Positions 1-33,686 of a stretch of 33,686 bases of DNA are shown piece after piece; position 1 is the first letter of the stretch, and every line of letters begins with the position of its first letter. The translations under genes were made by a program, and so were the position numbers. The stretch comes from Planctomycetota bacterium (GTDB taxonomy: Bacteria; Planctomycetota; Phycisphaerae; Phycisphaerales; SM1A02). Below the pieces are notes generated by a model, which was not told the DNA's origin, did no database searches, and saw nothing but the letters and a program-made list of their open reading frames with translations. The stretch spans positions 1 to 33,686 of the forward strand of contig VGYQ01000023.1 of the NCBI GenBank assembly GCA_016872915.1, in the 5' to 3' direction.

Positions 1-547
1 TGCCTATCAGCCATATGACACCGAGGGTGAGTTGCACGATGAACGATCCGCCGCCGACAATCATCGCGACCCAGGCGTGGGCCGCACCGCGAATCGCCGG
101 CTGCTTTGCACGCCGAACCAGACCGATGATGCCAAGCAAGAGTGCGATCGGGCCCGTGACCAATCCCACAACGGGAATCAAACTCGCGATGCCAAAGTAG
201 TAGCCGACCAGCGCCGGGAGATTCTTGTACGGGATGATTCCCCCTGTCGCATCGCCCGTGGCAATCGGCACACTGCTCTGCATCGAAGGCTCACCGAACT
301 GCGGCGGCGTCAGAGGCACATGCACTCCAGGGATGCGGTCGAGCGCAATCCATTCTCGCTGCCCTGGATACCAAGCCAAGGTGCCAAGCGCGGGCAGTTC
401 CCCTGTGCGCAGTTTGGCGTTCACTTGGGCAATGTCGAACGATCCAAGTTGCCGCCCATCAAGTGCGAGGTAGATGCGCGAATGTGCCGCGCCCTGCACG
501 GTGGCAGCGTTCGTTGGAAGCGGTGGAGGATCGAATGGTCCGGACAT
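1..547 (-). CDS. GYF-domain plus DUF4190-type membrane protein (C-terminus outside window)
   Basis: The gene starts at 547 with MSGPFDPPPLP and stays open for 182 codons to the left edge, so its stop is not in the window. A proline-rich start leads into a GYF_2-like fold at about residues 25-75, recognisable by IYLALDGRQLG, a GELPALGTLAWYPG stretch and REWIALDRI. After a low-complexity linker (about 76-103) comes IIPYKNLPALVGYYFGI and two hydrophobic helices at about 110-143 and 158-181, the pattern of DUF4190 membrane proteins. GYF domains generally bind proline-rich peptides; a protein-binding membrane role is inference. It lies 22 bases downstream of the tspO-like gene on the same strand and is probably the last or near-last gene of that operon. 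No good Shine-Dalgarno is seen before the ATG. Confidence 0.75.
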   Translation of the reverse strand, partial: MSGPFDPPPLPTNAATVQGAAHSRIYLALDGRQLGSFDIAQVNAKLRTGELPALGTLAWYPGQREWIALDRIPGVHVPLTPPQFGEPSMQSSVPIATGDATGGIIPYKNLPALVGYYFGIASLIPVVGLVTGPIALLLGIIGLVRRAKQPAIRGAAHAWVAMIVGGGSFIVQLTLGVIWLIG

Positions 548-569
548 CGAGGCGCTCTGGAGTTGGAGA

Positions 570-980
570 TTATGTTCCCGCCGGGCCCCCTCGGTTCAAC
601 CACCAAAAGGTGCCGTTCAGAACTGACGCGAATGACACCCACGCGAAGTACGGCAACAGAAGCAGTGCACTTCCCAGCGAGACACGCCAGCAAAGCACAA
701 TGGTGACACCGAGTGCTGCCCACAACAGCACAATGTCCACGAATGCCCACCCGATGGCTTGCCGGGAGAAAAAGATCCATGGCCAAATCAAGTTGAGCGC
801 CAACTGAAGCGCGAACAAGATGATCGCCCACCGTCCACGGGACCATCCGGCATCGTGGATCAGTCGAACCGCAGCGATGGCGATCATGATGTAGAGGATC
901 GTCCAGACTGGCCCGAAGACCCACCCAGGGGGATTCCACGAGGGCTTCACCAACGTGTCGAACCATGCGCCGGGTGTCAT
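570..980 (-). CDS. tspO: TspO/MBR-family membrane protein, short form lacking the usual first helix
   Basis: 136 residues. The family signature sits at the very N-terminus: WFDTLVKPSWNPPGWVFGPVW, followed by further hydrophobic helices (WAIILFALQLALNLIW, IGWAFVDIVLLWAALGVTIVL, SALLLLPYFAWVSFASVL) rich in Trp. TspO proteins bind tetrapyrroles and other hydrophobic ligands in the membrane. Family members usually have about 150-160 residues and a transmembrane helix before the KPSxxPP motif; here that helix is missing if the start is right. The ATG overlaps the mgtE stop as ATGA (978-980 against 977-979), which supports the start and suggests translational coupling. The frame is open further upstream but reads a basic, non-hydrophobic stretch (PWARKPLQRLDHA), so a longer start would not supply the missing helix. 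Confidence 0.85.
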   Translation of the reverse strand: MTPGAWFDTLVKPSWNPPGWVFGPVWTILYIMIAIAAVRLIHDAGWSRGRWAIILFALQLALNLIWPWIFFSRQAIGWAFVDIVLLWAALGVTIVLCWRVSLGSALLLLPYFAWVSFASVLNGTFWWLNRGGPAGT

Positions 981-2392
981 GGCATGATCCAGGCGCTGAA
1001 GAGGCTTGCGAGCCCAAGGAACACCAAGAAACTGACGCTATCGGTCACCATCGTGAGAAAGATCGTCGATGCCGTGGCTGGGTCAAACCCAAGCCGTCGA
1101 ACGATGATCGGCATCGTGCTGCCGGTGGTACAGCCGATCATGAGAGTCACACTCATGCTGGCTGCGATCACCGCGCCAAGATGCCACGAAGACCCCGTGG
1201 CCACTCGGATCGTTGCGACCAAACCGCCCACAAGCAGTCCGCAGAACATGCCATTGATCAGACCCGCGGTCAGTTCACGTCTGACATGCGTGAACGCCCT
1301 CCCACTGGAGAGCTCGTCCAGCACAATGCCACGAAGTGTGACGGCGAGCGATTGCTGTCCCGCGTTTCCCGACTGATTGGCGATGATCGGCATCAGAACC
1401 GCGAGCAGAGCGATCTCCGCAATCATCCCCTCGAATTGGAACACCACAATGGCCGCGATCGCGCTCGTAAAAAGGTTGACAATCAACCATGGGAAACGCC
1501 CTCGCAGCTTCTGGCGGACCGTGGAGTACACGCCCTCCTCCTTGCCCGCACCCACCATGCGCTGCGCATCTTCGGTGCCCTCTGCACGAATGATGTCGAT
1601 CACATCATCCACTGTCACGATGCCCAAGAGCCGCTTGGAGGCGTCCACCACGGGCAACTCGAGATAGTCGTAACGCTCGAACTCGCGCGCAACCAGTTCA
1701 CGGTCCATTTCTGGCTGCACTGCATCCACCCGACGCTCGCAGATTTCACCGATTCGCTCGTGACTCCGCGAGACCAAGAGTCGTTGCAGACCGATTGTGC
1801 CGAGCAGTCTGCCCTTCCGGTCCGTCACGAAAGCCTGCTGCGCACTTTCGACAGGCTCCCCGCGGCGGATGTGTTCGATCGCTTCACTCACCGTCTCCTG
1901 CTCGCGTACCGAGAGGTACTGCGTCGTCATCATGCCGCCCGCACTCTCCTTCGGGTAGACCATCAACTCGCGGATGCGAGACGCAGTATCTGGGCCCATC
2001 AGGGACAGCAGGCGATCGCGGTCCGCCTTGGGCATCGCCTGCAAGAGATCGGTCGCATCATCCGGCGCCATCTCCGCCAACACGCGCCCTGCATAGCCGG
2101 GGTCATCATCGATGAGATCCTCAAGCACGCTGACCGCAAGCGGCGTCACCATGTGGCTCAGCGCATCAGCCGCGGCATCGACATCCATCTCGCTGACAAC
2201 ATCGGATGCTTCATCCTCTGGCAGCGTTTCAAGAGTGTCCGCAGCATCCGCTGCTTCCTGTGCTTCCACCGCCTCGGCGATTTGCTCCGCCGACGCATCG
2301 GATTCAATCAGATCATCGACTCGCACATCCTCTGCACTCTCGATGGTCGGATCAACGATGCCGTGACTGTCAGGCTTCTCCTCGGGTGCCAT
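977..2392 (-). CDS. mgtE: MgtE-family magnesium transporter
   Basis: 471 residues from ATG 2392. Order of parts: an acidic N-terminal tail (1-35), an MgtE_N helical domain (about 35-140), a pair of CBS domains (about 145-270, with ESAGGMMTTQYLSVRE and LPVVDASKRLLGIVTVDDV), a connecting helix, then five transmembrane helices from about 290. Pore-region signatures are present: MPIIANQSGNAGQQS and GFDPATASTIFLTMVTD, the latter with the conserved Asp residues. The family forms a dimeric Mg2+ channel gated by Mg2+ binding to the cytosolic domains. The start lies 2 bases after the stop of the phosphatase gene, and the 3' end overlaps tspO. An upstream in-frame start at 2434 exists but would overlap the phosphatase and add a non-homologous leader, so it was not chosen. 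Confidence 0.95.
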   Translation of the reverse strand: MAPEEKPDSHGIVDPTIESAEDVRVDDLIESDASAEQIAEAVEAQEAADAADTLETLPEDEASDVVSEMDVDAAADALSHMVTPLAVSVLEDLIDDDPGYAGRVLAEMAPDDATDLLQAMPKADRDRLLSLMGPDTASRIRELMVYPKESAGGMMTTQYLSVREQETVSEAIEHIRRGEPVESAQQAFVTDRKGRLLGTIGLQRLLVSRSHERIGEICERRVDAVQPEMDRELVAREFERYDYLELPVVDASKRLLGIVTVDDVIDIIRAEGTEDAQRMVGAGKEEGVYSTVRQKLRGRFPWLIVNLFTSAIAAIVVFQFEGMIAEIALLAVLMPIIANQSGNAGQQSLAVTLRGIVLDELSSGRAFTHVRRELTAGLINGMFCGLLVGGLVATIRVATGSSWHLGAVIAASMSVTLMIGCTTGSTMPIIVRRLGFDPATASTIFLTMVTDSVSFLVFLGLASLFSAWIMP

Positions 2393-2394
2393 GA

Positions 2395-2988
2395 TCAATG
2401 CCCCTCGAAAGCATCGACGCGGTCCCACTGCCAAATCACACGATTTTCATGCTCGAACCCAAGCACGCTGATCGATCCTGCTTTCAATCCAAAACTCCGC
2501 CCACGCGTCGGCACCAGCTCAAGCCACACGGCTGCGAGCATGCGCGTGAAGTGACCATGCGAAAACAGCAGCACATTCCCGGGCGTTGCAAGGCAGCGTT
2601 TGATCACGCGTTCAGCACGAGCAGCAACCGCATCAATGCTCTCGCCCCCGGGGCAGCCCACACGCCAGAGGTCCCATCCGGGACTCCGCGCGGCGATCTC
2701 TGCTGAAGTCAGCCCTTCGTAGTCGCCGTAATCCCACTCGGCGAGCCCCTCTTCCACCTCGACCGTTGCGCCGAACCCGGCATGGCGCGCCGTTTCAAGC
2801 GCACGGCTGCGCGGACTCGACAGCACCAAGTCGAAACGCTCGGCAGCCAAAGCGGGGCCAAGTTCGTTCGCTCTTGCAACACCCGCCGCTGTCAATGCGA
2901 TATCGCTCCGACCCGTGTGGCGCCCGTTGACACTCCACTCGGTCTCTGCATGTCGTACCAACCAAATCTGTTTCGCTCGGGAGGGCAT
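2395..2988 (-). CDS. Histidine phosphatase (phosphoglycerate mutase-like) family protein
   Basis: 197 residues, starting MPSRAKQIWLVRHAETEW. The phosphorylatable His lies in LVRHAETEW, followed by NGRHTGRSDIALTAAG, the SSPRSRALETA arginine motif, the acid EEGLAEWDYGDYEG, and the second catalytic His in LFSHGHFTRM. All the residues that define an active 2H phosphatase are present. The substrate cannot be read from sequence; related proteins act on sugar phosphates, phosphoglycerate or cobalamin intermediates. GAGAAG precedes the ATG at a short distance. The same frame is open far upstream, over the divergent crotonase gene, but that part is an antisense shadow. It heads the minus-strand operon with mgtE, tspO and the GYF gene. 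Only 57 bases separate it from the divergent crotonase gene. Confidence 0.9.
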   Translation of the reverse strand: MPSRAKQIWLVRHAETEWSVNGRHTGRSDIALTAAGVARANELGPALAAERFDLVLSSPRSRALETARHAGFGATVEVEEGLAEWDYGDYEGLTSAEIAARSPGWDLWRVGCPGGESIDAVAARAERVIKRCLATPGNVLLFSHGHFTRMLAAVWLELVPTRGRSFGLKAGSISVLGFEHENRVIWQWDRVDAFEGH

Positions 2989-3045
2989 GGCTTCTCTGTG
3001 CACATTACCCTGCGCACCACGCGAGCGTTTCGCGCATGGGACCTC

Positions 3046-3843
3046 ATGACGACGGATCAACGACCACAGGTCATCTCGCAGCGCTCGGGTCGTCTGCTGA
3101 CGCTCACGCTGAACGACCCCCATCGCCGAAACGCCCTCGGGACGGCGCTCTTCGATCAGCTTGAAGCCGCGCTTGACACGGTGACTCCAAGGGTCACCGA
3201 CGACGCACCCTCCGTCATCGTTCTCGGCGCCCATGGCAGCGCATTTTGTGCCGGATTCGATCTCGAAGCATGTGTGCAGGATCCTGATCTGCTGCCAATC
3301 TTTGTCGAGCGGCTCGGACAACTCACCACGCGGATCCGTGCACTGCCAGCGGTCGTCATCGCACAGGTGCAGGGAGCCGCGCTCGCGGGCGGGTGTGCGC
3401 TCGCAATGTCCTGCGACATCGTGCATGCGGCAGCAGACGCCACCTTCGGCTATCCCGTTCATCGCATCGGAGTTTCGCCCGCGGTGAATATTCCCATGCT
3501 GCTTGCTACGGCGGGCCTCGGCGGGGCTCGACGCATTGCGCTCTCGGGGGAGATCATCCAGGCATCGCAAGCCAAATCGCTTGGCATGGTGCAGGACGTG
3601 CATGCCGATGAACACACGCTTCGCAGCGCTGTCGCGACATTGGCCGAGTCCCTCTGTGTGAAGAATCCACACGCCTTGCGGACCACGAAGGATTGGCTCA
3701 ATCGGGTGGACGGCACGGACCCGACTGGTTCGCTCGGATCGGCCGCGGGCCGCGCGGCGCAAGCAACGATCGATGTGTGCCGCACCACCGAAGCGCGCAA
3801 CATGCTGGAGTCATTCTGGAGCCAACGACGTTCGCGCCCATGA
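3046..3843 (+). CDS. Enoyl-CoA hydratase/isomerase (crotonase) family protein, first of three
   Basis: 265 residues from ATG 3046 (MTTDQRPQV). Crotonase fold landmarks: the RRNALGTALFDQL stretch, the first oxyanion-hole segment GSAFCAGFDLEA, and the second in VQGAALAGGCALAMSCD. The two glutamates used by classical hydratases are absent: the position in GGCxLAMxCD is Ala, and the position after FGYP is Val-His (YPVHRIGVSPAV). The CoA-thioester oxyanion hole is kept, so a CoA-dependent reaction other than simple hydration is likely. SPAVN resembles the methylglutaconyl-CoA hydratase-like branch. It begins the long plus-strand block, 58 bases before the second paralogue. A longer in-frame start upstream would overlap the divergent phosphatase gene and was rejected. 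Confidence 0.88.
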   Translation: MTTDQRPQVISQRSGRLLTLTLNDPHRRNALGTALFDQLEAALDTVTPRVTDDAPSVIVLGAHGSAFCAGFDLEACVQDPDLLPIFVERLGQLTTRIRALPAVVIAQVQGAALAGGCALAMSCDIVHAAADATFGYPVHRIGVSPAVNIPMLLATAGLGGARRIALSGEIIQASQAKSLGMVQDVHADEHTLRSAVATLAESLCVKNPHALRTTKDWLNRVDGTDPTGSLGSAAGRAAQATIDVCRTTEARNMLESFWSQRRSRP

Positions 3844-3901
3844 TCTGCCGCACCTCGCCACAGACGCCAGCTTCGATCGCTGCACTACCCTTCACCGCAC
3901 C

Positions 3902-4699
3902 ATGAACGAGCGCGCTTCCCTCACCATCGCGGACGGCTGCGCCACGATTGTGCTGCGCCGAGGCGAGTCTCGGAATGCGCTCGACTGCGACACCATCCAT
4001 GCGCTGCGCGCGTGCATCGATGCGGCGACGACCCAGTGCAACCACACACCAGGCAACATTCGATCGCTCGTGCTTGCTGGTGAAGGCAAGAGTTTCTGCG
4101 CAGGAATGGATCTGAAGGGCGTTCTGCATGATGCCGTTCGCATGGGCGACATGCTGCGCGGACTTTCGTTGGCACTCCTTGCACTGCGACGGCTTCCTGT
4201 GCCAACGATCGCACGCGTGCAAGGCGCGGCGATCGGCGGTGGCTGCGGCCTTGCGGTGGTCTGCGATTTCGCAATCACGCACCCCGAAGCGAAGCTCGGT
4301 TACCCGGAGGTCGACCTCGGGGTTTGCCCTGCCGTTGTTGCGCCTTGGCTTGTGCGCCGCATTGGTGCAGGGCCCGCACGCGCGATGCTGCTTGCAGGTG
4401 GAACGATGGGCGGTGAAGAGGCCGCTGCGCGCGGACTCGTGACACGTTGCGTTCCCGCCGCGGATCTTGATGCTGAAGTTGCCGCACTTGCGAAGCGGCT
4501 TGCGACCGGTGGCGCGGAGGCGCTCGCGTGCACCAAGCGCATGCTGAATGAACTCGACGGCTCGCTCGATGAGAAGATCGCAGCAGATGCGGCAGAACTC
4601 TCCGCACGCGTCATCGCGGGGCCCGAAGCACAGGCCTCACTCGCGCGTCTCTACGCGCCAAAGCCGAAGGAAAGCGCTGCAACGAATCCTGCACGCTGA
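3902..4699 (+). CDS. Enoyl-CoA hydratase family protein, methylglutaconyl-CoA hydratase-like, second of three
   Basis: 265 residues from ATG 3902 (MNERASLTIADG). Oxyanion-hole segments are GKSFCAGMDLKG and VQGAAIGGGCGLAVVCD. Of the two classical glutamates, the first is Gly (GGCGLAVVCD) and the second is kept (LGYPEVDLGVCPAVV). GCGLAxxCD followed by EVxLGxxPAVxxPxxxRxIG resembles LiuC/AtuE-type hydratases of leucine and isoprenoid catabolism, and the context of leucine dehydrogenase and branched-chain oxoacid dehydrogenase supports a 3-methylglutaconyl-CoA or related substrate. That assignment is inference. It has the same length as the preceding paralogue, suggesting tandem duplication, and ends 32 bases before the third. 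Confidence 0.88.
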   Translation: MNERASLTIADGCATIVLRRGESRNALDCDTIHALRACIDAATTQCNHTPGNIRSLVLAGEGKSFCAGMDLKGVLHDAVRMGDMLRGLSLALLALRRLPVPTIARVQGAAIGGGCGLAVVCDFAITHPEAKLGYPEVDLGVCPAVVAPWLVRRIGAGPARAMLLAGGTMGGEEAAARGLVTRCVPAADLDAEVAALAKRLATGGAEALACTKRMLNELDGSLDEKIAADAAELSARVIAGPEAQASLARLYAPKPKESAATNPAR

Positions 4700-4731
4700 C
4701 GACTCACCAACACATCCCGAGATACCCCCCG

Positions 4732-5598
4732 ATGCTCCCCATTGAAACAACCAACGACGGCATCGCCATCGTCACCCTGACACCAAACCCCACCAAACCG
4801 CGCGGCGGCGTCGTGGTGCTCGACAGTTGGCTCATCGCACAGATGTCGGAAACGCTTGATGCAGTCGCTGCGTCGGCACCACGAGGATTGATCCTGCGCT
4901 CATCGAGCGAGCGCGTCTTCATTGCGGGCGCTGACCTTGCGGAGATTGATGCACTTGATGATGCGGCACTCGACGTCTACCTGCAGGCGGGCACGGCAGC
5001 GTTCACCAAGTTGCACTCCACACGCTGCCCGTCGATCGCCATTGTTCAGAAGACCGCACTCGGCGGTGGCCTCGAAGTCGCCATGCACTGCGATGGCATA
5101 CTCGGCGTCTTGCCAAGTGCCACCGAGAAACCGTGGCGCATCGGACTTCCCGAGGCGAGTCTTGGTATTTGCCCAGGGTGGGGCGGAACGCAGATGCTGC
5201 CTGCACGCATGGATCCCGCCACGGCGATTGCCGTCACGGCAAGTGGCACAACATCTTTGATCGGCGAAGCAGCGCATGGACTTTTGGATGGAACCGTGAA
5301 CACCCTCGCCGATGCGCTGCCCGCCGCCTGCGCGTGGCTCGCCGCACATCCGCGAACGCAACCCCTCGCACATCCGCGCTCCATCACACCGGCAGATGCC
5401 CCACGTATCCGTGCGGCGCTCGCGCAGGCGCGAGCATCGGTTCCCGCATCCGACGCTGCGAACGCCGTGTTCGACTGCATCGAAGCGGGCTGTGCTTCAG
5501 GCTGGAAAGCGGCCCTTGCGCTCGAACGCGCAAAACTTATCGCCCTTCGCCATACACCCTTTGCTCGAGGAAAGCTCGAGCAGTTCCTGCGCGGCTGA
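4732..5598 (+). CDS. Enoyl-CoA hydratase family protein, FadJ N-terminal-like, third of three
   Basis: 288 residues from ATG 4732 (MLPIETTNDGIAI). Landmarks: RVFIAGADLAEI (first oxyanion-hole segment), QKTALGGGLEVAMHCD (second, with the first catalytic-type Glu kept), and IGLPEASLGICPGWGGTQMLP (second Glu kept). GADLAEI and PGWGGTQ resemble the hydratase half of multifunctional fatty-acid oxidation proteins, but no hydroxyacyl-CoA dehydrogenase half follows; the protein ends after a short helical C-terminus. It is the only one of the three paralogues with both glutamates, so it is the best candidate for a true enoyl-CoA hydratase here. Its direction and spacing put it in the same transcript as the other two and the acyl-CoA dehydrogenase downstream. 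Confidence 0.88.
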   Translation: MLPIETTNDGIAIVTLTPNPTKPRGGVVVLDSWLIAQMSETLDAVAASAPRGLILRSSSERVFIAGADLAEIDALDDAALDVYLQAGTAAFTKLHSTRCPSIAIVQKTALGGGLEVAMHCDGILGVLPSATEKPWRIGLPEASLGICPGWGGTQMLPARMDPATAIAVTASGTTSLIGEAAHGLLDGTVNTLADALPAACAWLAAHPRTQPLAHPRSITPADAPRIRAALAQARASVPASDAANAVFDCIEAGCASGWKAALALERAKLIALRHTPFARGKLEQFLRG

Positions 5599-5678
5599 AC
5601 AATCGGATCGCGGGCAGTGCGTCTATCTCGCGAGTGAGCCGCCTAGCCCGATCCCCCAATCCGTGATTCCACTATTGG

Positions 5679-5694
5679 AGCCCACATTTGGGCT
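5679..5694 (+). promoter_or_regulatory. Short hairpin just before the acyl-CoA dehydrogenase start
   Basis: Perfect 6-bp arms agccca (5679-5684) and tgggct (5689-5694) enclose the 4-base loop catt. It ends 8 bases before ATG 5703, in the 104-base gap after the third crotonase gene. There is no T-tract, so it is not an intrinsic terminator. It could affect initiation or mRNA stability, or be chance. Confidence 0.35.
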
Positions 5695-5702
5695 ATCGTT
5701 AG

Positions 5703-7697
5703 ATGTCCGCCCCGATAGACCCACCTTCACGCACCTCTTCGATCAAACCCATGACCACTCATCAAGGACCATCGTCACTTTCCAGCGATCTCAAGAACAT
5801 CTCGGAGAAAGACCGCAAGCAAATCGAAGCGGCGCAGGAAATGCTTGGCCCGGATCCCGAGACGATGGGCCTCGTGAAGAACTATTTCTGGGGCAACTTC
5901 CGCGAAGATGTGGTGCTGCCCTACCCAACTCTTGCACACGAAGAGACGGAGCGCTGCAACGAACTGCTTCGCAGACTCGACCAGTACTTGCGCACCGAGC
6001 ATCCGACCCATCTGATCGATCAGGAACAGCACATTCCTGAATGGGTCGTGCAGAAGTTGTTTGATCTGGGGGTGCTCGGCATGACGATCAGCCGTGATTT
6101 CGGTGGCGGCGGCTTTGGCATCACCAGTTACAACCGAGCACTCGAGCGCATCGGTCGTACATGCGGATCAACGGCAGTGCTCGTATCCGCGCACCAGTCC
6201 ATTGGATGCAAGGCGCTCATGCTCTTCGGCACACCCGATCAGAAGCAGCGGTTCCTGCCGCGTCTGGCGAAGGACACGCTCAGCGCGTTCTGCCTGAGTG
6301 AGCCGAACGTCGGCTGCGATGCGGGCGGACAGGAAACGCGCTGTGAAGTCAGTGAAGATGGCCAGTACTTCGTGCTCAACGGCGAAAAGAAATGGGCAAC
6401 ATCGGGCGCACTCAGCGGACTCTTCACAGTCATGGCGAAACAGCGCGTCACAGACCCAAAGACCGGCAAGACAAAGGAATCGGTCACGGCGCTGATCTGC
6501 ACGCCAGACATGGAGGGAATCGACATCTTCAGCCGCAATCGCTCCAAGTGCGGCATTCGGGGCACCTGGCAAGCACGCGTGAAATTCACGAACGTACGGG
6601 TGCCGCGTGCAAATCTTCTGCACAAGGAGGGGCGTGGACTGAATGTTGCACTCACCTGTCTGAACTATGGACGCTGCACGCTCTCCGCCGGCATGCTCGG
6701 AGGCGCGCGATTTGCCTTCGAGCAAGCAACGAAGTGGGCGAAGTACCGCCATCAGTTCGATCGTTCGCTCGGTGAATTCGATCTCGTGAAGGAAAGGCTC
6801 GCGCGCTGCGCGGCCTATGTCTACGCGATGGATGCGATGCTCTACATGACCACGGGCTTCCTCGATCGTGGGGACAGCGACATCATGCTGGAGACGGCGA
6901 TGTGCAAGGTGTTCTGCAGCGAGTACGGCTACCAGACCGTGAACGACGCTCTCCAAATCATGGGCGGGGAGTCGTACATGACGGAAAATCATGTCGAGCG
7001 CATCTGGCGTGACTCGCGCATCAACACCATCGTGGAGGGCGCGAACGAAGTCATGCACACCTTCCTCTGGGCGTGGGGATCGAAGCAGCTTGGTGAGTGG
7101 ATGCTTGGCATCAAGAAGAATCCGATCCGCCAACTCGGTGCTGCGGCGCGACTCGGAGGCGAACTCTTTATGTCCATGCGACGCTCGGTACCCAAGTGCA
7201 CCAAGGTGCATCCAAAATTGCAGCGACATGCGCAAGAACTGATGTTCCGTATTCGTGACCACTCCTACAACGCCAAGATGATGAATCTGGAGCATCAGGA
7301 GTCGCTCATCAATAACCAGTTCATCCAGGCACGACTCTCCAACTGCGCCCTTTGGATTCACGCGATGACCTGCACCCTGAGCCGCTGCGATGCAAACATC
7401 CGCGCGGGACTGCAAGGCGCCGATCTTGTCCATGAGCTGAAGGTCGTTGACGAACTCTGTGCCATCGCCACCGCACGCATCGACGAAGAGACTCGCGCTC
7501 TGCGCTGGAATCACGATGCAATCGACCGAAGCTGTGCAGATTCCGTGCTGGATCGTGCGGACCTGCTGAGCAACGCGGACTACTCCATCCCCGAGCGAAC
7601 CCCCGTCGTCGCTGCGCGCGGTACCGGTCGGCCTGTACCTACCGATGGCATCAAGCAATTCGGCAGTGGATCAGCGTTCCACGGCAGCAAGGTGTAA
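5703..7697 (+). CDS. Acyl-CoA dehydrogenase, VLCAD/ACAD9-like with C-terminal extension
   Basis: 664 residues, longer than the roughly 380-residue classical family because of a C-terminal helical extension (from about residue 475). FAD/substrate core landmarks: GVLGMTISRDFGGGG, the AFCLSEPNVGCDAGG segment, LNGEKKWATSGALS, GIRGTWQARVKFTNVRVP, LNYGRCTLSAGMLGGA, QTVNDALQIMGGESYM and RIWRDSRINTIVEGANEV. E445 in VEGANEV aligns with the catalytic base of the VLCAD/ACAD9 type. It oxidises acyl-CoA to 2-enoyl-CoA with electrons going to ETF; ETF genes are not in the window. Neighbouring crotonases can act on its product. The ATG at 5703 has no clear Shine-Dalgarno; the next in-frame ATG is at 5751. 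Both lie before the conserved region, so the start is uncertain by 16 residues. Confidence 0.92.
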   Translation: MSAPIDPPSRTSSIKPMTTHQGPSSLSSDLKNISEKDRKQIEAAQEMLGPDPETMGLVKNYFWGNFREDVVLPYPTLAHEETERCNELLRRLDQYLRTEHPTHLIDQEQHIPEWVVQKLFDLGVLGMTISRDFGGGGFGITSYNRALERIGRTCGSTAVLVSAHQSIGCKALMLFGTPDQKQRFLPRLAKDTLSAFCLSEPNVGCDAGGQETRCEVSEDGQYFVLNGEKKWATSGALSGLFTVMAKQRVTDPKTGKTKESVTALICTPDMEGIDIFSRNRSKCGIRGTWQARVKFTNVRVPRANLLHKEGRGLNVALTCLNYGRCTLSAGMLGGARFAFEQATKWAKYRHQFDRSLGEFDLVKERLARCAAYVYAMDAMLYMTTGFLDRGDSDIMLETAMCKVFCSEYGYQTVNDALQIMGGESYMTENHVERIWRDSRINTIVEGANEVMHTFLWAWGSKQLGEWMLGIKKNPIRQLGAAARLGGELFMSMRRSVPKCTKVHPKLQRHAQELMFRIRDHSYNAKMMNLEHQESLINNQFIQARLSNCALWIHAMTCTLSRCDANIRAGLQGADLVHELKVVDELCAIATARIDEETRALRWNHDAIDRSCADSVLDRADLLSNADYSIPERTPVVAARGTGRPVPTDGIKQFGSGSAFHGSKV

Positions 7698-7708
7698 TAC
7701 CCAAGTCG

Positions 7709-7734
7709 CCCCGCCACAGACGTTTGGCGCGGGG
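7709..7734 (+). other. GC-rich imperfect stem-loop after the acyl-CoA dehydrogenase gene
   Basis: The arm ccccgcca (7709-7716) can pair with tggcgcgggg (7725-7734) if two bases are bulged. It begins 12 bases after the acyl-CoA dehydrogenase stop. No T-run follows, so it is at best a processing or stability element rather than a clean intrinsic terminator. The rest of the 159-base gap contains the palindrome listed separately and a pyrimidine-rich leader. Confidence 0.3.
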
Positions 7735-7754
7735 ACAGCGTTCGCGATTTGGAT

Positions 7755-7768
7755 CAGACCAAGGTCTG
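7755..7768. promoter_or_regulatory. Perfect palindrome upstream of leucine dehydrogenase, candidate operator
   Basis: cagacc-aa-ggtctg is a perfect 14-base palindrome 88 bases before the leucine dehydrogenase ATG. A second, smaller dyad with the opposite half-site order, ggtc-aaa-gacc, sits at 7791-7801. I see no convincing promoter hexamers. A regulator-binding site for the amino acid catabolic genes is a plausible but unproven reading. Confidence 0.35.
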
Positions 7769-7856
7769 TCGGTACCCTCCACCCCTCGCGGGTCAAAGAC
7801 CGCACAGTTTCACCTGATCCTGGATCTTCTTTCACCCCCCCTATCTGGAGCATCGC

Positions 7857-8939
7857 ATGCACATTTTGGAGAGCATGGTTCAGCACGGTCATGAGCGCGT
7901 CGCCATCTGCAATGACCCGGCAACGGGACTTCGCGCCATCATCGCCGTCCACTCGACGGTGCTCGGAAACGCCCTCGGTGGAACGCGCCGTTTCTTTTAT
8001 TCGAACGACAACGACGCGATCTTTGATGTGCTGCGCCTCTCGGAGGGGATGACTTTCAAGAACGCCGCAGCAGATCTCGCTCTCGGCGGCGGCAAGAGCG
8101 TGATCTTGCTGAAGAAGCAGGGCGACCAGCCCACGGAAGCTCAGGGACGTGCGATGGGTCGCTTTGTGGAAAGCTTCAACGGCTCGTACATCGCCGCCGA
8201 GGATGTCGGCGTCAGTCCGCAGTTTTGCGACTGGATGGCGCAGGAGTCGCGCCACATCATGGGAGGCGAGGCGGTCTCACACGGCGGCGATCCCTCGCCC
8301 TGGACAGCGCTCGGGTGCTTCAACTCCATGAAGGCATGTCTCCGTCATCTCGGGCGGAAGGCTGACTTCTCCAATCTCTCAGTCGGCGTGCAGGGATGCG
8401 GTGCCACGGGCTACAAGCTGGCGAAGCTGCTGCGCGCCGCCGGTGCGGCAGTCATGGTGACCGACGTGCATATTCCCACCATGAAGCGCGCTGTCGAGGA
8501 GCTTGGTTGTGTGGCAATCGGCAACGACCGAAATCTCTTCCACGAGAAACTCGACATCCTTGCACCCTGTGCCATGGGAGGCGTTCTGGACCACAACACA
8601 GTCGCCAACCTGCGCTGTGAAATCATCTGTGGAACCGCCAACAATCAACTGCTCAGTCCACAGCAGGAGGGCGCGGATCTCAAGAAGCGCGGCATCCTCT
8701 ACTCGCCTGATTTCATCGCCAACGCAGGTGGTGTGATCCGCCTTGGCGGACTTCACCTCGGTTTGACGGAGGCGGAGATCGATCGCAAAGTTGCGGCGAT
8801 CGAAGAGACAACGCTCACTGTGCTCCATGAGTCCACTCATGCACAAAGCACTTCGGATGCTGCGATTTCCTATGCCCGCCGGAAGATTGACGCGGCACGC
8901 CACACCAAGGGTGCGGCCACCGTCGGCGCAGGTCGCTGA
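7857..8939 (+). CDS. Leucine dehydrogenase (branched-chain amino acid dehydrogenase)
   Basis: 360 residues, the usual size for Glu/Leu/Phe/Val dehydrogenases. The N-terminal catalytic domain has RAIIAVHSTVLGNALGGTRR and LALGGGKSVI; the catalytic Lys falls at position 80, the numbering known for bacillar leucine dehydrogenase. The C-terminal Rossmann domain has VGVQGCGATGYKLAKLL, then LAPCAMGGVLDHNTV and FIANAGGVI, typical of this group. The enzyme reversibly deaminates Leu, Ile and Val with NAD+ to 2-oxoacids, the substrates of the dehydrogenase complex encoded about 2.4 kb downstream. GGAG about 10 bases before the ATG supports the start. The gene follows a 159-base gap containing a palindrome, so it may begin a second transcript or be separately regulated within the block. 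Confidence 0.93.
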   Translation: MHILESMVQHGHERVAICNDPATGLRAIIAVHSTVLGNALGGTRRFFYSNDNDAIFDVLRLSEGMTFKNAAADLALGGGKSVILLKKQGDQPTEAQGRAMGRFVESFNGSYIAAEDVGVSPQFCDWMAQESRHIMGGEAVSHGGDPSPWTALGCFNSMKACLRHLGRKADFSNLSVGVQGCGATGYKLAKLLRAAGAAVMVTDVHIPTMKRAVEELGCVAIGNDRNLFHEKLDILAPCAMGGVLDHNTVANLRCEIICGTANNQLLSPQQEGADLKKRGILYSPDFIANAGGVIRLGGLHLGLTEAEIDRKVAAIEETTLTVLHESTHAQSTSDAAISYARRKIDAARHTKGAATVGAGR

Positions 8940-8951
8940 GACCTTTGCGGC

Positions 8952-9698
8952 ATGAAGCCCGCTCGAAGCAGAGGCGGCGGCTGTTGTGGCTGCACAGGCG
9001 TTGTGGCTGTGGTGGCGCTGATCGCTGTGGTGATCTTTGCCGTCCGCTGCGATCTCATCGGGACAGCCCAGCGCCTTCGTGCGCTCGTTCGGGATGCACT
9101 GACGTTCAATCTGATGCAGAGCACCGTGCAGCAATCGCTCCTCACTGCACTCGGTGATCTGCGACCAGACGGCGGCCTGGTGGTCGGCTGGCGTGAAGTG
9201 CAGGCGCGAGTCTTCACAGATCGAACGACATCCATTGGCGTCTTTGGCGTTCAGGTGCCTCTCGGATCCGTCCGTATTGAACTGGATGTGCCGGGAAATC
9301 GCGTGCAATATCTGCTGCCAGAAGGCGACGGATGGAGCGCCTCTGCGCTCGACGCGAAGACCATCCTGCTGACCGTACCGCCACCCGCCGTGAATGATCG
9401 TGTCGTCGAAGTGCAGTCCGACCCCTCGCGCATTCGCGTGACCATCGACAATGACTGGATGGAACACATCATTCCAAGCGGCGGGGACATCGACAAGGCA
9501 AAGGCATTGATCCGTGCCGCAGTCATCGAAGCCGGTGGATCGCGCCCGGCGCTCGCTGAAGTTCGGCTCGAAGCTCGAAACACCGCGCGCACATTCTTCG
9601 GTGGGCTCTTTTCACAGACCACAGGCTCCGACGTGACCGTGATTGTTCAGTTTTCCGATGAAGTGCCGGCCGATCCGGCTCCGCTGCACAAGCCATGA
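8952..9698 (+). CDS. Membrane-anchored protein, DUF4230-like
   Basis: 248 residues. A basic, Cys/Gly-rich N-terminus (GGGCCGCTG, Cys 11, 12 and 14) precedes one transmembrane helix at about 16-31; the rest is predicted extracytoplasmic. Alternating beta segments (VFGVQVPLGSVRIELDVPG, ILLTVPPPAV, DRVVEVQSDPSRIRVTI) followed by helices (DKAKALIRAAVIEAG) resemble DUF4230, but this is a weak resemblance by eye. It starts 12 bases after leucine dehydrogenase and its stop overlaps the start of the gamma-glutamyltransferase gene by ATGA at 9695-9698, so the two are probably translationally coupled. No enzymatic function can be assigned. Confidence 0.7.
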   Translation: MKPARSRGGGCCGCTGVVAVVALIAVVIFAVRCDLIGTAQRLRALVRDALTFNLMQSTVQQSLLTALGDLRPDGGLVVGWREVQARVFTDRTTSIGVFGVQVPLGSVRIELDVPGNRVQYLLPEGDGWSASALDAKTILLTVPPPAVNDRVVEVQSDPSRIRVTIDNDWMEHIIPSGGDIDKAKALIRAAVIEAGGSRPALAEVRLEARNTARTFFGGLFSQTTGSDVTVIVQFSDEVPADPAPLHKP

Positions 9699-11341
9699 GT
9701 GGTATGGAACAGTCGGATGCGATAGTCGGTGCTCGTATCGACTGCTCTGGTGCACTCAACTATCCATCGCAGCGACAGCTGGTGTTCGGTCGCGAGATGA
9801 TTGCCACAAGCCAACCGCTCGCTTCGGAGGCAGGACTCGCTGTCCTCCGCGCAGGCGGTTCTGCCGTCGATGCAGCGATCGCGGCCGCAGCAACCCTCAC
9901 CGTCACGGAGCCGACGACCAATGGCCTCGGCGGCGATGCGTTCGCGATCGTGTGGGATGGTTCGCGACTTCATGCTGCGAACGGCAGTGGATGTTCACCT
10001 GCACTGCTGACACGCGCATCCCTGACGGGCGATCGAATGCCAACCGATGGATGGGTGCCCATCACAGTCCCAGGGCAAATCGCTCTGTGGGCGGATATGC
10101 ATGCCCGATTTGGACGGCTCACATTCGCGGAACTCCTCGGACCAGCCGTCGACATCGCGCGTGATGGATTCCATGTTGCACCACTGACCGCGCAACTCTG
10201 GTCGCGTGCTGCAGCCACGTATGCCAAGCGCACCCATGTGGACGCGTGGCGCTCGACGTTCCTCGTGGACGGTGCCGCGCCCTATGCGGGTCAGCGTGTG
10301 CGCCTGCCCGATCATGCGCGCACGCTCGAATTGCTTGCCGCCTCGAAAGGGGCGCACTTCTACCGAGGAGATCTCGCGGATCAGATCAGCCGCGCCTCTT
10401 TGAGTGCGGGCGGCCTCCTCCGCTCCAGCGATCTGGCCGCACACACCACAGAGTGGGGAGACACCATTTCGATCCCCTACCGAGGGCTGCGCCTCCACGA
10501 AATCGGCGGAAACAACCAGGGGATCGCCGCACTCATCGCCGTCGGAATCCTTTCGCACTTCAACCTTGCGGCGGCAGACCCCGACTGTGCGGACACTGTT
10601 CACGCGTCGCTTGAAGCAGTGAAGCTTGGATTTGCTGATGCACATGCGCATGTCGCCGATCCGCGGTTCATGCGCACGTCAGCCGCGACACTGCTTGCGC
10701 CAGAGCGACTGCGTGAACTCGCGGCACGCATCTCGCCCAGTCGCGCACAAGACTTCTGCGCGGATACCCCACGGCCAGGCGGAACGGTCTACCTGTGCGC
10801 GGCTGATTCGCGCGGCCAGATGGTCTCGCTCATCCAAAGCAACTACATGGGGTTTGGGTCGGGTGTCGTCATTCCACAAACAGGCATCGCCATGCAAAAT
10901 CGAGGCGCATGCTTCACACTCGCAGCCGGTCATCCAAATGAGGCGGCGCCGTCCAAGCGCCCGTATCACACGATCATGCCGGGATTCATCACGCGCAGCA
11001 CTCCCGAGGGTGATGTGCCTGCGATGGCATTTGGTGTGATGGGCGGCTTCATGCAGCCGCAGGGACACCTGCAAGTCCTCACGCGCATGGCAGATCACAA
11101 ACAAAACCCGCAGGCTGCACTGGATGCTCCTCGCTGGCAGTGGATGCGCGGACTGGATGTGCAGATGGAACCGAATTGGCCTGAAGCGACAATCCAATCG
11201 TTGCGCGAACGCGGACATCGCATCACGATCGCCGGAGAACGCAGCGTCGCCTTTGGTCGCGGACAGGCGATTCTTGCAGTCGCCGATGGATTTGCTGGTG
11301 CGAGTGACCTTCGAGCCGATGGATGCGTGTGTGCGCGCTGA
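9695..11341 (+). CDS. Gamma-glutamyltransferase family protein
   Basis: 548 residues. The N-terminal half has family landmarks ATSQPLASEAGLAVLRAGG and SAVDAAIAAAATLTVTEPTTNGLGGDAF. The maturation/catalytic Thr appears to be T364 in RPGGTVYLCAADSRGQMVSL, where the family usually has TTHxxVxDxxGNxVS; downstream IQSNYMGFGSG, MQNRGACFTL and KRPYHTIMP also match. Such proteins self-cleave before the Thr to give two subunits and hydrolyse or transfer gamma-glutamyl groups from glutathione or peptides. No signal peptide is visible, so it is probably cytosolic, like YwrD-type relatives. It overlaps the preceding membrane-protein gene by 4 bases and is followed after 23 bases by the oxoacid dehydrogenase genes. 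A supply of amino acids to the catabolic block is possible but inferred. Confidence 0.9.
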   Translation: MSGMEQSDAIVGARIDCSGALNYPSQRQLVFGREMIATSQPLASEAGLAVLRAGGSAVDAAIAAAATLTVTEPTTNGLGGDAFAIVWDGSRLHAANGSGCSPALLTRASLTGDRMPTDGWVPITVPGQIALWADMHARFGRLTFAELLGPAVDIARDGFHVAPLTAQLWSRAAATYAKRTHVDAWRSTFLVDGAAPYAGQRVRLPDHARTLELLAASKGAHFYRGDLADQISRASLSAGGLLRSSDLAAHTTEWGDTISIPYRGLRLHEIGGNNQGIAALIAVGILSHFNLAAADPDCADTVHASLEAVKLGFADAHAHVADPRFMRTSAATLLAPERLRELAARISPSRAQDFCADTPRPGGTVYLCAADSRGQMVSLIQSNYMGFGSGVVIPQTGIAMQNRGACFTLAAGHPNEAAPSKRPYHTIMPGFITRSTPEGDVPAMAFGVMGGFMQPQGHLQVLTRMADHKQNPQAALDAPRWQWMRGLDVQMEPNWPEATIQSLRERGHRITIAGERSVAFGRGQAILAVADGFAGASDLRADGCVCAR

Positions 11342-11364
11342 ATGCGCCGCGCTACACTTCCTCC

Positions 11365-12471
11365 ATGCCTATTCAGACGGTTTTCAAGGCGGAAATCGAG
11401 CGCATCTCGATCCTCGACGAGCACAACCAGTTCGATGAGAAGCTGGGCGCAGGCCTCATCTCCGACGAGGATCTCGTGCGCCTGTACGAGGCGATGTCCT
11501 CGTGCCGATACCTCGACGAAGTCGCCTTCAAGTTGCAGCGCTCGGGTCGTATGGGCACCTATCCGCAGAACATGGGGCAAGAGGCCACGAGCCTCGGTGC
11601 CGCGTATGCACTGAACAGTGATGATTGGCTTGTCACTTGCTACCGAGAAAACTGTGGGTTGTTCTGGCGCGGCGTTCCAATGGAGTCGATCCTGCTGCAC
11701 TGGATGGGTGATGAGCGAGGCAATGCGATGCCCGCGGCGCATTATGCGACGCCGATCGCCGTGCCGATCGGTACTCAAATGCTGCATGCGACCGGTCTCG
11801 CATGGGCGAGCAAGTATCGCGGCGAATCGCGCATTGCATGCACTTTCTTTGGAGACGGCGCGTCGAGCGAGGGGGATTTTCACGAGGCTGCGAACTTCGC
11901 GGCAAATCTTGACATTCCCGTCATCTTCTGCTGCCAGAGCAATTCATGGGCGATCAGCGTTCCACAGCGCATCCAGTGCAGCGCGCCAACGGTCGCGCAG
12001 CGTGGCATGGCCTACGGCATGCCGTGCATGCAGGTCGATGGGAACGACATCTTCGCCTGCGTCTATGCAGTCAAGGCGGCCGCCAAGCGTGCGCGTGAAG
12101 AATCGCGCCCCACCTTCATCGAACTCGTCACCTACCGCCTCGGCGATCACACCACGGCGGATGATGCGCGCCGCTACCGCGACCAGGCGGAAGTCGATCT
12201 CTGGAAGCTTCGTGATCCGCTGATCCGAACACGAAAGCTCCTCGAGACCAAGCGGCTTTGGGATTCCTCCAAAGAGGATGCGATGCGCCAGCGCATCGAA
12301 GTCAGCGTGAACGCCGCCGTTGCGCGCGCGGAGGAGATTGCTGCGCCGCCAACGAGCGATGTCTTCGATCACACCTTCGCGCAACTTCCGCCGGATCTGG
12401 TGCGTCAGCGCGATTCACTCCAGACGCATTCGCTTGCCGGCGAACAGGCCGTACATACGGAGGGACACTGA
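11365..12471 (+). CDS. bkdAA: Branched-chain 2-oxoacid dehydrogenase E1 component, alpha subunit
   Basis: 368 residues from ATG 11365 (MPIQTVFKAEIERI). The thiamine-diphosphate motif is FFGDGASSEGDFHEAANFA with NSWAIS; the phosphorylation-loop-type segment is TYRLGDHTTADDARRYR. MGTYPQNMGQEATSLGAAYAL is typical of oxoacid dehydrogenase E1alpha. With E1beta it decarboxylates a 2-oxoacid and passes the acyl group to lipoyl-E2. A pyruvate dehydrogenase role cannot be excluded from E1alpha alone, but leucine dehydrogenase, acyl-CoA dehydrogenase and crotonases nearby favour branched-chain substrates. An upstream in-frame ATG (11323) overlaps the transferase gene and was not used. Spacing to E1beta is 3 bases. 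Confidence 0.92.
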   Translation: MPIQTVFKAEIERISILDEHNQFDEKLGAGLISDEDLVRLYEAMSSCRYLDEVAFKLQRSGRMGTYPQNMGQEATSLGAAYALNSDDWLVTCYRENCGLFWRGVPMESILLHWMGDERGNAMPAAHYATPIAVPIGTQMLHATGLAWASKYRGESRIACTFFGDGASSEGDFHEAANFAANLDIPVIFCCQSNSWAISVPQRIQCSAPTVAQRGMAYGMPCMQVDGNDIFACVYAVKAAAKRAREESRPTFIELVTYRLGDHTTADDARRYRDQAEVDLWKLRDPLIRTRKLLETKRLWDSSKEDAMRQRIEVSVNAAVARAEEIAAPPTSDVFDHTFAQLPPDLVRQRDSLQTHSLAGEQAVHTEGH

Positions 12472-12474
12472 CCC

Positions 12475-13443
12475 ATGGCAAACCTGAATCTTGTGCAAGC
12501 CATCAATCTTGCGCTCATCCAAGAGATGGAGCGTGATGAACGAGTGCTGCTGCTCGGCGAAGACGTCGGTATCAACGGTGGCGTGTTTCGTGTGACCGAG
12601 GGACTGCAGGCGCGCTTCGGCGCTCGCCGCGTCGTTGACACACCGCTCGCCGAGAGCGGCATCATCGGAACTTCGATCGGTCTGGCGATGGGTGGGCTGC
12701 GGCCGGTCCCCGAGATTCAGTTCGAGGGCTTCCTTGGGCCCGCCTACGACCAGATCTGCAGCCATGCAGCGCGCATGCGAACCCGCACACGCAGTGCGTT
12801 CACCGTGCCGCTCACGATTCGCGTTCCGGTCGGTGGCGGCATTCACGCACCCGAACTGCACAGCGATTCGCCCGAGGCGATCTATGCGCATCAACCTGGC
12901 ATCAAGGTTGTCATGCCCAGTTCGCCCTACGACGCGAAGGGGCTGCTCATCAGCGCCATTCGTGATCCTGACCCCGTGATCTACTTCGAACCCAAGCGCA
13001 TCTACCGTGCCTTCCGCGAGGAAGTCCCCGAAGACGAGTACACGATCCCGATCGGCAAGGCACGCACCGTTTGCGAAGGCACAGATCTGACGATTGTCAG
13101 CTGGGGCGCGAGCGTGATCCAGTGCATGCAGGCCATCGAGAAATCGAACCGTTCGATCGAACTGATTGATCTTCGCACGATCTATCCAATGGATATCGAC
13201 GCCGTGACAGAAAGTGTCCAGAAAACCGGTCGCTGCGTCATCGTGCACGAGGCGCCTCGAACATGCGGCCTCGGTGCGGAGGTTGCGGCCACGATCATGG
13301 AACACTGCTTCCTCCATCTGGAAGCGCCGGTACAGCGTGTCAGCGGTTTCGACACGATCATGCCGTACTACAAACTTGAACTGTCGTATATGCCGGACGC
13401 CTCACGCATCAGTGGTGCGATCGAAGACGCGCTGACCTTCTGA
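12475..13443 (+). CDS. bkdAB: Branched-chain 2-oxoacid dehydrogenase E1 component, beta subunit
   Basis: 322 residues, the usual size. Family landmarks: LLGEDVGINGGVFRVTEGL, TPLAESGIIGTSIGLAMGG, PEIQFEGFLGPAYDQI, RVPVGGGIHAPELHSDSPEA and VMPSSPYDAKGLL. The C-terminal EAPVQRVSGFDTIMPYYKLE is closer to branched-chain than to pyruvate dehydrogenase beta subunits, as I recall those families. It forms the heterotetrameric E1 with the alpha subunit encoded immediately upstream, with a 3-base gap indicating co-translation. The ATG at 12475 is just after the E1alpha stop and places the conserved N-terminus correctly. Confidence 0.93.
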   Translation: MANLNLVQAINLALIQEMERDERVLLLGEDVGINGGVFRVTEGLQARFGARRVVDTPLAESGIIGTSIGLAMGGLRPVPEIQFEGFLGPAYDQICSHAARMRTRTRSAFTVPLTIRVPVGGGIHAPELHSDSPEAIYAHQPGIKVVMPSSPYDAKGLLISAIRDPDPVIYFEPKRIYRAFREEVPEDEYTIPIGKARTVCEGTDLTIVSWGASVIQCMQAIEKSNRSIELIDLRTIYPMDIDAVTESVQKTGRCVIVHEAPRTCGLGAEVAATIMEHCFLHLEAPVQRVSGFDTIMPYYKLELSYMPDASRISGAIEDALTF

Positions 13444-13507
13444 AGCCGTGCCCAACGCCACCCTATCCTGCCCGCCTGTCTGATCCCAACACCTTCCACC
13501 ACCCAAC

Positions 13508-14854
13508 ATGGCCGGACTCAAACAACCTGCAGATAAGAGCTACTTCCTTCTGCCAGACCTCGGTGAAGGTCTGGTCGAGGCAGAATTGATCCGATGGCTG
13601 GTGCGTGTGGGCGACCAAGTCAAGGAGTCTCAGCCGATTGCCGAAATGCAGACGGATAAGGCGCTTGTGGAAGTACCAAGTCCGTGGGCTGGCACAATCA
13701 GCGAACTCTGCGGCAAAGAGGGCGAGATCATCAAAGTGGCGAGTGTTCTCATTCGCTACGGCACCTCGGGCGCGAAAGCGCAGCCGAATTCTGAACCGGC
13801 GGCAGCCCCCGCTTGCATGTCCGCACAAGTTGCTGCAGGTGTGAGCAGCGAAGATCAAGGAACGGTGGTCGGGAGCGTCCAGGGAACGCTTGACGTATCG
13901 AGCCGCTTTACGCGCCGCAGCGCCGAGCATCTCGTCCCGCAGCAGAATGGAAAGTCGCTTGCCACACCCGCCGTGCGTCGCATCGCACGTGAGTTGTCGA
14001 TCGATATCAATCATGTTCAGGGAACGGGTCGCGGGGGTCGTGTGACGGCAAGCGATGTCGAGGGTTTCGCGCGCGGAGCCAAGGGTGGAGTGCAAACCGC
14101 CGCACCACTCGCCGTCTCTGCCCGTGCGGTCCCGGTTCCGACCGGTGCCCCCCCTGTCGACCGCGATGGCATCGCGCAGCGAATCCCCTTCCGTGGTGTC
14201 CGCCGAAAGATCGCCGAAGCTCTTGCCCGTTCCGTGCAGACAGCGGTGCACTTCACCGCGACAGACGAGGCAGATGTCACTGCGCTCGAGGCGAAGAAGC
14301 GCGAGTATTCGCGAGTCACGGGTGAGAAGCTGTCGTTGCTTCCCTTTGTGATCATGGCAACATGCCGTGCGCTGCGGACCTTCCCTGCGTTGAATGCGAA
14401 CGTCGATGACGCCGCGAGCGAGATACTGCTGAAGGGTGTCATCAACATGGGACTTGCCGTCGATACTGACGTTGGGCTTATGGTCCCCGTCATTCGCGAT
14501 GCGGATCGCAAGTCCCTTCTTGAACTGCGCCGCAGCATCTCGGATCTTGCTGCACGCTGCCGCGATCGATCCATCACGCGTGAAGAGTCGCTCGGTGGCA
14601 CCTTCACGATCTCCAATGTCGGATCGCATGGCGGACTTTTCGCAACGCCGATCATCAACTACCCCGAAGTCGGCATCCTTGCAGTGGGTCGCGGGCGTGA
14701 GCGTGTGCTCGTCAAGGATGGCAAGTTCTATGCCGGTGTCGTTCTGCCCCTGTCGATCTCGTGTGACCACCGTGTCGTCGATGGCGCAACGGCAGTTCGC
14801 TTCCTCGGCGAAGTCGTACGGCTCCTCGAGCACCCAGACGAGTTCATTTCCTGA
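13508..14854 (+). CDS. bkdB: Dihydrolipoyl acyltransferase E2 component of the branched-chain oxoacid dehydrogenase complex
   Basis: 448 residues with the full E2 architecture. A single lipoyl domain (about 10-85) carries the lipoylated Lys at residue 51 in EMQTDKALVEVPSPWAG. A variable linker leads to a peripheral-subunit-binding domain (about 148-186: ATPAVRRIARELSIDI, GTGRGGRVTASDV). The catalytic acyltransferase domain (about 215-448) ends with SCDHRVVDGATAVRFL, where H421 and the D425-G426 pair form the HxxxDG active site. It forms the core of the complex and transfers the acyl group to CoA. The gap from E1beta is 64 bases, pyrimidine-rich and without a clear Shine-Dalgarno. The E3 dihydrolipoyl dehydrogenase is not encoded in the window and must come from elsewhere. 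Confidence 0.94.
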   Translation: MAGLKQPADKSYFLLPDLGEGLVEAELIRWLVRVGDQVKESQPIAEMQTDKALVEVPSPWAGTISELCGKEGEIIKVASVLIRYGTSGAKAQPNSEPAAAPACMSAQVAAGVSSEDQGTVVGSVQGTLDVSSRFTRRSAEHLVPQQNGKSLATPAVRRIARELSIDINHVQGTGRGGRVTASDVEGFARGAKGGVQTAAPLAVSARAVPVPTGAPPVDRDGIAQRIPFRGVRRKIAEALARSVQTAVHFTATDEADVTALEAKKREYSRVTGEKLSLLPFVIMATCRALRTFPALNANVDDAASEILLKGVINMGLAVDTDVGLMVPVIRDADRKSLLELRRSISDLAARCRDRSITREESLGGTFTISNVGSHGGLFATPIINYPEVGILAVGRGRERVLVKDGKFYAGVVLPLSISCDHRVVDGATAVRFLGEVVRLLEHPDEFIS

Positions 14855-14894
14855 CGCGGCGCGCACCTGACTGGCCAAAGCGCCACGACCACGC

Positions 14895-15761
14895 ATGACC
14901 AGTGGCATGGGCCAACGCATCGCTGATCCGAGCGATCCTCGACTCGACGACTATCGATTCCTTCGGGACCGCGATCTCAGCGGAGCGCGCCGAGCAGAGG
15001 GTCTTCTCGTCGGTGAAACACTTCCCATCATCGACATCATGCTGGGCATCCCAAATCTCACCCGCAGCGTGCTTACGTCCCCACGTCTTGCCGAACGCAC
15101 AGCGGCGGCGATTGCCGCATCGAGACATCCCCATACGCCGCACTTCGTCGCGGAAGAATCCACGCTCGCTTCGCTGGCGGGTTTTCACGTGCACCGTGGC
15201 GCATTGGCGATCGGCGTACGGAGCGCGATCGAGCGACACCAACTGCGGAGTGATCCGTTCCTTCGGGGAACGCTGCTCGTCGCCCTGGATGACGTGAGCA
15301 ACATGGACAATGTCGGCTCCATCTTTCGAAGCTGTGCGGCGTTCGGCGTCGATGGCGTTCTTCTCTCTCGCCACTCGCATGACCCGCTTTATCGAAAGGC
15401 ACTTCGCGTGTCGATGGGCCATGCGTTGACCGTGCCTTTCACATGGTGCGATGACTTGGCCTCATCACTCTGTGACTTGCGCGCCGCGCGTCCTACCCTG
15501 CATGTTCTTGCCGCCGATGCGAGTCCAGATGCGACATCCATCGACGATGCGTGCGCTCAGCGCGCTTGTGGTGGGCAGGACGGTCATCCACCACCAACCG
15601 TCCTCGTGATCGGTGCGGAGTTTGCGGGCGTTTCTGCTGCAGTACGCGATGGGGCGAATGCATGTGTGCGAATCCCCATTGCTCCGGGCGTCGATTCCTT
15701 GAACGCAGGTGTGGCAGCGGGGATCTGCCTGCACCGACTGTCGCAAATCGCTCAGAAATGA
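14895..15761 (+). CDS. TrmH/SpoU-family RNA 2'-O-methyltransferase
   Basis: 288 residues. The N-terminal region (about 1-130) is a substrate-binding-type domain (DDYRFLRDRDL, AEGLLVGETLPII). The C-terminal SPOUT domain has LVALDDVSNMDNVGSIFRSC, then VLVIGAEFAGVSAAVRDGA, and the SAM-knot signature IPIAPGVDSLNAGVAAGICL. Members methylate ribose in rRNA or tRNA; the target site cannot be read from sequence. It lies 40 bases after E2 on the same strand, and looks like a housekeeping gene sharing the transcript rather than part of amino acid catabolism. The ATG at 14895 was chosen; another in-frame ATG lies four codons later. Confidence 0.9.
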   Translation: MTSGMGQRIADPSDPRLDDYRFLRDRDLSGARRAEGLLVGETLPIIDIMLGIPNLTRSVLTSPRLAERTAAAIAASRHPHTPHFVAEESTLASLAGFHVHRGALAIGVRSAIERHQLRSDPFLRGTLLVALDDVSNMDNVGSIFRSCAAFGVDGVLLSRHSHDPLYRKALRVSMGHALTVPFTWCDDLASSLCDLRAARPTLHVLAADASPDATSIDDACAQRACGGQDGHPPPTVLVIGAEFAGVSAAVRDGANACVRIPIAPGVDSLNAGVAAGICLHRLSQIAQK

Positions 15762-15812
15762 CCAAATACTTTTCCGAACCGCCCTCCCGGCCCCGGCGTA
15801 CTGCACAGGTCG

Positions 15813-15819
15813 AAAGGAG
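15813..15819 (+). promoter_or_regulatory. Strong Shine-Dalgarno that fixes the HtrA protease start
   Basis: aaggaga lies about 7 bases before ATG 15826. It is one of the clearest ribosome binding sites in the window and decides between this start and upstream or downstream in-frame candidates. Confidence 0.7.
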
Positions 15820-15825
15820 AAGGCA

Positions 15826-17376
15826 ATGCGATTCGAGGGCGGCGACGAAAAAGGGATGGATGGGACCTCAATCTGGGATGCACCCACTGGGATCAGGGGT
15901 TGCTTGATCCCCGGAAAACGCCACGCTCCATGGCAACGATCACTTGCACGCGCGCTGCTTCTTACCTGTCTTTTCGGTACCGCACAGTCGCCGCGTGCGG
16001 CAGCAGCTGCCAACACCGACACAAGCACAGGGCAAACCACTGTCCGCGGGGAATTGCAGTATGCGCGCAATCTGTCGCGCGCATTCCGCGAGGTGGCACG
16101 TGCGGCACAAGCAAGCGTGGTATCCATCACCTGCATTGACCGACCTCCCTTCTCCCCGAGTTTCGGGCGCAGCACTGGTCAGCCCAGCATGCCCTCGCCG
16201 CTCAGTCCACAGCGCGCCCCGCGGAGTGGACAAGGGACGGGTGTCATTTACACGGCAGATGGACTGATCATCACCAACCACCATGTCATCGATGGCGCCG
16301 ATGAGGTCCTCGTGACCCTCGATGATGGCCGCGAGCGTGTTGCACGCGTCGTTGGAACTGATCCTGAAACGGATCTTGCGGTTGTGCGTGTCGATGAAAC
16401 TGGGCTGAAGGCAGCGCAGTTTGATACGAGCGACTCAACCGACACGGGTGATTGGGTGCTTGCACTCGGATGCCCATTTGGACTTCGGCAGACTGTGACC
16501 GCGGGCATCGTGAGTGCGAAGGGACGCGATGGCGTCGGGCTTTCAACGCTGGAGGAGTACATCCAAACGGACGCTGCGATCAACCCCGGCAACTCGGGTG
16601 GACCGCTGGTCAACCTCGATGGCAAGGTCGTTGGCATCAACAGCGGTATCGCATCACGTGATGGCGGCAACATGGGTGTCGGCTTTGCGATCCCGGCGCA
16701 TGTTGTGCAGCGCGTCGCTTCAGCACTCGCCACTGGTACGCAGGTCCGCCGTGGATGGCTGGGCGTATCGATGCAGGAACTCGACCGCGAACTTGCCAAG
16801 AGTTTCGGACATGGATCCAACAACGGCGTCCTTGTTGCAGCGGTGTTGCCAGGGACGCCCGCCTCGCGTGCAGGCATTGAAAGTGGCGACATCATCATTG
16901 CCATCGACGGCACGACGGCAGCCACGCCATCGACGATGATGCGCATGATCGCAAGTCGTGAGCCTCAGGCGCGGATCACCTTGGCCCTCCTGCGCGAAGG
17001 TGAGCGAGTGGAGGTGCAGGCCGTGCTCGGTGAACGCCCCAATCAGGGACGTGTGGAGCCTGCCGAGGAACCAGTGGTCATCCCAAGTGCCGCGGAGAAA
17101 CTGGGTATCGATGTGCTCGATCTCGATGCAGACACAGCTGCAGCGCTGCAGACACAGCAGCCTGGCGTGGTGATCGCCTCGACGCTTGATGGCGGTCCTG
17201 CCGCACAGGCTGGAGTGCAGCCAGGCGATGTGATCCGTGAAGTGAATGGATCGGCGGTGCGTACTGTGGCTCAGCTGCAATCGATGCTCGAGCGCGCGGG
17301 GTCGCGTGCAATGATTCGGATCCTTGTCGAACGAGAGGGCAAAACACGCTTCACGATGGTGAAGCCCATGCCCTGA
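15826..17376 (+). CDS. htrA: HtrA/DegP-family periplasmic serine protease with two PDZ domains
   Basis: 516 residues. A 36-residue hydrophilic leader precedes a secretion signal at about 37-60 (SLARALLLTCLFGTAQ, then an Ala-rich cleavage region). The trypsin-like domain has the triad H153 (TNHHVI), D183 (PETDLAVV) and S257 (NPGNSGGPL). PDZ1 covers about 307-400 (RRGWLGVSMQEL, PASRAGIESGDIIIAIDG) and PDZ2 about 425-510 (GPAAQAGVQPGDVIREVNG). Such proteases degrade or refold misfolded envelope proteins. The unusually long leader before the hydrophobic segment is odd but supported by the strong ribosome site; a start at residue 11 is the alternative. The gene is the last of the plus-strand block and is followed by a strong terminator. 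Confidence 0.94.
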   Translation: MRFEGGDEKGMDGTSIWDAPTGIRGCLIPGKRHAPWQRSLARALLLTCLFGTAQSPRAAAAANTDTSTGQTTVRGELQYARNLSRAFREVARAAQASVVSITCIDRPPFSPSFGRSTGQPSMPSPLSPQRAPRSGQGTGVIYTADGLIITNHHVIDGADEVLVTLDDGRERVARVVGTDPETDLAVVRVDETGLKAAQFDTSDSTDTGDWVLALGCPFGLRQTVTAGIVSAKGRDGVGLSTLEEYIQTDAAINPGNSGGPLVNLDGKVVGINSGIASRDGGNMGVGFAIPAHVVQRVASALATGTQVRRGWLGVSMQELDRELAKSFGHGSNNGVLVAAVLPGTPASRAGIESGDIIIAIDGTTAATPSTMMRMIASREPQARITLALLREGERVEVQAVLGERPNQGRVEPAEEPVVIPSAAEKLGIDVLDLDADTAAALQTQQPGVVIASTLDGGPAAQAGVQPGDVIREVNGSAVRTVAQLQSMLERAGSRAMIRILVEREGKTRFTMVKPMP

Positions 17377-17391
17377 GAACGAACATCTTTC

Positions 17392-17435
17392 CCCCGCTCC
17401 GAACGAGCGGGGAACCTGCGAAGCGTTTTCGCGGG
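17392..17435 (+). other. Two tandem hairpins preceding the terminator
   Basis: Hairpin one has perfect 8-bp arms ccccgctc (17392-17399) and gagcgggg (17405-17412) with a 5-base loop. Hairpin two has arms cctgcgaa (17415-17422) and ttcgcggg (17428-17435) with one G-T wobble. Neither has a T-tract. Together with the next hairpin they form a three-stem array just after the HtrA stop, perhaps protecting the mRNA 3' end. Confidence 0.55.
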
Positions 17436-17440
17436 CACCA

Positions 17441-17477
17441 ACCACGGCAGAACGCCCTCTGCCGTGGTCTTCTTTTT
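17441..17477 (+). terminator. Intrinsic terminator after the HtrA gene
   Basis: A perfect 11-bp stem, accacggcaga (17441-17451) against tctgccgtggt (17458-17468), encloses a 6-base loop and is followed by cttcttttt to 17477. It separates the catabolic/housekeeping block from the ebo cluster, whose first ATG is at 17541. Confidence 0.9.
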
Positions 17478-17540
17478 CAATTCGCACGACAGAGATGGGG
17501 GCGACGGCGGTCTTTGCATCGACCTATGCTTTGAGGTCCG

Positions 17541-18674
17541 ATGCAGTTTGACGAGTCATTCCAACTGCCGCTTCATCACCGAGTGATCTTTTCCGCGGCG
17601 CTTCTCGATCCATCGAACCGTGTGCTGCGGGATGTATTGGCAGGAAGCGGCGCGCGAAGAGCGATCGCATTCGTGGATGCCGGTGTGGAGAGCGCTCATC
17701 CACAAGGTGCGCGTGCACTGCAAGCGTGGTTCCATGCACAAGCGTCTGCCGGCCACATGCTGCCCGACCTCTGCAGCGTCGACGTCGTTCCGGGAGGCGA
17801 GGGAGCCAAGAACGACTCCACTGTTGTCGACCAGGTCATTGCCGCGACGGAGCGGCACTCCATCGATCGCAGGAGCTTTGTCATCGCCATTGGTGGTGGC
17901 GCGATGCTGGATGCGGTCGGCCTTGGTGCAACGCTGGCACACCGCGGTGTGCGACTTGTACGCATTCCAACCACCACCCTCGCCATGGACGATGCTGCGA
18001 TGGGTGTGAAAAATGGCATCAACCGATTTGGAAAGAAGAACTATGTCGGTGCGTTCGCCGTACCGTGGGCCGTCCTGTGCGACGAGACCTATCTGGAGAC
18101 ACTCAGCAGTCGCGACTTCCGAGCAGGCTTCAGTGAGGCGGTCAAGATTGCCTGTCTGCGAGATCCATCCCTCCTGACACAGATGGAACGCGATGCGGCA
18201 CGGATTGCTGCGAGAGACATCCGTGTGTCGATGCCGACCATCGTTCGATGCGCACAACTGCATCTGGAACACATCACGCGTGGAGGCGATCCCTTCGAAC
18301 TTCGTGAGGCGCGCCCACTGGACTTTGGGCATTGGTCCGCACACAAGCTGGAGTCGCTGAGTGGATTCACCATACCCCACGGTGAGGCTGTGTCCATCGG
18401 TATCGCACTCGACTGTGCGTATGCGCAGCGCATCGGCTTGCTGCAGGAGGACGACGCGGTGCGTGTGACGGCATGCCTGCGCGCACTGTCTCTGCCTACT
18501 TGGCACCCGCTGCTCGAGAACATCGATGGGCTCCTGCGTGGACTGGAAGATTTCCGCGAGCACCTTGGTGGGGTGCTCACCATCACGCAGCTCACGGCCA
18601 TCGGTGCATCGGTCGATGTCCACGAGATGGATGCGGCCGTACTTCGTGCAGCAGTGCGTTCGCTCGCTCCATAG
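17541..18674 (+). CDS. eboD: EboD: 3-dehydroquinate synthase-like sugar-phosphate cyclase of the Ebo cluster
   Basis: 377 residues. The NAD-binding site is FVIAIGGGAMLDAVG with PTTTLAMDDAAMGVKNG and FGKKNYVGAFAVP. The three metal ligands of the dehydroquinate synthase fold are conserved: E199 (GFSEAVK), H264 (DFGHWSAHK) and H280 (IPHGEAVSIG). DFGHWSAHKLE and the surrounding residues match the EboD group rather than true AroB, and the ebo neighbours confirm this. The substrate is unknown; the family cyclises phosphorylated ketoses. GAGGT five bases before the ATG is a good ribosome site. Transcription presumably starts in the short leader after the terminator (17478-17540), where I see no strong promoter hexamers. 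The stop is 10 bases before the next gene. Confidence 0.92.
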   Translation: MQFDESFQLPLHHRVIFSAALLDPSNRVLRDVLAGSGARRAIAFVDAGVESAHPQGARALQAWFHAQASAGHMLPDLCSVDVVPGGEGAKNDSTVVDQVIAATERHSIDRRSFVIAIGGGAMLDAVGLGATLAHRGVRLVRIPTTTLAMDDAAMGVKNGINRFGKKNYVGAFAVPWAVLCDETYLETLSSRDFRAGFSEAVKIACLRDPSLLTQMERDAARIAARDIRVSMPTIVRCAQLHLEHITRGGDPFELREARPLDFGHWSAHKLESLSGFTIPHGEAVSIGIALDCAYAQRIGLLQEDDAVRVTACLRALSLPTWHPLLENIDGLLRGLEDFREHLGGVLTITQLTAIGASVDVHEMDAAVLRAAVRSLAP

Positions 18675-18684
18675 GATGCATGGC

Positions 18685-18993
18685 ATGTCGATCCCGCTGA
18701 AGGCACGCGAAGTCGCAGACCGCTACTTCCTTGAGCACCGCGCAAAGGTGCTTGATCTTGCCGCATTTCTTGACCGTTACGACCGAGCTGCGCAGGCGGG
18801 CGGTGAACCCACCACCGATCGCAGTGAAGATGTTCGGATGCGCGCCATGGTGGCCGCGATTCGCCAGCTCGTGGATGGCCAGCCCGATCGAGCACGCCGC
18901 GTGCTCGAACTGTGGAGCGATCATTCGACGGAACCGATTGACCGGGCGCCCATGAAGGGTGCCATCGGAGCTGCCCCACTCCAGGACCGCTGA
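18685..18993 (+). CDS. Small helical protein of unknown function inside the ebo cluster
   Basis: 102 residues from ATG 18685 (MSIPLKAREVADRYF). An alternative ATG at 18676 adds three residues. AGGA eight bases before 18685 supports the chosen start. The sequence is charged and predicted mostly helical: ADRYFLEHRAKVLDLAAFLDR, an acidic and Arg-rich middle (TTDRSEDVRMRAM), a second helix around IRQLVDGQPDRARRVLEL, and an ordered-looking C-terminus SDHSTEPIDRAPMKGAIGAA. There is no signal peptide, Cys motif or membrane segment. I do not recognise a family. It lies between eboD (10 bases) and eboB (3 bases), so it is co-translated with them and is likely part of the system. It is too short and unlike EboA to be called that. 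Confidence 0.75.
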   Translation: MSIPLKAREVADRYFLEHRAKVLDLAAFLDRYDRAAQAGGEPTTDRSEDVRMRAMVAAIRQLVDGQPDRARRVLELWSDHSTEPIDRAPMKGAIGAAPLQDR

Positions 18994-18996
18994 CGC

Positions 18997-19797
18997 ATGT
19001 ACATCGATCCGCACATCCACATGGTCTCGCGCACAACCGACGACTATCGGGCGATGGCGCTCGCAGGTTGCGTGGCGATCACAGAGCCCGCCTTCTGGGC
19101 TGGGTACGACCGATCAAGCGCACAAGGCTTCGTTGACTACTTCCGCCTGCTCACGGATACCGAACCTCGCCGCGCTGCTCAATTCGGCATCCGCCATCAC
19201 ACGTGGCTCTGCATCAATCCGAAGGAAAGTGAAGACATTGGTCTCGCGCGTGAGGTACTTGCAGAGATTCCCTCTTTCCTTGATCGTCCAAATGTGCTCG
19301 GCATCGGGGAGATTGGACTGAACAAAAACTCGCGCAACGAATTGACGGTGCTGCATGAGCACATCGCACTTGCAGCAAAGCATCAACTGATGATTCTCGT
19401 TCATACGCCGCATTTGGAGGACAAGTTGAAGGGAACGCGCCTCATCATGGATGCGATTCGTGAACATGGCATCGACCCAGGCCGAGTGCTCATCGATCAT
19501 GTCGAGGAACACACGGTTGGCGAAGTACTGCGGCGCGGTTTCTGGGCGGGCATGACGCTGTACCCGGACACGAAGTGCACGCCGCAGCGCGCAGTCGACA
19601 TCTTTGAGATGCATGGCACGGAGCGACTCTGGATCAACTCGGCCGCTGACTGGGGGGTGAGCGATCCACTGGCCGTCCCCAAGTGCCAACAAGAGATGCG
19701 CGGGCGCGGACATCTGGAGGCGGCTGTCCGCAAGGTCTCATTCGAAAACCCCTTTCGATTTCTCTCGCAGTCTGGTCGCTTCTCGACAGGCCGCTGA
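18997..19797 (+). CDS. eboB: EboB: TatD-family metal-dependent hydrolase of the Ebo cluster
   Basis: 266 residues. TIM-barrel amidohydrolase metal ligands are all visible: the HxH at H6 and H8 (YIDPHIHM), E105 (IGEIGLN), H136 (LVHTPH), H168 (LIDHVEE) and D218 (NSAADWG). TatD relatives are nucleases or small-molecule hydrolases; the Ebo member's substrate is unknown. The barrel is complete and close to the usual family length. It follows the small unknown gene by 3 bases and ends 8 bases before the stop of the convergent oxidoreductase gene, where the plus-strand ebo genes are interrupted until 23457. No terminator hairpin is seen in the 8-base gap. Confidence 0.9.
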
Positions 19798-19805
19798 CCT
19801 CTAGG

Positions 19806-21362
19806 TCACTGCACGCCAAGATCCTTCAGGACGCGCACGGCACAGTTATGTCCCGCTGCTCCGATCACGGAGCCCGCAGGATGACATCCGGCACTGCATG
19901 CATACAGACCTTGAACGCCGGCGGAGTACGGCATGCGCTGATCGAAGCCAAACGTATTGTCGACATGATGGATGTGGCCGTGCGTGATCCCGATCTCCTG
20001 CTCGATCTTCGGCGGAGTCAGTACTGCGGTATCCACGACCTGCGCTGAAAGTCCTGGGCAGAATCGTTCGGCAACAGAAATCAGATGGCGCACATAGGAC
20101 TCCTCATGATCCGCCCACGATCCGTTTCGCAGACGATTGGGAACCCATTGGATGAAAAATGCGGCATTGTGATGTCCCTCCGGATCGCGCAGCGATGGGT
20201 CCACCTGTGTGTGGATGTACCACTCGATGGTCGGGAATTCAGGCAGCTCACCGCGCATCGCCTGATCGAAGCCAGCGCGAATCTCCGCGATGGGATCGCT
20301 CCCCTGCGGCAGCAAGTGCATGGTGCCGCGGTGCTGACCGCGTTCTTCTGGCAGACAGCGAAACACAGGCAGGCCACGCAGTGCCATATTGATCTTCATG
20401 GTCGTGCCAGGTCGCTCAAATCCATCGATACGAGTATTCAGCGCATCGGGAATCGCTGCCCGGCCGACGAGCGCCCGAAGGCGAAAGGGATCTGCGCCAC
20501 TGATTACGCAGCGCGTACGAATGTGCCGACCATCCGCCAACACCACTCCATCAACAAGGCCACTCTGCAGCGAGATACGTTCCACGGGCGTGCCCGTCTC
20601 GATCGTTGCACCGTGCGCTTGCGCCGCGTTGGCGAACGCCCGTGCGATCGCTCCCATCCCGCCACGAGCGACCATCCATGTGCCGTCACTGCCTGGCCAT
20701 CGACACATGTTGTGAACAAGAAAGTTCATCCCCGTACCGGGCGTGCCGAAACTTCCGCAAAGACCCGAGAACCCATCGGTCACTGCATACATCGCCATGA
20801 GCAACTGACTCTGGAACCCGAAGCGAGCGAGGTAGTCCTCAACCTTTCCGTGGACAAGGTCCAAGAACACGTGCTGCAGCGATGGTCGTATCCACCGTGC
20901 CGCAGTCGCCTCCGCCGAGAGCGGTTCCTCCAGCCAACTTGGCGCGAGATCGTCGCGCAGTTGACTGATCTCCTCGGCAAGCGCACGGTTCGCCCGCCAA
21001 TCCGCTTCCGAGAACATGGCCAGGAACTGGCTGCGCATCGCATCGTGGTCGGTGCCGAAGAGCAGAAAGCGACCATCCAGCATCGGCAAGAAATAGTGCG
21101 GGTCGCGTCGGATGACCTCCAATTTCACCCCCGTGCGCTGCTCGATCTCGGGAGGCATCAGACCAAGCAGATACGAGGCCGTTGATGTCGCAAGACGAGG
21201 GACCTTGCGAAAGGGCCGTTCCGTTCTCGTCGCACCACCGATGATCGCTCGCCCCTCGATCACATGCACCCGGAGTCCGGCCCGAGCGAGCATCGTTGCA
21301 GCCACCAACCCATTGTGTCCTGCACCGACAATGACCACATCTGATTGCGGGTGTGTGTTCAC
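19806..21362 (-). CDS. FAD-dependent oxidoreductase, PYROXD2/phytoene desaturase-like
   Basis: 518 residues from GTG 21362 (VNTHPQSDVVIVGAG). The FAD-binding Rossmann motif is VVIVGAGHNGLVAATMLARAG with ATRTERPFRKV after it; the middle has GSFGTPGTGMNFLVHNM and WMVARGGMGAIARAFANAA; the C-terminal FAD-closing motif is YACSAGCHPAGSVIGAAGHN. This is the COG1233 group, closer to PYROXD2-type proteins than to carotenoid desaturases with known substrates. Its GTG overlaps the stop of the upstream membrane-protein gene as GTGA, so they are coupled. The frame is open far upstream but that reading has no homology-like content. Sitting inside an ebo cluster that makes or moves an unknown metabolite, it could oxidise that compound; this is inference. 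Confidence 0.88.
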   Translation of the reverse strand: MNTHPQSDVVIVGAGHNGLVAATMLARAGLRVHVIEGRAIIGGATRTERPFRKVPRLATSTASYLLGLMPPEIEQRTGVKLEVIRRDPHYFLPMLDGRFLLFGTDHDAMRSQFLAMFSEADWRANRALAEEISQLRDDLAPSWLEEPLSAEATAARWIRPSLQHVFLDLVHGKVEDYLARFGFQSQLLMAMYAVTDGFSGLCGSFGTPGTGMNFLVHNMCRWPGSDGTWMVARGGMGAIARAFANAAQAHGATIETGTPVERISLQSGLVDGVVLADGRHIRTRCVISGADPFRLRALVGRAAIPDALNTRIDGFERPGTTMKINMALRGLPVFRCLPEERGQHRGTMHLLPQGSDPIAEIRAGFDQAMRGELPEFPTIEWYIHTQVDPSLRDPEGHHNAAFFIQWVPNRLRNGSWADHEESYVRHLISVAERFCPGLSAQVVDTAVLTPPKIEQEIGITHGHIHHVDNTFGFDQRMPYSAGVQGLYACSAGCHPAGSVIGAAGHNCAVRVLKDLGVQ

Positions 21363-21799
21363 GCCGACTCCGAATGAGCTGGCTTCACTGTGTTGGTGCG
21401 TCGATGCAACGCACGCGGCGAGTGCGTCCCAACGACTGCCGATATGCCGCCCACGATTGATGCGAGCACTGCAATCCAAAACGGTGTTGCGCTGATCGCG
21501 CCACTTGTGCGCGCAGCAAGGAGCCCGATGGCAGCCGTCGAAAACAGCAGGCCTGCGAGCAGATAACCGCACACCCGACCGCCACCCCACCAGACGGCTG
21601 CGAATCCGCCGCACCATGCGCTTGCTGCTGAGACCACGAGAACGACGACGACCTGCGAAAGCGACGACGCATCATTCGCGCGTATGTCCCAGAACCTTGG
21701 CCCGAGCGTGAGATCCACGAGCGTTGAGAGAAACATCACCGTCACAACGACTGCCGCGTAGCCGAGCGCAATGCCGAGCAAAAGACGAAAAATTCGCAC
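21359..21799 (-). CDS. Small four-helix membrane protein, unknown function
   Basis: 146 residues from GTG 21799 (MRIFRLLLGIALGYAAVVV). Four hydrophobic segments are visible: about 4-26, 47-70 (SLSQVVVVLVVSAASAWCGGFAAVWW), 74-92 (CGYLLAGLLFSTAAIGLLAA) and 104-122 (PFWIAVLASIVGGISAVVG), followed by a short basic cytosolic-type tail. I do not recognise a family. It overlaps the oxidoreductase gene by four bases and is first in this two-gene minus-strand unit, divergent from the SIMPL gene across about 114 bases. Confidence 0.75.
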   Translation of the reverse strand: MRIFRLLLGIALGYAAVVVTVMFLSTLVDLTLGPRFWDIRANDASSLSQVVVVLVVSAASAWCGGFAAVWWGGGRVCGYLLAGLLFSTAAIGLLAARTSGAISATPFWIAVLASIVGGISAVVGTHSPRALHRRTNTVKPAHSESA

Positions 21800-21913
21800 G
21801 TCGACACTTTACAAGCGCAAAGCCACTTCTAGCCTCATCGGTCCAGCGCGGTGCACGGAAGCCCGCGCCATTCGCACAACCTGCAGAATGATCCTGCAGC
21901 ACGGAGGCTCATC

Positions 21914-22714
21914 ATGACATCGCTCCCCTCATCGTCCGCTTCGCCGTCCACGAAGGAATCGATCGCACCAACAAAGTCGCAGGGCATCGGGTGGGGAATG
22001 TTCCTGCTCGGCGGATCGCTTGCTGTCGGACTTGTGCTGGCATCTCAATCACTCGGTAATGCGATCGCGCACTTCAATGACACGGCTGCGCCGATTGATG
22101 TGCGCGGTGTCGCGGCGCGCGATGTGGTTTCAGACCGGGCATCGTGGAACGCCACAATCTTTGCTCGTGGCAAGACGCTTCCCGAGGCGTTTGAGATTCA
22201 GCAGCGTTCCACGGCTGCGTTGACTTCAGTGCTGACCGCATCGGTGCTCGCAAAGGACACGATCGAAATCTCCGAAATCGACACGACGCGCATCTACCAA
22301 AAGACTGCTGACGGCAAGGACACTAATACGGTCGAGTCGTATGTGTTGAACCAACGCGTCCGCGTCTTGAGCGACAACGTGAACGCTATTGCCGAGATAT
22401 CCCGCGGCTGCACGAACCTCATCAAGAATGGCATCGAGATCGAATCTCACTCGCCATCGTTCTGGGTGTCATCGCTTGAAACGCTCAAACTTCAACTGCT
22501 TCGTGAGGCAACCGAGAACGCTGCCGAGCGGGCAAGGTTGTTGGCGGCAGGATCAAGCAAGGGAGTTGGCGCACTGCTCGATGCTTCGCAAGGGGTCTTT
22601 CAAATCGTGCCGCAGGGATCCACAAGTGTCAGTGACTATGGCTACAGCGACACCACCGCGATCCGAAAGAGCGTCCGTGCCACCGTTTCGCTCCGCTACG
22701 CGATCGCCCAGTGA
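21914..22714 (+). CDS. SIMPL-domain (DUF541) protein, membrane anchored
   Basis: 266 residues from ATG 21914 (MTSLPSSSASPSTK), supported by GGAGG seven bases upstream. A Ser/Thr-rich cytosolic tail leads to one transmembrane helix at about 26-46, then an extracytoplasmic SIMPL domain (about 58-266) with IDVRGVAARDVVSDRASW near its start and ISEIDTTRIYQKTADGK, LNQRVRVLSDNVNAI and ATENAAERARLLAAGSSK. These proteins occur in oligomeric envelope assemblies of unclear role. A longer start at 21851 would include the ribosome site region and is rejected. The stop overlaps a possible GTG start (22711) for the amidotransferase gene. Confidence 0.87.
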   Translation: MTSLPSSSASPSTKESIAPTKSQGIGWGMFLLGGSLAVGLVLASQSLGNAIAHFNDTAAPIDVRGVAARDVVSDRASWNATIFARGKTLPEAFEIQQRSTAALTSVLTASVLAKDTIEISEIDTTRIYQKTADGKDTNTVESYVLNQRVRVLSDNVNAIAEISRGCTNLIKNGIEIESHSPSFWVSSLETLKLQLLREATENAAERARLLAAGSSKGVGALLDASQGVFQIVPQGSTSVSDYGYSDTTAIRKSVRATVSLRYAIAQ

Positions 22715-22757
22715 TTTCAGCCCACATCGATGACGGGCGGGTGCGGAGGGCGATGAT

Positions 22758-22772
22758 CGACCATAATGGTCG
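22758..22772. promoter_or_regulatory. Perfect 15-base palindrome at the start of the amidotransferase-eboE-eboC genes
   Basis: cgaccat-a-atggtcg has 7-bp perfect arms around a single base and ends one base before ATG 22774. Its position at the head of a three-gene overlapping unit suits an operator, or a promoter-overlapping site. If translation starts upstream at 22711 or 22753 it would instead be coding. Confidence 0.4.
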
Positions 22773-22773
22773 G

Positions 22774-23460
22774 ATGCACCCGCCTGTCATCGGTATTACC
22801 GCCAACTTGGTGCGCGATCCACAGGGACGACTGCGCCATGAAGTGAAGCAGACCTATCTCGATGCGATCATCCGAACGGGTGGCGTTCCCATTCTTCTGC
22901 CCGCAATCGCTGAGATCCGCGCCACGCTGCTGAAGCGCTGCGATGGCATCGTGATCACAGGTGGTGATGACATCGATGTCCGTCCCTTTGGTGTCGCTCT
23001 CCATCCAGAGGCACAAGTGATGGAACCGGCACGGCAGGAGGCGGAGTTCGCGCTGCTTCGCGCACTCGACGCGCAACCAGAACGACCCGTGCTTGGCATC
23101 TGCCTTGGCATGCAACTCATGGGTGTGCACGCGGGCTGTCCACTGATCCAGCATTTGCACGACGTCAAGCCTGATGCCGACCGTCACAGGTTCGACCATA
23201 TCCACACGGTCGAAAGTGCACTCGGCAGTGGTCCAGTCGCGAGTTGGCATCATCAGGCCCTCGCAGCCCCTGGACCGTTTGATGCGATCGGGTGGAGTGA
23301 TGACGGCGTTCTCGAAGCGATCCGATCCCCAAAGCGCCCCTTCTATGTGGGCGTGCAGTGGCACCCTGAACGGACGGCAGATGCCACCATGGGCGATGGC
23401 ATTGTTGCCCAGTTGGTACACGCCGCACGCGAGCACGCCAACACTTCGGTCATGCAATGA
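22774..23460 (+). CDS. Class I glutamine amidotransferase-like protein (peptidase C26, gamma-glutamyl-GABA hydrolase type)
   Basis: 228 residues from ATG 22774 (MHPPVIGITANL), the normal start context of the family. The catalytic triad is C110 in GICLGMQLMG, and H197 and E199 in GVQWHPERT. GGVPILLPAI and ITGGDDIDVRPFG are typical of PuuD/peptidase C26 proteins that cleave gamma-glutamyl amides. Alternative starts are ATG 22753, with GGAGGG placed too close, and GTG 22711, overlapping the SIMPL stop; these add 7 and 21 residues without homology. The stop overlaps eboE as ATGA (23457-23460), so it is coupled to the ebo genes. A role in trimming a gamma-glutamyl group from an Ebo intermediate is attractive speculation. 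Confidence 0.88.
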   Translation: MHPPVIGITANLVRDPQGRLRHEVKQTYLDAIIRTGGVPILLPAIAEIRATLLKRCDGIVITGGDDIDVRPFGVALHPEAQVMEPARQEAEFALLRALDAQPERPVLGICLGMQLMGVHAGCPLIQHLHDVKPDADRHRFDHIHTVESALGSGPVASWHHQALAAPGPFDAIGWSDDGVLEAIRSPKRPFYVGVQWHPERTADATMGDGIVAQLVHAAREHANTSVMQ

Positions 23461-24638
23461 CTGCACTGACACTTGGCTATTGCACGAATGTGCATGGCGG
23501 TCCGTCGCTTGCACAGACGCTGGACGGTCTCGAACGTCACGCCGTTGCGGTACGCCGATTGCACGGCCGTGGTGCGCCCTTGCCGATTGGACTATGGCTC
23601 AGCGCCCAAGCGGCGCAGGAGATACTCACGGCCGACGATGGAGCTGCTCGACTGCGTGATTGGCTCGGGGAGCGGGCGCTTTCCGTTTTCACGCTCAACG
23701 GTTTCCCCTTTGGTGATTTCCGTGCAGCAACAGTCAAGAAGTCCGTCTACCAACCTGATTGGCGTGACCCACGGCGGGTGAAGTACACGACTGCGCTCGC
23801 AGACATTCTCGCTGTGCTTTGTGGTGGCGGCGGCGTCTCTGTCTCCAACGGAACGCCGATTCACGAGGCGTCGATCTCCACCCTTCCGATCGGTTGGCGC
23901 GATGGGTTCTCCCAGAATGGCTGTGGACAGGATGCGGCGCTTGCGGCGGCGCATATCGATCAAGTGGCGCGTCATCTCCGTGTGATCGAGGACCGCACAG
24001 GGCTCTGCATTCACCTCGACATCGAGCCCGAACCGGGCTGCATGCTCGATACGTCACAGGATGTCATCGACTTCTTCACGCAAGCACTCCGTCCGAGCGC
24101 AGCTCTTCCCGATCCGATGCGCCACGTGCGCGTCTGCCATGACATCTGCCATGCCGCGGTGATGTTCGAATCACAGGTGGATGTGCTGGCGAACTATCGG
24201 CGCGCAGGAATCCGAATCGGCAAGGTGCAGGTGTCAAATGCCCTCGCGTGCGATGGTTCCGAACGCGCGTTTCGCGCGCTGCGGAACTTCGATGAACCTC
24301 GTTTTCTCCACCAGACATGCGTACTCGATGGGGCCGCCAAGGTGCATTTCTTTGAGGACCTTGGAAGCGCATTCGATGAAGCACCCAATGGCGTCTGGCG
24401 TGTCCATTTCCATGTCCCTGTCGATCTGGAATTCGTCGGCCCGCTCAGCACCACCCGCCACGACATTGAAGCCTGCTTCGAGGCGATCGAGCCTGGAGAT
24501 GGAATCCGACTCTTTGAGGTCGAGACGTATGCCTGGGAGGCTCTGCCGATTGATCTCCGCCGCGATAGTTTGGCCCATGGCATTGCCGATGAACTGGCAT
24601 GGACACAGCAACGGTTGAATGCCCTCCGACGCACATGA
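23457..24638 (+). CDS. eboE: EboE: TIM-barrel protein of the Ebo cluster (sugar isomerase/endonuclease-like fold)
   Basis: 393 residues, starting MTALTLGYCTNVHGG, a family-typical opening. The barrel's metal-binding-type residues lie in CIHLDIEPEPGC, RVCHDICHAAVMFE and FHVPVDLEF, and the end has LFEVETYAWEALP. The family resembles xylose isomerase-like and AP-endonuclease 2 barrels, and no reaction is established for EboE. Its ATG overlaps the amidotransferase stop by four bases and its own stop overlaps eboC by four bases. This three-gene chain shows that the cluster resumes here under tight translational coupling. Length and motifs look complete. Confidence 0.92.
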   Translation: MTALTLGYCTNVHGGPSLAQTLDGLERHAVAVRRLHGRGAPLPIGLWLSAQAAQEILTADDGAARLRDWLGERALSVFTLNGFPFGDFRAATVKKSVYQPDWRDPRRVKYTTALADILAVLCGGGGVSVSNGTPIHEASISTLPIGWRDGFSQNGCGQDAALAAAHIDQVARHLRVIEDRTGLCIHLDIEPEPGCMLDTSQDVIDFFTQALRPSAALPDPMRHVRVCHDICHAAVMFESQVDVLANYRRAGIRIGKVQVSNALACDGSERAFRALRNFDEPRFLHQTCVLDGAAKVHFFEDLGSAFDEAPNGVWRVHFHVPVDLEFVGPLSTTRHDIEACFEAIEPGDGIRLFEVETYAWEALPIDLRRDSLAHGIADELAWTQQRLNALRRT

Positions 24639-25987
24639 CCCCCGACCGCAGCGCACGGACGAGTGGACTTTGGCAGTGGCTGGCACTGCTCCGCGCATCC
24701 AATACGCCGACAGTGTTGGCGGACTGCGCAGTCGGCATTGCGATGGTCGCCGCCATTCGTGCGAGCTTGTCCTACCCCGGCTTGGTCTTTGACGGGCTCT
24801 TCGAGGTCGTGTGCGCGATGTGCGCCCTGTACTTCGCAGGAATGGTGTTGAACGCAATCGTCGATCGCGACATCGATGCCATTGAACGCCCCACTCGTCC
24901 CGTGGCAAGCGGACGAATCCGTCTCCCTGCCGCCTGGACGGCATTTATCGCACTCCTCACCATTGGCTTGTCGTTTGGCATTGGCATGACCACCGGATTC
25001 GTGCCATTGGCTGCTGCCGCACTCATCGGTGTGTGGACCCTTGACAAAGCTCGCCGATCCCAGTCGATCATGCTGCACCGCATCGGGCGGATGTGGATCG
25101 CCGTATCGCTCCTTGGAGCGGCGGCATGGCTCGCTGTGATGCTGATGACGGATCCTTTCGATCTCACCGGCTTCGAAGAGGATCGCGCACAACAGATTCG
25201 CATTGGCTGGCGGGCAACGACCATGCCTGTGCTGCTGCTTTCCCTCGCCGCAATCTCGTACAACCTTCTCCACAAGCGCACTGCATGGTCTGTGATACTG
25301 CTCGCGGCGTGCCGGTTTTTCGTACCCGTTTCAGTCTGCCTCGCACTCCTTGCGCGAACTGGCTCGCTCGACACAAGACTGCTCTCGATGAACGCGGGCA
25401 GCGTTCTCGCAGTACTGCTGCTCCCACCACTCGCCATTGCACTTCACACACTCATGCTTTCGATCGTGGCTCGGCGCGAAGCGGATCAGCATTTCACCGA
25501 GGCACGATGCCCACACTGTGGATATCGACTGCTCAATCCATCTGCCATCCGCTGCAGTGAATGTGGCTGCGACCTCACCGCACGACCGCCTATCTGTAGC
25601 CATCCGATTCCACCTGCACTCCGTGTTTGGCTCCCATTCCTGGCGGCGGTCGGACTGCTTCCGGCACTTGTGCTGTCCGCGGTCTCCATACGTGAGTCTC
25701 TCGGACTGATGCGCGCAGGTGCCGCCACAGGCAGCGTCATGCACCTCGTGCTCATCGCGCTCGCTTGTGTCGCTGCATTGTGCTTCGTGTGGATCTCCCT
25801 GCGCGGCCTCGCTGCAGCACTGAATCATCCATCGCGTCGCCCCACAGGAGTCGCGGCGCTTATCGCCGCACTTGCGCTGCTCGATGCATGTCTGTGTGCC
25901 CTGCTTGGTCAGCCGCTGTTGCTTGGCGTATGCGCCGCACTTTGGTTCATCACGCGCACCTTGCAACGCAGAACCGCGGGGAGCTGA
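24635..25987 (+). CDS. eboC: EboC: UbiA-family prenyltransferase-like protein with fused zinc ribbon and extra membrane domain
   Basis: 450 residues from ATG 24635, which overlaps the eboE stop as ATGA. The N-terminal part (about 15-290) is a multi-helix UbiA-type domain with the first Asp-rich motif NAIVDRDIDAIERPTRP. The second Asp-rich motif of active prenyltransferases is replaced by YNLLHKRTAWSV, similar to what I recall for EboC. A zinc ribbon follows (C292, C295, C307, C310; CPHCGY and CSEC), then about four more transmembrane helices to the end. EboC proteins as I know them are near 300 residues without a ribbon, so the C-terminal 160 residues look like a fusion. CPxCGY ribbons are common in planctomycete membrane proteins. 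An ATG at 24599 exists but overlaps eboE by 40 bases. Confidence 0.88.
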   Translation: MTPDRSARTSGLWQWLALLRASNTPTVLADCAVGIAMVAAIRASLSYPGLVFDGLFEVVCAMCALYFAGMVLNAIVDRDIDAIERPTRPVASGRIRLPAAWTAFIALLTIGLSFGIGMTTGFVPLAAAALIGVWTLDKARRSQSIMLHRIGRMWIAVSLLGAAAWLAVMLMTDPFDLTGFEEDRAQQIRIGWRATTMPVLLLSLAAISYNLLHKRTAWSVILLAACRFFVPVSVCLALLARTGSLDTRLLSMNAGSVLAVLLLPPLAIALHTLMLSIVARREADQHFTEARCPHCGYRLLNPSAIRCSECGCDLTARPPICSHPIPPALRVWLPFLAAVGLLPALVLSAVSIRESLGLMRAGAATGSVMHLVLIALACVAALCFVWISLRGLAAALNHPSRRPTGVAALIAALALLDACLCALLGQPLLLGVCAALWFITRTLQRRTAGS

Positions 25988-26023
25988 TCACGTCACGATC
26001 GCCTGCCCTACCCTCTCACAGCC

Positions 26024-27415
26024 GTGGCAAAGCGACTTGCGATTCTCAATGTGGTCGGCCTGACGCCGCACCTTCTTGGCGCAGCGACTCCAAATCTTGT
26101 CGCCTTTGCGAGGCGCTGCGGAGGAATCCGATCGTTGGTGCCCGACCTACCTGCGGTCACAAGCACTGTTCAAGCGAGCATCCTGACAGGCACGCGGCCA
26201 AGCGAACATGGCATCGTCGGCAATGGATGGTTTGACCGAGATCTGAATGAGGTGCACTTCTGGAAGCAGTCGTCTGCTCTTGTGCAGCGACCAAGACTTT
26301 GGGAGATCGCACGGCGCCGTGATCCGCGGGTCTCCACGGCGAATCTCTTCTGGTGGAACGCAATGCATTCTGGGGCGGATATCACCGTCACCCCACGCCC
26401 CGTCTACTGTGCGGATGGTCGAAAGGTGCCGGACATTTGGACCACTCCGTCCGCATGGCGTGATGAGTTGCAGTCTGAACTCGGCGCATTCCCGCTCTTC
26501 CACTTTTGGGGTCCCGCCGCGGATATCCGATCGACGCAGTGGATCGCGCGCGCGGCCATGCTGACTGTCGCGCGGCATGATCCGACCATTACGCTCGTCT
26601 ACCTCCCCCACTTGGACTACCCGCTGCAGCGTCTGGGAGGCGATGCCGCAAACCCACATCTGCGTGCCGACCTCCGCGAGATGGATGAAGTCTTCGGCGT
26701 ACTGCTGCGCTTCTTTGATGACCGTGGCATTCGAGTGATGGTGTTGAGCGAGTATGGCATCGCATCCGTGAAACGCCCCGTGTATTTGAACCGCGTACTG
26801 CGCGGCGCTGGGCTTATCGCTCTACGAAACGAACTCGGACGTGAGCATGCCGATGTCGGTGCATCGCGGGCGTTTGCCGTATGCGATCATCAGGTCGCGC
26901 ATATCCGTGTGACAGGTGCCGACGATAGAGGCGCCGTGGCCGAACTCCTACGTGCCACGCCTGGCGTGGGAGAAGTTCTCGATGAAAGCGCCAAACAAGC
27001 GGCAGGCCTCGCGCACCGCCGCGCGGGAGATCTCGTGGCCATCGCCGCAGAGGACAGTTGGTTCGCCTATCCGTGGTGGAACGACGATGCGCTCGCACCC
27101 GACTACGCGCGAACCGTCGATATCCACCGCAAGCCGGGCTACGACCCGTGCGAACTGTTCCTCGATCCCAAACTCACGCTTCCGAAGGCACGAATTGCGC
27201 TGCGTCTGCTGCAGCGGCGACTCGGCCAGCGGGCGCTCTTGGATGTCATTCCGCTCGATGCATCACTTGTACGTGGATCGCATGGACGTGTGGAGGGCGC
27301 GCACGCGCTTCGCCCTGTCCTCATGGTGGATGACACGGACTCCGACGAGCTCGAAGTACCGGCACATCAAGTGCTGCCATTCATCCTGCGCCAGGTGTTT
27401 GGTCGGGACGGATGA
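26024..27415 (+). CDS. eboF: EboF: alkaline phosphatase-superfamily (phosphodiesterase/nucleotide pyrophosphatase-like) protein
   Basis: 463 residues from GTG 26024. The N-terminus ILNVVGLTPHLLG, the nucleophile region LPAVTSTVQASILTGTRPSEHGIVGNGW, YLPHLDYPLQRLG, VLSEYGI and ARTVDIHRKPGYDPCELF match EboF as I remember it. The usual metal-site Asp and DHG residues of the superfamily are altered to NVVG and EYG, which appears to be a property of the EboF group rather than local decay. The substrate is unknown. The gene is 36 bases after eboC and completes the cluster. Its 3' end overlaps the convergent cysNC gene by 35 bases, with no terminator visible between them. Confidence 0.92.
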   Translation: MAKRLAILNVVGLTPHLLGAATPNLVAFARRCGGIRSLVPDLPAVTSTVQASILTGTRPSEHGIVGNGWFDRDLNEVHFWKQSSALVQRPRLWEIARRRDPRVSTANLFWWNAMHSGADITVTPRPVYCADGRKVPDIWTTPSAWRDELQSELGAFPLFHFWGPAADIRSTQWIARAAMLTVARHDPTITLVYLPHLDYPLQRLGGDAANPHLRADLREMDEVFGVLLRFFDDRGIRVMVLSEYGIASVKRPVYLNRVLRGAGLIALRNELGREHADVGASRAFAVCDHQVAHIRVTGADDRGAVAELLRATPGVGEVLDESAKQAAGLAHRRAGDLVAIAAEDSWFAYPWWNDDALAPDYARTVDIHRKPGYDPCELFLDPKLTLPKARIALRLLQRRLGQRALLDVIPLDASLVRGSHGRVEGAHALRPVLMVDDTDSDELEVPAHQVLPFILRQVFGRDG

Positions 27416-29213
27416 ACGACTCGACATCTCGGAACAGTGCCGCATCATCGGTGCCTCTCTGAGCGCAATCGATGGCGAGAAACCGATCAGCTCCGATCAA
27501 GTCACGCGCGAGTTCGCGCGCTGCCGTCTGCGGCGCGACCATACTGAGAATGACGACCATCCCCTGATCAAGCAGAAGTCGAGTGACCTCTGCAGCACGG
27601 CGGAGATTCTCGCTTCGGTCCTCATCACTGAAGGTCAGATCGCGACTGAGTCCTCCCCGCAACGCTTGTCCGTCCAGCACGAGCGCCGCGTGCCCCTGCT
27701 GCCACAGGTGGCGCTCGAGTGCAAATGCACGTCGCGTCTTCCCAGACTTTGGGGGGCCAAAAAGCAGGATCGCGGCAGGTCGCTGCCGCCATCGAGCCGC
27801 ACGCGCAACGGATTCTGTTGCACTCCGATCCGCAGGCGGTTCAATGGTTGGTGCCGGCTGCGTCGCCCAGTGGGCACGGCGCGGATTCGGCTCGTGTGGA
27901 TCGCCACTGCGCACCATGCCCGCTGCAGCCGTGGCATGCGTCACACGATCGATCAGAATGAGCGCACCAAGTGCACGCATCTGCCGATAGGGCTCCACAA
28001 CAATGGTCTGCTGGGTGACGATGTCCACGCGCCCGACTTCATTCCACTCAATTGAATCGCGCGCGTGCTGCGCCAATGTGTCCACATCCACGACATGACG
28101 AATTCGAACAACCGTTGCCGGCACGGTGCGCGTTCCAATTCGCATCAGGAAGGACGCCCCAGCCATCAGCGGCGTCTCATCCATCCATACGAGGTCCGCC
28201 TCGATCGAGTGACAAGGGATGGGTTGCTGTGAGCCGCCGACACACGTAATCACATCACCTCGGCTGCAGTCGACCTCATCGGTAAACGTCACAAGAACAC
28301 TTCCCGGTGCGGCGACAGACTTCCTATCGCCACCATCCGCCTCGGCACAGGCGATGCGTGCGATGCGGGTCTCCCGACCTGACGGCAGCACCTGCACGCG
28401 GTCGCCAACCGTCACGCTCCCCGATTCGATGCGCCCTGCAAATCCTCGGAAGTCTGGCGAGGGGCGAAGCACTTGCTGCACAGGCAGACGCAGTGGCGCA
28501 TCGGCTGCCGGCCTCATCACGGGCACGCTCTCGAGCAACTGAAGGATCGTGGGTCCCCGATACCACGGGGCATGGGTACTCGGGTGAACGATGCAGTCAC
28601 CGTGCAGCGCGCTGATTGGGATCACCGTTGGCTCAGGAGTCCCAAGCCGTGCACACCATGCAAGAAACTCACGCTCGACGGAACGAAAACGCGCTTCATC
28701 CCAACCAACCAAATCCATCTTGTTGACGGCGGCAACCATCTGCGGCAAGCCAAGAAGTGCCGCAATGAATGCGTGACGCCGCGTCTGCCGCGTCATGCCA
28801 TGGCGCGCATCGATGAGCGTGATCGCCAACTGACAGTGGCTCGCGCCTGTCGCCATATTGCGTGTGTACTGCTCGTGCCCTGGGCAATCCGCAATGATGA
28901 AACTTCGATGCAACGTCGCGAAGTAGCGCCACGCCACATCAATGGTGATGCCCTGTTCACGTTCCGCTTTCAGGCCGTCCACCAACAGTGCCAGATCCAC
29001 ATTGCCACCCTGCGTGCCATGGATCTTGCTGTCTTCTTCGAGCGCCTTGCGATGATCGTCGTACACACGATCGGTGTCGTACAGGAGGCGTCCAATCAGT
29101 GTGCTCTTGCCATCATCGACAGAACCGCACGTCAGAAAACGCAGCAACTCCAACGACCGATATCGATCGAGAAATGCGCCGAGCGTCTCGCCTTCGTTCA
29201 ACATCGAGGACAT
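27381..29213 (-). CDS. cysNC: Sulfate adenylyltransferase GTPase subunit CysN fused to a truncated adenylylsulfate kinase domain
   Basis: 610 residues from ATG 29213. The CysN part (about 1-425) has the G motifs GSVDDGKSTLIGRLL, ADCPGHEQYTRNMATGAS and NKMD, then beta-barrel domains with PDFRGFAGRIESGSVTVGD and VDIVTQQTIVVEPY. After a Pro/Ala-rich linker, a CysC-like domain begins near 480 with P-loop GPPKSGKT (486-493), LDGQALRGGLSRDLTFS and DRSENLRRAAEV. The final region of normal adenylylsulfate kinases, the RDPKGLYxxARxGxxxxFTG segment, is missing; the protein ends about 117 residues after the P-loop. The domain may be inactive or regulatory. The ATG shares one base with the cysD stop (TGATG), so the two subunits are co-translated. 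Confidence 0.92.
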   Translation of the reverse strand: MSSMLNEGETLGAFLDRYRSLELLRFLTCGSVDDGKSTLIGRLLYDTDRVYDDHRKALEEDSKIHGTQGGNVDLALLVDGLKAEREQGITIDVAWRYFATLHRSFIIADCPGHEQYTRNMATGASHCQLAITLIDARHGMTRQTRRHAFIAALLGLPQMVAAVNKMDLVGWDEARFRSVEREFLAWCARLGTPEPTVIPISALHGDCIVHPSTHAPWYRGPTILQLLESVPVMRPAADAPLRLPVQQVLRPSPDFRGFAGRIESGSVTVGDRVQVLPSGRETRIARIACAEADGGDRKSVAAPGSVLVTFTDEVDCSRGDVITCVGGSQQPIPCHSIEADLVWMDETPLMAGASFLMRIGTRTVPATVVRIRHVVDVDTLAQHARDSIEWNEVGRVDIVTQQTIVVEPYRQMRALGALILIDRVTHATAAAGMVRSGDPHEPNPRRAHWATQPAPTIEPPADRSATESVARAARWRQRPAAILLFGPPKSGKTRRAFALERHLWQQGHAALVLDGQALRGGLSRDLTFSDEDRSENLRRAAEVTRLLLDQGMVVILSMVAPQTAARELARDLIGADRFLAIDCAQRGTDDAALFRDVESFIRPDQTPGAG

Positions 29214-30121
29214 CAAAAGTAGCCCTCGCGCTTCTTCTCTTCCATGCTGCCTGACTGATCATGGTCGATCAGTCGGCCCTGCCGCTCGCTCGTGCGTGCA
29301 CGCAACATTTCCTCCACAACCTTCTCGATCGTGTCCGCACGACTCTCGACGGCCCCACTCAGCGGATAGCAGCCAAGCGTTCGAAAACGCACCATCCGCT
29401 CTTGCACGTGCTCGCCTGGTCGCAGAGCGAGCCGATCATCATCTCGCATGATCAACAGCCCATCACGCTCGACCACCGGCCTGGGCTGTGCGAGATACAG
29501 CGGTACGACTGGCAATCGGTGCTGCAGCACATAGAGCCAGACATCGAGCTCTGTCCAGTTCGACAGCGGGAACACACGCATGCTTTCGCCTTCATGCACG
29601 CGCGTGTTGGGAATATTCCACAACTCGGGACGCTGCTGCTTCGGATCCCAACGATGGCTGCGATCACGGAAGCTGAAAATGCGCTCCTTCGCACGGCTGC
29701 GTTCCTCGTCACGCCGTGCGCCACCGATTGCCGCGTCATACCTTCCCGCTTCGAGCGCCTGACGCAGTGCCTGCGTCTTCATGACGTCCGTATGTACGCG
29801 GCTCCCATGCGTGATCGGTGAAATGCCCTGTCGAAGCCCCTCCGGGTTGGTGTGGACACGGAGATCGAGTCCGAACTTGCGCGCCGTCTCGTCACGGAAA
29901 GAAATCATCTCTCGGAACTTCCACTTCGTATCGATGTGCAGAAGTGGAAAGGGCGGCTTCGCGGGCCAAAACGCTTTCAGCGCGAGATGCAGAAGCACGG
30001 TCGAATCCTTGCCGATCGAGTACATCAGGACAGGCCGCTCAAAGCACGCAGCCGCTTCTCGAAGGATGTGGATCGCCTCCGATTCGAGATCATCCAAATG
30101 GGTCCAGGACCGATCGTGCAT
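29213..30121 (-). CDS. cysD: Sulfate adenylyltransferase subunit CysD
   Basis: 302 residues, the usual CysD length, starting [17 protein letters not shown]. The PP-loop-type site [19 protein letters not shown] is followed by [37 protein letters not shown] and [22 protein letters not shown]; the C-terminus [20 protein letters not shown] is diagnostic. With CysN it makes adenylyl sulfate from ATP and sulfate using GTP hydrolysis. The frame remains open upstream to 30346 but the family start is at 30121. It is divergent from the stand-alone cysC gene across 68 bases that hold an inverted repeat. The stop is fused to the cysNC start. Confidence 0.95.
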
Positions 30122-30129
30122 GTGCGAGA

Positions 30130-30151
30130 AGCGTAGCGGTTGGACTACGCT
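30130..30151. promoter_or_regulatory. Inverted repeat in the cysD-cysC divergent gap, candidate operator
   Basis: Perfect arms agcgtag (30130-30136) and ctacgct (30145-30151) are separated by 8 bases, the geometry of a dimeric regulator site. It lies 9 bases from the cysD ATG and 39 from the cysC ATG, so one site could control both directions. The binding protein is unknown. Confidence 0.45.
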
Positions 30152-30189
30152 GCCTTGGTCTTTGTCGGCACACTCAAGAGCATCGGTCC

Positions 30190-30789
30190 ATGAACGCACC
30201 CCGCCCAACTCCAAATGCCGTCCCTCATGCGAAACGTACTGCCGTTGATCGCTTCGCTCTGCTTGGGCGGAAAGGTTGCACGATCTGGCTGACGGGCATC
30301 CCCGCCGCAGGCAAGACCACGATCGCTCTCGCGCTCGAGGACGCACTTCTCACCGCTGGCACGTCGTGCATCGTGCTCGATGGCGACACGCTCCGCCATG
30401 GCTTGAATGCAGGACTTGATTTTTCTGACGCAGGTCGTGCCGAAGCGGTACGTCGTGCCGGTGAGGCTGCGCTGCTGATTGCCGAGAGTGGCTCTGCTGC
30501 GATTGTGAGCATGGTGAGTCCCCTGGCTGCAGATCGGATGCGTGTGCGCAACCGTCACGCAGATGCATCGCTGGCGTTCCACGAAGTGTTCGTGGATGCA
30601 CCCGTGCCTGTCGCAGAGGCGCGCGATCCCAAAGGGCATTACGCGCGCGCGCGCAGCGGCGATCTCCCATCATTCACAGGCGTCAGTGCACCCTACGAGC
30701 CACCAACTGCACCCGCACTTCATCTTCGAACGGATCATGCGAACGTTCGGCAGTGTGTCGATGCGATCCGCGCCATCATGACGAAGTAG
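30190..30789 (+). CDS. cysC: Adenylylsulfate kinase, stand-alone and complete
   Basis: 199 residues from ATG 30190. The P-loop is [18 protein letters not shown], a variant of GLSGAGKST. Substrate-binding motifs follow: [52 protein letters not shown] and [16 protein letters not shown], so the lid and adenylylsulfate site that are missing from the CysNC fusion are present here. The enzyme phosphorylates adenylyl sulfate to PAPS. It is divergent from cysD and close enough to share control through the inverted repeat. The next gene begins 9 bases downstream. Confidence 0.93.
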
Positions 30790-30798
30790 GAAAGTCAC

Positions 30799-31404
30799 GT
30801 GCGGCGATTCTGGATACCTGTTCTCCTCTTGGTGGCAACAGCGACTGCACTTTTGTTCCTGCAACGTGCAACCATCGAATCATCGGCACGCGAAGTTGCT
30901 GTGGCGCCACCAAACCCAGCAACCGCGCCACCTCCGTCAGCCGCTCTGGTTCCGCCCACACGAGATACGTCGGACACGACGGCAGTCGATCCGCGCGGCA
31001 CAGGTTCCGAGCGCGATCCATACCGACTGAACTGGCCGATCCTGATGGCGGCAGAGCGGAGTGTTGGCGCGGATGGAGATATCACTGTTCCATCCAACAT
31101 CGCCAGATATGACGGAACACACGTCGAAATCAGCGGTTACCTCGCCCCACCTGTCGCGGTCGATCAGACTTCGGAGTTGCTCGTGATGCGAAACAGATGG
31201 GATGGATGCTGTATTGGAACGCCACCCACAGCGTTCGACTGCATCGAAGTGGCGCTCAGCCAATCCGTATCAGTGCGCGGGCGCCACCTCATCTCGTATG
31301 GAACCATTCGGGGCAGAATGCGCATAGAACCCTTCCGTGTCGGGCGATTTCTACTGGCGCTTTACCGCATTGAAGAAGGGACAGTCGACGGCTTTGGCCG
31401 CTGA
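30799..31404 (+). CDS. Membrane-anchored protein, DUF3299-like
   Basis: 201 residues from GTG 30799, with aggaaag before it. One N-terminal hydrophobic helix (about 4-20, FWIPVLLLVATATALLFL) acts as anchor or uncleaved signal. A Pro/Ala-rich stretch follows, then a compact domain from about 75 with YDGTHVEISGYLAPPVAV, LLVMRNRWDGCCIGTPPTAFD and GRHLISYGTIRG. The GCCxGxPP segment and the preceding sheet resemble DUF3299 proteins, which have a similar Cys-Pro segment; paired Cys residues suggest metal or heme-related chemistry, unproven. The position after cysC may only reflect shared transcription. Confidence 0.7.
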   Translation: MRRFWIPVLLLVATATALLFLQRATIESSAREVAVAPPNPATAPPPSAALVPPTRDTSDTTAVDPRGTGSERDPYRLNWPILMAAERSVGADGDITVPSNIARYDGTHVEISGYLAPPVAVDQTSELLVMRNRWDGCCIGTPPTAFDCIEVALSQSVSVRGRHLISYGTIRGRMRIEPFRVGRFLLALYRIEEGTVDGFGR

Positions 31405-31428
31405 TGTACTTTCCCCCCCTTCCCTGCA

Positions 31429-32436
31429 ATGACCCTCACTCCCCACCCCATCGCCCCTCGGACATCCGACCGTCAACCGATCAGTGATCTGGGTGCGTTT
31501 GAGATCGTGCGACGACTGCCAGTGACGACTTGGGCATTGCGACCGAACATGGAAGTCCCGCAAATCGAGCCCTGCCATGAAACGGCGAATGCGCTCCTCG
31601 CTCTTGGACGGCTCGCGGGATGGCTTGATGCGGCGGAGTGGCGCGCCGCCGCAAAGGCGAGATTGCAGCTTCGGTACTCGCTCCCCGTTCCCACTCCTCC
31701 CATTCGTACCACTCAGGCCTGGCTTGGTGCAGCAGCAGGTGGCGAGTCAGGCATCGCACATGTACCTGCGCCACCGGCATGGCTCGCCACGCTCATGCCC
31801 CAATGGGAACGAACACTCCGCGGGATTCAGCAAGATGACAAGGGCGATGGCACGCTGCTGCACCGCAAACTATGCAGCGCATCATGGACGATCTGGCTCT
31901 TCACACTATTGCAGCCATACGGGGAATCATCCCTCGCCGTTGCTCGCGCTCACGCTGCATCCATGGTGAGCAGTACGGCGGCAACCGCGGTTTCGATGGT
32001 CGCGGGTACTCCCGCCGATGACACGGCGTGCGCCGAGTATCGAACACTCCTCGGCACAACACTCGACCGCCACCGCTTCGAACGCTGGCATCGATTCTGG
32101 CTGAAGCTCGTTGCGAGCGAAGCCCAGCAGCTTCAGGCATTGCTGCTGCGGCTTGATGCAGCTCGCACAAAACTCGTCCACGCTGCGGAAGCGATGCGAG
32201 CACCAAGACACTGCGTACTTCTCGCGCACACGCTTGTCGAACGACCACAGATCACCGTCAGCGATGCGGCACAGACGCTCGATATCACCTTTCGAGCGGC
32301 ACAGGCGATCATCGAAAAGTTCGTATCACAGGGTTCCCTGCGTGAAGTCACAGGGCGCAAGCGAGATCGTGTCTTCGCCTGCGATTCCCTCAGCGACCCG
32401 ATGCTTCCTTGGTCGCCGCCGTTGAATCTTCAATGA
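31429..32436 (+). CDS. Fic-like protein with decayed catalytic motif and C-terminal winged helix
   Basis: 335 residues. The order of elements follows Fic proteins with an N-terminal DUF4172/Fic_N-like part and a C-terminal helix-turn-helix: an early IxxxRRLPVTTWALRPNM region, the VPAPPAWLATLMPQWERTL segment that normally precedes the Fic core, a helix LHRKLCSASWTIWLF, and the winged helix at about 262-320 (DAAQTLDITFRAAQAIIEKF, LREVTGRKRDRVF). Where active Fic proteins have HPFxDGNGRxxR, this protein has QPYGESSLAVAR from residue 162: the catalytic His is Gln, and the DGNGR loop is lost, with the Arg/Ala helix remaining. It therefore probably does not AMPylate and may act as a DNA-binding regulator. 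The identification is by eye. The 3' end overlaps the convergent lipoprotein gene by 47 bases. Confidence 0.75.
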   Translation: MTLTPHPIAPRTSDRQPISDLGAFEIVRRLPVTTWALRPNMEVPQIEPCHETANALLALGRLAGWLDAAEWRAAAKARLQLRYSLPVPTPPIRTTQAWLGAAAGGESGIAHVPAPPAWLATLMPQWERTLRGIQQDDKGDGTLLHRKLCSASWTIWLFTLLQPYGESSLAVARAHAASMVSSTAATAVSMVAGTPADDTACAEYRTLLGTTLDRHRFERWHRFWLKLVASEAQQLQALLLRLDAARTKLVHAAEAMRAPRHCVLLAHTLVERPQITVSDAAQTLDITFRAAQAIIEKFVSQGSLREVTGRKRDRVFACDSLSDPMLPWSPPLNLQ

Positions 32437-32899
32437 ACTGACTGGCGTCGCCACTCTTCGGCACTTCTGCAGTTGGCATCGCGTTGGGCGAGTTGGGAAC
32501 ACCGGCGCGGTAAAAACGCGCGACATAGCGGTAGAGCTGACCTCCGGGTTGCGCGGGTGACCAAGAGGATGTGGGCGGCATCGGCGTGAGCGAAGAGGAC
32601 ACCATTCCCTCACCCGCTGGCCGTCGTCCATTGTCGAGTCCCTTGCCCCACTGCACACTGTTGGCACCGACTGCACACGCAGCGGCAACCGCCTCGGGTT
32701 CACCGAAGCCTGCGCCCGCCGAGAAGGAGGATGTTCCGATCAGTCCACTGCCTTGCGGCTGGGCGGCGACGACCTGAACACTTGCTGTTGCCGGGAACCG
32801 ATCGCCCTGATAACTGCTGAGGAACTCATTGGAGCAGCCGACGAGCAGGAGTGAAAGGAGGCTCAAGGTGAGTATTTCGAGGCGAAAGACGCTTGGCAT
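32390..32899 (-). CDS. Lipoprotein of unknown function
   Basis: 169 residues from ATG 32899 ([15 protein letters not shown]). The signal peptide ends in a lipobox LLVGC with the lipidated Cys at residue 22, followed by [24 protein letters not shown]. The mature part is low in hydrophobic segments, rich in Gly, Ser and Pro, and contains [21 protein letters not shown] and a [11 protein letters not shown] region. The later [13 protein letters not shown] is the most ordered-looking part. No family is recognised. The frame is open upstream to 33025, inside the divergent dihydrouridine synthase gene, and was cut at the signal peptide Met. Only 27 bases separate the two divergent starts. Confidence 0.8.
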
Positions 32900-32926
32900 T
32901 CGCGCATCGTAGGGGACAATGCTGCT

Positions 32927-33686
32927 GTGCTCCGCATTGGACCGCTCACGCTCAAGACGCCGCTGCTGCTCGCACCAATCGCCGGGCACTGTGACCTCCC
33001 GTTTCGCCTGCTCTGCCGCGAACAAGGTGGTGTTGGACTCGCGAGTACTGATCTGCTGAACTCACGCGCGATTCTGAACGGTTCTGCCAAGACCCTTGAA
33101 CTTGCGGCAACCTGCGCTGCCGACGATCCCTGTGGCATGCAACTGTATGGCAACGGCGATGATCCCCTTCCCGAAGCCGCGTGCTGGGCAGTCGATCATG
33201 GTGCACACCTGATCGACATCAATATGGGTTGCCCCGTCGACAAGGTCGCCAAGAAGCACGGGGGATCGTTGCTGTTACGAGATTGCAGCGCCACCACGCT
33301 TCTTGCCGAACGCATTGTGAAGGCAGTCGAGCGCCACTCGGGCGGGCGCGTGCCTGTGACGGCCAAGATGCGGCTGGGCTGGGATCCAGAGCACTTCGTC
33401 GCACCAAGACTTGCACGCGATCTCGAGTCCATCGGCATCCAAGCAGTCACTGTGCACGGACGGTGGACGGTTCAATTCTTCTCTGGGAAAGCCGACTGGG
33501 CGCGCATCGGTGAAGTCGTCAATGCCGTCCGCGATATTCCCGTCATCGGCAACGGCGACATCACTGAACCAATGCATGTCATCTCGATGTTGCGTGAGAC
33601 AGGTTGTGATGGCGTAATGATTGGTCGCGGCGCACTTCGTACCCCATGGATCTTCCGCCATGCATGGGAACTGCTGCAGATGCAGA
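32927..33686 (+). CDS. dus: tRNA-dihydrouridine synthase (C-terminus outside window)
   Basis: About 253 codons are present from GTG 32927 ([20 protein letters not shown]); the gene runs off the right edge. AGGGGA at 32911-32916 lies 10 bases before the GTG. Landmarks of the flavin TIM barrel: [32 protein letters not shown], the NMGCPVDKV motif with the candidate catalytic Cys at 102, [36 protein letters not shown] and [11 protein letters not shown]. Dus enzymes reduce uridines in tRNA using NADPH and FMN; which uridine cannot be told. An overlapping ATG in another frame at 32919 is not the start. It is divergent from the lipoprotein gene with a very short shared upstream region. Confidence 0.93.

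Follow-up and report, generated by a model that had tools for sequence, protein, structure and literature searches.

A candidate EboG-type ebo cluster in a planctomycete genome and the apparent exchange of EboB partners

Described ebo clusters and related systems

Clusters of ebo genes are common across bacteria and have been linked to metabolite export. The ABCDEF-type operon occurs in cyanobacteria, Bacteroidota and eustigmatophyte plastids and is linked to scytonemin in Nostoc, where the scytonemin monomer stays cytoplasmic in ebo mutants (PMC6282210). A variant operon, reported in 2016, combines EboB, C, D, E and F with a small gene other than EboA; the latter was provisionally named EboG as a mutually exclusive EboA substitute, with Deinococcus as a named carrier (Yurchenko et al. 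2016, PMC5133447). Judged from the search listing, that paper alone has eboG as a subject in the open-licence literature searched. It also reports the ebo genes of three planctomycete species as unclustered. In BE-40644 biosynthesis, as set out in section 3.7 of the same paper, the pathway to an isoprenoid-cyclitol includes a sugar phosphate cyclase together with a farnesyltransferase of the UbiA type, and counterparts of EboA/G, B, E and F are not part of that description.

The planctomycete locus presented here resembles each of these systems in part. It shares with the ABCDEF-type homologues of B, C, D, E and F and a helper gene immediately 5′ of eboB, but carries a putative EboG in place of EboA, an EboB without a C-terminal tail, and a different gene order. 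Its ebo gene content is that of the EboG-variant operon, from which, as portrayed in PMC5133447, it differs in its planctomycete host, its enlarged EboC and its division by 3.7 kb of other genes. Like that operon it has an EboB of the EboG-type clade, and its gene order, D-G-B-E-C-F, is that of two Deinococcus plasmid loci. Actinomycetota clusters (L219–L224, L237) contain an inositol-3-phosphate synthase, an SCO3242-family prenyltransferase, a sugar-phosphate isomerase, EboA, EboB, EboE and EboF; B, E, F and a UbiA-type prenyltransferase are common to these and the present locus, whereas the synthase stands in for EboD, the isomerase is extra, and EboA is found instead of EboG.

Gene content and order of the locus

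The window is the whole stretch of DNA analysed, 33,686 nt of a Planctomycetota assembly. The first-pass annotation had recognised EboD, EboB, EboE, EboC and EboF in a genome described as planctomycete-like, and both readings agree with the Pfam/NCBIfam profile matches, with alignments to relatives, and with the nearest named loci, which are Phycisphaerae/Planctomycetota MAGs. Re-derived coordinates and strands also bear out the split order given there (EboD, an unknown gene and EboB, then 3.7 kb, then EboE, EboC and EboF), the gap between B and E extending from 19797 to 23457. The features are as follows.

17541..18674, + strand: eboD, sugar phosphate cyclase, PRK06203 family
18676..18993, + strand: eboG (earlier 'unknown'), three-helix protein of about 105 aa, occupying the eboA place
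18997..19797, + strand: eboB, TatD-like metal-dependent hydrolase, EboG-type subfamily without C-terminal tail
19806..21617, − strand: inserted FAD oxidoreductase, CrtI/CrtO kind (Pfam DAO/Amino_oxidase; NCBIfam CrtO under cut-off)
21359..21799, − strand: inserted small membrane-protein-like ORF (zero Pfam or NCBIfam matches)
21851..22714, + strand: inserted SIMPL (DUF541) protein (PF04402, 73 bits)
22711..23460, + strand: C26 (gamma-glutamyl hydrolase-like) peptidase (PF07722, 130 bits)
23457..24638, + strand: eboE, xylose-isomerase-like TIM barrel
24635..25987, + strand: eboC, membrane prenyltransferase of the UbiA type, containing a CxxC...CxxC stretch
26024..27415, + strand: eboF, alkaline-phosphatase-superfamily protein

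The eboG gene starts 1 nt past the eboD stop, and eboB 3 nt past the eboG stop. The start of eboC is most plausibly at its ATGA overlap with eboE (the longest ORF begins at 24599), and that of the FAD oxidoreductase is probably near 21365, judging from the nucleotide-binding motif.

EboE matches NF035939 (TIM_EboE) with 390 bits (cut-off 250), and its AlphaFold2 model (mean pLDDT 92.5) has a fold close to xylose isomerase, IolI and IolE by Foldseek; a profile search of PDB sequences gave zero matches. The comparisons made with EboE and EboG yield no substrate. EboF matches PF01663 (182 bits). In alignments it lacks some of the residues that bind metal in the alkaline-phosphatase superfamily, at positions presumed to be the ligands, and because of this loss it fits badly as a simple phosphohydrolase. 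EboC passes the UbiA cut-off (PF01040, 45 bits; cut-off 34) and scores under those of the EboC (58 bits; 250) and SCO3242 (71 bits; 260) models; it has an NxxxDxxID motif and the cysteine pattern, its place between E and F is conserved, and homologues are reported as functional prenyltransferases (PMC9235831).

A search of the whole genome (2.09 Mb, 90.6% complete) with the NF035938 profile gave zero EboA matches, as the first reading had it. The same arrangement, inserted genes included, is present in three other MAG loci (L031–L033; EboE identity 86–89%), ruling out an assembly artefact. Of the 49 loci that carry the small gene, the window among them, 32 have all six genes in the order D-G-B-E-C-F, two more have this order with a doubled EboC, and the remaining 15 keep it among the ebo genes they have; ten of the 49 lack EboD, EboC or EboF although space is available. 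This grouping exceeds chance, and is found in many genomes rather than in the window genome alone. When neighbouring ORFs of the 49 loci were clustered in search of a further conserved gene, mainly ebo shadow frames and lineage-limited genes were recovered. Since EboA is absent and replaced by EboG, an EboA-type cluster is excluded; the locus is very probably an EboG-type cluster.

EboG and its association with EboB

EboG family genes are present in 49 of 141 records, the window counted. In their alignment (47 rows) 17 columns are invariant, many of them holding charged or aromatic residues, and identity is 43–60% beyond the nearest relatives. The AlphaFold2 model consists of three helices (mean pLDDT 81); a Foldseek search of the PDB returned no known enzyme fold (best E 2.3), and searches of Pfam and NCBIfam (47 members each) and of PDB sequences gave chance-level matches only. 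Two Deinococcus homologues of the window protein were found by tblastn (39.6%, E 6e-6; 36.0%, E 1e-3) and by the EboG profile (101 and 81 bits). Each is flanked by eboD and eboB in a D-G-B-E-C-F cluster, and both are annotated as hypothetical proteins in the records examined. By this homology and position, and with Deinococcus as a carrier named in PMC5133447, the small gene is very probably EboG. As a relative of EboA it was rejected (hhalign probability 0.3%), and the HHalign test reported in 2016 likewise gave no sequence kinship (PMC5133447). Given this lack of kinship, an EboA-like function is argued from position only.

EboB matches PF01026 (31.6 bits, cut-off 27), there being no EboB model among the profiles returned. 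On the same strand and within 2 kb 5′ of eboB, EboG was found in 57 of 69 places (11 were away from eboB, one being G282) and for EboA the count was 65 of 68 places examined from a list of 99; EboA also adjoins a TatD gene in all 14 annotated EboA plasmid loci. In quick trees with SH-aLRT as the only support, EboB forms two clades that match the partner, the window protein (represented by the identical L148) being on the eboG side, whereas EboE sequences are not sorted by partner. A C-terminal GNS[IV]xRG-like tail is found in EboA-type EboB, and EboG-type EboB is without it. Partners switch inside single families while EboE remains in one clade. Because the EboB clades match the partner and those of EboE do not, partner and EboB look to have been exchanged as a pair. 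This suggests that EboA and EboG are interchangeable helpers of EboB; EboG probably acts through EboB, and we infer physical contact between the two.

The distribution of the two partners points the same way. Among 247 Planctomycetota genomes with a strong EboE, 89 have EboA, 60 have EboG and 98 (including G109, EboE E 5e-100) have neither by the EboA/EboG profiles used; none has both, a partial 27.6-bit match to EboG in G282, which has EboA, having been dropped. Eight further EboG genomes are without a strong EboE. In the sequences mutual exclusion is near-complete, with counts that are inflated by kinship. Two families hold both types, f31 (27 genomes; 22 EboG, 5 EboA) and f72 (7; 1 EboG, 6 EboA), with zero EboE genomes that have neither. 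A third helper was looked for in genomes with neither partner, in the eboB surroundings of 14 loci (L191–L204; 8 from strong-EboE genomes, 6 from others). A threshold of E 0.1 gave no EboA or EboG match there, and visual inspection revealed no common small gene upstream of eboB.

EboA and EboG could instead be unrelated last-step enzymes, each cluster type then yielding its own end product, and their link to EboB would follow from its acting at the preceding step. Different last-step enzymes are one of two options in section 3.7 of PMC5133447, and the absence of kinship in both the hhalign and the 2016 comparison, an EboB that varies with its partner as though its substrate varied, and the invariant columns of EboG would all fit. 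However, EboG is only 105 aa, with three helices and no enzyme fold by Foldseek, the partner switches inside families without disturbing the EboE clade, and it adjoins eboB whatever the remaining gene order, which makes this explanation rather unlikely. Less likely still is that EboG is only a linked regulatory or accessory gene, with the swap explained by descent of the eboB region and not by a common task. Kinship in the counts and the 98 genomes with neither partner favour such a view, but it sits poorly with f31 and f72, with the sequence conservation of EboG beyond its nearest relatives, and with the 11 places where EboG is kept away from eboB.

The insert, the ring-forming step and a putative pathway

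The helper reading also bears on the suggestion in the first-pass annotation that the arrangement may reveal missing partners. This stood for the small gene between D and B and mostly not for the embedded genes. The FAD oxidoreductase, membrane protein and SIMPL genes occur in the window and L031–L033 only (4 of 141 records), and sister loci have different genes at this place; the insert is mostly lineage-limited, and the C26-peptidase gene alone recurs (19 of 141 records). That the four embedded genes are pathway partners, giving a modified product in this lineage, is very unlikely: C26 overlaps eboE by 4 nt and is present in 12 of 12 split loci, and all four genes are kept in L031–L033, but the other three go no further, their place is taken by other genes in sister loci, and C26 is found in none of 38 loci with a B–E gap <600 bp.

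EboD scores 468 bits against NF004852/PRK06203 (cut-off 333) and 191 against the aroB model, under its cut-off of 305, so that it is not plain AroB; the comparison structure was 4p53, its enzyme name being taken from the reference list of PMC5133447. Ten of 12 congeners searched have a second aroB-family match and two a single one; the second match outscores in nine and is in two pieces in one, and only one exceeds the curated cut-off. That EboD is the host dehydroquinate synthase, and the locus part of aromatic amino acid metabolism, can virtually be dismissed, for although EboD is the sole aroB-family match in the assembly, chorismate synthase is present and the NCBIfam family is named '3-dehydroquinate synthase', the assembly is 90.6% complete, EboD falls short of the aroB cut-off and most congeners have the second match.

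Ring-formers were compared in 23 plasmid ebo loci, with EboD in 9, inositol-3-phosphate synthase in 12, neither in 2 and both in 0. No inositol-3-phosphate synthase was found near the cluster in loci L031–L110, so the ring-former swap is evidence from other phyla. The occurrence of one or the other, never together, supports a prenylated cyclitol as product, a candidate about as likely to be right as wrong. The word 'inositol' is absent from the text of PMC5133447 and PMC6282210, and EboA, inositol and a prenyltransferase were not found together in the open-licence literature; the inositol-synthase swap may be published elsewhere.

We infer the following pathway for an EboG-type cluster. EboD would close a sugar phosphate into a cyclitol, EboE, EboB and EboF would tailor the cyclitol or its precursors, and the membrane enzyme EboC would add an isoprenoid. 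The membrane-bound prenyl-cyclitol could be the end compound, or a carrier moving other metabolites out of the cytoplasm; by analogy, the window cluster may function in metabolite export. EboG would have no separate step, replacing the unrelated EboA as the small helical partner of EboB, as activator, stabiliser or scaffold, and EboG-EboB and EboA-EboB would be exchangeable two-gene modules. In the window lineage a few other genes are found between eboB and eboE. Counting against this explanation are the 98 EboE genomes with neither partner, the eight EboG genomes without a strong EboE, the partial match in G282, the 11 EboG places away from eboB, the ten incomplete loci and the residues missing from EboF. 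Taken whole, with cluster type, prenyl-cyclitol pathway and helper of EboB, it has roughly an even chance. Somewhat more tentative is the reading that the pathway has two slots with unrelated, exclusive fillers: the EboB helper, either EboA or EboG, and the ring-former, either EboD or inositol-3-phosphate synthase.

The EboG family and the EboG-type cluster are already known; the partner and ring-former swaps are a useful addition. The report of unclustered ebo genes in planctomycetes, as it stands in PMC5133447, is corrected, in that one class clusters them, in the EboG form. A small partner that moves together with EboB would have a more narrowly defined role, and replacement of EboD by inositol-3-phosphate synthase would suggest a concrete candidate for the first intermediate. 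Should the two-slot reading be true, the pathway would run from an inositol-like cyclitol to a prenylated one that perhaps serves export as a lipid carrier, and bacteria would exchange helper and EboB together, as a portable control or assembly module.

The ebo cluster and its small gene

The first-pass annotation had recognised eboD, eboB, eboE, eboC and eboF, and all five were confirmed on the + strand by ORFs and profiles. EboD belongs to the PRK06203 family, EboC falls short of the curated cut-off for EboC, and the profile search gave no EboB model for eboB. The absence of EboA, also claimed, held for the whole genome (2.09 Mb, completeness 90.6%; the window is on contig C23), which shows no EboA match anywhere. 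The closest named relatives by EboE are three Phycisphaerae/Planctomycetota MAG loci (L031-L033, identity 86–89%). In the whole genome eboD is the sole aroB-family match, although aroC was found, and a second such match occurs in 10 of 12 congeners; the missing gene is probably an assembly gap. The features discussed are:

18676-18993 (+), small gene of ~105 aa between eboD and eboB
22711-23460, C26 (gamma-glutamyl hydrolase-like peptidase) gene
24635-25987 (+), eboC
26024-27415 (+), eboF

The start of the small gene is 1 nt past the eboD stop, and that of eboB is 3 nt past the small-gene stop. C26/eboE and eboE/eboC overlap by 4 nt each; the cluster likely consists of two tight operon blocks. 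Some EboC proteins, including those of the window and L031-L033, contain a CxxC...CxxC stretch. Four loci (L043, L046, L047, L059) carry a tandem eboC pair, the second copy without the NxxxDxxID motif.

Relatives of the small gene were found in 49 of 141 records, the window counted. A 47-row protein alignment has 17 invariant columns; the nearest three relatives are 76–88% identical to the window protein and the remainder 43–60%. The family has no match in Pfam, NCBIfam or PDB, and a Foldseek search with the AlphaFold2 structure (helices 10–41, 53–65 and 72–80; mean pLDDT 81.4, pTM 0.69) found nothing. Whichever ebo genes a locus holds, all 49 keep them in the order D-small-B-E-C-F; 32 loci are complete, two are complete with a doubled EboC, and 15 are incomplete. 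Contig ends cut five of these, and the other ten lack EboD, EboC or EboF with 2.5–10 kb of sequence available on the relevant side, so some clusters are incomplete.

The small gene, previously left as an unknown within an arrangement that might reveal missing partners, is very probably eboG. Section 3.2 of the 2016 description (PMC5133447) introduces eboG as a short gene that takes the place of eboA in Deinococcales, Herpetosiphon, Thermithiobacillus and an acidobacterium; mutual exclusion of eboA and eboG and a negative HHalign test are stated there too, and section 3.7 proposes either a regulatory subunit or an alternative final step. Three plasmid records were matched by tblastn, and both Deinococcus loci are ordered D-G-B-E-C-F, like window-type loci.

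Plasmid matches to the window small protein (tblastn)
Deinococcus sp. QL22: 39.6% identity, E 6e-6
Deinococcus sp. AB2017081: 36.0% identity, E 1e-3
Gemmatirosa: 37.0% identity, E 1e-8

Whereas the 2016 text gives no ebo clustering for the three planctomycetes it examined (PMC5133447), the present Phycisphaerae loci do cluster these genes. The window locus is a member of a known, little-noticed ebo variant, not a new system.

Genes between eboB and eboE

The 3.7 kb insert encodes an FAD oxidoreductase, a membrane protein, a SIMPL protein and C26. Among the 141 records the first three occur in the window and L031-L033 only, and were rejected as core partners because of this lineage limitation. 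The C26 gene, still a candidate, recurs in 19 records in split clusters, directly or within ~1 kb 5′ of eboE. The gap is at least 600 bp in 12 of the 50 loci with eboB and eboE; C26 is present in all 12, and in none with a smaller gap. Sister loci L034, L048 and L055 have different genes here, one of which reads like a DHA2-type MFS exporter.

Chemistry of the product

EboE is confidently predicted (AlphaFold2) as a xylose-isomerase-like barrel. Its nearest folds by Foldseek are Art22, endonuclease IV, xylose isomerase, tagatose epimerase, IolI and IolE, with TM-scores of ~0.5, a likeness at superfamily level only. Among EboE-matching plasmid records, 24 of 48 were examined, many of the others being Streptomyces records of equal identity. 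The 23 plasmid loci with EboB and EboE carry either EboD (9) or inositol-3-phosphate synthase (12), never both; in the two with neither (L234, L235), EboC was likewise not found. The synthase loci are 11 Actinomycetota plasmids (L219-L224, L232, L233, L236-L238) and one Gemmatirosa plasmid (L217), which has EboG. In annotated Streptomyces loci, the synthase gene directly precedes that of a SCO3242-family prenyltransferase. EboD-type cyclases and inositol-3-phosphate synthase both cyclise sugar phosphates. Since the two alternate and both close rings on sugar phosphates, the plasmid swap supports the isoprenoid-cyclitol product proposed in 2016 (PMC5133447), and it hints at an inositol-like ring. 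An export role has been drawn from Nostoc ebo mutants (PMC6282210), and the EboC homologue Ubi-297 is described as farnesylating aromatic substrates (PMC9235831).

In EboF of the window and its relatives, Val replaces Asp in VVG, Gln replaces His in HLDYxLQ, and SEYG or SEHG stands for SDHG, as seen in the consensus of 42 planctomycete sequences and in most plasmid ones. Residues at these positions bind metal in nucleotide pyrophosphatases, and EboF may thus be no ordinary phosphohydrolase.

The L225 plasmid (Streptomyces sp. NBC_01244) has EboE amid an annotated aromatase/cyclase and FAD monooxygenases, with no further ebo genes within the stretch examined. A ScyD/ScyE-family (scytonemin-type) protein is annotated adjoining Streptomyces clusters L219, L222, L223 and L237; nearby genes include those for a multicopper oxidase and an MFS transporter. 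L218, a predicted conjugative plasmid of Ketogulonicigenium vulgare, carries a whole EboA-type cluster and two Gfo/Idh/MocA oxidoreductases.

EboA, EboG and the EboB lineages

Profiled alike, 392 Planctomycetota genomes gave matches to EboE in 283, EboA in 97 (95 above cut-off) and EboG in 69. For EboG no more than 12 candidates per genome were scored in a first pass, so weak EboG was possibly missed; matches are often weak (41–72 bits) and short, and some cross a stop codon near the end. Among the 247 genomes retained for strong EboE (E < 1e-29; 36 with E > 1e-11 were excluded), EboA occurs in 89, EboG in 60 and both in none (Fisher p 2e-14, inflated by kinship among genomes). Two sub-cut-off EboA matches were excluded, as was a partial EboG match (27.6 bits, in a 2371-aa frame) in G282, one of the 89; counting it would make one genome with both. 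Strong EboE is absent from eight EboG and six EboA genomes. By profiles, 98 strong-EboE genomes have neither partner, for example in families f22, f61, f49 and f69.

Of the 99 EboA places listed, 68 were entered, and in 65 of these EboA shares the strand of eboB and sits within 2 kb on its 5′ side (not so in two, eboB unlisted in one). The same holds for EboG in 57 of 69 places (not so in 11, eboB unlisted in one). In a quick tree of 128 EboB rows, the 25 EboA-linked rows form a single clade (SH-aLRT 99). A second (SH-aLRT 99) holds 82 EboG-linked rows, six distant from EboG in EboG genomes and two unassigned; the 13 rows of neither-partner genomes fall outside both. A first C-terminal tail pattern of EboB is found in 24/28 EboA-linked rows versus 0/91 EboG-linked. 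A second is found in 21/24 (plus three near variants) versus 0/16 filter-passing rows in Planctomycetota, and in 19/19 versus 0/3 plasmid loci of the two types. The motif DHNNEE occurs in 26/28 EboA-linked rows and DH[VA]EEH in 89/91 EboG-linked rows. A quick EboE tree (69 rows) is not sorted by partner: the f31 rows form one clade from 14 EboG and 4 EboA genomes, and six EboA rows of f72 are sister to an EboG row within a mostly EboG half.

The division of EboB by partner was already reported in 2016 with maximal support (PMC5133447, section 3.3); the present analysis adds the EboE contrast, the tail, the within-family switching and the scale. The locus has led to a sharper model, every functional step of which we infer. 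Because EboB divides by partner whereas EboE does not, the simplest reading of these sequences is that the helper (EboA or EboG) and EboB have been swapped as a pair.
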